A stretch of 40,059 nt of DNA from Paracoccaceae bacterium (lineage in GTDB: Bacteria > Pseudomonadota > Alphaproteobacteria > Rhodobacterales > Rhodobacteraceae): positions 1 to 40,059 of the forward strand of contig SBGD01000008.1 in assembly GCA_006226775.1 (NCBI GenBank). Direction: 5' to 3'. Numbering within the stretch: position 1 is the stretch's first letter; every line of letters begins with the position of its first letter. The notes beneath the pieces were generated by a model. That model saw only the letters and a list, made by a program, of their open reading frames with translations. It did no database searches and was not told the DNA's origin. Shown one piece after another: positions 1 to 40,059 of this stretch. The translations under genes and the position numbers were made by a program.

Positions 1-2
1 AA

Positions 3-53
3 GCAGAGGAAATCTTCTACGCAAGCTTGAACGCAGATGAAAAAGCAGCCTAA
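3..53 (+). pseudogene. 3' tail of an unidentified CDS at the window edge
   Basis: The frame opening at base 3 reads AEEIFYASLNADEKAA and stops at TAA 51-53. Its codons (GCA, GAA, AAA, TTG) are less GC-biased than those of the rest of the window, which suggests mobile or plasmid-derived DNA. The transposase fragment that follows is in the same frame but lies after this stop, so the two are joined by a deletion or an IS boundary. The family cannot be recognised from 16 residues. Confidence 0.3.
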
Positions 54-384
54 CTATTGAAGCAAACCCTCTCCGGTAAACCCGGGGCGGTTCAAGATGC
101 CTTCATCGAGTCGTTCAACGGCAGCCTGCGCGACGAACTGCTGAACGACGACCTGTTTGACGGCCTGGACGGCGCCAGACGCAAGCTGGCTTTGTGGCGC
201 TACGATTATAACACGGTCAGGCCACACTCGTCGCGCGGCAACAAGACACCGCAGCAAGCGCGCCGAGCGCTTGAGAATTTGACGGTTCCGCACCCGGCGC
301 GCTTGCGCCGGACGGGGAACCAGAATACCAGTTTCCCACCTGCAGACTCTCGTTATGGATGAGGGACCGGTTGGGGGCAGGTCA
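54..384 (+). mobile_element. IS3-family insertion sequence remnant, right end
   Basis: Only the 3' portion of the element is present: the end of an OrfB-type DDE transposase, then a terminus ending in TTGGGGGCAGGTCA at 371-384. The boundary at 384/385 is supported by the neighbouring minus-strand transposase frame. That frame reads normally (RELAVKYTDEN) up to base 385 and meets a TGA at 384-382, inside the terminus of this element. This element therefore lies inside the older IS at 385-1121. The 5' part is missing, and the far junction of the second IS is not in the window. Confidence 0.7.
57..362 (+). pseudogene. IS3-family transposase OrfB, C-terminal fragment
   Basis: This is the last part of an rve-type (DDE integrase core) transposase. 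The motif AFIESFNGSLRDELLN carries the third catalytic acidic residue (E of FIESFNG). It is followed by the usual RRKLALWRYDYNTVRPH and the NKTPQQARR tail, ending at TGA 360-362. A full OrfB is roughly 280 residues, while only about 100 remain, so the N-terminal HTH_21 region and the first two catalytic Asp residues are gone. The TTG at 57 is simply the first possible start after an in-frame TAA and is unlikely to be a real start. It is non-functional on its own. Confidence 0.75.
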
Positions 385-669
385 ATTCTCGTCGGTGTAC
401 TTTACCGCCAGCTCGCGGGGCGTCAGGTCTTCATGCTTCAGGGCAAATTCGACGATGTCGGCACGCGTCTCATCCGGCGGGCGGTTCCGCACAGACCCGG
501 GGTGAGGCGCTGTGTCCCCGAGTGCGTCAAGCCCGCATTCCGGCCATCGGTGGTACCTGCGGTAACAGGACGTGCGACAGTTCCCGAGCAAGGCAGGCGT
601 CCGGCGAACCGGCAGATGCGAGGCTTCCACGGTGCGGATGATCTCCTGCTTTTCCGAGGCGGGATACCT
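385..669 (-). pseudogene. IS3-family transposase OrfB, N-terminal fragment
   Basis: From 669 the minus frame reads RYPASEKQEIIRTV, then SHLPVRRTPALLGNCRTS and ADIVEFALKHEDLTPRELAVKYTDEN. This is the start of an IS3 OrfB with its helix-turn-helix (HTH_21-like) region. In related OrfB proteins the first codon would be the Met before RYPASEK; here that codon is AGG, so the start appears mutated. The frame ends at a TGA supplied by the inserted element at 384-382. The whole catalytic domain is missing, so it is a dead fragment. Confidence 0.7.
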
Positions 670-1043
670 CCTGCCTCGTACTCTCCACCCTCGATTACGC
701 TTTTTCTGAGCAGGCGGTGTTCCAGGGTCAGGTCGGCAACGACCTCTTTCAGGGCCGCCGATTCCGAGCGCAGATCCTTGCCTTCGGGAGAGGTCGCCTG
801 GCGGGTGGTGTCGCCGGCCAGGCGCTGTTTGCCTGCTTCAAGAAACTCTTTAGACCACGTCGGATACAAGCTCTTGCTGATCCCGTCACGGCGGCACAGC
901 GCGGCGATGCTCTGCTCCCCGTGCAGGCCCGCCGAGACGATCCTGATCTTCTCTTCGACCGAGTCCTGTTCGCGTGTCCTGCGCCGGATGCCTTTGACCA
1001 GCTTGCCAGCGGCGTTTGTCGATGTTTCGGATTTTTGGTTCAT
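670..1043 (-). CDS. IS3-family transposase OrfA
   Basis: This small DNA-binding subunit of an IS3-type transposase starts at ATG 1043-1041 with MNQKSETSTNAAGKLVKG. It carries the transposase_8 helix-turn-helix (SVEEKIRIVSAGLHGEQSIAALCRRDGISKSLYPTW), then a leucine-zipper-like stretch (LKEVVADLTLEHRLLRKSVI). The homologous part ends near 670, where orfB begins in another frame. In the orfA frame no stop occurs until 438, so the natural stop or frameshift arrangement has decayed. OrfA alone cannot transpose but may still bind IS ends. The element is interrupted downstream. Confidence 0.65.
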
Positions 1044-1118
1044 CTTCGCCCCTTGATGGTTGCGCTGATCCAGAAATCCTCCGTCATGAAAACTTCGAAT
1101 CTGTCCCACAGGCGCTGA

Positions 1119-1310
1119 CGTCAGACAGAGGCGGATGTCAGGCCCTTCGCGGCCAGCGCCGCTTTTTCGCCCGATGACGGTGACCGGCACGAAACCCGGC
1201 TGAGGTTGGTCGATGGCGGGGCCTGCGCTGTCTACGGGCTGTCGGGCCATCTCGCCGGGCTGACGTCCTGGCGTGGCAAAGCCGGGGGCCGGTTCCGGCG
1301 CGGCGCTTGA
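1119..1310 (+). pseudogene. 3' remnant of a host CDS cut by the IS
   Basis: After the IS end a plus-strand frame runs to TGA 1308-1310, reading QTEADVRPFAASAAFSPDDG, then a stretch with RLRLVDGGACAVYGLSGHL and LTSWRGKAGG. Codon third positions are strongly G/C, as in real genes of this window, and there is no plausible start before the IS boundary. This looks like the last 60 or so residues of a chromosomal gene whose 5' part was displaced or deleted. I do not recognise the family. Confidence 0.4.
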
Positions 1311-1588
1311 CGAAAAACCGATCGGGTTCCACGGCGTCACACGCGCAAATTGAAACCGGGGGAATTTCAGGAGCTTCTCCGGCGGTCTCGCCGCGCTTGA
1401 CGTCTTCTCTGACCGTCCCGGCGCCCGCCCGGGCCGGGGGGCGGCGCGGAAATTTCTTGTTCAAGATACATTTCGGGCAAAGCATTTCCCGAATACGAGC
1501 ATTCATTTCGCCGTGTATCCTGCTTTTTTTGGGCTGTTGCGCGGTTTCCTCAATGCGCCTGCCGCGCCTTATTTCAAGGATTCACCCG
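1311..1588. other. Leader region of the acidic repeat gene
   Basis: No convincing gene is seen. 1450-1560 is clearly richer in A/T than its surroundings and includes a run of seven T at about 1524-1530, so it probably holds the promoter of the acidic repeat gene. The frame of that gene stays open upstream to 1307. From the TTG at about 1457 it would encode a basic then hydrophobic segment (FISPCILLFLGCCAVSS) resembling a signal peptide. An AAGGA at 1576-1580, 8 nt before ATG 1589, favours the downstream start. Confidence 0.4.
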
Positions 1589-2908
1589 ATGACCGCCACC
1601 GCTCCCCTCACCGCTGACCTGATCTCCGACCTGCTGGCCGAGGCGCAGACCGCGCTTCTGGCACCGCTGAGCTTTGGGCCCGAAGACGATGGCAATGAAG
1701 GCGACGAGGGCAATGAGGGCAACGAGGGCAATGAGGGTAACGAGGGCAACGAGGACAACGAAGGCAACGAGGGCGACGAGGGCAACGAGGCCGACGAAGG
1801 CAATGAGGGCAACGAGGACAACGAAGGCAACGAGAACGACGAAGGCAACGAGGACAACGAGGGCAACGAGGGCGACGAGCACAACGAAGGCGACGAAGGC
1901 GACGAGATCGCCGACGACACCTTCGAGCGTGGCAGCGATGAAGGCAACGAGGGCGACGAACACGACGAAGGCGACGAAACCCACGAAGGCGACGAGGGCG
2001 ACGAGAACGACGAGGGCGACGAGAACGACGAAGGTGACGAAGCCCACGAGGGTGACGAAGGCGACGAACACGACGAGAACAACGAAGGCGACGAGGGCGA
2101 CGAATACGTCGATCCTCAGGACGCCGCCGACGAGGGCGACGAGGACGACGAGGGCGACGAGGGCAACGAGGACGACGAAGCCAACGAAGGCGACGAAGGC
2201 GACGAACACGACGAGAACGACGAAGGCGACGAGGGCGACGAGGACGACGAGGACAACGAAGGCGACGAAGGCGACGAGATCGCCGATACCGACGGCGACC
2301 GTGGCACCGACGAAGGCGACGAGGACGACGAGGGCGACGAAGGCAACGAAGCCGACGAGGGCAACGAATACGACGAAGGCGACGAAACCGACAACCTTTA
2401 CGTGGCGGGGGATCCCTCTGATCCGGGCAATTACGTCTATACCTCGACCGAAGAGGGCAACGAGGGCAACGAAGCCGACGAGCACGACGAAGGCAACGAG
2501 GCCAACGAGGGCGACGAGGGCGACGAGATAGCCGCGTTCCACGGCGACGAAGGCAACGAAGGCCAGGAATACGACGAGGGCGACGAAGGCGACGAAGGCA
2601 ACGAGGACAACGAAGGCGACGAAGGCAACGAGGGCGACGAAGGCAACGAATCCGACGAAGGCGACGAGGACGACCAAGGCGACGAGGTCGCCGCCCCCGA
2701 TGGTGACGAGGACAACGAGGGTGACGAGAACGACGAGGACGATGAAGGCGCCAGCGACGAACACGCCGACAGCGGCGATGAAGGCGACGAGAACGACGAG
2801 GACGACGAGCACAACGAGGACGACGAAGGCGACGAATTCGACGAAGGCGACGAGGACGACGAGGACAACGAGGGCGACGAGGGCGAGGATGTCGATCTCT
2901 TCGAGTGA
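1589..2908 (+). CDS. Extremely acidic x-(D/N)-E tripeptide repeat protein
   Basis: I do not recognise this 439-residue protein as any named family. Residues 1-34 form an ordinary, partly amphipathic head (MTATAPLTADLISDLLAEAQ). The rest is about 110 tripeptides of the form x-(D/N)-E. Glu is nearly invariant at position 3 (I see one Gln replacement), Asp or Asn is at position 2, and mostly Gly but also Asp, His, Asn, Ala, Tyr or Thr is at position 1. The repeats fall into about eight blocks separated by short linkers, two of them related (IADDTFERGS and IADTDGDRGT). I see no Lys, Cys or Trp and only two Arg, so the net charge is hugely negative. AAGGA precedes ATG 1589; an upstream TTG start would add a signal-like segment. 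Cation binding or a disordered polyanion role is only inference. The flanking IS debris hints at an accessory region. Confidence 0.75.
   Translation: MTATAPLTADLISDLLAEAQTALLAPLSFGPEDDGNEGDEGNEGNEGNEGNEGNEDNEGNEGDEGNEADEGNEGNEDNEGNENDEGNEDNEGNEGDEHNEGDEGDEIADDTFERGSDEGNEGDEHDEGDETHEGDEGDENDEGDENDEGDEAHEGDEGDEHDENNEGDEGDEYVDPQDAADEGDEDDEGDEGNEDDEANEGDEGDEHDENDEGDEGDEDDEDNEGDEGDEIADTDGDRGTDEGDEDDEGDEGNEADEGNEYDEGDETDNLYVAGDPSDPGNYVYTSTEEGNEGNEADEHDEGNEANEGDEGDEIAAFHGDEGNEGQEYDEGDEGDEGNEDNEGDEGNEGDEGNESDEGDEDDQGDEVAAPDGDEDNEGDENDEDDEGASDEHADSGDEGDENDEDDEHNEDDEGDEFDEGDEDDEDNEGDEGEDVDLFE
1689..2897 (+). repeat. 9-bp coding repeat array (GGC RAC GAR)
   Basis: The tripeptide repeat is encoded by about 110 nine-base units of consensus GGC-(G/A)AC-GA(G/A), in blocks broken by short linkers. 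Unit boundaries stay in frame throughout, and GAA/GAG alternate freely. That implies divergence between units rather than a very recent expansion. The 5' blocks are richer in AAC (Asn) and the 3' blocks in GAC (Asp). The periodicity keeps long antisense frames open; these are artefacts of the repeat. Confidence 0.85.
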
Positions 2909-3236
2909 CGCCCCGGGCCGGGCGCGGCACCTGGCCTTCGCCTGACCTGTCGCGCCCCCCGGGCCTCGCGGGGGTCCGGGGGCGTCGGAGTTCCGCGGTC
3001 GGCACGGTCCTCGCCTGGGGGCCGACCGCGACAGCCCGCCCGCGCGCCGCAGCCTGGTGCGGATTGCCTGGTGCGGATTGCCTGGTGCGGATTGTCCCGA
3101 ACGGCCCTGCGCCGGCGCGGGGCAGGGCCTGGCGAAGGTATCTTTGGCGAAGGTATCTGGTGACACCCAGTCGGTATTGGACCCGGGCGCTCTGGCCGCG
3201 CATGTTATGGGCAATTGCCAGAGGACGGATGCGCCC
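2909..3236. other. Gene-free spacer with tandem repeats upstream of catB
   Basis: No gene is seen. The spacer holds three perfect head-to-tail copies of the 14-mer GCCTGGTGCGGATT (3052-3065, 3066-3079, 3080-3093). Next come two copies of GGCGAAGGTATCT 15 bp apart (3131-3143 and 3146-3158), each carrying a GGTATC half-site. The second half-site forms part of a putative LysR operator. The catB promoter is presumably between 3130 and 3236. Confidence 0.7.
3152..3167. promoter_or_regulatory. Putative LysR operator upstream of catB
   Basis: GGTATC-TGGT-GACACC is an imperfect inverted repeat with one mismatch to the GGTATC-N4-GATACC form found at 8106-8121. A further direct GGTATC half-site lies exactly 15 bp upstream (3137-3142), as LysR recognition and activation sites often do. 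The site is 70-85 bp before the catB start. Confidence 0.45.
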
Positions 3237-4388
3237 ATGACCACGATTGATCAAATTGAAACGACCCTGCTCGATCTTCCCACGATCCGCGGTCATGTGC
3301 TGTCGATGACGACGATGACCTGCCAGTCCGTCGTGCTGGTGCGGGTGCTGTTCTCGGACGGCTCGGTGGGCATCGGCGAGGGGACGACCATCGGCGGGAT
3401 GAGCTATGGCGCCGAGTCGCCCGAGGGGATCAAGCTGGCCATCGACAGCTATGTCGCGCCGCTGCTCGAAGGCCGGGACGGTGACGATGTCAACGGCGCG
3501 ATCACGCTTGTCGAACGCCTTGTCAAAGGCAATCCGATCGCACGCTGCGCGGTGGAAACCGCGCTCTGGGACGGGCTTGCGCGGCGTCTCGGGGTGTCGG
3601 TGGCCGGGCTGTTCGGCGGCGCGACACGGACAGCCATGCCCATCGCCTGGACCCTGGCCAGCGGCGAGTCGGGCCGCGATATCGCCGAAGCCGAAGAGAT
3701 GATCGACCGGCGCCGCCACCGGATCTTCAAGCTCAAGATCGGCAAACGCGCCGTGGCCGACGATGTGGCGCATGTCGCCGCCATCGCCAGGGCCGTGGGT
3801 TCGCGGGGCGAGATCCGGGTCGATCTGAACCAGTCCTGGAGCGTCACCGAGGCGCGGCGCGGGCTGAAGATGTTGCAGGATGTCGGCGTCACCCTGGCCG
3901 AACAGCCGATCCGGCGCGACCTGCTGGGCGAGCTGAAAGCGCTGACCGACAGCCATGCCATCGCCATCATGGCCGACGAGTCGCTGCAGGGCCCCGAGGA
4001 TGCGCTGCGCGTCGCCGCCACCCGCGCCGCCGATGTCTTTGCGATCAAGATCGGCCAGTCGGGCGGTCTGCGGCGGGCGCAGGAGGTTGCCGCCATCGGC
4101 CGCGCCGCCGACATCGGCCTCTACGGTGGCACGATGCTGGAATCCGGGGTCTGCACCGCCGCCTCGCTGCAGCTGTTCTCGACCTTCGAGGCGCTGGACT
4201 GGGGGACCGAGTTGTTCGGGCCGCTGCTGATGCGCGAGGATATCCTGAGCACGCCGATTGCCTATGGCGATTTCAGCGTCCACCTGCCCGAAGGGCCGGG
4301 GATCGGCGTCACGCTGGACGACGACAAGGTCGAGTTCTTCCGCCGCGACCGCGGCAAGACCCTGCACTCCGTCGCCGTCGCCACATAG
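3237..4388 (+). CDS. catB: Muconate cycloisomerase (CatB-like, enolase superfamily)
   Basis: This 383-residue cytoplasmic enzyme belongs to the muconate-lactonising branch of the enolase superfamily, which converts cis,cis-muconate to muconolactone in the catechol branch of the beta-ketoadipate pathway. An N-terminal capping domain (EGTTIGGMSYG, residues 41-51) precedes a TIM barrel. The barrel has the catalytic KxK motif (FKLKIGK, Lys165 and Lys167), metal ligands in VDLNQ (Asp196), LAEQP and MADES, the second catalytic Lys in AIKIGQSGG, and GTMLESG. ATG 3237 is chosen because GAGGA lies about 10 nt upstream; ATG 3229 is too close to it. catA and catC are not adjacent, so the true substrate could be a substituted muconate or another diacid. 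The stop directly abuts the stop of the convergent LysR gene. Confidence 0.8.
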   Translation: MTTIDQIETTLLDLPTIRGHVLSMTTMTCQSVVLVRVLFSDGSVGIGEGTTIGGMSYGAESPEGIKLAIDSYVAPLLEGRDGDDVNGAITLVERLVKGNPIARCAVETALWDGLARRLGVSVAGLFGGATRTAMPIAWTLASGESGRDIAEAEEMIDRRRHRIFKLKIGKRAVADDVAHVAAIARAVGSRGEIRVDLNQSWSVTEARRGLKMLQDVGVTLAEQPIRRDLLGELKALTDSHAIAIMADESLQGPEDALRVAATRAADVFAIKIGQSGGLRRAQEVAAIGRAADIGLYGGTMLESGVCTAASLQLFSTFEALDWGTELFGPLLMREDILSTPIAYGDFSVHLPEGPGIGVTLDDDKVEFFRRDRGKTLHSVAVAT

Positions 4389-5279
4389 TCAGCCGGCCTT
4401 CGCGGCCTCGGCCCGGGCGGTGCGCGCGAAGTTCTGGACGTGCTTGCCCTGTTCGTCGAGCCGGTAATTGAGCGAAAGCTCGGTATTGCCCAGCGACGGC
4501 GTGAGGCGCGGAAAGCGGATGCCGTTGCGCTGGGCCGAGGCGACGGAATCGGGCACGATGCAGATGCCCTCGCCAATCGCCACGAGGCTGAGCGCGGTCT
4601 GCAGATCCATGGTGAAGACCCGCTTGCCGATCTCGAGCCCCTGCGCCAGGCAGCGCTCGAGCACGAGGTCTGCAAAGCTGGGGCGGGGCCGCTCGGGGTA
4701 GAGGATGAAGACCTGGTCGCGCACCTCCGCCAGCGCGATCTCGCTGTCGTTCTGCGTGACCCATGTATCGGGAACCGCGGCGCGCAGCGGCTCGTCCACC
4801 AGCTTGCGGGTGACGAATTCGGCATCGCGCAGCGCGGGGCGGGCAAAGGCGATGTCGATGTCGCGCCGGATCAGCGAGCGTTTGAGCTGGGCGTTGTTCA
4901 TCGGATAGAGGCTCAGCGCCACGGCGGGGAAGCTGGCGCGGAACGATTTGACGATATTGGGCACGATGCCATAGGTCGCCGAGCCGACGAAGCCGATGCG
5001 CAGCCGCCCCTCGGCGCCTTCGCCGATCCGGCGGACCTCGGCCTCGGCATCCTCGACCGAGCGCAGGATGTCGCGGGCATGCGCATAGAGCCGGTCGCCC
5101 GCCTGGGTCAGCGCGATGGCATTGCGGCCCCGGTTGAAGAGCACCGCGCCCAACTGGTCTTCCAGCTGCTTGATCTGGCGGCTCAGTGGCGGTTGCGCCA
5201 TGCCCAGCCGCTCGGCAGCGCGGCCAAAGTGCATTTCCTCGGCCACCGCCACGAAATACTGAAGTTGCTTGAAGTGCAT
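4389..5279 (-). CDS. LysR-family regulator of the catB region
   Basis: A 296-residue LysR-type transcription factor. The N-terminal winged helix-turn-helix (MHFKQLQYFVAVAEEMHFGR to QPPLSRQIKQLE) is followed by a periplasmic-binding-protein-like effector domain from about residue 90. The head resembles CatR/BenM/CbnR-type regulators of aromatic catabolism. GGAAGG sits 9 nt before ATG 5279 and directly abuts the alternative ATG 5288, so 5279 is preferred. It is divergent from the 5475 operon and convergent with catB with no gap. A GTAT-N6-ATAC palindrome lies in the divergent promoter, and similar sites precede catB and dctP, so I infer that it controls all three units and itself. Confidence 0.85.
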   Translation of the reverse strand: MHFKQLQYFVAVAEEMHFGRAAERLGMAQPPLSRQIKQLEDQLGAVLFNRGRNAIALTQAGDRLYAHARDILRSVEDAEAEVRRIGEGAEGRLRIGFVGSATYGIVPNIVKSFRASFPAVALSLYPMNNAQLKRSLIRRDIDIAFARPALRDAEFVTRKLVDEPLRAAVPDTWVTQNDSEIALAEVRDQVFILYPERPRPSFADLVLERCLAQGLEIGKRVFTMDLQTALSLVAIGEGICIVPDSVASAQRNGIRFPRLTPSLGNTELSLNYRLDEQGKHVQNFARTARAEAAKAG

Positions 5280-5371
5280 CCGGCCCATCCTTCCATCCCG
5301 AAGACAACGGCACCGCGCAGGGCAGGTCAACCGGGAACCGCGCGGCGCCTTTGCCCCGCGCCGTGGCGCTG

Positions 5372-5389
5372 GGGTATCGCAGCATACCC
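5372..5389. promoter_or_regulatory. LysR-type operator in the divergent promoter
   Basis: GGGTAT-CGCAGC-ATACCC is a perfect 6+6 inverted repeat located 93 nt from the LysR start and 85 nt from the start at 5475. Its architecture (GGTATC-N4-CATACC) matches the sites at 3152 and 8106. It is probably the autoregulatory and activation site. Confidence 0.55.
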
Positions 5390-5474
5390 GCCACCGCATT
5401 GCCCAGACACCGCCGGAAATGCCATGCAGGGCGGATGACCCACGCCGCTTGCGGCGACAAAACTGGAGGCCGCG

Positions 5475-5849
5475 ATGCTTGAGACCCTCATGCAGATGCA
5501 AAAACGGCTGGGCGAGACACCGCATCTTCTGCGGCTCGGCCGGCTCTTTTCGGAAACCGTGCTGCTCGAGATCGCAGAGGCGGAATATTACCTGACCTTC
5601 GAGAAGGGCGCGCTTGTCTCGATCGAGGAAGGCCCGAGCCGCAAGACGCCCTGGCGCTTTGCCTTCATGACCGATGCCGAGGCGCTGGAAGCCTTCTGGC
5701 AGCCCCGTCCGGCGCCCGGGTTCCACGACATCTTCGGGCTGGTGAAGACCGGGCGGGGGCGCATCGACGGCGATATCCTGATGCTCGTCAAGAACCTTAG
5801 GTTCTTCAAGGAATTCATGGCCCTGCCGCGCAAAGGAGACCTCGCATGA
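5475..5849 (+). CDS. Small SCP2-like hypothetical protein
   Basis: A 124-residue soluble protein without a signal peptide. The middle reads AEYYLTFEKGALVSIEEGPS, then WRFAFMTDAEALEAFWQPRPAPGFHDIFGL. This alternation resembles the SCP2 sterol/acyl-binding fold (a beta sheet that scores a hydrophobic ligand), but the match is by pattern only. CTGGAGG precedes ATG 5475. The stop overlaps the start of the alpha/beta hydrolase (ATGA at 5846-5849), so the two are translationally coupled and probably act on the same substrate. It is divergent from the LysR gene and likely under its control. Confidence 0.7.
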   Translation: MLETLMQMQKRLGETPHLLRLGRLFSETVLLEIAEAEYYLTFEKGALVSIEEGPSRKTPWRFAFMTDAEALEAFWQPRPAPGFHDIFGLVKTGRGRIDGDILMLVKNLRFFKEFMALPRKGDLA

Positions 5850-6694
5850 CTGCCGCGCTCGAGCCGATCATCGGCCGTTACGTCACCGTGACCCTGGGCG
5901 GACGCCCGCATCGCATCTACTTCGAGGAAGCGGGCGAGGGCCCGCCGGTCCTTTGCCTGCACACCGCGGGCGCCGATACCCGGCAATGGCGGCACCTGAT
6001 GAACGATGCCGAGATCACCGCGGGGCACCGGCTGATCGCTTTCGACATGCCCTGGCACGGCAAATCCCTGCCGCCCGAAGGTTTCCAGACCGAGGAATAC
6101 CTGCTGACCACCGAGCAGTATATCGAGACCGTGCTGGCGGTGACCGAGGCGCTGGGGCTCGAGGCGCCGGTGCTGGCCGGCTGTTCCATGGGCGGACGCA
6201 TCGCGCTGCAACTCGCGGCGCTGCACGCCGAGCGCTTTGCCGGGTTCATCGCCATCGAGGCCTCGGATTTCCAGGCGGCCTGGTATGACATCGACTGGTT
6301 CGACCGCCCCGATGCCCATGGCGGCGAAATGGGCGCGGCGCTGGTCTCGGCCAATATCTCGCCCCACGCGCCCGAGGCCGAGCGCTGGAACACGCTGTGG
6401 ATGTTCATGGCCAGCGGGCCGGGGGTGTTTCGTGGCGATCTGAGCTTCTATACCCGCGACGACAGCCTTGTCGGGCGGCTGGACCGGATCGACACGGCCC
6501 GCACGCCGGTGCATTTCCTCGTCGGCGCCTATGACCTGACCTGCACGCCCGAGGACACCCGCCGCACCGCCGCCGCGATCCCCGGCGCCACCGTCGCGGT
6601 GATGGAGGAGCTGGGCCATTTCCCGATGAGCGAACACCCCGAAGGCTTCCGTCCGTTCTTTGTCGATGCGCTGGGCCGGATGCCCGTGGCCTGA
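5846..6694 (+). CDS. Alpha/beta hydrolase
   Basis: A 282-residue alpha/beta-hydrolase-fold enzyme. The oxyanion region is CLHTAGADTRQW (about residue 36). The nucleophile elbow is GCSMGG (Ser at about 114), the acid is probably Asp in GAYDLTCTPED (about 230), and the catalytic His is in LGHFPMSEHP (about 260). The pattern is that of lactonases, esterases and C-C hydrolases of meta- or ortho-cleavage pathways. Next to a CatB-like cycloisomerase, an enol-lactonase or related role is plausible but not shown. It overlaps the preceding SCP2-like gene by ATGA. A strong rho-independent terminator follows at 6736-6769. Confidence 0.8.
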   Translation: MTAALEPIIGRYVTVTLGGRPHRIYFEEAGEGPPVLCLHTAGADTRQWRHLMNDAEITAGHRLIAFDMPWHGKSLPPEGFQTEEYLLTTEQYIETVLAVTEALGLEAPVLAGCSMGGRIALQLAALHAERFAGFIAIEASDFQAAWYDIDWFDRPDAHGGEMGAALVSANISPHAPEAERWNTLWMFMASGPGVFRGDLSFYTRDDSLVGRLDRIDTARTPVHFLVGAYDLTCTPEDTRRTAAAIPGATVAVMEELGHFPMSEHPEGFRPFFVDALGRMPVA

Positions 6695-6735
6695 CACCGG
6701 CGGCAGGAGCGGCCTGGCACGCAGACCTTGAGACT

Positions 6736-6769
6736 GGCCCCGCCCGGAGAGATCCGGCGGGGCCTTTTT
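6736..6769 (+). terminator. Rho-independent terminator after the hydrolase operon
   Basis: The stem GGCCCCGCC (6736-6744) pairs perfectly with GGCGGGGCC (6756-6764), followed by TTTTT. It lies 41 nt after the hydrolase stop. Confidence 0.85.
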
Positions 6770-6832
6770 CTTGTCTTGTGGGTGCTTTCGGTGCCGGACC
6801 CCGGGCGCTGGCGCCTGCGCGAAACGCCAAAA

Positions 6833-6857
6833 GGCGGAGCGCTTGCGCGGCTCCGCC
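6833..6857 (-). terminator. Probable terminator of dctP (minus strand)
   Basis: Read on the minus strand, GGCGGAGC (6857-6850) pairs with GCTCCGCC (6840-6833) and is followed by TTTT. It lies about 135 nt beyond the dctP stop. A second hairpin without a T-run (CCGGAGGC / GCCTCCGG, 6964-6983) sits closer to the stop. Confidence 0.55.
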
Positions 6858-6992
6858 CTGGGCCGGGGGCAATCCCCGGCGGTGTGTCTTCGGCCCGGCG
6901 TGCTGCGGGCCGGACTACTTGGCAAGGTCACGCCTGGCCGATGCGACCCGGCGCAAGCCCGGACCGGAGGCCGCAGCCTCCGGCCTGTCGGC

Positions 6993-8018
6993 TCAGCTTC
7001 CCGAGGCGACGGCGGCGTCGATCTCTTGCGCGGCCTTGATGTTCTCGGCGCCGATGTCGGCCTCGAACTGCTTCCAGACCGGCTGCATCGCGTCGACCCA
7101 CAACTGGCGCTGCTCCGGCGTCAACTCGCGCACGGTGCCGCCGGCGTCGATGATTGCCTGCTTGGCCTCCTGGTTGACGCGCACGGCCTCGCCGTTGCGG
7201 GCCTCGGTCACTTCCGCCAGGATGGTCGAGAACTGCTCGCGGAACTCGGGCGTCATCGAGTCCCACCAGTCGACCGCGGTGACCACCATGTAGTCGAGCA
7301 GCAGGTGGTTGGTCTCGGTCACGCCATCCTGCACTTCAAAGAACTTCTGGCCGTAGATGTTGGAATAGGTGTTCTGCTGGCCATCGACCACGCCGGTCTG
7401 CAGCGCGCCGTAAACCTCGGGAAAGGCCATCGGCTGCGGGGTCGCCCCGAGCGCATTCATCTGGGCGATGATGACATCGGCCGATTGCACGCGCATCTTC
7501 AGGCCCTTCATGTCCGCGGGCACGACCACGGGGCGGTTGGTGGTGATCTGCTTCATCCCGTTGTGCCAGAACTCGAGGCCCAGCAATCCGCGGCGCACCA
7601 TGCCTTTCTTCATGTCCTGGGCCACTTCGCTGGCCTGGAAGCGGTCGACGGCTTCCATGTTCGAGAACAGGAAGGGCAGGTCGAAGATGCGGAACTGCTT
7701 GGTGAAGGCCTCGAACTTGGACAGGCTGGGCGCGGCAAGCTGCACGTTGCCCTGAAGCATGGCCTCGAGAACCTGGTCGTCGTTGTAGAGAACCGAGCTG
7801 CCATAGACCTCCATGCAGGCGGTGCCGTCCATCTCGGCATTGACCCGCTCGCGCAGGATCTCGACGGCGATGCCCTTGGGATGGCGGTCGGTGTTCACGA
7901 TGTGGCTGAACTTGATGACCTCTTCGCCGGGGTCGCATTTGGTCGGATCGGCCTGGGCGGAACCGATCATGCCAAGGCTCAGGATCGTGGATGTGGCAAG
8001 CGTCGCAAGGGTTTTCAT
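6993..8018 (-). CDS. dctP: TRAP transporter substrate-binding protein (DctP family)
   Basis: A 341-residue periplasmic solute receptor of a tripartite ATP-independent transporter. A Sec signal peptide (MKTLATLATSTILSLGMIGSAQA) is cleaved at about residue 23. The mature DctP fold follows, with IKFSHIVNTDRHPKG, LPFLFSNMEAVDRF, MKGLKMRVQSAD (the conserved region carrying the carboxylate-binding Arg) and FPEVYGALQTGVVDGQQN. An AGGAGGAGG Shine-Dalgarno lies before ATG 8018. No DctQ or DctM membrane subunits are present in the window, so it is an orphan receptor or its partners lie elsewhere. A 7+7 palindrome at 8105-8122 links it to the LysR/catB regulon, suggesting a carboxylated aromatic or diacid ligand. 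That is an inference. Confidence 0.85.
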   Translation of the reverse strand: MKTLATLATSTILSLGMIGSAQADPTKCDPGEEVIKFSHIVNTDRHPKGIAVEILRERVNAEMDGTACMEVYGSSVLYNDDQVLEAMLQGNVQLAAPSLSKFEAFTKQFRIFDLPFLFSNMEAVDRFQASEVAQDMKKGMVRRGLLGLEFWHNGMKQITTNRPVVVPADMKGLKMRVQSADVIIAQMNALGATPQPMAFPEVYGALQTGVVDGQQNTYSNIYGQKFFEVQDGVTETNHLLLDYMVVTAVDWWDSMTPEFREQFSTILAEVTEARNGEAVRVNQEAKQAIIDAGGTVRELTPEQRQLWVDAMQPVWKQFEADIGAENIKAAQEIDAAVASGS

Positions 8019-8104
8019 GGGGGCCTCCTCCTGGGGGTCGACTATGGGGTCGTCTGTCGTTTCGAGTGTTCCTGCGACCCTACACAGCGCGATTTCGTGC
8101 CGAT

Positions 8105-8122
8105 AGGTATCACTGGATACCT
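8105..8122. promoter_or_regulatory. LysR-type operator upstream of dctP
   Basis: AGGTATC-ACTG-GATACCT is a perfect 7+7 inverted repeat about 90 nt upstream of the dctP start. It shares the GGTATC-N4-(G/C)ATACC form with 5373-5388 and, with one mismatch, with 3152-3167. Confidence 0.55.
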
Positions 8123-8192
8123 CCCGCGGCAGGCCCGGAGGGGCGCTGTCGCGCCGGTGCAGGGCGAGGGCATCCGCAAACCCGCGACAGGT

Positions 8193-8444
8193 TCAGCCCC
8201 GGCTCATGCCCGCCGGCATGGCGCCGAGGGCTATGAGGTGGATCAGCATGATTGCCCGGTCGTTCCACAGCACGCCCACCGCGAACCAGCCCAGCACGCC
8301 CGCGACGAAAAGATGGAGGTTCAAGGGAGTCCAGCCGAAGGCCGTCGCCGTGTAGCCCGCAATCTGAAGGATCGACGCGGTCCATTTGACGGCAAAGGCG
8401 GCGCGCCCTGCAACGGCGCCCGCCCGCGCGACATCAGACGGCAC
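8193..8444 (-). CDS. Small two-helix membrane protein
   Basis: An 83-residue hydrophobic protein with two predicted membrane spans (AFAVKWTASILQIAGYTATAF and LHLFVAGVLGWFAVGVLW), followed by an IMLIHLIALGAM segment. Small proteins of this shape (DUF6552-like, from memory) occur in Rhodobacterales. The only available start is GTG at 8444-8442, inside the last codons of the upstream SDR gene, so the genes overlap by 11 nt. This supports co-transcription and perhaps translational coupling. The function is unknown. The gap to dctP (8019-8192) holds the operator but no gene. Confidence 0.6.
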   Translation of the reverse strand: MPSDVARAGAVAGRAAFAVKWTASILQIAGYTATAFGWTPLNLHLFVAGVLGWFAVGVLWNDRAIMLIHLIALGAMPAGMSRG

Positions 8445-9138
8445 GGGTCAGCCCGCCGTCGATGCGCAGGTTCTGGCCGGTCATGTAGCCCGCCCCCTCC
8501 GATGCCAGCCAGGAAATCAGCGACGAGACCTCCTCGGCCCGCCCGTAGCGCCCCATGGGGATGCGGGCGCGGCGGTCTTCGGTCTCGGGCAGGCTGTCGA
8601 TGAACCCCGGCAGGACGTGGTTCATGCGGATATTGTCCGCCGCATGCTTGTCGGCGAAAAGCTTGGTGAAGGCCGCCAGACCGGCCCGAAACACCCCCGA
8701 TGTCGGGAACAGCGGATCGGGCTCGAAGGCGGCGAAGGTCGAGATATTGATGATCACGCCGCCGCCCTGCGCCTGCATCACCGGGGTGACCAGCCGGGTG
8801 GGGCGAATGACATTGAGCAGGTAGACCTCAAGGCCCAGGTGCCAGTCGACGTCCGCGATCTCGAGCACCGGGCCTTTCGGGCCATGCCCGGCCGAGTTGA
8901 CCAGCACGTCGATCCGGCCCCAGCGCTCCATGGCGCCCTGCACCAGCGCGTCGAGGTCGTCGGTCGCGCGGTTCGACCCGGTGACACCGAAGCCGCCCAG
9001 GTCCCTTGCCAGCGCCTCGCCCTTGCCTGAGGACGACAGGACCCCGATCCGAAAGCCATCTGCCGCCAGCCTGCGGGCGGCATCGGCGCCCATGCCGCTG
9101 CCGCCTGCCGTGATGATCGCGACTTTTTCCGTTGTCAT
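8434..9138 (-). CDS. SDR-family oxidoreductase lacking the canonical Tyr/Lys
   Basis: A 234-residue Rossmann-fold protein of the short-chain dehydrogenase/reductase family. The nucleotide loop is ITAGGSGMG (residues 9-17), followed by VLVNSAGHG, the NNAG-equivalent. At the active site the usual Ser-x12-Tyr-xxx-Lys is replaced. After NISTFAAFEPDP comes TSGVFRAGLAAFTK, which aligns Ser where Tyr is expected and Arg where Lys is expected. C-terminal LPGFIDSLPE and NLRIDGGLTRAV are typical of the family. ATG 9138 follows GGAGGATAGC. It is therefore either an atypical-mechanism SDR subgroup or a non-catalytic member. It is divergent from the GcvA-like regulator at 9238, which may control it. Confidence 0.8.
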   Translation of the reverse strand: MTTEKVAIITAGGSGMGADAARRLAADGFRIGVLSSSGKGEALARDLGGFGVTGSNRATDDLDALVQGAMERWGRIDVLVNSAGHGPKGPVLEIADVDWHLGLEVYLLNVIRPTRLVTPVMQAQGGGVIINISTFAAFEPDPLFPTSGVFRAGLAAFTKLFADKHAADNIRMNHVLPGFIDSLPETEDRRARIPMGRYGRAEEVSSLISWLASEGAGYMTGQNLRIDGGLTRAV

Positions 9139-9237
9139 GCTATCCTCCATCCTTGACATGGCCTTGAGGATAGGGCCGAACGCGGTGGATTGCGCGCCAG
9201 AATTGATCGCGCGTGCCAGGAGGAATACTATCGCCGG

Positions 9238-10116
9238 ATGACCCGGATTCCCCCCCTTGGCGGGCTGCGCGCCTTTGACGTGGCTGGCCGTCACCTGAAC
9301 TTCCGCTCTGCCGCGGACGAACTGGGCGTGACGCAGGGCGCGGTGGCCCAGCAAGTGCGCCTGCTGGAGGCGCATCTGGGGGTGCCGCTGTTCGACAGGG
9401 TGCCCAGGGGGCTGGCCTTTACCCCGGCGGGGCGCAGCTATCACGCGCGGGTTGCCAATGCCTTCGACGAATTGCGCGCCGCCACCGAGAACCTGCGCCC
9501 CGAGCCGGGAAAGGTGCTGGTGAGCGTCACGCCGACCTTTGCCGCGAAATGGCTCATCCCGACCCTGCCGGAGTTCTCTGCTGCCCATCCCGAGATCGAC
9601 CTGCGAATCCTCGCCACGGAAAAGGTGTCGAGTTTTCATGGCGACGGCATCGATCTGGCGATCCGCCAGGGGCAGCCGCCCTTCGGCGCCGCGCTGGAGG
9701 CGATCCGGCTTTTCCGCCAGCAGATCGTCGCTGTCGCCGCCCCGGCGCTGGTCGCCGGGCAGGCCTTGCCGCTTGACCCGGACAGGCTTGCCGGCCTGCC
9801 CAAGCTGCACGATTCCCACGATCTCTGGCCGGCCTTTCTGGCGATGCTGGATGTCCACGACAGGGCCGGGCGGGGGATCCGGCTGAACCAGACCGCGCTG
9901 GCGCTGGATGCCGCGCTGTCGGGGCAGGGGGCGGCGCTGGTCAGCCGCTTCCTGGCAAGACGCGATATCGAGGCCGACCGCCTGGTGCAACTGATCCCCG
10001 GGGCGCTGTCCGGCAAGCAGGATTTCTATCTGCTGGCCCCGCGCGGGCCAAAGCGCGGCGCCGCGGTGCGGGCGGTCCTGGAATGGTTCATCTCGAGGGC
10101 CGAGGGCGACGGGTGA
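9238..10116 (+). CDS. GcvA-like LysR-family transcription regulator
   Basis: A 292-residue LysR-type regulator of the GcvA/AmpR subgroup. The N-terminus PPLGGLRAFDVAGRHLNFRSAADELGVTQGAVAQQVRLLE contains the subgroup-typical PPL..LRAFE-like start and the HTH. The effector-binding domain (VLVSVTPTFAAKWLIPTLPEF) starts near residue 90. ATG 9238 is used; AGGAGG lies about 13 nt upstream, a rather long spacing, but no nearer in-frame start exists. The frame is open from 9190. It is transcribed divergently from the SDR gene (99-nt gap), its likely target. It has no relation by sequence to the LysR at 4389. Confidence 0.85.
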   Translation: MTRIPPLGGLRAFDVAGRHLNFRSAADELGVTQGAVAQQVRLLEAHLGVPLFDRVPRGLAFTPAGRSYHARVANAFDELRAATENLRPEPGKVLVSVTPTFAAKWLIPTLPEFSAAHPEIDLRILATEKVSSFHGDGIDLAIRQGQPPFGAALEAIRLFRQQIVAVAAPALVAGQALPLDPDRLAGLPKLHDSHDLWPAFLAMLDVHDRAGRGIRLNQTALALDAALSGQGAALVSRFLARRDIEADRLVQLIPGALSGKQDFYLLAPRGPKRGAAVRAVLEWFISRAEGDG

Positions 10117-10462
10117 GCCATTGGATGACGGCGCGCCGTCTTCGCCTCTCGCCTGGCGATCCGGGACCGAAGACGCCCGACGCCCGGCCTGCGGCACAAC
10201 CTTGCGGCGAGCAGGCGAAGGCCCTCAACCCACGGTCGGGGCGGCGGGTGGATTTGCGAATGAAAGCAGGAAGCTGACGGTGCGCCACGGCGCTGTCATC
10301 AATCTTGGGACTTGCTGTTTACAAACCCGAAGACCCCCGTAATCATACCGCCTGCATTCCGGAGATCAGGCCGCAGAGTCGGGGCTCTCGGGGGGCAGGT
10401 CCGGCCGGTCTGCAACGGCGCGGGACGCACAAGGGGGAGGCGGCAGAAAGAATGGTTGCAAC
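10117..10462. other. Gene-free region upstream of the liv operon
   Basis: No gene is seen. A short palindrome GACGGCGCGCCGTC (10127-10140) follows the regulator gene but has no T-run. The second half should hold the liv promoter and leader. A weak candidate is TTTACA (10318-10323), a 16-bp gap, then TAATCA (10340-10345). Confidence 0.5.
10318..10345 (+). promoter_or_regulatory. Weak candidate promoter of the liv operon
   Basis: TTTACA (-35-like) and TAATCA (-10-like) are separated by 16 bp, in a locally A/T-richer stretch about 120 nt upstream of livG. It is supported by pattern and position only. Confidence 0.25.
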
Positions 10463-11204
10463 GTGAGCATAGTACTGGAAGCCACCGGGCTGACCAAGGA
10501 GTTCAAGGGCTTCGTCGCGGTGAAGGATGTCGACCTGCGCGTCGAGGAAGGCACGATCCACGCTCTGATCGGCCCCAACGGCGCGGGCAAGACCACCTGT
10601 TTCAACCTGCTGACCAAGTTCCTGCAACCGACGCGCGGCAAGATCGTCTTCGAGGGCCGCGACATCACCCGTATGGACCCGGCGGGCATCGCCCAGCTCG
10701 GCATGGTGCGGTCGTTCCAGATCTCGGCGGTCTTTCCCGATCTCAGCGTGCTGCAGAACGTCCGCGTCGCCCTGCAGCGCAAGCGCGGCGAGAGCTTCGA
10801 TTTCTGGCGCTCGGAAAAATCCCTCAGCCAGTATGACGAGGCCGCGCGCGGCTATATCGAGGAGGTCGGGCTGAGCGAGTTCCTGCATCACCGGGCAGCC
10901 GAGCTGTCCTATGGCCGCAAGCGCGCGCTCGAGATTGCCGCGACCCTGGCGCTGGAGCCGCAGATGCTGCTGCTCGACGAGCCGATGGCCGGGATGGCCC
11001 AGGCCGATGTCGAGCGGATCTCGGCGCTGATCCGGCGGGTGGCCAAGAACCGCACCATCCTGATGGTCGAGCACAACCTGTCGGTGGTGGCGGATCTCTC
11101 GGACAGGATCACCGTGCTGGCGCGCGGCGAGATCCTGGCGGAAGGCGATTACGCCACCGTCTCGCAGGCGCCCGAAGTCATCGAAGCCTATATCGGAGCC
11201 GAGC

Positions 11205-11212
<8 letters not shown>
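10463..11212 (+). CDS. livG: Branched-chain-type ABC transporter ATPase LivG
   Basis: A 249-residue cytoplasmic ATPase of a high-affinity amino-acid or organic-acid importer. The Walker A is GPNGAGKTT (about residue 38). The signature motif is LSYGRKRALEIA, a variant of LSGGQ usual for LivG, the Walker B is MLLLDEP, and the switch His is in MVEHNL. The N-terminus LEATGLTKEFKGFVAVKDV is the usual LivG start. The start is GTG 10463; the nearby ATG 10452 is in another frame and stops at once. It overlaps livF by 8 nt. It heads a five-gene operon with no amino-acid-specific clue to the substrate. Confidence 0.9.
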
Positions 11213-11912
<700 letters not shown>

Positions 11913-11954
11913 CCATCACCGGCGCCAATGCGCGCCACAACACGGAGGAAAACC

Positions 11955-13154
11955 ATGCTTAACAAACTGGCCCTGGGCACCGCGCTGGGTGCGCTTGCCG
12001 CGAGCGGCGCATTGGCGCAGGACATCACCGTCAAGCTGGGCGTTCTCAACGACCGCTCGGGGATCTATGCCGACCTCTCGGGCGAAGGCTCGGCGGTCGC
12101 CACCCGCATGGCGGTCGAGGATTTCGGCGCCGCCGACAAGGGCATGAGCGTCGAGGTGATCTCGGCCGACCACCAGAACAAGCCCGACGTGGGCTCCAAC
12201 ATCGCGCGGCAATGGTATGACGTGGACGGGGTGAATGCCATCGTCGACGTGCCGACCTCCTCGGTGGCGCTGGCCGTGGCCGACATCACCGCCGAGGCCA
12301 ATGGCGTGCTGCTGGATTCCGGCGCCGGCTCGACCAGCCTGACGCGCGAGCAGTGCCAGCCGACCACCGTGCACTGGACCTATGACACCGCGGCGCTGGC
12401 CAATGGCACCGGCGGGGCGGTGACCAATGCCGGCGGCAAGAAGTGGTTCTTCCTGACCGCCGATTACGCCTTCGGCCATTCGCTGGAGGAAAACACCATG
12501 GCGGTGGTCAAGGCCAACGGCGGCGAGGTCGTGGGCAACGTCCGCCATCCCTTCCCGTCGCAGGATTTCTCGTCCTTCCTGCTGCAGGCGCAAGGCTCGG
12601 GCGCCGATGTGATCGGCCTGGCCAATGCCGGCGGCGATACGGTCAACGCCATCAAGCAGGCCTCGGAATTCGGCATCACCCAGGCGGGCCAGTCGCTGGC
12701 GGCACTGCTGATGTTCGTCACCGACGTGCATTCGCTGGGCGCCGAGACCGCGCAGGGGCTGAACCTGACGGAAGCCTTCTACTGGGATCAGAACGACGCC
12801 ACCCGCGAATGGTCGGCCCGCTTCGAGGAACAGATGGGCGCGAAACCCACCATGGTGCATGCCGGGGCCTATTCGGCGACCATGGCCTATCTCGCCGCGG
12901 TCGAGGCGCTGGGCAGCGCCGAGGATGGCCGCGCCATCGTCGCCAAGATGCGCGAGATGGAGATCGACGATCCGCTCTTCGGCAAGGTCAAGGTGCGCGC
13001 CGATGGCCGGGCGATCCACGACATGTATCTCTTCGAGGTCAAGACGCCGGCGGAATCCGAAGGCGAATGGGATCTCTACAAGCAGATCTCCTCGATCAGC
13101 GGCGAGGATGCCTTCCTGCCGATGCTGGACGAATGCGACTTCTCCAAGATGTAA
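11955..13154 (+). CDS. Periplasmic substrate-binding protein of the liv-type transporter
   Basis: A 399-residue receptor of the Peripla_BP_6 (LivK-like) family. The Sec signal peptide MLNKLALGTALGALAASGALA is cleaved before QDITVKLGVLNDRSGIYADL. The mature protein has the two-lobe type I fold, with VISADHQNKPDVGSNIARQW, VPTSSVALAVADI, AGSTSLTREQCQPTT and FLTADYAFGHSLEENT. ATG 11955 follows CGGAGG at a good distance. This subfamily often binds aromatic or other organic acids rather than leucine, so the ligand is uncertain. It is placed between the ATPase and permease genes, and a strong hairpin follows its stop. Confidence 0.9.
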   Translation: MLNKLALGTALGALAASGALAQDITVKLGVLNDRSGIYADLSGEGSAVATRMAVEDFGAADKGMSVEVISADHQNKPDVGSNIARQWYDVDGVNAIVDVPTSSVALAVADITAEANGVLLDSGAGSTSLTREQCQPTTVHWTYDTAALANGTGGAVTNAGGKKWFFLTADYAFGHSLEENTMAVVKANGGEVVGNVRHPFPSQDFSSFLLQAQGSGADVIGLANAGGDTVNAIKQASEFGITQAGQSLAALLMFVTDVHSLGAETAQGLNLTEAFYWDQNDATREWSARFEEQMGAKPTMVHAGAYSATMAYLAAVEALGSAEDGRAIVAKMREMEIDDPLFGKVKVRADGRAIHDMYLFEVKTPAESEGEWDLYKQISSISGEDAFLPMLDECDFSKM

Positions 13155-13167
13155 ACCGTCACCGCAG

Positions 13168-13192
13168 GTGCCCGGCCCGCGCGGCCGGGCAC
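13168..13192 (+). other. Intercistronic hairpin after the binding-protein gene
   Basis: GTGCCCGGCC (13168-13177), the loop CGCGC and GGCCGGGCAC (13183-13192) form a perfect 10-bp stem without a T-run, 14 nt after the receptor stop. Such structures commonly protect the upstream message or attenuate the downstream one, giving more receptor than permease. That role is inferred. Confidence 0.6.
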
Positions 13193-13232
13193 ATCTGCAT
13201 CTGACCATCCGCCGCGAAGGGGCACGGCCATC

Positions 13233-14120
13233 ATGTTCGAGCTTTTGGGAATACCGCCGCAGGTCCTGCTGGGGCAGCTGCTGCTGGGGCTGATCAACGG
13301 GTCCTTCTACGCGGTGCTGTCACTGGGGCTGGCGGTGATCTTCGGCCTGCTCAACATCATCAATTTCGCCCATGGCGCGCTTTACATGGCGGCGGCCTTC
13401 GTCGCCTGGATGCTGCTGGAATACCTCGGCATAGGTTACTGGCCGGCGCTGATCCTTGCGCCGCTGATCGTCGGCGCCTTCGGGGTGCTGCTCGAGCGTA
13501 CCATGCTGTCGCGGCTCTATCACCTCGATCACCTTTACGGGCTGCTGCTGACCTTTGGCCTGGCGCTGATCATCCAGGGGTTGTTCCGCAATTACTACGG
13601 CATCTCGGGTCTGCCCTATCAGATCCCCGAGGCGCTGTCGGGCGGGCGCAACCTCGGCTTCATGTTCCTGCCGAATTACCGCGCCTGGGTCGTCGTCGCC
13701 TCGGTGCTGGTCTGTTTCGGCACCTGGTTCATGATCGAGAAGACAAGGCTGGGCGCCTACCTGCGCGCCGCGACCGAGAACCCGGTGCTGGTCGGCGCCT
13801 TCGGCATCAACGTGCCGCTGATGATCATGCTGACCTATGGCTTCGGTGTGGCGCTGGCGGGCTTTGCCGGCGTGCTGGCGGCGCCGATCTATTCGGTCAA
13901 CCCCAACATGGGCGCCGACCTGATCATCGTGGTCTTTGCCGTGGTGGTGATCGGCGGCATGGGGTCGATCATGGGGGCGATCCTGACCGGCTACATGCTG
14001 GGGCTGGTCGAGGGGCTGACGCGGGTGTTCTATCCCGAGGGCTCGGCCGTGGTGATCTTTGTCATCATGGCCATCGTGTTGCTTATCAAGCCCGAGGGGC
14101 TGTTCGGAAGGACCGCGTGA
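13233..14120 (+). CDS. livH: Branched-chain-type ABC transporter permease LivH
   Basis: A 295-residue inner-membrane permease with about eight hydrophobic segments. The LivH start (LLLGLINGSFYAVLSLGLAVIFGLLNIINFAHG) carries the NFAHG motif. The coupling region is near the middle (GAYLRAATENPVLVGAFGIN), and the C-terminus has VIGGMGSIMGAILTGYMLG. ATG 13233 is preceded by GAAGGGG. It ends where livM begins (TGATG), so the two permeases are translationally coupled and form a LivHM heterodimer. Confidence 0.9.
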   Translation: MFELLGIPPQVLLGQLLLGLINGSFYAVLSLGLAVIFGLLNIINFAHGALYMAAAFVAWMLLEYLGIGYWPALILAPLIVGAFGVLLERTMLSRLYHLDHLYGLLLTFGLALIIQGLFRNYYGISGLPYQIPEALSGGRNLGFMFLPNYRAWVVVASVLVCFGTWFMIEKTRLGAYLRAATENPVLVGAFGINVPLMIMLTYGFGVALAGFAGVLAAPIYSVNPNMGADLIIVVFAVVVIGGMGSIMGAILTGYMLGLVEGLTRVFYPEGSAVVIFVIMAIVLLIKPEGLFGRTA

Positions 14121-15100
14121 TGGAGAAGACCGCTGCCGAAACCAACCACGCCGCGCCGGTGGCAGAGCAGGCGGGCATGCCCGGGCTGCACAAGGCGATC
14201 TTTGCGGTGCTGCTGGCCTTCCTGGTGGTGCTGCCCTTCCTCGTCTACCCGGTCTTTGCCATGAAGGTGATGTGCTTTGCGCTGTTTGCCGCGGCCTTCA
14301 ACCTTCTGCTGGGCTTCGGCGGGCTGCTGTCCTTCGGCCATGCGGCCTATTTCGGCGGGGCAAGCTACGTGGCCGCCCATGCGGCCAAGGTCTGGGGGCT
14401 GACGCCCGAGCTTGCGGTGCTTTGCGGCACCGCGGCGGCGGCGGTGCTGGGGCTGGCGATCGGGGCGCTGGCGATCCGCAGGCAGGGGATCTATTTCGCC
14501 ATGGTCACCCTGGCCTTTGCGCAGATGGTCTATTTCTTCTCGCTCCAGGTGCCTTTCACCGGCGGCGAGGACGGCATCCAGTCGGTGCCGCGCGGCGATC
14601 TCTTCGGGCTGATCCCGCTGGAGGACAACGTGGCGCTCTACTTCTTCGTACTGGCGGTGACCTTCGGCGGCATCCTGTTTCTCTACCGGATCGTGCATTC
14701 GCCCTTTGGCCAGGTGCTCAAGGCGATCCGCGAGAACGAGCCGCGCGCCATCTCGCTGGGCTACAACGTCAACCGCTACAAGCTGATGGTCTTCGTGCTC
14801 TCGGCCACCTTCGCCGGGCTGGCCGGGGCGCTGAAGAGCCAGGTGTTCCAGCTGTCGTCTTTGACGGATGTGCATTGGGCGATGTCGGGCGAGGTGGTGC
14901 TGATGACGCTGCTGGGAGGCATGGGCACGATCTTCGGCCCGCTGGTGGGGGCGGCGATCATCGTGACGATGCAGAACTACCTCGCCACCTTCGGCGCCTG
15001 GGTGACGATCATCCAGGGGGTGATCTTCGTCATCGGCGTGCTGCTGTTCCGCGAAGGCATCGTCGGCGTGATCTCGCGCTGGATCAAGCGACCGCTCTGA
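14120..15100 (+). CDS. livM: Branched-chain-type ABC transporter permease LivM
   Basis: A 326-residue inner-membrane permease, partner of LivH. A hydrophilic N-terminal tail of about 25 residues is followed by multiple membrane spans. These include FNLLLGFGGLLSFGHAAYFG, the LivM signature, and a coupling helix GQVLKAIRENEPRAISLGYNVNRYK. ATG 14120 overlaps the livH stop; a GTG at 14117 in the same frame is an alternative. It is the last gene of the importer operon. The hairpin at 15162-15191 may serve as a terminator for both this operon and the convergent gap gene. Confidence 0.9.
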   Translation: MEKTAAETNHAAPVAEQAGMPGLHKAIFAVLLAFLVVLPFLVYPVFAMKVMCFALFAAAFNLLLGFGGLLSFGHAAYFGGASYVAAHAAKVWGLTPELAVLCGTAAAAVLGLAIGALAIRRQGIYFAMVTLAFAQMVYFFSLQVPFTGGEDGIQSVPRGDLFGLIPLEDNVALYFFVLAVTFGGILFLYRIVHSPFGQVLKAIRENEPRAISLGYNVNRYKLMVFVLSATFAGLAGALKSQVFQLSSLTDVHWAMSGEVVLMTLLGGMGTIFGPLVGAAIIVTMQNYLATFGAWVTIIQGVIFVIGVLLFREGIVGVISRWIKRPL

Positions 15101-15159
15101 GCCGGACCGCCGCGCCAGCGCGCGCAAGAGCCACGACCCGGCCACCAAACCCGAGGACG

Positions 15160-15191
15160 AAAAAGGGCCCCGCCGCATGGCGAGGCCCTTT
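15160..15191 (-). terminator. Terminator of gap1, shared with the end of the liv operon
   Basis: On the minus strand AAAGGGCC (15191-15184), then TCGCC-ATGC-GGCGG, pairs back to GGCCCTTT (15169-15162), continuing into a T-run (complement of 15160-15164). It lies 24 nt past the gap1 stop. On the plus strand the stem ends in only three T, so it is weaker there. Confidence 0.75.
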
Positions 15192-15214
15192 GACGTCCGG
15201 CGAAGCCGTTGGTC

Positions 15215-16216
15215 TCAGATCAGCTTGCCCATGGCCACGGCGGTATCGGCCATGCGGTTGGAAAAGCCCCATTCGTTGTCGTACCAGGTCAGGATGCGGA
15301 CCATCGTGCCGTCCATCACCTTGGTCTGGTCGGTGTGGAAGATCGACGAATGCGGGTCGTGGTTGAAGTCCGACGAAACCAGCTTCTTGTCGGTATAGCC
15401 CAGCACGCCCTTCAGCTTGCCATCGGCGGCGCTGCGGATCGCGGCGTTGATTTCCTCGACGGTGGTCTCGCGCGCCGCCTCGAAGGTCAGGTCGACGACC
15501 GAGACGTTGGGGGTGGGCACGCGGATCGCCACGCCGTCAAGCTTGCCGTTGAGCTCCGGCAGCACCAGGCCCACGGCCTTGGCCGCCCCGGTGGAAGTGG
15601 GGATCATCGACAGCGCCGCGGCGCGCGCGCGGTAGAGATCCTTGTGCATGGTGTCCAGCGTCGGCTGGTCGCCGGTGTAGCTGTGGATCGTGGTCATGAA
15701 GCCCTTGACGATGCCGATCTCGTCGTTCAGCACCTTGGCCACCGGCGAGAGGCAGTTGGTGGTGCAGGAGGCGTTCGACACGATGATGTCGTCCTTGGTC
15801 AGGCTGTCGTGGTTGACGCCATAGACGATGGTCTTGTCGGCATCGGTGCCCGGCGCCGAGATCAGCACCCGCGAGGACCCATTGTCGAGATGCGCCTGGC
15901 ACTTCTCTTTCGAGGTGAAGATGCCGGTGCATTCCAGCACCACGTCGACGTCCTTCCAGGGCAGGTCGGCGGGATTGCGCTCGGCGGTGACCTTCATCTG
16001 GCCGCGGCCGACGTCGATCCAGTCGTCGCCGGTCTTGACCTCGACCGGAAAGCGGCCGTGCACGCTGTCGTATTGCAGCAGGTGCGCATTGGTCTCGACC
16101 GGGCCGAGATCGTTGATCGCCACGACCTCGATATCGTTCCGTCCGCTTTCGATGATCGCGCGCAACACGTTGCGGCCGATCCGTCCAAATCCGTTGATGG
16201 CAACTTTGACAGCCAT
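15215..16216 (-). CDS. gap: Glyceraldehyde-3-phosphate dehydrogenase, NAD type
   Basis: A 333-residue type I GAPDH that oxidises and phosphorylates glyceraldehyde-3-phosphate to 1,3-bisphosphoglycerate. The N-terminal Rossmann motif is [13 protein letters not shown] keeps the Asp (residue 36) that binds the adenosine ribose of NAD. The catalytic motif is SNASCTTNC (Cys about 154), with [10 protein letters not shown] and [14 protein letters not shown] at the end. ATG 16216 follows AAGGGAG. A LacI-type palindrome at 16283-16294 lies 67 nt upstream. A paralogue sits 540 nt further upstream on the same strand; the two share most of the central sequence but differ at the coenzyme site. Confidence 0.92.
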
Positions 16217-16282
16217 GGTCTTCTCCCTTGTTTCGGGGCGCTGTGAAGGGGCCGCAGGCGCAGCCCCGCGATTCCGGGTTTC

Positions 16283-16294
16283 GTTAACGCTAAC
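16283..16294. promoter_or_regulatory. LacI-type operator upstream of gap1
   Basis: GTTAAC|GCTAAC is a near-perfect palindrome around a central C|G step, the geometry typical of LacI-family operators. It differs by one base from GATAACGCTAAC at 31355-31366. Its reverse complement differs by one base from GATAGCGTTAAC at 17842-17853. A CceR-like regulator of central carbon metabolism in Rhodobacteraceae is a candidate binder, by inference. Confidence 0.55.
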
Positions 16295-16327
16295 AACCCC
16301 ATTTGTCCCCAAAAGTCAACGTCACCT

Positions 16328-16471
16328 TCAGCGCCAGAAGGCGACCCATTCGAGAAGTTCGAGAAACTTCTTGGACAGAAACAGGAAATGCTCGGATCCA
16401 AAAAGGTAATAGTCCGCGCCGATGGCGGCAAGCAGCCCAAGGCCGAGAAATAGCGCAATGCTGTTGGTCAT
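16328..16471 (-). CDS. 47-residue single-pass membrane protein
   Basis: This short minus-strand gene between the two gap genes starts at ATG 16471 and ends at TGA 16330-16328. The protein begins MTNSIALFLGLGLLAAIGAD, with one N-terminal transmembrane helix, followed by an amphipathic aromatic-rich tail containing FLFLSKKFLELLEW. A small membrane protein of this type beside gap is, to my memory, a recurring neighbour in Rhodobacterales, though I cannot verify it here. The upstream Shine-Dalgarno is weak. The function is unknown. Confidence 0.55.
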   Translation of the reverse strand: MTNSIALFLGLGLLAAIGADYYLFGSEHFLFLSKKFLELLEWVAFWR

Positions 16472-16630
16472 CGAGGCGGCTCCGATCTGGGTCAAATCTG
16501 CCGCAGAGCGGGGACCGGGGCAACCCGTGTGGCGGCGATTTCTGCGCGCCGACCCGCGGCGCGGGGGATCGCGAGGAGGGAATGAGCCAGCGATCTGTCA
16601 ATATCGCCGCGCCTTCGCGCGCCGACAGGC

Positions 16631-16754
16631 TGGGGGGCCAGCCCCCCAGACCCCCCGGGATATTTGCAAACCGGAGAAATACAGCCTGGTCCCGGTGCTT
16701 CTCTGGTTCAAAAATATCCCGGGGTGAGGCCAAAGGCCGAGGGGCAGCGCCCCT
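16631..16754. repeat. Compound palindromic intergenic repeat
   Basis: Three nested hairpins lie between the gap genes. The first is TGGGGGGCC / GGCCCCCCA-like (16631-16648). The second is a long imperfect inverted repeat, CCCCGGGATATTTGCAAACC (from 16653) against GGTTCAAAAATATCCCGGGG (to 16724). The third is AGGGGCAGCGCCCCT at the end of gap2. This reads like a REP-type repeat of roseobacters. It ends exactly at the gap2 stop codon and may stop or process its transcript. Confidence 0.6.
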
Positions 16755-17757
16755 ATTGGTGCAAGCGGCCCATGTGGGCGGCCACATCGGCCATCCGAGC
16801 CGAGAACCCCCATTCGTTGTCATACCAGGCCAGCACCCGCACGGTGCGCCCGCCGACGACCTTGGTCTGGTCGGGCGCGAAGATCGACGACTGCGGCGTA
16901 TGGTTGAAATCGATCGAGACCTTGGGCTCGGGGTCATAGCCCAGCACCGCGCCCATGTGGCCAGCGGCGGCTTCGCGCACCACCTCGTTGACGTCCGCGA
17001 CGGTTACATCCTTGGCCGCCTCGAAGGTCAGGTCGACCGCCGAGACATTCGGCGTGGGCACCCGCATCGCGGTGCCGTCGAGCTTGCCCTTGAGGTTGGG
17101 CAGCACCTCGCCCAGCGCCTTGGCGGCTCCGGTGGAGGTGGGGATCATCGCCATGGCCGCGGCGCGCGCGCGGTAGAGATCGTCGTGGCGGCGGTCGAGC
17201 GTGGGCTGGTCGCCGGTGTAGGAGTGGATGGTGGTCATGATCCCGCGCTCGATGCCGATGGCCTCGTCCAGCACCTTGGCCAGCGGGGCCAGGCAATTGG
17301 TGGTGCAGGATCCGTTCGAGATCATGCGATCGCCGGGGATCAACTCGCGGTGGTTGACGCCGTAGACGATGGTCCGCTGGACGTTCTTCGCCGGCGCCGA
17401 GATCAACACCGATTTCGCGCCGCGCCTGAGGTGGACATCGGCCTTCGCCCCGTCATTGAACTGGCCGGTGCATTCCAGCACCACGTCGCAGCCCGACCAG
17501 TCCAGGGTCTCGGGATCATAGGTCGAGAACATCTCCATCGGGCCGCGGCCCAGATCCATGGTGCCATTGGCGACCTTGACCTGGCCGGGAAAGCGGCCAT
17601 GCACGCTGTCGTATTTCAGCAGATGCGCCGAGGTTTCCAGCGGTCCGGTGGCATTGATCTTGACCACCTGCACGTCATTGCGCGCGCTTTCGGCGATATG
17701 GGCCAGGGTGCAGCGGCCGATGCGGCCAAATCCGTTGATCCCGACAGTGACGGTCAT
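16753..17757 (-). CDS. Glyceraldehyde-3-phosphate dehydrogenase, likely NADP-preferring paralogue
   Basis: A 334-residue GAPDH with the INGFGRIGR Rossmann motif and the catalytic SNGSCTTNC (usual SNASCTTNC). At the coenzyme site KINATG replaces AIND: Ala36 stands where the NAD-binding Asp normally is. The same Asp-to-Ala change is known in NADP-using gluconeogenic GapB-type enzymes, so I infer NADP preference and a gluconeogenic or Calvin-type role. It also has [15 protein letters not shown] at the C-terminus. ATG 17757 follows AGGAGAAAG. Three LacI-type half-palindromes lie at 17842-17916 upstream. It is a probable old duplication with gap1. Confidence 0.85.
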   Translation of the reverse strand: MTVTVGINGFGRIGRCTLAHIAESARNDVQVVKINATGPLETSAHLLKYDSVHGRFPGQVKVANGTMDLGRGPMEMFSTYDPETLDWSGCDVVLECTGQFNDGAKADVHLRRGAKSVLISAPAKNVQRTIVYGVNHRELIPGDRMISNGSCTTNCLAPLAKVLDEAIGIERGIMTTIHSYTGDQPTLDRRHDDLYRARAAAMAMIPTSTGAAKALGEVLPNLKGKLDGTAMRVPTPNVSAVDLTFEAAKDVTVADVNEVVREAAAGHMGAVLGYDPEPKVSIDFNHTPQSSIFAPDQTKVVGGRTVRVLAWYDNEWGFSARMADVAAHMGRLHQ

Positions 17758-17841
17758 GAGCTTTCTCCTGCGCGTGCTTTTGCCCCCCGTGATAGGATGC
17801 AGGCGCAGCAAGGCAAGGTAAAAAGTCTTATCTTCCAATAT

Positions 17842-17916
17842 GATAGCGTTAACCGTGGCGGGGGTGCGCATGGTGGCGATACCGGTTTGCGCTATCAGGC
17901 CGGTGGTTGCGTTAAC
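17842..17916. promoter_or_regulatory. Cluster of three LacI-type sites upstream of gap2
   Basis: GATAGC|GTTAAC (17842-17853), GTTTGC|GCTATC (17885-17896) and GGTTGC|GTTAAC (17905-17916) share the C|G-centred form of the gap1 site. Their centres are 43 and 20 bp apart. They lie between divergent gap2 and doxX, so either gene could be the target. Confidence 0.5.
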
Positions 17917-17959
17917 ACCGACGTCTGGTTTTTCGCGCAGGCGGGCTAGATCGGGGAAG

Positions 17960-18340
17960 ATGAAGAATCGTTTGTCTGATCTCGCGGTGCTGACCGGCCG
18001 CCTTCTGATCGCAGCGCTGTTTGTCGGCGGCGCGCTGCAGAAGGGCGTCGATCCGGGGCCCGCCAAGGCATTGCTGGCGGAGCGGGGCTGGCCGGTCTGG
18101 CTGATCTGGCCGGCGCTGGGGTTCAATGCGCTGGCCGGGCTGGCGCTGATCGTCGGGGTGCATGTGCGGCTCTTTGCCGGGCTTCTGGCGGGGTATTGCG
18201 CGGTGACCTCGCTGTTTCACTTCCTGCCCGAGGATCCCTGGCAGATGACGATCTTCGTCAAGAACTGGGCGATTGCCGGCGGCTGCCTGGTGCTTGCGGC
18301 GCATGGGGCAGGGCGCTTTGCCTTGCGGCCCGACGCGTGA
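17960..18340 (+). CDS. DoxX-family membrane protein
   Basis: A 126-residue integral membrane protein with four predicted helices. The start is MKNRLSDLAVLTGRLLIAALFVGGALQ, then AGLALIVGVHVRLFAGLLAGYCAVTSLFHF and a final NWAIAGGCLVLAAHGAGRF. The pattern FxxxGxxK/Q near the start, HF in the third helix and KN in the fourth is typical of DoxX/DoxD proteins, linked to thiosulfate or thioredoxin-type redox chemistry in the membrane. ATG 17960 follows GGGGAAG; the longer frame from 17840 lacks a ribosome site. It precedes yedI by 37 nt, probably as an operon. Confidence 0.75.
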   Translation: MKNRLSDLAVLTGRLLIAALFVGGALQKGVDPGPAKALLAERGWPVWLIWPALGFNALAGLALIVGVHVRLFAGLLAGYCAVTSLFHFLPEDPWQMTIFVKNWAIAGGCLVLAAHGAGRFALRPDA

Positions 18341-18377
18341 TGCCTAGAGTGCCGGTGGAGAAAAAACGGAGAATGCG

Positions 18378-19346
18378 ATGAGCGGGTTACTGGCGCTTCT
18401 GGACGACGTGGCGGCGATTGCCAAGGTGGCGGCGGCGTCGGTCGACGACATTGCCGCACAGGCGACCAAGGCCGGGGCCAAGGCGGCCGGTGCGCTGATC
18501 GACGATGCGGCGGTGACGCCGAAATACCTGACCGGGTTCGAGCCGGCGCGGGAATTGCCGATGGTCTGGCGCATTGCCCGGGGCTCGATCTTCAACAAGC
18601 TGGTGTTCCTGCTGCCGGTCGGGCTGGCGCTGAACGAATTCGCGCCCTGGATGGTGGCGCCGCTGCTGATGCTGGGCGGGGCGTACCTGTGTTTCGAGGG
18701 GGCCGAGAAGGTGGCCCATGCGCTGGGGTTCGGGGCCGAGCATGGCGGGCCGGACGGCAGCCATCCCACCGGGCCGCCGGGGCATCTCGAGGAACAGCGG
18801 GTGCGCGGCGCGATCAAGACCGATTTCATCCTCTCCGCCGAGATCATGACCATTGCCCTGGCGGCGATCCCGCAGACCACCTTCTGGATGGAGGCGGCGA
18901 CGCTGGCCACGGTGGCGGTGGGCATCACCGCGGTGGTCTATGGCGCGGTGGCGCTGATCGTCAAGGCGGATGACCTGGGGCTTTTGATGGCGGCCAAGGG
19001 GCGGCTGGGGCTGACCCGCGGGCTGGGCCGGGGGATCGTGCGGGCGATGCCGGGGTTCATGAAGCTGCTGGTGGTGGTCGGCACGGCGGCGATGCTCTGG
19101 GTCGGCGGGTCGATCGTCATTCACGGGCTGAGCGAGCTGGGCTGGCACTGGCCGGAAGAGGTGATCCACCATTGGTCGGTCGCGCTGGCGCAGCTGGCAC
19201 CGCTGTCCTGGCAGGGCGCGATGGCCTGGCTGGGCAAGGCGGCGCTGGATGGCCTGCTGGGGCTGGCGCTGGGGGTTGTGCTGATCCCGCTGGGCACCAA
19301 GCTGGTCGGGCCGATGTGGACCGCGGTTTTCGGCGGCAAGGCTTAA
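18378..19346 (+). CDS. yedI: DUF808 (YedI-like) inner-membrane protein
   Basis: A 322-residue polytopic membrane protein of the DUF808 family (E. coli YedI). The hallmark start SGLLALLDDVAAIAKVAAASVDDIAAQATKAGAKAAG is followed by GVVIDDAAVTPKY-like (ALIDDAAVTPKYLTGF), an ELP.VWRIARGSIFNKL segment and several hydrophobic helices. EQRVRGAIKTDFILSAEIM is the conserved cytoplasmic motif. The biochemical function is unknown in the family. CGGAG precedes ATG 18378. It is probably co-transcribed with doxX. Confidence 0.85.
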   Translation: MSGLLALLDDVAAIAKVAAASVDDIAAQATKAGAKAAGALIDDAAVTPKYLTGFEPARELPMVWRIARGSIFNKLVFLLPVGLALNEFAPWMVAPLLMLGGAYLCFEGAEKVAHALGFGAEHGGPDGSHPTGPPGHLEEQRVRGAIKTDFILSAEIMTIALAAIPQTTFWMEAATLATVAVGITAVVYGAVALIVKADDLGLLMAAKGRLGLTRGLGRGIVRAMPGFMKLLVVVGTAAMLWVGGSIVIHGLSELGWHWPEEVIHHWSVALAQLAPLSWQGAMAWLGKAALDGLLGLALGVVLIPLGTKLVGPMWTAVFGGKA

Positions 19347-19380
19347 CCCGGATTTAACCTTGTCGCGGCAGTCTCGGGCC

Positions 19381-19746
19381 ATGCCGGAGATTCCAGAATA
19401 CATGAGCCCGGAGCGATGGATGCACGCGGTGTTTTCCGCCAAGGCGGTGAACCGGGGCGGGGTGATCCATCGCCGGATCCGCGATGTCGAACGCTATGCC
19501 GGGCTGGAGCGGTTCCAGGCCGAGGTGGCGCGGCGCGGCTTTCAACTGGTCGAGAACAACGGCACCTACATCGTGCTGTGCAATGCCGCGCGGGCGCGGA
19601 TGGTGGTGCGGGCCGATCCATCAATGGATCGGCACCGATCTGTTGACAGATCGGCACCCTGGGCCGGAACGGAGGAAGACCGGCACCAGGGGCGCCGGTC
19701 CTCGGGACATGCAAAATCCATCAATGGATTTTCACCGATCCGTTGA
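19381..19746 (+). CDS. Small conserved hypothetical, C-terminus altered by repeats
   Basis: A 121-residue protein with no recognised domain. The front part (MPEIPEYMSPERWMHAVFSA, then RRIRDVERYAGLERFQAEVARRGFQLVENNGTYIVLCN) looks like a genuine compact domain. Similar N-termini occur in small Rhodobacterales proteins, sometimes labelled phosphoribosylanthranilate-isomerase-like, which I do not endorse. From about residue 80 the frame runs through the first twin-hairpin repeat and ends in the second, so the last 40 residues are repeat-encoded and probably dispensable. TTG 19360 is an alternative start. Confidence 0.55.
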   Translation: MPEIPEYMSPERWMHAVFSAKAVNRGGVIHRRIRDVERYAGLERFQAEVARRGFQLVENNGTYIVLCNAARARMVVRADPSMDRHRSVDRSAPWAGTEEDRHQGRRSSGHAKSINGFSPIR

Positions 19747-19754
19747 CGGATCGG
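19612..19754. repeat. Duplicated twin-hairpin element with covarying stems
   Basis: Two copies lie exactly 100 bp apart (from 19615 and 19715). Each has a first hairpin with loop TCAA, a 4-nt linker, and a second hairpin with loop TTGA. Copy 1 stems are GCCGATCCA/TGGATCGGC and CCGATCTG/CAGATCGG. Copy 2 stems are AAAATCCA/TGGATTTT and CCGATCCG/CGGATCGG. All four differing positions inside the stems are compensated on the other arm. The loops are complementary to each other. The element lies between the 3' ends of convergent genes and probably ends the tkt message. Confidence 0.75.
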
Positions 19755-19761
19755 CTGGCGC

Positions 19762-21792
19762 TCAGGCCAGAAGCTCTTTCACCAGGGCCACGGTGGCCTC
19801 GGCGGTGATGCCGAAATGCTGGTAGAGCTCGCCCGCCGGGGCCGAGGCGCCGAAGCTCGACATGCCTATGAAGCCCGCCTTGGCCTCGCGTCCGCGCTCG
19901 CCCAGGAGCCAGCGGTCCCATCCCGCCGCGCGCACCCCGGCCTCGAGCCCCACGCGCACCGGCCCGCCGGGAAGGATGCGCTTGCGATAGCCCTCGTCCT
20001 GCGCCGCGAACAACTCCATGCAGGGCATCGAGACGACGCGCACGCCGATCCCTTCCTCCTGCAGCGTCTGGCGGGCTTCCATGGCAATCGCCACTTCCGA
20101 GCCGGTGGCGATCAGGATCGCCTCGCGCTTGCCCTCGGCATCGGCCAGAACGTAACCGCCCTGGGCCACCATGTTCTTGTTCTTGTGCTCGAGCCGCACC
20201 GTCGGCAGGCCCTGGCGGGTCAGCGAGAGCACCGAAGGCATGGTGTCCTGCGTCAGCGCGATCTCCCAGGCCTCGGCGGTCTCGACCGTGTCGGCGGGCC
20301 GGAAGACCAGCGTGTTGGGCGTCGCGCGCGAGATCGCCAGATGTTCCACCGGCTGGTGGGTCGGGCCGTCTTCGCCCAGCCCGATGCTGTCATGGGTCAT
20401 CACGTAGACCACCGGCTGTTGCATCAGCGCCGAGAGCCGCATCGCGGGGCGCGCATAATCGGTGAAGCACATGAAGGTGCCTCCATAGGGCCGCACGCCG
20501 CCATGCAGCGCCATGCCGTTCATCGCCGCGGCCATGCCATGTTCGCGGATGCCATAATAGACATAGCGCCCGTCGCGGCTGTCGACGTCAAAGACCCCGA
20601 GATCGCCGGTCAGGGTATTGTTCGAGCCGGTCAGGTCGGCCGAACCGCCCAGCGTCTCCGGCATGATCGGGTTGAGCACCTCCAGCACCATTTCCGAGGA
20701 TTTGCGGGTGGCGACCTTGGGCCGCTCGTCGGTGATCTGCTTTTTCAGCGCCTTGATCGTGGCGGAAAGCTTCTTGGGCGCCTCGCCGGCCAGTTGCCGG
20801 GCGAATTCGCGCTGCTTGCCGCCCGAGGCGGAAGCCATGCGCGCCTCCCAGGCCTCGCGCTCCTCGGCGCCGCGGCGGCCGATGGCTTCCCAGGCCGACT
20901 TGATGTCGGCGGGCACCTCGAAGGGGCCGGTGGTCCAGCCATAGGCCTGTTTCGCCGCGGCCATCTGATCTTCGTCGGTCAGTGCGCCGTGGCCCTTGGA
21001 GGTGTCCTGCGCCGCATGGCCCAGCGCGATATGGGTCTTGCAGGCGATCATCGAGGGCTGGTCCGAGGCCTTGGCCATGGCAATCGCGGCGTCGATGGCC
21101 TCGGGGTCATGGCCGTCGATCTCCTGGACGTGCCAGCCCGCGGCGGTGAAGCGGCCCACCTGGTCGGTGCGGTCGGACAGTTCGACCTTGCCGTCGATGG
21201 TGATGTTGTTGTTGTCCCAGAAGACGATCAGCTTCGACAGGCGCTGCCGCCCGGCCAGGCCGATGGCCTCGTGGCTGACGCCTTCCATCAGGCAGCCGTC
21301 GCCGGCGATGACATAGGTGTGGTGGTCCACCAGCTTGGCGCCGAAACGCGCGCGCTGGTTCTCTTCGGCCATGGCGAAGCCGACCGAATTGGCCAGCCCC
21401 TGGCCCAGCGGGCCGGTGGTGGTCTCGATCGCCTTGGCGAGGAAGTTCTCGGGGTGGCCGGCGGTTTTCGCGCCCAGCTGGCGGAAATTCCTGATCTCTT
21501 CCAGCGTGATCTCGGCATCGCCCACCAGGTAGAGCAGCGAGTAGAGCAGCATCGAGCCATGCCCGGCGGACAGGATGAAGCGGTCCCGGTCGGGCCATTC
21601 GGGATGGGCGGCGTCGAATTTCAGGTGTTTTTCATAGAGCACGGTGGCGACATCCGCCATGCCCATCGGCATGCCCGAATGCCCGGAATTCGCAGCATGG
21701 ACCGCATCGAGCGTCAGCGCGCGGATGGCGGCCGCCTTTTTCCAGTGATCGGGATGGGCGGATTTCAGAGCTTCGATATCCAAGGCAGTCAT
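19762..21792 (-). CDS. tkt: Transketolase
   Basis: A 676-residue thiamine-diphosphate enzyme that transfers two-carbon units in the pentose-phosphate and Calvin pathways. The N-terminal TPP domain has [28 protein letters not shown] and the metal motif GDGCLMEG (about 163). The pyrimidine domain has [17 protein letters not shown] with the catalytic Glu, and [18 protein letters not shown]. The C-terminal domain follows. Length is normal. On the minus strand AAGGA directly touches ATG 21792. The in-frame TTG four codons in has that Shine-Dalgarno at 9 nt and could be the true start. The 3' end faces the twin-hairpin repeat. Confidence 0.93.
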
Positions 21793-22019
21793 TCCTTATA
21801 GAAAAGCGTTGCCCCGCTGAATATCAGCCGGGAAGCCAAGATCAAGGTGGCGTGAACAGCGCCGTGTAAGTACTTGATGTCAATGGGGGGCGTAATTTTC
21901 AATTGCATTGGGTAAACTCGGGCCAAGGCGGCGCGAAACTGATTCGCGGCGCGCAAGGCACGGGACATGCACCAAAGCCGCGGCACAAACGACCGCAGCG
22001 GAAAGGAAAGGCGAGGCAA

Positions 22020-22535
22020 ATGGCCGACATCGAGGAGTTGCAGCGCAGGCTGACCGTTGCGATCGAGCGGATCACCAAGGGCGTCGAAGGGCTGCAAGCC
22101 GCGCCGCCGTCACCCGAGGGCGGGCCGGTCGACGTGGCGGCGCTGCAACAGAAACTGGCCGAGGCAGAGAGCGCGCTGGAAGACGAACGCATCGTCGGCC
22201 AGCAGCGCGACGAGCGGATCAAGACGCTCCATGCCAAGCTCGAGGATGCCCAGGCGACGATGAAGGCGCGGCTGGACGCCCAATCCGAGGCCACCGCGCA
22301 GATCGACCTGGAATTGCAGCGGCTGCGCCGCGCCAACGAAGAGTTGCGCGCCAACAACAAGGCCCTGCGCGAGGCGCAGGAACAGGGGGTCAGCGATCCC
22401 CACCTGATCAATACCTCGATGATTGCCGAGCTCGAGGCGCTCAATGCCGCCCGGGCGGCGGAAATCGCCGAGGCGGCCGCCATCGAGGCGGCGCTGAAAC
22501 AGCTTCTGCCCGGTGAAGCCACGGAGGACGCCTGA
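22020..22535 (+). CDS. Coiled-coil protein upstream of zapA
   Basis: A 171-residue, highly charged and largely helical protein. ADIEELQRRLTVAIERITKG, then LQQKLAEAESALEDERIVGQ and IDLELQRLRRANEELRANNKALREAQEQ show heptads of long coiled coils; a short Pro/Gly-rich break (AAPPSPEGGP) lies near residue 38. The end is Ala/Glu-rich. No enzyme motif is seen. AAGGCGAGG lies before ATG 22020. The stop overlaps the zapA start (TGATG), so the two are coupled, and a role in division or in anchoring ZapA is a reasonable inference. Confidence 0.75.
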   Translation: MADIEELQRRLTVAIERITKGVEGLQAAPPSPEGGPVDVAALQQKLAEAESALEDERIVGQQRDERIKTLHAKLEDAQATMKARLDAQSEATAQIDLELQRLRRANEELRANNKALREAQEQGVSDPHLINTSMIAELEALNAARAAEIAEAAAIEAALKQLLPGEATEDA

Positions 22536-22933
22536 TGCCCGAAGTCACTATCACCATCGGCGGCCGCTCGTTCGAGGTCGCCTGCCAGGACGGCGAGGAA
22601 CATTTCCTGCACGCCGCCGCCGCCATGCTCGACACCGAGGCGCGGGTGCTCAGCGACCAGATCGGGCGGCTGCCGGAATCGCGGATGCTTCTGATGGCCG
22701 GGCTCATGCTGGCCGACAAGACTGCCGGGCTGGAAGACCGGGTGCGCGAGTTGGAGGACAAGGTGGTCGGGCTGGAAGGCGAACGCGACCGGCTGCGCGA
22801 TCAGCCCGGGCCCGAGCCCGAGCGCATCGAGGTGCCGGTGGTGCCAGCGGCGCTGGTCGACACGCTGGCCGAACTGGCCGCGCGGGCCGAGTCGGTGGCC
22901 AACGAGATCGAGGAAAAGGCGGCGGCGGAGTAG
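22535..22933 (+). CDS. zapA: Cell division protein ZapA
   Basis: A 132-residue ZapA, which bundles FtsZ filaments at mid-cell. The N-terminal beta-hairpin domain is PEVTITIGGRSFEVACQDGEE. The helix LHAAAAMLDTEARVLSDQIG is followed by RMLLMAGLMLADKTAGLEDRVRELEDKV, which forms the tetramerising coiled coil. A Pro-rich linker and a last helix (AALVDTLAELAARAESVANEI) extend it slightly beyond the usual 100-110 residues. It is translationally coupled to the upstream coiled-coil protein. A large perfect palindrome follows. Confidence 0.85.
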   Translation: MPEVTITIGGRSFEVACQDGEEHFLHAAAAMLDTEARVLSDQIGRLPESRMLLMAGLMLADKTAGLEDRVRELEDKVVGLEGERDRLRDQPGPEPERIEVPVVPAALVDTLAELAARAESVANEIEEKAAAE

Positions 22934-22971
22934 GCGGGGGGAGCTTGCGTGCGCTGTCCCGTATTCCTGAC

Positions 22972-23035
22972 GTCATCCCGGGCTTGACCCGGGATCTCCT
23001 GGTTCCACGAGATCCCGGGTCAAGCCCGGGATGAC
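22972..23035. repeat. Perfect 27-bp palindromic repeat after zapA
   Basis: GTCATCCCGGGCTTGACC and onward (22972-22998) is the exact reverse complement of 23009-23035, with a 10-nt loop. This CATCCCGGG/CTTGACCCGGGATC palindrome is, from general knowledge, a dispersed element in many alphaproteobacterial genomes. It may also act as the transcript end of zapA. Confidence 0.8.
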
Positions 23036-23062
23036 GGTCGTGGAGGGAGGCGGGAGGCGGAG

Positions 23063-23157
23063 GCCCCGGATCAGGTCCGGGGCGCGGGTCGTCGGGTGGC
23101 GAGGGCGCGCCATTGCCCCGCGCGGTCGGCGAGGGCACGCCATGGCCCCCGCGGGAT
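23063..23157. repeat. Short palindrome and 30-bp tandem duplication
   Basis: GCCCCGGA (23063-23070) pairs with TCCGGGGC (23076-23083). Then two imperfect 30-bp direct copies beginning GGCGAGGGC follow at 23098-23127 and 23128-23157, differing at six or so positions. No frame or function is seen. The gap between zapA and grxD contains only repeats. Confidence 0.6.
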
Positions 23158-23185
23158 GGCGCGCGCCCCGACCAGCCGCCGATCC

Positions 23186-23548
23186 TTACCCGTTCGCTTC
23201 GCGGATCTTGTTGGCGGCGTCCTTGTCATAGGCCACGCCCTTGTCGTCGAACACGGTGTCCAGCTCGCCCGACAGGGTCATCTCGGTGATGATGTCGCAG
23301 CCGCCGACGAATTCGCCCTTGACGTAGAGCTGGGGGATGGTCGGCCAGTCGGAATACTCCTTGATCCCCTGGCGTAGCGCCTCGTCGGCCAGCACGTTCA
23401 CGTCGGCAAACTGCACGCCCATGTAGTTCAGCACCCCGGCCACGCGGCTGGAGAACCCGCATTGCGGCATCTCCTTGGTGCCTTTCATGAAGAGCACCAC
23501 GTCATTGGCGGTGACGGTGTCCTTGATCTGGTCTTTCACGTCGGTCAT
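23186..23548 (-). CDS. grxD: Monothiol glutaredoxin, Grx4 family
   Basis: A 120-residue glutaredoxin that binds a [2Fe-2S] cluster and hands it on, usually with BolA. The monothiol active site CGFS is in [15 protein letters not shown] (Cys about 30). The glutathione-binding elements [19 protein letters not shown] and the Grx4 insertion are present. Length is normal. AAGGAC precedes ATG 23548, which overlaps the stop of the upstream membrane-protein gene (ATGA at 23548-23545). The bolA gene two genes upstream on the same strand supports the Fe-S trafficking role. Confidence 0.92.
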
Positions 23549-23784
23549 CTTGTCTTGTCCTTCGGAATGAAAGTTTTCGCGTAGTCCTGCGGTTCGCGCG
23601 GCACCTGGTAAGAGCGGCTCTGCCCGCCCAGACCGGATGAATAATGCGAATGCAGGGTGATATGTCCCTTGCCCGGGGTCGTGCCACGGCCCTTGCCTTC
23701 ATCTTCCCTGATCGCGCGCCGGGCCAGCAGCAGCGTCACCGCGACAATCGCCACGACCAGCAGGAGGATGATGCCAAGGTCCAT
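23545..23784 (-). CDS. Small single-pass membrane protein between bolA and grxD
   Basis: A 79-residue protein. An N-terminal transmembrane helix ([24 protein letters not shown]) is followed by a polar, Gly/Ser/Lys-rich tail containing [14 protein letters not shown] and [16 protein letters not shown]. The tail would face the cytoplasm by the positive-inside rule (ARRAIRED). It starts 4 nt after the bolA stop and overlaps grxD by ATGA, so the three are one operon. No domain is recognised; a membrane-linked role with the Grx/BolA pair is speculation. Confidence 0.7.
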
Positions 23785-23788
23785 CGCC

Positions 23789-24019
23789 CTAGTCCGGCGC
23801 GCGGGTGGTCAGCGCCAGGGCGTGCAACTCGCCCGAATCGAGCTTGGCGCGGATGGCGGCATTGACGGCGCGTTGCTGTTGCACCCGGTTCATGCCGCGA
23901 AAGCTCTCGTCGATCACCTCGGCGGCAAAATGGTGGCCGTCATCGCCCTGGACGACGATCCTGGCATCGGGGAAGGCGGCTCGGATCAGGTGTTCGATTT
24001 CACTCGCATCGATAGGCAT
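23789..24019 (-). CDS. BolA family protein
   Basis: A 76-residue BolA-like protein, partner of monothiol glutaredoxins in iron-sulfur and iron-responsive control. PIDASEIEHLIRAAFPDARIVVQGDDGHHFAAEVIDESF gives the class-II KH-like fold with the conserved His pair in GDDGHHF. RVQQQRAVNAAI and LHALALTTRAP finish the fold. ATG 24019 follows AAGGGAA; the frame is open further upstream but without a ribosome site. It is co-directional with the small membrane protein and grxD. Confidence 0.88.
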   Translation of the reverse strand: MPIDASEIEHLIRAAFPDARIVVQGDDGHHFAAEVIDESFRGMNRVQQQRAVNAAIRAKLDSGELHALALTTRAPD

Positions 24020-24087
24020 TTGCGGTTCCCTTGTTGGTTGTCCGGAATCTAGGCTTGGGGCGGCTGGATGGCAAGTGGGCCCCGGGC

Positions 24088-24957
24088 TCACACCCGCAGG
24101 ACCCGGGCCAGCCCGCGGCTTTCGATCCGCATGAGGTCTTCGTCATAGCGTGTTGACATGGCTTGCAGTTCCGCCTCGGTCCAGGGTTGGAACGCGGGGT
24201 TTTCCGCGCCCTTGGGAAAGCGGCGCAGGGCCTCGGCACTGGCCTCCCTGGTCACGGTGCCGACCTCGGCGAGGTAGTCCAGGGCCGCGGCGGAAAACCC
24301 GGGGTTGGCGGCGGTGGATTTCAGCGTGATGCGCGCCGCGGCGGCCCCCATGCACTGGTGCAGCACGGCGGGGGCAACGGCGGGGTAATCCTCGTAGCGC
24401 CAGAGGAAAATGTCTGTCTCTCCAACGGCTTGGCGCAGGCGCTTGACCAGTTTCAGCCAGCTCAGCGCGGTGACATCCACCGCGTCGAGATAGGCGCGGA
24501 AGGGGCGGAAGCCATGGCCTTTCATCTGCTCCTGCCAGGCCGAGACGAGAAAGCCCGCGGGGTTGCGGACGGCAAGGCCCAGGCGGATCTCGTGGCCTGG
24601 AAAGAGGTCGATCACCCGTTTCACCCGCGCCGGGGCGAATTTGTAGAGCTGGTTGTCGCGCAGCACCATGTCGGGGGCCAGCGAATTGCCCAGGATGTTC
24701 TCGTTCAGCAGCAGCACCTCGGGCGCCTCACCGGCGTGCTTGTCCAGAAACCCTTCCGCCGCCAGCGCCAGCAGCGCCGGGTCGGCCCGCCCGCGCAGCA
24801 GATCCGACAGTGGCAGGATGTCGCCGCCAATCGGCATCGGGCCGATGATGGCCACGCCCTCATCCGTCACCGCATCGCGCTGCGCGGTCAGCGAGCGTTG
24901 CAGGTGGGTCGACGCGGTCTTGTGCGCGCCGATCAGGAAGGTCAGGCGGCGGCGCAT
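24088..24957 (-). CDS. Sulfotransferase-like P-loop protein
   Basis: A 289-residue protein with an N-terminal phosphosulfate-binding-like loop (LIGAHKTASTHLQRSL, residues 8-23) and a later LGLAVRNPAGFLVSAWQEQM. The latter matches the 3'-phosphate motif of PAPS sulfotransferases (R.P...VSAW). It resembles the sulfotransferase-like proteins found in marine Rhodobacterales, often linked to surface polysaccharides. Catalytic residues cannot be assigned with certainty. It starts 3 nt after the purL stop on the same strand, so it may be expressed from the purL promoter. Nothing suggests a purine role. Confidence 0.65.
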   Translation of the reverse strand: MRRRLTFLIGAHKTASTHLQRSLTAQRDAVTDEGVAIIGPMPIGGDILPLSDLLRGRADPALLALAAEGFLDKHAGEAPEVLLLNENILGNSLAPDMVLRDNQLYKFAPARVKRVIDLFPGHEIRLGLAVRNPAGFLVSAWQEQMKGHGFRPFRAYLDAVDVTALSWLKLVKRLRQAVGETDIFLWRYEDYPAVAPAVLHQCMGAAAARITLKSTAANPGFSAAALDYLAEVGTVTREASAEALRRFPKGAENPAFQPWTEAELQAMSTRYDEDLMRIESRGLARVLRV

Positions 24958-24960
24958 GGC

Positions 24961-27120
<2,160 letters not shown>

Positions 27121-27251
27121 CTCTGGTCCTGTCCCCCGGATGATTTGTCGCGCTTCATTTACGCCATGACCCGCACGGGAGCAATGCGGGAAGCAGCGGG
27201 GATTGACCGGGCGCGACAATGCGCGTTCTCTGGCAGGCCAGGAGAGTGGCC

Positions 27252-28289
27252 ATGAAGATCATCGACAATCCCTGGCGCGGGCGGTCGGCGCCGCTGGTGG
27301 AGGCGCCGTTTCCTTCGGTCACCGCGGCGGAGGTTCAGGCGCTGCTGGGCCGCTGCCCGGTGGCAAAGGCGACGCCGCTGGTCGCGGCCCCGGCGCTGGC
27401 GAAGCGGGCCGGGGTTGCCGAAGTCTGGGTCAAGGATGAACGCAGCCGCATGGGCCTCGGCTCGTTCAAGGCGCTGGGAGCGGCCTTTGTGATCGCGCAG
27501 GAGGCGGTACGAAGCGGCAGGACGCCGTTGGAGCGCGCCTTGCAGGGCCGCTGTTTCGTCACCGCCAGCGCGGGCAACCACGGGCTTTCGGTGGCCGCCG
27601 GGGCGCGCATCTTCGGCGCGCGGGCGGTGATCTACCTGGCCGAGACGGTGCCGGAGGACTTTGCCGCGCGGCTCAAGGCCAAGGGCGCCGAGGTGGTGCG
27701 CGAGGGCACGGATTACGAGGCCAGCATGGCGGCGGCGCAGCGTGCGGCGGCGGCGAAGGGATGGACCTTGCTGTCGGACAGTTCCTGGCCGGGCTACACC
27801 GATCTTCCGCACCGTCTGATGGAGGGCTACCTGGCCCTGGCGGCGGAGCTTGAGGCGCAGATTGCCGATCCGCCCAGCCATGTGCTCTTGCAGGCCGGTG
27901 TCGGCGGGCTGGCCGGGGCGGTGGCGGCCTACCTGCGCAAGGCCTGGGGCGAGGGTCCACGGATCATCGTGGTCGAACCGGCGGCGGCGCCCGCGCTCTT
28001 TGCCAGCATCGAAGCGGGCGAGGTGGCGCAGGTGCAAGGGCCGATCTCGAGCATGGGACGGCTGGATTGCAAGGCGGCGTCGATGATCGCGCTCAACGGG
28101 TTGGCGCGCGATGCCGATGCCTTTGCGCTGATCGACGACGCGGTGGCCGAGGCGGCGGCGCCGGTGCTGGAGGCCAACGGCCTGGCCTCGACGCCCTCGG
28201 GCGCGGCGGGGCTGGCGGCGCTGCTGGACGGCGGGCTGGGGCTGGAGGCCGATGCCCGGGTGCTCTGCATTCTGAGCGAGGCGCCGTGA
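27252..28289 (+). CDS. Diaminopropionate ammonia-lyase-like PLP enzyme
   Basis: A 345-residue fold-type II PLP enzyme. The PLP lysine is in [14 protein letters not shown] (about residue 74), and the phosphate and substrate loop is [15 protein letters not shown] (about 110). [17 protein letters not shown] and [16 protein letters not shown] resemble DpaL rather than threonine dehydratase. It is shorter than typical DpaL (about 400). ATG 27252 follows GGAGAG; ATG 27219 is an alternative. The stop overlaps the next start (GTGA). With the M24 and racemase-type partners it probably deaminates a small amino acid made in this pathway. Confidence 0.75.
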
Positions 28290-29425
28290 CCGCGGAGTTT
28301 CCGCGGGCGGAATATGCGGCGCGCCTGGCGCGGGCGCAGGCGCGGATGGGCGCGGCGGGGCTCGATGCGCTGTTGCTCACCACCGAGCCGGAGGTGCGCT
28401 ATTTCAGCGGCTTTCTCACCCGCTTCTGGCAGAGCCCGACCCGGCCCTGGTTCCTTGTGGTTCCGGCCAGCGGCGATCCGATCGCGGTGATCCCGTCGAT
28501 CGGCGCGGCGCTGATGGCCAAGACCTGGATCACCGACATCCGCACCTGGGAGTCGCCCGCGCCCGAGGATGACGGGGTGAGCCTGCTGGCCGAATGCCTG
28601 CGCGAACAGGGGCCGCGGATCGGCGTGCCCTCGGGGCCGGAGAGCCACCTGCGGATGCCGCTGGAGGATTTCGAGCGGCTGAAAGCGGCGGTCGCACCGG
28701 GGCGGATCGGGCCTGATGCGGGGATCGTCCGCGATCTGCGCATGGTGAAATCGCCGCTGGAGATCGCCCGCATCGAGGCCGCCTGCGCCATCGCCGGGCG
28801 CGCCTTTGCCCGGATCGACGAACTGGCGGGGCCAGGGGTGGCGCTGGCCGAGGTCTTCCGACGCTTTCAGCGGGTGGCGCTGGAGGAAGGCGCCGACTGG
28901 GTGCCGTATCTTGCGGGCGGGGCCGGGCCCTTGGGGTATGACGACGTGATTTCGCCCGCGACGGACGCGCCCTTGCAGCCCGGTGATGTGCTGATGCTCG
29001 ACACCGGCCTGGTGCGCGACGGATATTTCTGCGATTTCGACCGGAATTTCGCCATCGGGCCGGTGGACGCGCGGGTGCATCGCGCCTGGGACCGCCTGCG
29101 CGCCGCGACCGAGGCGGGCGAGGTGCAGTTGCGGCCCGGACAACGGGCCTGCGACGTCTGGCACGCCTTGCAGGCGGGCCTGGGCGGCGGCACCGGGGCC
29201 GGGCGGCTGGGCCACGGCGTCGGGATGGACCTGACCGAGGGGCTGTCGTTTACCGCGACCGACCGGACGGTGCTGGCCCCCGGTATGGTGCTGACGCTGG
29301 AGCCGGGGCTGCGGATCGAGGGCGGCGGCGCGCTGGTGCATGAGGATGTCTATGCCCTGACCGAGACCGGCGCCCGGCGCATGAGCCCGCCGATGCCCGA
29401 AAGGATCGCGGAGATCGGTGCGTGA
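28286..29425 (+). CDS. M24-family metallopeptidase-like hydrolase
   Basis: A 379-residue pita-bread-fold protein of the M24 (Xaa-Pro aminopeptidase/creatinase/ectoine hydrolase) family. The N-terminal creatinase-type domain (AEYAARLARAQARMGAAGLD, ALLLTTEPEVRYFSGF) is followed by the catalytic domain. The five expected metal ligands can be seen: LMLDTG and CDFDR (two Asp), LGHGVGMD (His), LTLEPG (Glu) and LVHEDVY (Glu). The start is GTG 28286, overlapping the previous stop. It overlaps the next gene by another GTGA. Ectoine hydrolase-like ring opening or dipeptide cleavage are both possible. Confidence 0.8.
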   Translation: MTAEFPRAEYAARLARAQARMGAAGLDALLLTTEPEVRYFSGFLTRFWQSPTRPWFLVVPASGDPIAVIPSIGAALMAKTWITDIRTWESPAPEDDGVSLLAECLREQGPRIGVPSGPESHLRMPLEDFERLKAAVAPGRIGPDAGIVRDLRMVKSPLEIARIEAACAIAGRAFARIDELAGPGVALAEVFRRFQRVALEEGADWVPYLAGGAGPLGYDDVISPATDAPLQPGDVLMLDTGLVRDGYFCDFDRNFAIGPVDARVHRAWDRLRAATEAGEVQLRPGQRACDVWHALQAGLGGGTGAGRLGHGVGMDLTEGLSFTATDRTVLAPGMVLTLEPGLRIEGGGALVHEDVYALTETGARRMSPPMPERIAEIGA

Positions 29426-30195
29426 CCCGGGTCTTTCCCTTCGACCTGGGCCCGCCGATCGGCACGCGGGCCAATCTCGGGCTCATCGTGCTGCAATCGG
29501 ACGAAACCATCGAGCACGAGTTCCGCCGCCTTCTGCCCGCAAGCGGCGTGGCGCTTTATACCAGCCGCATCGCTTCGGCGCCCGAGGTCCGGCGCGAGAC
29601 GCTGGGCCGGATGGAGGCCGACATGCCGCGGGCGGCGGGGCTTCTGCCACGCCCGGTGCGCTTCGATGCGGTGGGCTATGCCTGCACCTCCGGCACCTCG
29701 GTCATCGGTGCGGCGCGGGTGGGCGAACTGGTCCGCGAGGGCTGCGCCACCCGCGCGGTGACCGAGCCGGTGAGCGCTTTGGTGGCGGCCTGCGCGCATC
29801 TGGGCGTGGCGCGGCTGGCGTTCCTGTCGCCCTATGTGGCGCAGGTGTCGGAGGGGATCCGCGCGGTCCTGGCCGAACGCGGCGTCGAGACGCCGGTCTT
29901 CGGCACGTTCGATGAGGCCGAGGAAACCCGGGTGGCGCGGATCGACCGCGCCTCGCTGATCGCCGCGGGAAGCGCCCTGGGCGCCGATCCGGCCTGCGAG
30001 GCGCTGTTTCTGTCCTGCACCAACCTGCGGACGCTGGAGTCCATCGCCCAGATCGAGGAGACCATCGGCAAACCGGTGCTGTCCAGCAACCAGGTGCTGG
30101 CCTGGCACATGCTCGGGCTGGCCGGGCAGGCGCGCGCACAGAAAGGCTTTGGCAGGCTGCTGGAAGGCGCGGCCAAAAAAAAGGCCGAGCACTAA
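29422..30195 (+). CDS. Asp/Glu racemase-superfamily (maleate isomerase-like) protein
   Basis: A 257-residue member of the Asp/Glu racemase, arylmalonate decarboxylase and maleate cis-trans isomerase superfamily. Two cysteine sites are conserved: GYACTSGTSVIG (about residue 88) and LFLSCTNLRTLE (about 195). LGLIVLQSDETIEHEF at the start is like maleate isomerase and EutA. The start is GTG 29422 inside the M24 stop. The last codons and stop (TAA 30193-30195) lie within the terminator of an antisense sRNA candidate. With the two preceding genes it forms a set similar in composition to eutA/eutB/eutD for ectoine use. Confidence 0.75.
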   Translation: MTRVFPFDLGPPIGTRANLGLIVLQSDETIEHEFRRLLPASGVALYTSRIASAPEVRRETLGRMEADMPRAAGLLPRPVRFDAVGYACTSGTSVIGAARVGELVREGCATRAVTEPVSALVAACAHLGVARLAFLSPYVAQVSEGIRAVLAERGVETPVFGTFDEAEETRVARIDRASLIAAGSALGADPACEALFLSCTNLRTLESIAQIEETIGKPVLSSNQVLAWHMLGLAGQARAQKGFGRLLEGAAKKKAEH

Positions 30196-30203
30196 GCTCG
30201 GCC
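30175..30203 (-). terminator. Rho-independent terminator of the sRNA candidate
   Basis: On the minus strand GGCCGAGC (30203-30196), the loop TTAGT and GCTCGGCC (30190-30183) are followed by eight T (30182-30175). On the plus strand the same stem lacks a T-run, so it acts mainly leftward. Confidence 0.85.
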
Positions 30204-30255
30204 AAAGTCCAACAGGGAGGTATGAAGTCTGGCGCGATGCGCAATCAAACTTCAT
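30175..30255 (-). ncRNA. Candidate trans-acting small RNA, about 80 nt
   Basis: On the minus strand a 5' hairpin (ATGAAGT 30255-30249 with ACTTCAT 30228-30222, containing an inner GCGC/GCGC stem) is followed by an unpaired CU-rich stretch ACCTCCCTGTTGGAC (anti-Shine-Dalgarno-like). A GC stem then ends in eight T. A -35 TTGATC and a -10 TATTTC with a 17-bp spacer place the start at about 30255, exactly at the hairpin foot. The layout matches Hfq-type sRNAs of alphaproteobacteria; the suhB/MmgR-type family is one to test. The 3' end is antisense to the racemase-like gene. Confidence 0.6.
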
Positions 30256-30261
30256 GACGCT

Positions 30262-30290
30262 GAAATAGTCGGCAGGGGGGCGCAGATCAA
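30262..30290 (-). promoter_or_regulatory. Promoter of the sRNA candidate
   Basis: TTGATC (30290-30285), a 17-bp spacer, then TATTTC (30267-30262) on the minus strand. The predicted start, 7 nt on, is base 30255, the first base of the 5' hairpin. Confidence 0.5.
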
Positions 30291-30395
30291 GGTTTTTTAT
30301 GCCGCACTTGCAGCATAGTGGACATGCGTTGCACGCATACCTCACCTGCACGACGCCGCAGTCGCGTGGCTTTCGTCAGATCCGGGGCGGATATC

Positions 30396-31295
30396 TCAGC
30401 TTTGATCGCGCATTTGCCGACGATAGGCAATGATCTCGTCCTGCACGAAATCGCGGAAGGCCGCGACCCGGCGGGACTGGCGCAATTCTTCCGGATAGGC
30501 CAGGAAAACCGGGATCTCGGCGCTTTCCTCCTCGGGCAGGACCCGCACGAGTTCGGGGAAATCCTCGGTCACGTAATGCGGCAGCACGCCGATGCCCAGG
30601 TGGTTGATCACCGCCTGGAGCACGCCGAAATAGTTGTTGACGTAAAGCGTGTTGCGCAGGTGATGCGACAGCAGCGTCCGCACGAAGCTTTGACCGGCGC
30701 CGACCTGGGCCGAATCGACCCGCTGACAGATCAGCCGATGCGACGCGAGTTCCTTGAGCGAGGCGGGCCGCCCGTTCTCGTCAAGGTATTCGGGCGATGC
30801 GTAAAGCCGCATCCAGACCGACATCAGCCGCTTGCGCACCAGGTCGGCCTGGCTGGGTTCGCGCATGCGGATGGCGAGGTCGGCCTCGCGCATGGGCAGG
30901 TCGAGCACGCGCTCTTCGAGCATCAGGTCGATATTGAGATCGGGATACTTCTCGTAGAGCTTCGCCAGCCGCGGCGCCAGCCAGAGCGAACCGAAGCCGG
31001 TGGTGGTGGTCACCCGCAGCGAGCCGAAGACCTCTTCCTCGGCGTCGCGGATGCGCGCCTCGGCGGCGTCCAGGCGCTTGGACATGGTGGTGGTGGCGTC
31101 GAACAGCAATTCGCCCGGTTCGGTGAGAATCAGCCCGCGGGCGTGGCGGCGGAACAGCGTGGTGTTCAGGCTTTCCTCGAGCGCCCGGATCTGCCGGCTG
31201 ACCGCCGATTGCGACAGGTGCAGCACCTCGCCCGCGGCGGTCAGGCTGCCGGCATCGGCCACCGCGTGAAATATTCTTAGTTTGTCCCAATCCAT
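30396..31295 (-). CDS. LysR-family regulator divergent from indolepyruvate oxidoreductase
   Basis: A 299-residue LysR-type regulator. The HTH is MDWDKLRIFHAVADAGSLTAAGEVLHLSQSAVSRQIRALE; the effector domain begins around VFGSLRVTTTTGFGSLWLAP. ATG 31295 is preceded by GAAAGCG. The 167-nt divergent region toward 31463 is A/T-rich and contains a LacI-type palindrome at 31355-31366. By position it should regulate the oxidoreductase. It also lies upstream of, and on the same strand as, the sRNA candidate, whose terminator at 30175 would stop its readthrough. Confidence 0.88.
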   Translation of the reverse strand: MDWDKLRIFHAVADAGSLTAAGEVLHLSQSAVSRQIRALEESLNTTLFRRHARGLILTEPGELLFDATTTMSKRLDAAEARIRDAEEEVFGSLRVTTTTGFGSLWLAPRLAKLYEKYPDLNIDLMLEERVLDLPMREADLAIRMREPSQADLVRKRLMSVWMRLYASPEYLDENGRPASLKELASHRLICQRVDSAQVGAGQSFVRTLLSHHLRNTLYVNNYFGVLQAVINHLGIGVLPHYVTEDFPELVRVLPEEESAEIPVFLAYPEELRQSRRVAAFRDFVQDEIIAYRRQMRDQS

Positions 31296-31354
31296 AAGAT
31301 CGCTTTCGTGACGTCTGTGGCGCCTACATGCAAGAAAAACATTTATTCGGGCAA

Positions 31355-31366
31355 GATAACGCTAAC
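31355..31366. promoter_or_regulatory. LacI-type operator in the LysR/oxidoreductase divergent promoter
   Basis: GATAAC|GCTAAC shares 11 of 12 bases with the gap1 site (16283-16294) and has the same central C|G. It lies 60 nt from the LysR start and 97 nt from the oxidoreductase start. It suggests that a sugar-responsive regulator also acts here. Confidence 0.5.
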
Positions 31367-31462
31367 ATGAATTTGGCGGGAAATTTTTCCTCGTAAGGTC
31401 AACCTTTATGACCTATTATCGCCCTATATAGTAAGTCAAGCCAGCTACCTTGGGAGGGGTCG

Positions 31463-34400
31463 ATGAGCGAGCAGAAAATATCTCTGAACGACCGGTTCGA
31501 TCTGACGAAATCGCCGGTCTTGCTGAACGGAACCCAGGCGCTTGTGCGGCTGATGCTGGCGCAAAAGGCGCGCGACACGGCCGCGGGGCACAATACCGCC
31601 GGGTATGTCACCGGTTATCGCGGCTCGCCGCTGGGCGCGGTCGACCTTCAGATGGTGAAGGCGGCCAAGTGGCTGGCGCAGTCGGACGTGACCTTCAACC
31701 CCGGCCTGAACGAAGACCTCGCGGCGACCGCGCTCTGGGGCACGCAGCAGGCGGAGTTGCGCGGCGAGGGCAAGTATGACGGCGTCTTCGGCCTCTGGTA
31801 CGGCAAGGGGCCGGGGGTGGACCGCTCGGGCGACGTGATGCGCCACGCCAACATGGCCGGAACCTCGCCGCTGGGCGGCGTGCTGATGGCGCTGGGCGAT
31901 GACCACACCGGCGAAAGCTCGACCGTCTTGCACCAGTCGGAATGGGCGCTGGTCGATGCCTATATGCCCACGGTCAGCCCGGCAGGCGTGCAGGAGATCC
32001 TTGACTACGGCCTCTATGGCTTTGCCCTGTCACGATTTTCCGGGCTCTGGGTGGGGCTGAAGACGATGAAGGACACCATCGAGACCACCGCTGTGGTCGA
32101 TGGCGATCCTTTCCGCAAGTGCTTCGTGCTGCCCGAGTTCGACATGCCCGAGGGCGGGCTGAACATCCGCCTGGGCGACACGCCGCACGCGCAAGAGACG
32201 CGGATGATCGATTTCAAGCGCTTCGCCGCCGAGGCGTTTTCCCACGCCAACAAGATGGACAAGCGCGTCTGGGGCAAGCCCGGCGCGCGGATCGGCTTCG
32301 TGGCGGCGGGCAAGAACTGGCTGGACCTGGTGCACGCGCTGTCGCTGCTCAATATCTCCGAGGCCGAGGCCGAGCGGCTGGGTCTCACCACCTACAAGGT
32401 CGGGCAGACTTTTCCGTTGGATATGAAGGGCTTCCACGACTGGGCCGAGGGGCTCGACCTGATCGTCATCGTCGAGGAAAAGCGCAAGCTGATCGAGGTG
32501 CAGGTCAAGGAGGCGATTTTTGACGACCGCCAGGGGCGGCGCGTCTATGGCTGGTACAAGGGCGGCGCGGGCGGCATGCACCGCGATGAGCTGTTCCCGA
32601 CACGCGGCGCGCTCGATCCGATCTGGATCGCCGAGAAGTTGGGCAATATCCTGATCGAGGAAGGCCGCGGCACCGATGGCATCCGCGCCGGGCTGGACGC
32701 CCTGCAGGAGGCGCGCGCCGGCGACAATGCCAGGGAAATCGCCTCGCGGCTGCCCTATTATTGCGCGGGCTGTCCGCATAATACCTCGACCAAGGTGCCC
32801 GAGGGGTCGCGCGCCTATGCCGGGATCGGCTGTCACTACATGGTGCAATGGATGGACCGGGAGACCACCGGGTTCACGCACATGGGCGCAGAGGGCGCGA
32901 ACTGGATCGGTGAAGCGCCGTTTTCCAAGCGAAATCATGTGTTTCAGAACCTCGGCGATGGCACCTACAACCACTCGGGGTCGCTGGCGATCCGCGCGGC
33001 CCTCGCTGCCGACACCAATATCACCTACAAGATCCTCTACAACGACGCGGTGGCGATGACCGGCGGCCAGCCGAACGAGGGCGGGCTGACCCCCTATCGC
33101 ATCGTGCGCGAATTGCAGGCGATGGGGGTGAAGAAGATCTTCGTCGTCTATGACGCCAAGGAAGACGTCGACCTGAAGAAGTTCCCGCAAGGCGTTGAAA
33201 TCAAAAAACGCGACGAAATGGAGAACGTGCAGAAAGCCTGCCGCGAGATCGAGGGCGTCTCGGCCATCGTCTATATCCAGACCTGTGCGGCGGAAAAGCG
33301 GCGGCGGCGCAAGCGCGGCCAGTTCCCCGACCCGGACAAGCGGGTGTTCATCAATACCGATGTCTGCGAGGGCTGCGGCGATTGCGGGGTGCAGTCGAAC
33401 TGCGTCGCCATCGTGCCGGAAGAGACCGAGCTGGGCCGCAAACGGGCTATTGACCAATCGGCCTGCAACAAGGATTTCACTTGCCTGAAAGGGTTTTGCC
33501 CGTCGTTCCTCACGTTGGAGGGCGCCAAGGTGAAAAAGGGCGCGACCCGCGAATTGGACCTGCCGCATCTGCCCGAACCGGACCTGCCGGCGATCAAGGG
33601 CACCCATAACGTGGTGATCACCGGCGTCGGCGGCACCGGCGTGGTCACCATCGGCGCGGTCATGGCGCAGGCGGCGCAGCTTGACGGCAAGGGTGCCGGC
33701 ATGATGGAGATGGCCGGGCTGGCGCAAAAGGGCGGCGCGGTCTCGATCCATTGCCGCCTGGCGGAAAAACCCGGCGATATCAGCGCGATCCGCGTCGCAA
33801 CCGGCGAGATGGATGCGCTGATCGGCGGCGACCTGGTGGTGTCGGCCGGGGCCAAGACCCTGGGGCTGACCCAGACCGGGCGCACCGGCGGCGTGGTCAA
33901 CAGCCATGAGATCATCACCGGCGACTTTACCCGCAATACCGAATTCACCATTCCTGGCGACAGGTTGCAGCTTGCTCTTGAAGCAAGACTCAAAGATCGG
34001 CTGACGATGTTCGACGCCTCGGAACTGGCGCGCGCGGTGATGGGCGATTCGATCTTTTCCAACATGATCCTGTTCGGCGCGGCCTGGCAGAAGGGCCTCG
34101 TGCCGCTGAGCCATGCTGCCATCCTGCAGGCCATCGAGATGAACGGCCAGGCGGTCGAGCGCAACCAGAGGGCCTTCGAGATCGGCCGATGGGCGGCGCT
34201 GCACCCGGAGGAGGCCGACGCCATGGGCCGCCCCAACGTCGTCGATCTGCCGAAGACGCTGGACGAGCGGATCGCCTTTCGCATCGACCATCTGACCCGG
34301 TACCAGGGCAAGCGGCTGGCCCAGCGCTATGCCAGGCGCGTCACTGCCATCGAGGACAAGGATCTGCGCGAAGCGGTGGCGCTTGGGTACCATAAGCTCT

Positions 34401-34882
34401 TGGCCTACAAGGATGAATACGAGGTTGCGCGGCTCATGCTCGACAGCCGGGAGAAGGCCAGGGGCACCTTTGACGGCGACTTCAAGATGACCTTCCACCT
34501 GGCCCCGCCGATCCTTGGCGGCACCGCGCCCGATGGCCGGCCCAAGAAGCGCCAGTTCGGCGAATGGATGCTGGGACCGATGAAGATCCTGGCCCGGATG
34601 AAGGCGCTGCGGGGCACGCCGCTGGACATCTTCGGCTATAGCCACGACCGCAAGATGGAGCGCGCGCTGATCACGCAATACGAGGCGGATCTGGACGCGG
34701 TGCTGCCCAAGCTTGAGGCCAATACCCGCGATGCGGTGATCGCGCTGGCGCGGCTGCCGCTGGAGATCCGCGGCTTCGGCCCGGTCAAGGCGGCGAACGA
34801 GGCCAAGGCGGCAAAACGGCGCGAGGAGCTGCTGGCGGTGATCCGCGCGGGCGGGGCGCAGATGAAGAAGGCCGCGGAATAG
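31463..34882 (+). CDS. Indolepyruvate ferredoxin oxidoreductase, fused subunits
   Basis: An 1139-residue cytoplasmic enzyme that decarboxylates aryl-pyruvates to aryl-acetyl-CoA, passing electrons to ferredoxin. It is the fused form of IorA and IorB. The N-terminal PFOR-type domain (YVTGYRGSPLGAVDLQM) is followed by a TPP domain with YCAGCPHNTST (about 439) and HMGAEGANWIGE. A ferredoxin-like cluster motif CEGCGDCGVQSNC (about 635) precedes CNKDFTCLKGFCP. The gamma-type domain GVGGTGVVTIGAVMAQAAQ starts at about 721. Length is normal for the fused class. GGGAGGGG precedes ATG 31463. With the PaaG-like gene at 38759 it fits aromatic amino-acid breakdown through phenylacetyl-CoA. Confidence 0.92.
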   Translation: MSEQKISLNDRFDLTKSPVLLNGTQALVRLMLAQKARDTAAGHNTAGYVTGYRGSPLGAVDLQMVKAAKWLAQSDVTFNPGLNEDLAATALWGTQQAELRGEGKYDGVFGLWYGKGPGVDRSGDVMRHANMAGTSPLGGVLMALGDDHTGESSTVLHQSEWALVDAYMPTVSPAGVQEILDYGLYGFALSRFSGLWVGLKTMKDTIETTAVVDGDPFRKCFVLPEFDMPEGGLNIRLGDTPHAQETRMIDFKRFAAEAFSHANKMDKRVWGKPGARIGFVAAGKNWLDLVHALSLLNISEAEAERLGLTTYKVGQTFPLDMKGFHDWAEGLDLIVIVEEKRKLIEVQVKEAIFDDRQGRRVYGWYKGGAGGMHRDELFPTRGALDPIWIAEKLGNILIEEGRGTDGIRAGLDALQEARAGDNAREIASRLPYYCAGCPHNTSTKVPEGSRAYAGIGCHYMVQWMDRETTGFTHMGAEGANWIGEAPFSKRNHVFQNLGDGTYNHSGSLAIRAALAADTNITYKILYNDAVAMTGGQPNEGGLTPYRIVRELQAMGVKKIFVVYDAKEDVDLKKFPQGVEIKKRDEMENVQKACREIEGVSAIVYIQTCAAEKRRRRKRGQFPDPDKRVFINTDVCEGCGDCGVQSNCVAIVPEETELGRKRAIDQSACNKDFTCLKGFCPSFLTLEGAKVKKGATRELDLPHLPEPDLPAIKGTHNVVITGVGGTGVVTIGAVMAQAAQLDGKGAGMMEMAGLAQKGGAVSIHCRLAEKPGDISAIRVATGEMDALIGGDLVVSAGAKTLGLTQTGRTGGVVNSHEIITGDFTRNTEFTIPGDRLQLALEARLKDRLTMFDASELARAVMGDSIFSNMILFGAAWQKGLVPLSHAAILQAIEMNGQAVERNQRAFEIGRWAALHPEEADAMGRPNVVDLPKTLDERIAFRIDHLTRYQGKRLAQRYARRVTAIEDKDLREAVALGYHKLLAYKDEYEVARLMLDSREKARGTFDGDFKMTFHLAPPILGGTAPDGRPKKRQFGEWMLGPMKILARMKALRGTPLDIFGYSHDRKMERALITQYEADLDAVLPKLEANTRDAVIALARLPLEIRGFGPVKAANEAKAAKRREELLAVIRAGGAQMKKAAE

Positions 34883-34957
34883 GCGCCGCGGCCCCGCCAT
34901 GCGCCAAAGATCGTCGGCAATGATGGATTTCCGGCGCAAAGCCACGTATGAGCTGTC

Positions 34958-35000
34958 TCCGACACCCCCGGCTTCAAGCGGTCGCGGGGGTGGATTCGGA
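34958..35000. other. Hairpin between the oxidoreductase and murI
   Basis: TCCGACACCCCCG (34958-34970) pairs with CGGGGGTG and, after a 3-nt bulge, TCGGA (34985-35000). There is no T-run. It may be a factor-dependent or weak terminator, since murI starts only 25 nt later. Confidence 0.4.
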
Positions 35001-35024
35001 GCGAGGCACAAGGCGTAAGTATCC

Positions 35025-35837
35025 ATGGCAGTTGGCATTTTCGATAGTGGCCTGGGCGGGTTGACAGTGTGGGACGTGGTGGCGAAACGCCTGCCCGAGG
35101 TGCCCTTTGTCTATTACGCCGACAGCGCCAACGCGCCCTATGGCGTGCGCACCGCGGACGACATCTTTGCGCTGACCAAATCCGCGGTTGAGGCGCTCTG
35201 GGCCGATGGCTGCGACTTGGTGGTCCTGGCCTGCAACACTGCCGCCGCCAATTCGCTGCGACGGATGCAGGAGGCCGGGGTGCCGCCGGGCAAGCGCGTG
35301 CTGGGCGTCTTCGTGCCGCTGATCGAGGCGCTGACCGAACGCCGCTGGGGCGACCAGTCGCCACCGCGGGAGGTTGCCGTGAAGCATGTCGCGCTCTTTG
35401 CCACGCCGGCCACCGTGTCAAGCCGCGCCTTCCAGCGGGAATTGGCGTTTCGTGCCATAGGGGTAGACGTCGAAGCTCAGGCTTGCGGCGGGGTGGTGGA
35501 TGCCATCGAGGAGGGCGACCTGATCCTCGCCGAAGCACTGGCGCGCAGCCATGTGGACGCGCTGAAACGCAAGATGCCGATGCCGGAAGCGGCGGTGCTG
35601 GGCTGCACCCATTACCCGATGTTGCAGGAGGTGTTCCAGGAAGCGCTGGGCCCGGAGGTCAAGGTCTTCAGCCAGGCGCAGATCGTGGCCGAGAGCCTGG
35701 CCGACTACCTGACACGCCACCCGCAGATGGCGGGAACCGGCGAAGGCACGCGGTTCCTGACCTCGGGCGATCCGGCGCGGGTGAGCCAGGGCGCGACGCG
35801 GTTTCTGCGCCGACAGATCGAATTCGTCAAAGCCTGA
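35025..35837 (+). CDS. murI: Glutamate racemase
   Basis: A 270-residue cofactor-independent racemase that supplies D-glutamate for peptidoglycan. The N-terminal [14 protein letters not shown] has the conserved Asp and substrate loop. The two catalytic cysteines are in [10 protein letters not shown] (about 70) and LGCTHYPML (about 196). [10 protein letters not shown] is the conserved PYG element. Length is normal. CAAGGCG precedes ATG 35025. It is followed by argC in the same direction after 77 nt, without a clear terminator between. Confidence 0.93.
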
Positions 35838-35914
35838 GCCATCAGGACAGATAGGCCGATATTCCCCGGGAAATCGGCCGGAATGCACAGATACCCGCCG
35901 TCAGGGAGACCAGA

Positions 35915-36943
35915 ATGACCAGGAAAATCGCAATCATCGGCGCATCCGGCTATACCGGCGCCGAATTGATCCGGCTGATCGCCACCCATCCGGACATGGA
36001 GATCGCCGCGCTGGCCGCCGACCGCAAGGCAGGGATGAAGATGGCAGATGTGTTCCCGCATCTGCGACACCTCGGGCTGCCGGATCTGGTGACCCTGGAC
36101 CAGATCGACTTTGGCAAGATCGACCTGTGTTTCTGCGCGCTGCCGCACAAGACCAGCCAGGAGGTGATCCGGGATTTGCCCAAGGATCTCAAGATCGTCG
36201 ACCTCTCGGCGGATTTCCGGCTGCGCGACCCGCAGGCCTATGCGCAGTGGTACGGCAACCCCCATGCCGCGGTCGAGATGCAGGGCGAGGCTGTCTATGG
36301 GCTGACCGAGTTCTACCGCGACGAGATTCGCGGTGCGCGGCTGGTGGCGGGCACCGGCTGCAATGCCGCGACCGGGCAATTCGCGCTGCGGCCGGTGATT
36401 TCCGCCGGGGTGATCGGGCTGGACGACATCATCCTCGACATGAAATGCGCGGTGTCCGGCGCGGGGCGGAGCCTCAAGGAAAACCTTCTTCACGCCGAGT
36501 TGAGCGAAGGCTACAACGCCTATTCGGTCGGCGGCACGCACCGGCACCTTGGGGAATTCGATCAGGAATTCAGTGCCTTGGCAGGGCGCGAGGTGAAGGT
36601 GCAGTTCACGCCTCACCTGATCCCGGCCAACCGCGGGATCCTGGCCACCACCTATGTCTCGGGCGGGGCGCAGGAGATTCACGACACCTTTGCAAGGGCT
36701 TACGCAGATGAGCCCTTCCTCGAGGTGCTGCCCTTCGGCCAGACACCCAGCACCCATCACGTGCGCGGGTCGAATTTCGTCCATCTCGGCGTGACCGGCG
36801 ACCGGATCGCCGGGCGGGCGATCATTATTGTCGCACTGGACAATCTGACCAAGGGTTCCTCTGGACAAGCGGTTCAGAATGCCAATCTTATGCTCGGGCT
36901 TGAGGAAACCGCCGGCCTGATGCTGGCGCCGCTGTTTCCCTAG
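35915..36943 (+). CDS. argC: N-acetyl-gamma-glutamyl-phosphate reductase
   Basis: A 342-residue NADPH-dependent reductase, the third step of arginine biosynthesis. The Rossmann motif is [15 protein letters not shown] (residues 6-20). The catalytic cysteine is in [12 protein letters not shown] (Cys about 148), and the dimerisation region has [10 protein letters not shown]. The sequence [15 protein letters not shown], with conserved His, and [15 protein letters not shown] near the end are typical of the type 1 (long) ArgC. AGGGAGACC precedes ATG 35915. The other arg genes are not in the window. Confidence 0.95.
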
Positions 36944-36997
36944 CATATTTCGGCGCGCGCCGGATCCCGGATGCCGGAGTGCGCGCGAGGAGGGCAA

Positions 36998-37441
36998 ATG
37001 AAAAACCTGAAGAAACAACGGCGTATCCAGGTCATCGCGGTCGCGGTCGTGGCGCTGGTGCTGGCCACCGGGCTGATCGGCTATGCGATGCGCGACGGGA
37101 TCAACTTCTTCCGCTCGCCGACCCAGGTGGTCGAGGAACCGCCGCGCGCAAGCGAGGTGTTCCGCATTGGCGGGCTGGTCGAGGAAGGCTCGCTTTCGCA
37201 GGGCAATGACAACCTGATCCGCTTCAACGTGACCGATGGCAACGCGGTGGTTCCGGTCAGCTACCAGGGCCTTCTGCCCGATCTCTTTGCCGAGAACCAG
37301 GGCATGGTGGGCACCGGGAAATACGTCAACGGTGTCTTTGAAGCCTCTGAAATCCTTGCCAAACATGATGAGACCTACATGCCCCGCGAAGTGGTGGATG
37401 CGCTCAAGGAACAAGGGGTCTACCAGGAGCCGGACAGCTGA
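36998..37441 (+). CDS. ccmE: Cytochrome c maturation heme chaperone CcmE
   Basis: A 147-residue periplasmic chaperone that covalently carries heme to the CcmFH ligase. An N-terminal basic stretch and membrane anchor (KNLKKQRRIQVIAVAVVALVLATGLIGYAM) is followed by an OB-fold beta barrel (FRIGGLVEEGSLSQ, GLLPDLFAENQGMV). The heme-binding motif HxxxY is in LAKHDETYMP (His about 122). AGGAGGGC precedes ATG 36998. It is separated from the other ccm genes, which are not seen here. Confidence 0.93.
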   Translation: MKNLKKQRRIQVIAVAVVALVLATGLIGYAMRDGINFFRSPTQVVEEPPRASEVFRIGGLVEEGSLSQGNDNLIRFNVTDGNAVVPVSYQGLLPDLFAENQGMVGTGKYVNGVFEASEILAKHDETYMPREVVDALKEQGVYQEPDS

Positions 37442-37543
37442 GGCCTGGCGGGGCGGGTCAGGTTTCACCGTACGCACGGATGATCCGGCATTAACCCGCA
37501 TTGGCCACTCTGCGTCTGACACAACAGGCGCAAGAGGCCACAG

Positions 37544-38161
37544 ATGCAGCAACATTCGGTCCGGCAGATTGCCGGCGAGATCGTCGCCCGCGAAGGCGGC
37601 TATGTCAACGATCCCGACGATCCCGGCGGGGCCACGAATTTCGGCGTGACGATCCACACCCTGCGGCGGCTGGGGCTGGATCTGGACGGTGACGGCGCGG
37701 TCACCGCCGAGGACATCAAGCGGCTGACCCGCGACCAGGCGGTGGATATCTTCATCCGGCATTATTTCCTGAAACCGGGGATCTCGCAGTTGCCGGTGAG
37801 CATCCAGGCCAGCGTTTTCGACATGTATGTCAACGCCGGGGCCAATGCGGTGAAGATCCTGCAACGACTTCTTAACGATATGGGGCATAGGGTGGCGGTC
37901 GATGGCGCCATCGGACCGCAGACCGCGGCGGCGGCGGCCCAGGCCGATGTGGCGGGGCCGAAACATTTCGCCGATGCCTACGGGATCGCGCGACGTAACT
38001 ATTATTTTCGGCTGGCGGACAATCGCCCGGCCTCGCGGAAATATGCCCGGACGCGGGCCGGGGGCAAGGGCGGCTGGATCCGCCGCGCGGAGGAGTTCAT
38101 TTCGCCGCGCTACCACATGACCGGGGCAGAGTTCGACCGGCGGGTGGCGGCATGGGGATGA
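37544..38161 (+). CDS. GH108 peptidoglycan muramidase (GTA-type endolysin)
   Basis: A 205-residue cell-wall lysozyme of the glyco_hydro_108 family. The catalytic motif EGGYVNDPDDPGGATNFGVT starts at about residue 17 (Glu17 the acid). A C-terminal region AVDGAIGPQTAAAAAQ is a peptidoglycan-binding-3-type segment. There is no signal peptide, so release would need a holin, and one is encoded directly downstream with a 10-nt overlap. In Rhodobacter such an endolysin and holin pair, encoded apart from the main cluster, releases gene transfer agent particles. The same role is inferred here. AAGAGG precedes ATG 37544. Confidence 0.85.
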   Translation: MQQHSVRQIAGEIVAREGGYVNDPDDPGGATNFGVTIHTLRRLGLDLDGDGAVTAEDIKRLTRDQAVDIFIRHYFLKPGISQLPVSIQASVFDMYVNAGANAVKILQRLLNDMGHRVAVDGAIGPQTAAAAAQADVAGPKHFADAYGIARRNYYFRLADNRPASRKYARTRAGGKGGWIRRAEEFISPRYHMTGAEFDRRVAAWG

Positions 38162-38682
38162 TCGAGAAGGTGCTGTCGACGGTCTTCGGCAGCGGGCGCA
38201 ATGCGCTGGTCGAGACGGTCGAGGTGTTTCGCGAAAACGCCGAGAATGGCGCCGAGCGCGATGCCTCGGTCCGCGCCGCCACGCTGGAGCAGTTCGGGCG
38301 CGAGTTCCGCGTGGTGCGGCGCGGCTGGTTCGACCGGTTGATGGACGCGGTCAACCGTCTGCCGCGGCCGGCGATGGCGATGGGGACGCTGGGGCTTTTC
38401 GTGGCGGCGATGGTCGATCCGATCTGGTTCGCCGCGCGGATGCAGGGCATCGCGCTGGTGCCGCAGCCGCTGTGGTGGCTGCTGGGCGCGATCGTCAGCT
38501 TCTATTTCGGCGCGCGCCACCAGGCCAAGGGCCAGGATTTCCAGCGCCAGCTGGTGCAGCAGGTGGCCCAGGTGCCGCAGGTGGTCGACAACCTGCGCGC
38601 GCTGGAGAGCCTGCGGGACGAGGGCGCCGAAACCCGCGATCCCAATCCCGCGCTCGAGGCCTGGCGGAAAGAGGCGGCGTGA
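38152..38682 (+). CDS. Holin of the GTA_holin_3TM type
   Basis: A 176-residue membrane protein. A hydrophilic N-terminal half (VETVEVFRENAENGAERDAS, then FGREFRVVRRGWFDRLMDAVNRLPRP) precedes two clear membrane spans (MGTLGLFVAAMVDPIWFAA and LWWLLGAIVSFYFGARHQAKG) and a polar tail (QQVAQVPQVVDNLRALE). The RPxMAMGTLGLF...F.GARH.AKG pattern matches holins of gene transfer agents and related prophages. ATG 38152 overlaps the endolysin end; ATG 38158 is an alternative. It is coupled to the endolysin gene. Confidence 0.82.
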   Translation: MGMIEKVLSTVFGSGRNALVETVEVFRENAENGAERDASVRAATLEQFGREFRVVRRGWFDRLMDAVNRLPRPAMAMGTLGLFVAAMVDPIWFAARMQGIALVPQPLWWLLGAIVSFYFGARHQAKGQDFQRQLVQQVAQVPQVVDNLRALESLRDEGAETRDPNPALEAWRKEAA

Positions 38683-38758
38683 CGTGGCGTTTCCACTGGT
38701 CGGCCGCCGGGCTTTGCGCCAGTCTGCGCGGCGCAACAGGACCGGAAAGGGGCGCGCC

Positions 38759-39535
38759 ATGGACTATGAGACCATCAGGTACGAGATCGCCGATGACATC
38801 GCGGTGGTGACCCTGAACCGCCCCGAGGTGATGAATGCGCTCAACACCCAGATGCGCGCCGAGATCACCCATGCGGTGCGCGCCGCAGGCGAGGCGGCGC
38901 GGGTGGTGGTGATGACCGGCGCGGGCGAAAGCTTCTGCTCGGGGCAGGATCTGGGCGATGCGAAATCCGCGGCGGCGATGGATCTCGAGCGGGTCTTGCG
39001 CGACGAATACGTGCCGATGCTGCGGGCGATCTATGACTGCCCGGTGCCGACGATTTCCGCCGTCAATGGTGCGGCGGCCGGCGCCGGGGCGAACCTGGCG
39101 CTGGCGGCGGATGTGGTGATCGCGACGGAGCGCGCCTTCTTCAGCCAGGCCTTCACCCGCATCGGGCTGATCCCCGATGCCGGCGGCACCTATTGGCTGC
39201 CGCGGCAGATGGGGGCGGCCAAGGCGATGGGGGCGGCGCTCTTCGCCGAGAAGATCACCGCGCGGCAGGCCGATGACTGGGGCATGATCTGGGAAGCGGT
39301 GGCGGATGACGGTTTTGCGGCGCAGTGGCAGGCGCGGGCCCGGCACCTGGCGCAGGGCCCGTCGCAGGCCTATGCCCATGTGAAGGAGGCGATCCGCGGG
39401 TCGTTCGAGAATTCGCTGGACGCGCAATTGCTGCTCGAGGCGCGCCTGCAGGGCAAATGCGGCCAGACGCGGGACTTCAAGGAGGGCGTGCTGGCCTTCA
39501 TGGAAAAGCGCCCGCCGCAGTACGAGGGGCGCTGA
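38759..39535 (+). CDS. paaG: Enoyl-CoA hydratase/isomerase, PaaG-like
   Basis: A 258-residue crotonase-fold enzyme. The oxyanion-hole regions are GAGESFCSGQDLGD (about 58-71) and VNGAAAGAGANLALAAD (about 102-118). LIPDAGGTYWLPRQMG keeps the Asp expected in PaaG-type isomerases (2-(1,2-epoxy-1,2-dihydrophenyl)acetyl-CoA isomerase) instead of the hydratase Glu pair. ATG 38759 follows AAAGGGG; the longer frame from 38684 is not needed. Other paa genes are absent from the window. With the indolepyruvate oxidoreductase it points to phenylacetyl-CoA chemistry, though isolated PaaG-like proteins can act on other acyl-CoAs. Confidence 0.78.
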   Translation: MDYETIRYEIADDIAVVTLNRPEVMNALNTQMRAEITHAVRAAGEAARVVVMTGAGESFCSGQDLGDAKSAAAMDLERVLRDEYVPMLRAIYDCPVPTISAVNGAAAGAGANLALAADVVIATERAFFSQAFTRIGLIPDAGGTYWLPRQMGAAKAMGAALFAEKITARQADDWGMIWEAVADDGFAAQWQARARHLAQGPSQAYAHVKEAIRGSFENSLDAQLLLEARLQGKCGQTRDFKEGVLAFMEKRPPQYEGR

Positions 39536-39540
39536 GCGCC

Positions 39541-39960
39541 TCAGCGGCCCGAGTAGTTCAGGAGGCGCACCTCTTCGGTCGTCAGGTGGACGGCATAGAG
39601 GCGTTGTCTTGCGCGCGCCTGGTCGTGGTCTTCGATAGCTTCCAGGAGCAGCCAACCGTCTTGATAGGCCCGGGGCCGCAGCGAAGGGGCGGGTTCGTTC
39701 TCGAAATCGTAAAGGTCCGACAGGCCCGGGAAGCGGAGAAAATCCATCCGGATGGTTTCGGCGCGGCCATCGCGGGCGAGGATCCGGATGTCGCCGGGGC
39801 GGGAAAAGGCACCGGTCAGGATGAATTGATCGCCGGTTCGGTCGAAAAAGACCTCGGCGCCGTCGTAGCCGTTCAAGCTGGTCAGGACCTGCCACGCGCC
39901 GGTTCGGGTGTCGACGGCGTAGAGATGGCCCTGGCCACCGATCGAAATGCCATAGAGCAT
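39541..39960 (-). pseudogene. Hypothetical beta-propeller-like gene cut by an IS
   Basis: The minus-strand frame reads MLYGISIGGQGHLYAVDTRT, then WQVLTSLNGYDGAEVFF, a DIRILARDG segment and a C-terminal RLYAVHLTTEEVRLLNYSGR. The repeating pattern of short beta strands ending in Asp/Gly suggests WD/PQQ-like propeller blades, but no family is recognised. Upstream of ATG 39960 the frame enters the IS21-type terminus at 39964. It therefore lacks its natural 5' end and promoter; the ATG is merely the first usable one. Codon usage fits the host. It is probably non-functional. Confidence 0.6.
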
Positions 39961-39964
39961 CTCG

Positions 39965-40059
39965 TGCGTATTCCGGGCGCATGCGCCCGGTGATTCCGAT
40001 CTGATGCGCCCACCCATTCCGATTTTATCCGCCCATCGATTCCGGGGTATGCGCCCACC
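39965..40059. mobile_element. Terminus of an IS21-family element (multiple 23-bp repeats)
   Basis: From about 39965 (TG) the sequence contains four units starting ATTCCG at 39970, 39993, 40016 and 40039, exactly 23 bp apart. Each is followed by a conserved (A)TGCGCCC or ATCCGCCCA. Multiple terminal repeats of this kind, with GGGCGGATAA-type cores on the other strand, are the mark of IS21-family ends, where IstA binds. The rest of the element is beyond the window, so the transposase and orientation are unknown. Confidence 0.65.

Follow-up and report, generated by a model that had tools for sequence, protein, structure and literature searches.

The window analysed here, a stretch of 40,059 nucleotides, is the entire contig C4 of a 104-contig genome. 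It carries a real open reading frame with its ATG at 1589 and its stop codon at 2906–2908, preceded by a Shine-Dalgarno-like AAGGA (1576..1580, +) 8 nt upstream of the start. The product (1589..2908, +), a protein of 439 amino acids with a paralogue elsewhere in the same genome, consists of a head, an array of x-(D/N)-E tripeptides and a short tail. The leader-like head of 34 residues (1589..1690, +) has LLAPLSF close to its end, and is followed by a block of 24 units without a break (1691..1906, +), the linker IADDTFERG (1907..1933, +), a block with runs of 5, 6 and 6 units and two in-phase variant stretches (1934..2104, +), and a block of 17 units (2126..2278, +). A further linker, IADTDGDRG (2279..2305, +), which by eye resembles the first, leads into a block of 9 units (2306..2386, +), and the last runs, of 8, 2, 11, 5 and 12 units with short breaks between them (2456..2881, +), end at the eight-residue tail GEDVDLFE (2882..2905, +). 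TRF places the array at 1685–2886, with periods of 9, 18 and 27. Since the repeat is stop-free, long open frames also exist on the opposite strand, as a trivial consequence.

This analysis bore out the first-pass annotation in its description of the gene. It had estimated about 110 tripeptides in about eight blocks; we counted 107 in-frame units, arranged as 11 runs of at least two (24, 5, 6, 6, 17, 9, 8, 2, 11, 5 and 12) and two single units, and recognised by eye about seven true linkers, which give eight blocks, the other breaks being in-phase variants. The composition (E 117, D 106, G 75, N 45, R 2; net charge -221) likewise includes no Lys, Cys or Trp. The first residue of the unit had been called mostly Gly, and Gly is indeed the commonest, but no more than about 56% of the units in the window array begin with it.

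At the contig's left end lies a C-terminal fragment of an IS3-family transposase (57–362, +; NF033516, 56.5 bits against a cut-off of 160), a remnant that possibly marks the route by which the orphan array arrived. Downstream of the array gene are a muconate cycloisomerase-family gene, a LysR regulator, a PcaD-like hydrolase and a TRAP solute-binding gene, and the window also contains the singlet-oxygen resistance sRNA SorX (30177–30261, -; RF02784, 50.3 bits, above the gathering score). The array gene is separated from the next by a stretch with three perfect 14-bp tandem copies (GCCTGGTGCGGATT) at 3052–3094, followed by a 15-bp repeat at 3130–3158. Among the neighbours looked at, there was no oxygenase or exporter gene beside the window copy.

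A second array lies at 42749–43249 of contig C103, where it runs off the contig end; its head resembles that of the window protein. Its neighbours (G000:C103:37.5–43.2 kb) are genes for a protein with an HExxH motif (HEFGHA), a 2OG-Fe(II) oxygenase, a type I ABC protein and an HlyD adaptor. The oxygenase passed the cut-offs of both TIGR02466 (262.6 bits, cut-off 62.5) and PF13759 (82.3 bits, cut-off 27), and the adaptor passed that of TIGR01843 (321 bits, cut-off 208.65); the best model for the ABC protein was TIGR01842, at 354.9 bits and below its cut-off of 510. Among solved structures, the best profile matches of the HEFGHA protein are weak: oligoendopeptidase F and 3ce2, a putative peptidase (E 7.6e-4). 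Following a lead in PMC13060819, it might instead be an alpha-KG-HExxH hydroxylase. The window copy, having no such machinery beside it, is thus an orphan that is presumably served in trans by the gene set on C103.

When the GTDB species-genome collection was searched with the first 116 residues of the window protein, homologues were found at 45 array-matching loci, mostly in Rhodobacteraceae, with others in Mesorhizobium, Shinella, another member of the Rhizobiaceae, Sphingomicrobium, Aurantimonadaceae and a planctomycete. The short matches at L039, L045 and L054 were taken for chance and rejected as arrays. A search of plasmids with the array returned no match, a result made uninformative by the BLAST low-complexity filter. 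The proteins fall largely into two architectures. Class A, to which the window protein belongs by its head and its want of a Cys-rich tail, is marked by a P-[VIL]-S-F-type motif in the head and by a tail that is short or absent. Among class A heads chosen by linkage, 11 of 16 contain [AS]P[VIL]SF and 15 of 16 [VIL]SF (the 18 class A heads that were aligned had been picked by the motif itself and so are no test of it). An oxygenase gene lies inside the locus in 16 of the 45 cases, and within the limited flanks of these 16 there is an ABC gene in 15, an HEFGHA gene in 13 and an HlyD gene in 7. The class A HExxH proteins have weak or no family matches.

Class B proteins combine the same kind of array with a head that ends in a double glycine (17 of 17 aligned) and a conserved, Cys-rich tail (19 aligned), which gave weak matches, below the cut-off, to a 'Cys-every-fifth' RiPP peptide model (E 0.0012 and 0.14). 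In seven class B loci an oxygenase gene lies 0.6–5.6 kb past the locus edge. Sixteen 20-kb stretches were then fetched around oxygenase matches, so that the presence of the oxygenase in them is by choice, and nine contained an intact class B cluster. All nine have a gene for a C39 peptidase (PF03412) and a gene of about 540 codons whose product is HlyD-like by eye; eight have a second HExxH gene, PEP2, seven the array and eight a radical-SAM gene, which the ninth genome (Arenibacterium) carries at another of its loci (L024). The radical-SAM/SPASM protein is nearest to the RiPP maturase model TIGR04463 (480.7 bits, cut-off 525), the CefB match being lower. No Pfam or NCBIfam model matched the HlyD-like protein, a 410-aa protein or PEP2, and none indicated an ABC ATPase domain in the C39 protein; the identification of export genes in class B is accordingly weak. 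The oxygenase of the class B arrays belongs to the same subgroup as that of class A.

Other arrangements also occur. At L071 (10447–16458) a 64-unit array is embedded within the Gly/Asp repeats of an RTX-type protein of 2003 aa, with an oxygenase gene adjoining, and in the planctomycete the array gene, whose product has by eye a signal-peptide-like start, lies directly ahead of the oxygenase gene. Seohaeicola (L014, L027, L030, L043) and MAG3 (L011, L013, L021, L031) have at least four array loci each, and each genome has a single close orthologue of the oxygenase besides one distant paralogue. Marine isolates amenable to culture that carry the cluster include Marinovum algicola, Sulfitobacter maritimus and Sedimentitalea. 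In Falsiruegeria mediterranea the oxygenase gene is split into two, the match being interrupted by a stop (L075, 9238–9874); the locus keeps a 53-unit array and exporter genes, and the other array locus of this genome (L048) is short.

To what extent the repeat is under selection as protein can be read from its codons. Unit-to-unit pN/pS (NG86-type) over the 107 window units was 0.35 overall, well below 1, and 0.39–0.43 under looser choices of unit. By position it was 0.46 at D/N, 0.00 at E and 3.4 at x, values that are biased downward at D/N and E because the selection of units demands these residues; the x codons end in C in all but 5 of 107 units. The Glu codons of the window mix GAA and GAG (57% GAG) with the amino acid unchanged, and the same holds across the arrays of the family, with 5364 GAA and 2821 GAG. 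The array is a protein-level feature, selected at the amino-acid level, just as the first-pass annotation had argued from the frame being kept despite GAA/GAG variation.

The residue rules of the family were derived from counts that leave out sub-copies or overlaps of counted loci (L001–L008, L055–L070, L073, L074, L080), the frame-disrupted L041, and L039, L045 and L054. Where at least six ..E triplets follow one another, 8175 of 8396 have D or N at position 2 and 30 have E; where at least six.[DN]. triplets do so, 7973 of 8170 have E at position 3 and 47 have D. Arrays range from 29 to 663 phase-locked triplets, the upper value coming from Seohaeicola (L030), and the share of Gly at first positions from 39 to 93% array by array; Pro is rare (23 of 3 x 8322 positions). 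For the order of D and N and the influence of GC, contig-end fragments (L034, L047, L051, L052) and arrays of fewer than 40 units were also left out. By a chi-square test on 7129 pairs, the succession of D and N proved random (p 0.94). The Asn share drops with rising flanking GC (rho -0.41, p 0.01, 39 arrays). It also varies with the first residue of the unit, from 0.36 after Asn to 0.53 after Asp, and the choice between D and N is therefore not wholly context-free. On the whole, however, selection sees 'Asp or Asn' at position 2 and not charge. Plain charge selection was rejected, as Asn is common at this position and Asp and Glu are not interchanged. A polyanion with a fixed acidic side chain, as first proposed, is thus real and selected, but its charge alone is not what is conserved. 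With position 2 held to Asp or Asn, Asn common, Glu found only 30 times and the order of the two random, the pattern looks like recognition of an Asp/Asn side chain.

We then considered the oxygenase. Across 16 orthologues H116, H118, H186 and R202 are invariant. An AlphaFold2 model (mean pLDDT 87.3, pTM 0.86) is strand-rich and puts these residues in strands or beside them, H116 and H186 within strands and R202 at the start of the final one. Such placement is as expected for 2OG oxygenases, which have a double-stranded beta-helix fold. In place of the HxD/E...H facial triad the protein has HxH. For a site without a carboxylate ligand there is a precedent in AspH, which binds iron with two His only (PMC6817910). 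Solved relatives by profile are PDB 3bvc (E 1.6e-17) and 2rg4 (E 3.7e-17), with the HxHP and the distal His aligned; both are distant members of the same superfamily, deposited as uncharacterised and of unknown function. In a tree, array-linked oxygenases group apart from the four array-less homologues that were included, with a weak support of 0.52 (0.95 for the A-like part, 0.999 for the B part). A distant paralogue (27–33% identity) is present in 15 of the 17 genomes of the first set searched (see below).

Oxygenase matches also occur in phages, in 189 of 50,697 records, of which 166 are named Synechococcus phage or cyanophage and 180 Synechococcus, Prochlorococcus or cyanophage; identities were 32–36% among the ten matches listed. 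Substrates of the phage enzymes might be sought among repetitive phage proteins. A cyanophage genome paper names TIGR02466 (PMC9964418) and PF13759 appears in phycodnaviruses as a hypothetical protein (PMC10598087). Excerpts from the open-access PMC literature gave no account of the repeat, of the gene pair or of a TIGR02466 substrate; the letters GNEGNEG occur in a nanopore-linker paper (PMC12610258). That the repeat has no named family, as initially suspected, is in line with these excerpts and with Pfam and NCBIfam, where the arrays scanned have only collagen-like matches, which we put down to their Gly periodicity.

Close oxygenase homologues were found in 29 of the 34 distinct genomes that lie behind all 45 loci and the window's own genome. 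These come from two overlapping searches of 17 and 20 genomes with three in common: the oxygenase was found in 17 of 17 in the first (worst best-match E 3.9e-76) and in 15 of 20 in the second (E <= 1e-40). Three of the five genomes lacking it are those with short repeats only (L039, L045, L054), which leaves 29 of 31 among genomes whose arrays are, in our judgement, real. The other two are a Sphingomicrobium MAG of 2.3 Mb with the frame-disrupted array (L041) and an Aurantimonadaceae MAG of 2.8 Mb (L052).

As a test that depends less on the loci, 248 genomes of the window's family (247 genera) were searched with both queries, at most six candidates per genome being scored for the array, by which an array could be missed. 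The oxygenase (E <= 1e-40) was present in 13 genomes and strong array matches (E <= 1e-15, a line drawn after the matches were known) in 8; all 8 strong-array genomes had the oxygenase, as against 5 of the 240 others (Fisher p 4e-12). With all array matches at E <= 1e-6, the oxygenase was present in 8 of 13 against 5 of 235 (p 5e-9). A codon-specific pattern search agreed, finding 6 genomes, all within the 13 oxygenase-positive ones. In one of the eight strong-array genomes (G118), the array protein beside the oxygenase is a different, degenerate one. Five weak matches (G036, G065, G114, G199 and G250) are runs of GNQ, HEG, HEG, GNR and PTE, respectively, and were not counted because they have no x-(D/N)-E unit in the match frame. 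Strict tripeptide runs of other kinds (GNQ, HEG, GNR) were also observed at L081, L083 and L084, in proteins whose downstream parts look alike and which we take, by eye, to be haloperoxidase or PAP2-like.

In five of the 13 oxygenase-positive family genomes the search gave no array match. Two of these (G135 and G236, 78% and 75% complete) have, close to the end of a contig, an oxygenase gene paired with PEP2 as in class B, the G236 oxygenase match having stops inside; a third (G231) has a decayed class B cluster, and G083 and G187 have divergent oxygenases in other contexts. Beyond the family, the oxygenase (E <= 1e-40) was found in two others among 385 genomes of the class and, apart from the window's own genome, in none of 398 genomes of the phylum. 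No array was seen near the two class-level oxygenases, the genes of G083 and G187 or the one on a Pseudooceanicola plasmid (44% identity); the homologues of 44–50% identity with no array in view comprise L077, L078, L089 and L090 besides the plasmid gene. Membership of the enzyme family therefore does not fix the substrate, and it is a subgroup of TIGR02466, rather than the whole of it, that is linked to the array.

Arrays that travel with one iron enzyme and with export or processing genes suggest a secreted, chemically modified natural polymer. The reading we favour, and consider fairly probable, is that the array is a leader-bearing, exported polymer with beta-hydroxylated Asp/Asn, and that the polymer-making machinery on C103 has, in the product of the window gene, a second substrate encoded apart from it. 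The head, to judge from its conservation, would act as a leader. The dedicated 2OG-Fe(II) oxygenase of the TIGR02466 subgroup would then beta-hydroxylate the Asp/Asn of the x-(D/N)-E units, as linkage, co-occurrence and the equivalence of Asp and Asn suggest. Oxygenases that hydroxylate both Asp and Asn are known (AspH), as is Asp hydroxylation in RiPPs, and Asp/Asn beta-hydroxylation is therefore the most economical reading. From gene linkage and family matches, the type I ABC protein and HlyD adaptor would export the chain, perhaps with processing by one or two HExxH-motif proteins. Outside the cell, the result would be a long, flexible (hydroxy)Asp/Asn-Glu polymer that serves, speculatively, to bind cations (divalent or ferric) or to form a matrix at the surface. 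In class B the same array would be handled with a double-glycine leader, a Cys-rich tail, a C39 peptidase, a radical-SAM maturase and an oxygenase of the same subgroup.

The favoured reading has to be set against one in which the oxygenase acts on the head, on Glu, on Gly or on a target outside the array, leaving the array as an unmodified secreted polyanion that serves as a Ca2+ or metal buffer or as a hydration or osmotic layer. Linkage is an association and does not tell which residue is modified, acidic chains bind Ca2+, and one array sits within RTX-type repeats (L071), all of which suit such a polyanion. Yet an array kept for its charge only would not have Asn so common at position 2 and would let Asp and Glu interchange, neither of which fits, and a target in the head sits poorly with the heads being different in classes A and B, which have the array and the oxygenase subgroup in common; we regard this alternative as rather unlikely. 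An intracellular role as nucleic-acid mimic or cation sink, raised by the first-pass annotation and in keeping with the extreme negative charge of the window protein, is disfavoured because export and leader-processing genes are linked to the arrays: ABC and HlyD genes in class A, a double-glycine leader and C39 peptidase in class B, besides the RTX-embedded array. It now seems improbable. Of the other suggestions made there, a PPII-like chain is conceivable, and so is a role in binding metal or nucleating mineral on the outside of the cell.

Two further explanations turn on the repeat itself. A collagen-like triple helix with its hydroxylase, after the model of collagen and prolyl hydroxylase, would account for Gly being the commonest first residue and for Collagen being the sole Pfam match of the window ORF at E <= 0.01 (23.6 bits, cut-off 27.2); the C103 paralogue scores 38.3 bits, above the cut-off, and NCBIfam collagen-like adhesin models match arrays, all far below theirs. 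But Gly, at 56% of first positions and with a longest strict Gly-every-third run of 7 triplets in the window, is not obligatory, on which ground collagen was rejected; the near-fixed residue is Glu, and Pro is rare, making a collagen-like helix quite unlikely. A selfish or neutral expansion, with the open frame as a by-product of a 9-bp DNA repeat, would agree with unit-repetitive arrays of such variable length (29 to 663 triplets) and with the IS3 remnant near the window copy. Free third bases in Glu codons under a fixed amino acid and pN/pS well below 1 led us to reject a DNA-level repeat, and conserved heads and tails and linked machinery genes also speak against it, so that it is the most improbable of these readings.

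Asp/Asn hydroxylation along an exported chain, if true, would mean that bacteria make hydroxylated poly-amino-acid chains with the ribosome and one oxygenase, by a collagen-like logic with different chemistry. It would also provide the first proposed substrate for a TIGR02466 oxygenase subgroup, and a genetically tunable metal-binding polymer. The fullest form of the claim, which we put forward tentatively, is that these proteins constitute a new class of gene-encoded biopolymer: chains from the ribosome with as many as about 660 x-(hydroxy-Asp/Asn)-Glu units, hydroxylated throughout by a dedicated 2OG oxygenase and served by two export and processing gene sets. Outside the cell such a chain, with one hydroxy-acid-like ligand per three residues, would bind metal or form a matrix.

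The system shares features with several known ones. Collagen with prolyl hydroxylase combines a three-residue repeat, a 2OG hydroxylase and secretion; here, in contrast, Gly can be replaced, there is little Pro and hydroxylation would most likely fall on Asp/Asn. RTX proteins of type I secretion are repetitive and acidic and are linked to ABC and HlyD genes, as are the arrays, one of which is embedded in an RTX-type protein; linkage of both gene types to the substrate was found in class A only, and the window protein, by eye in its translation, has neither GGxGxDxxx nonapeptides nor an RTX-type C-terminal region. The residues hydroxylated by FIH include Asp, and to our knowledge neither AspH nor FIH belongs to PF13759. 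Like the array oxygenase as we read it, both are 2OG oxygenases that modify side chains within recurring protein motifs: human AspH hydroxylates both Asp and Asn (PMC6817910), and the targets of FIH are Asn and other residues in ankyrin repeats (PMC3569879, PMC9189129). Their substrates are folded EGF or ankyrin domains, whereas here the arrays are linear and acidic.

RiPP pathways with Asp hydroxylation are also close, among them that of cinnamycin, in which CinX is the enzyme. The likeness lies in the leader-like head, the gene for a non-heme iron enzyme beside the precursor gene and the exporter, and in class B also in the C39 peptidase and the radical-SAM/SPASM protein. Other iron enzymes beta-hydroxylate Asp in RiPP pathways as well, for instance PesHI of nitrilobacillin (PMC13060819). 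The differences are that the core here is an array of tens to hundreds of units instead of a short peptide, that the oxygenase is of PF13759, and that array copies are often unlinked to the enzyme. Classes A and B both have a ribosomal precursor with a conserved, leader-like head and a putative modifying enzyme encoded with it, which for the window copy is present only in trans, on C103. Because every component type is known and class B has most of the features of a RiPP, we would place the system as RiPP-like or as a secreted modified polymer; should hydroxylation along the array hold, the polymer would be new as a category.
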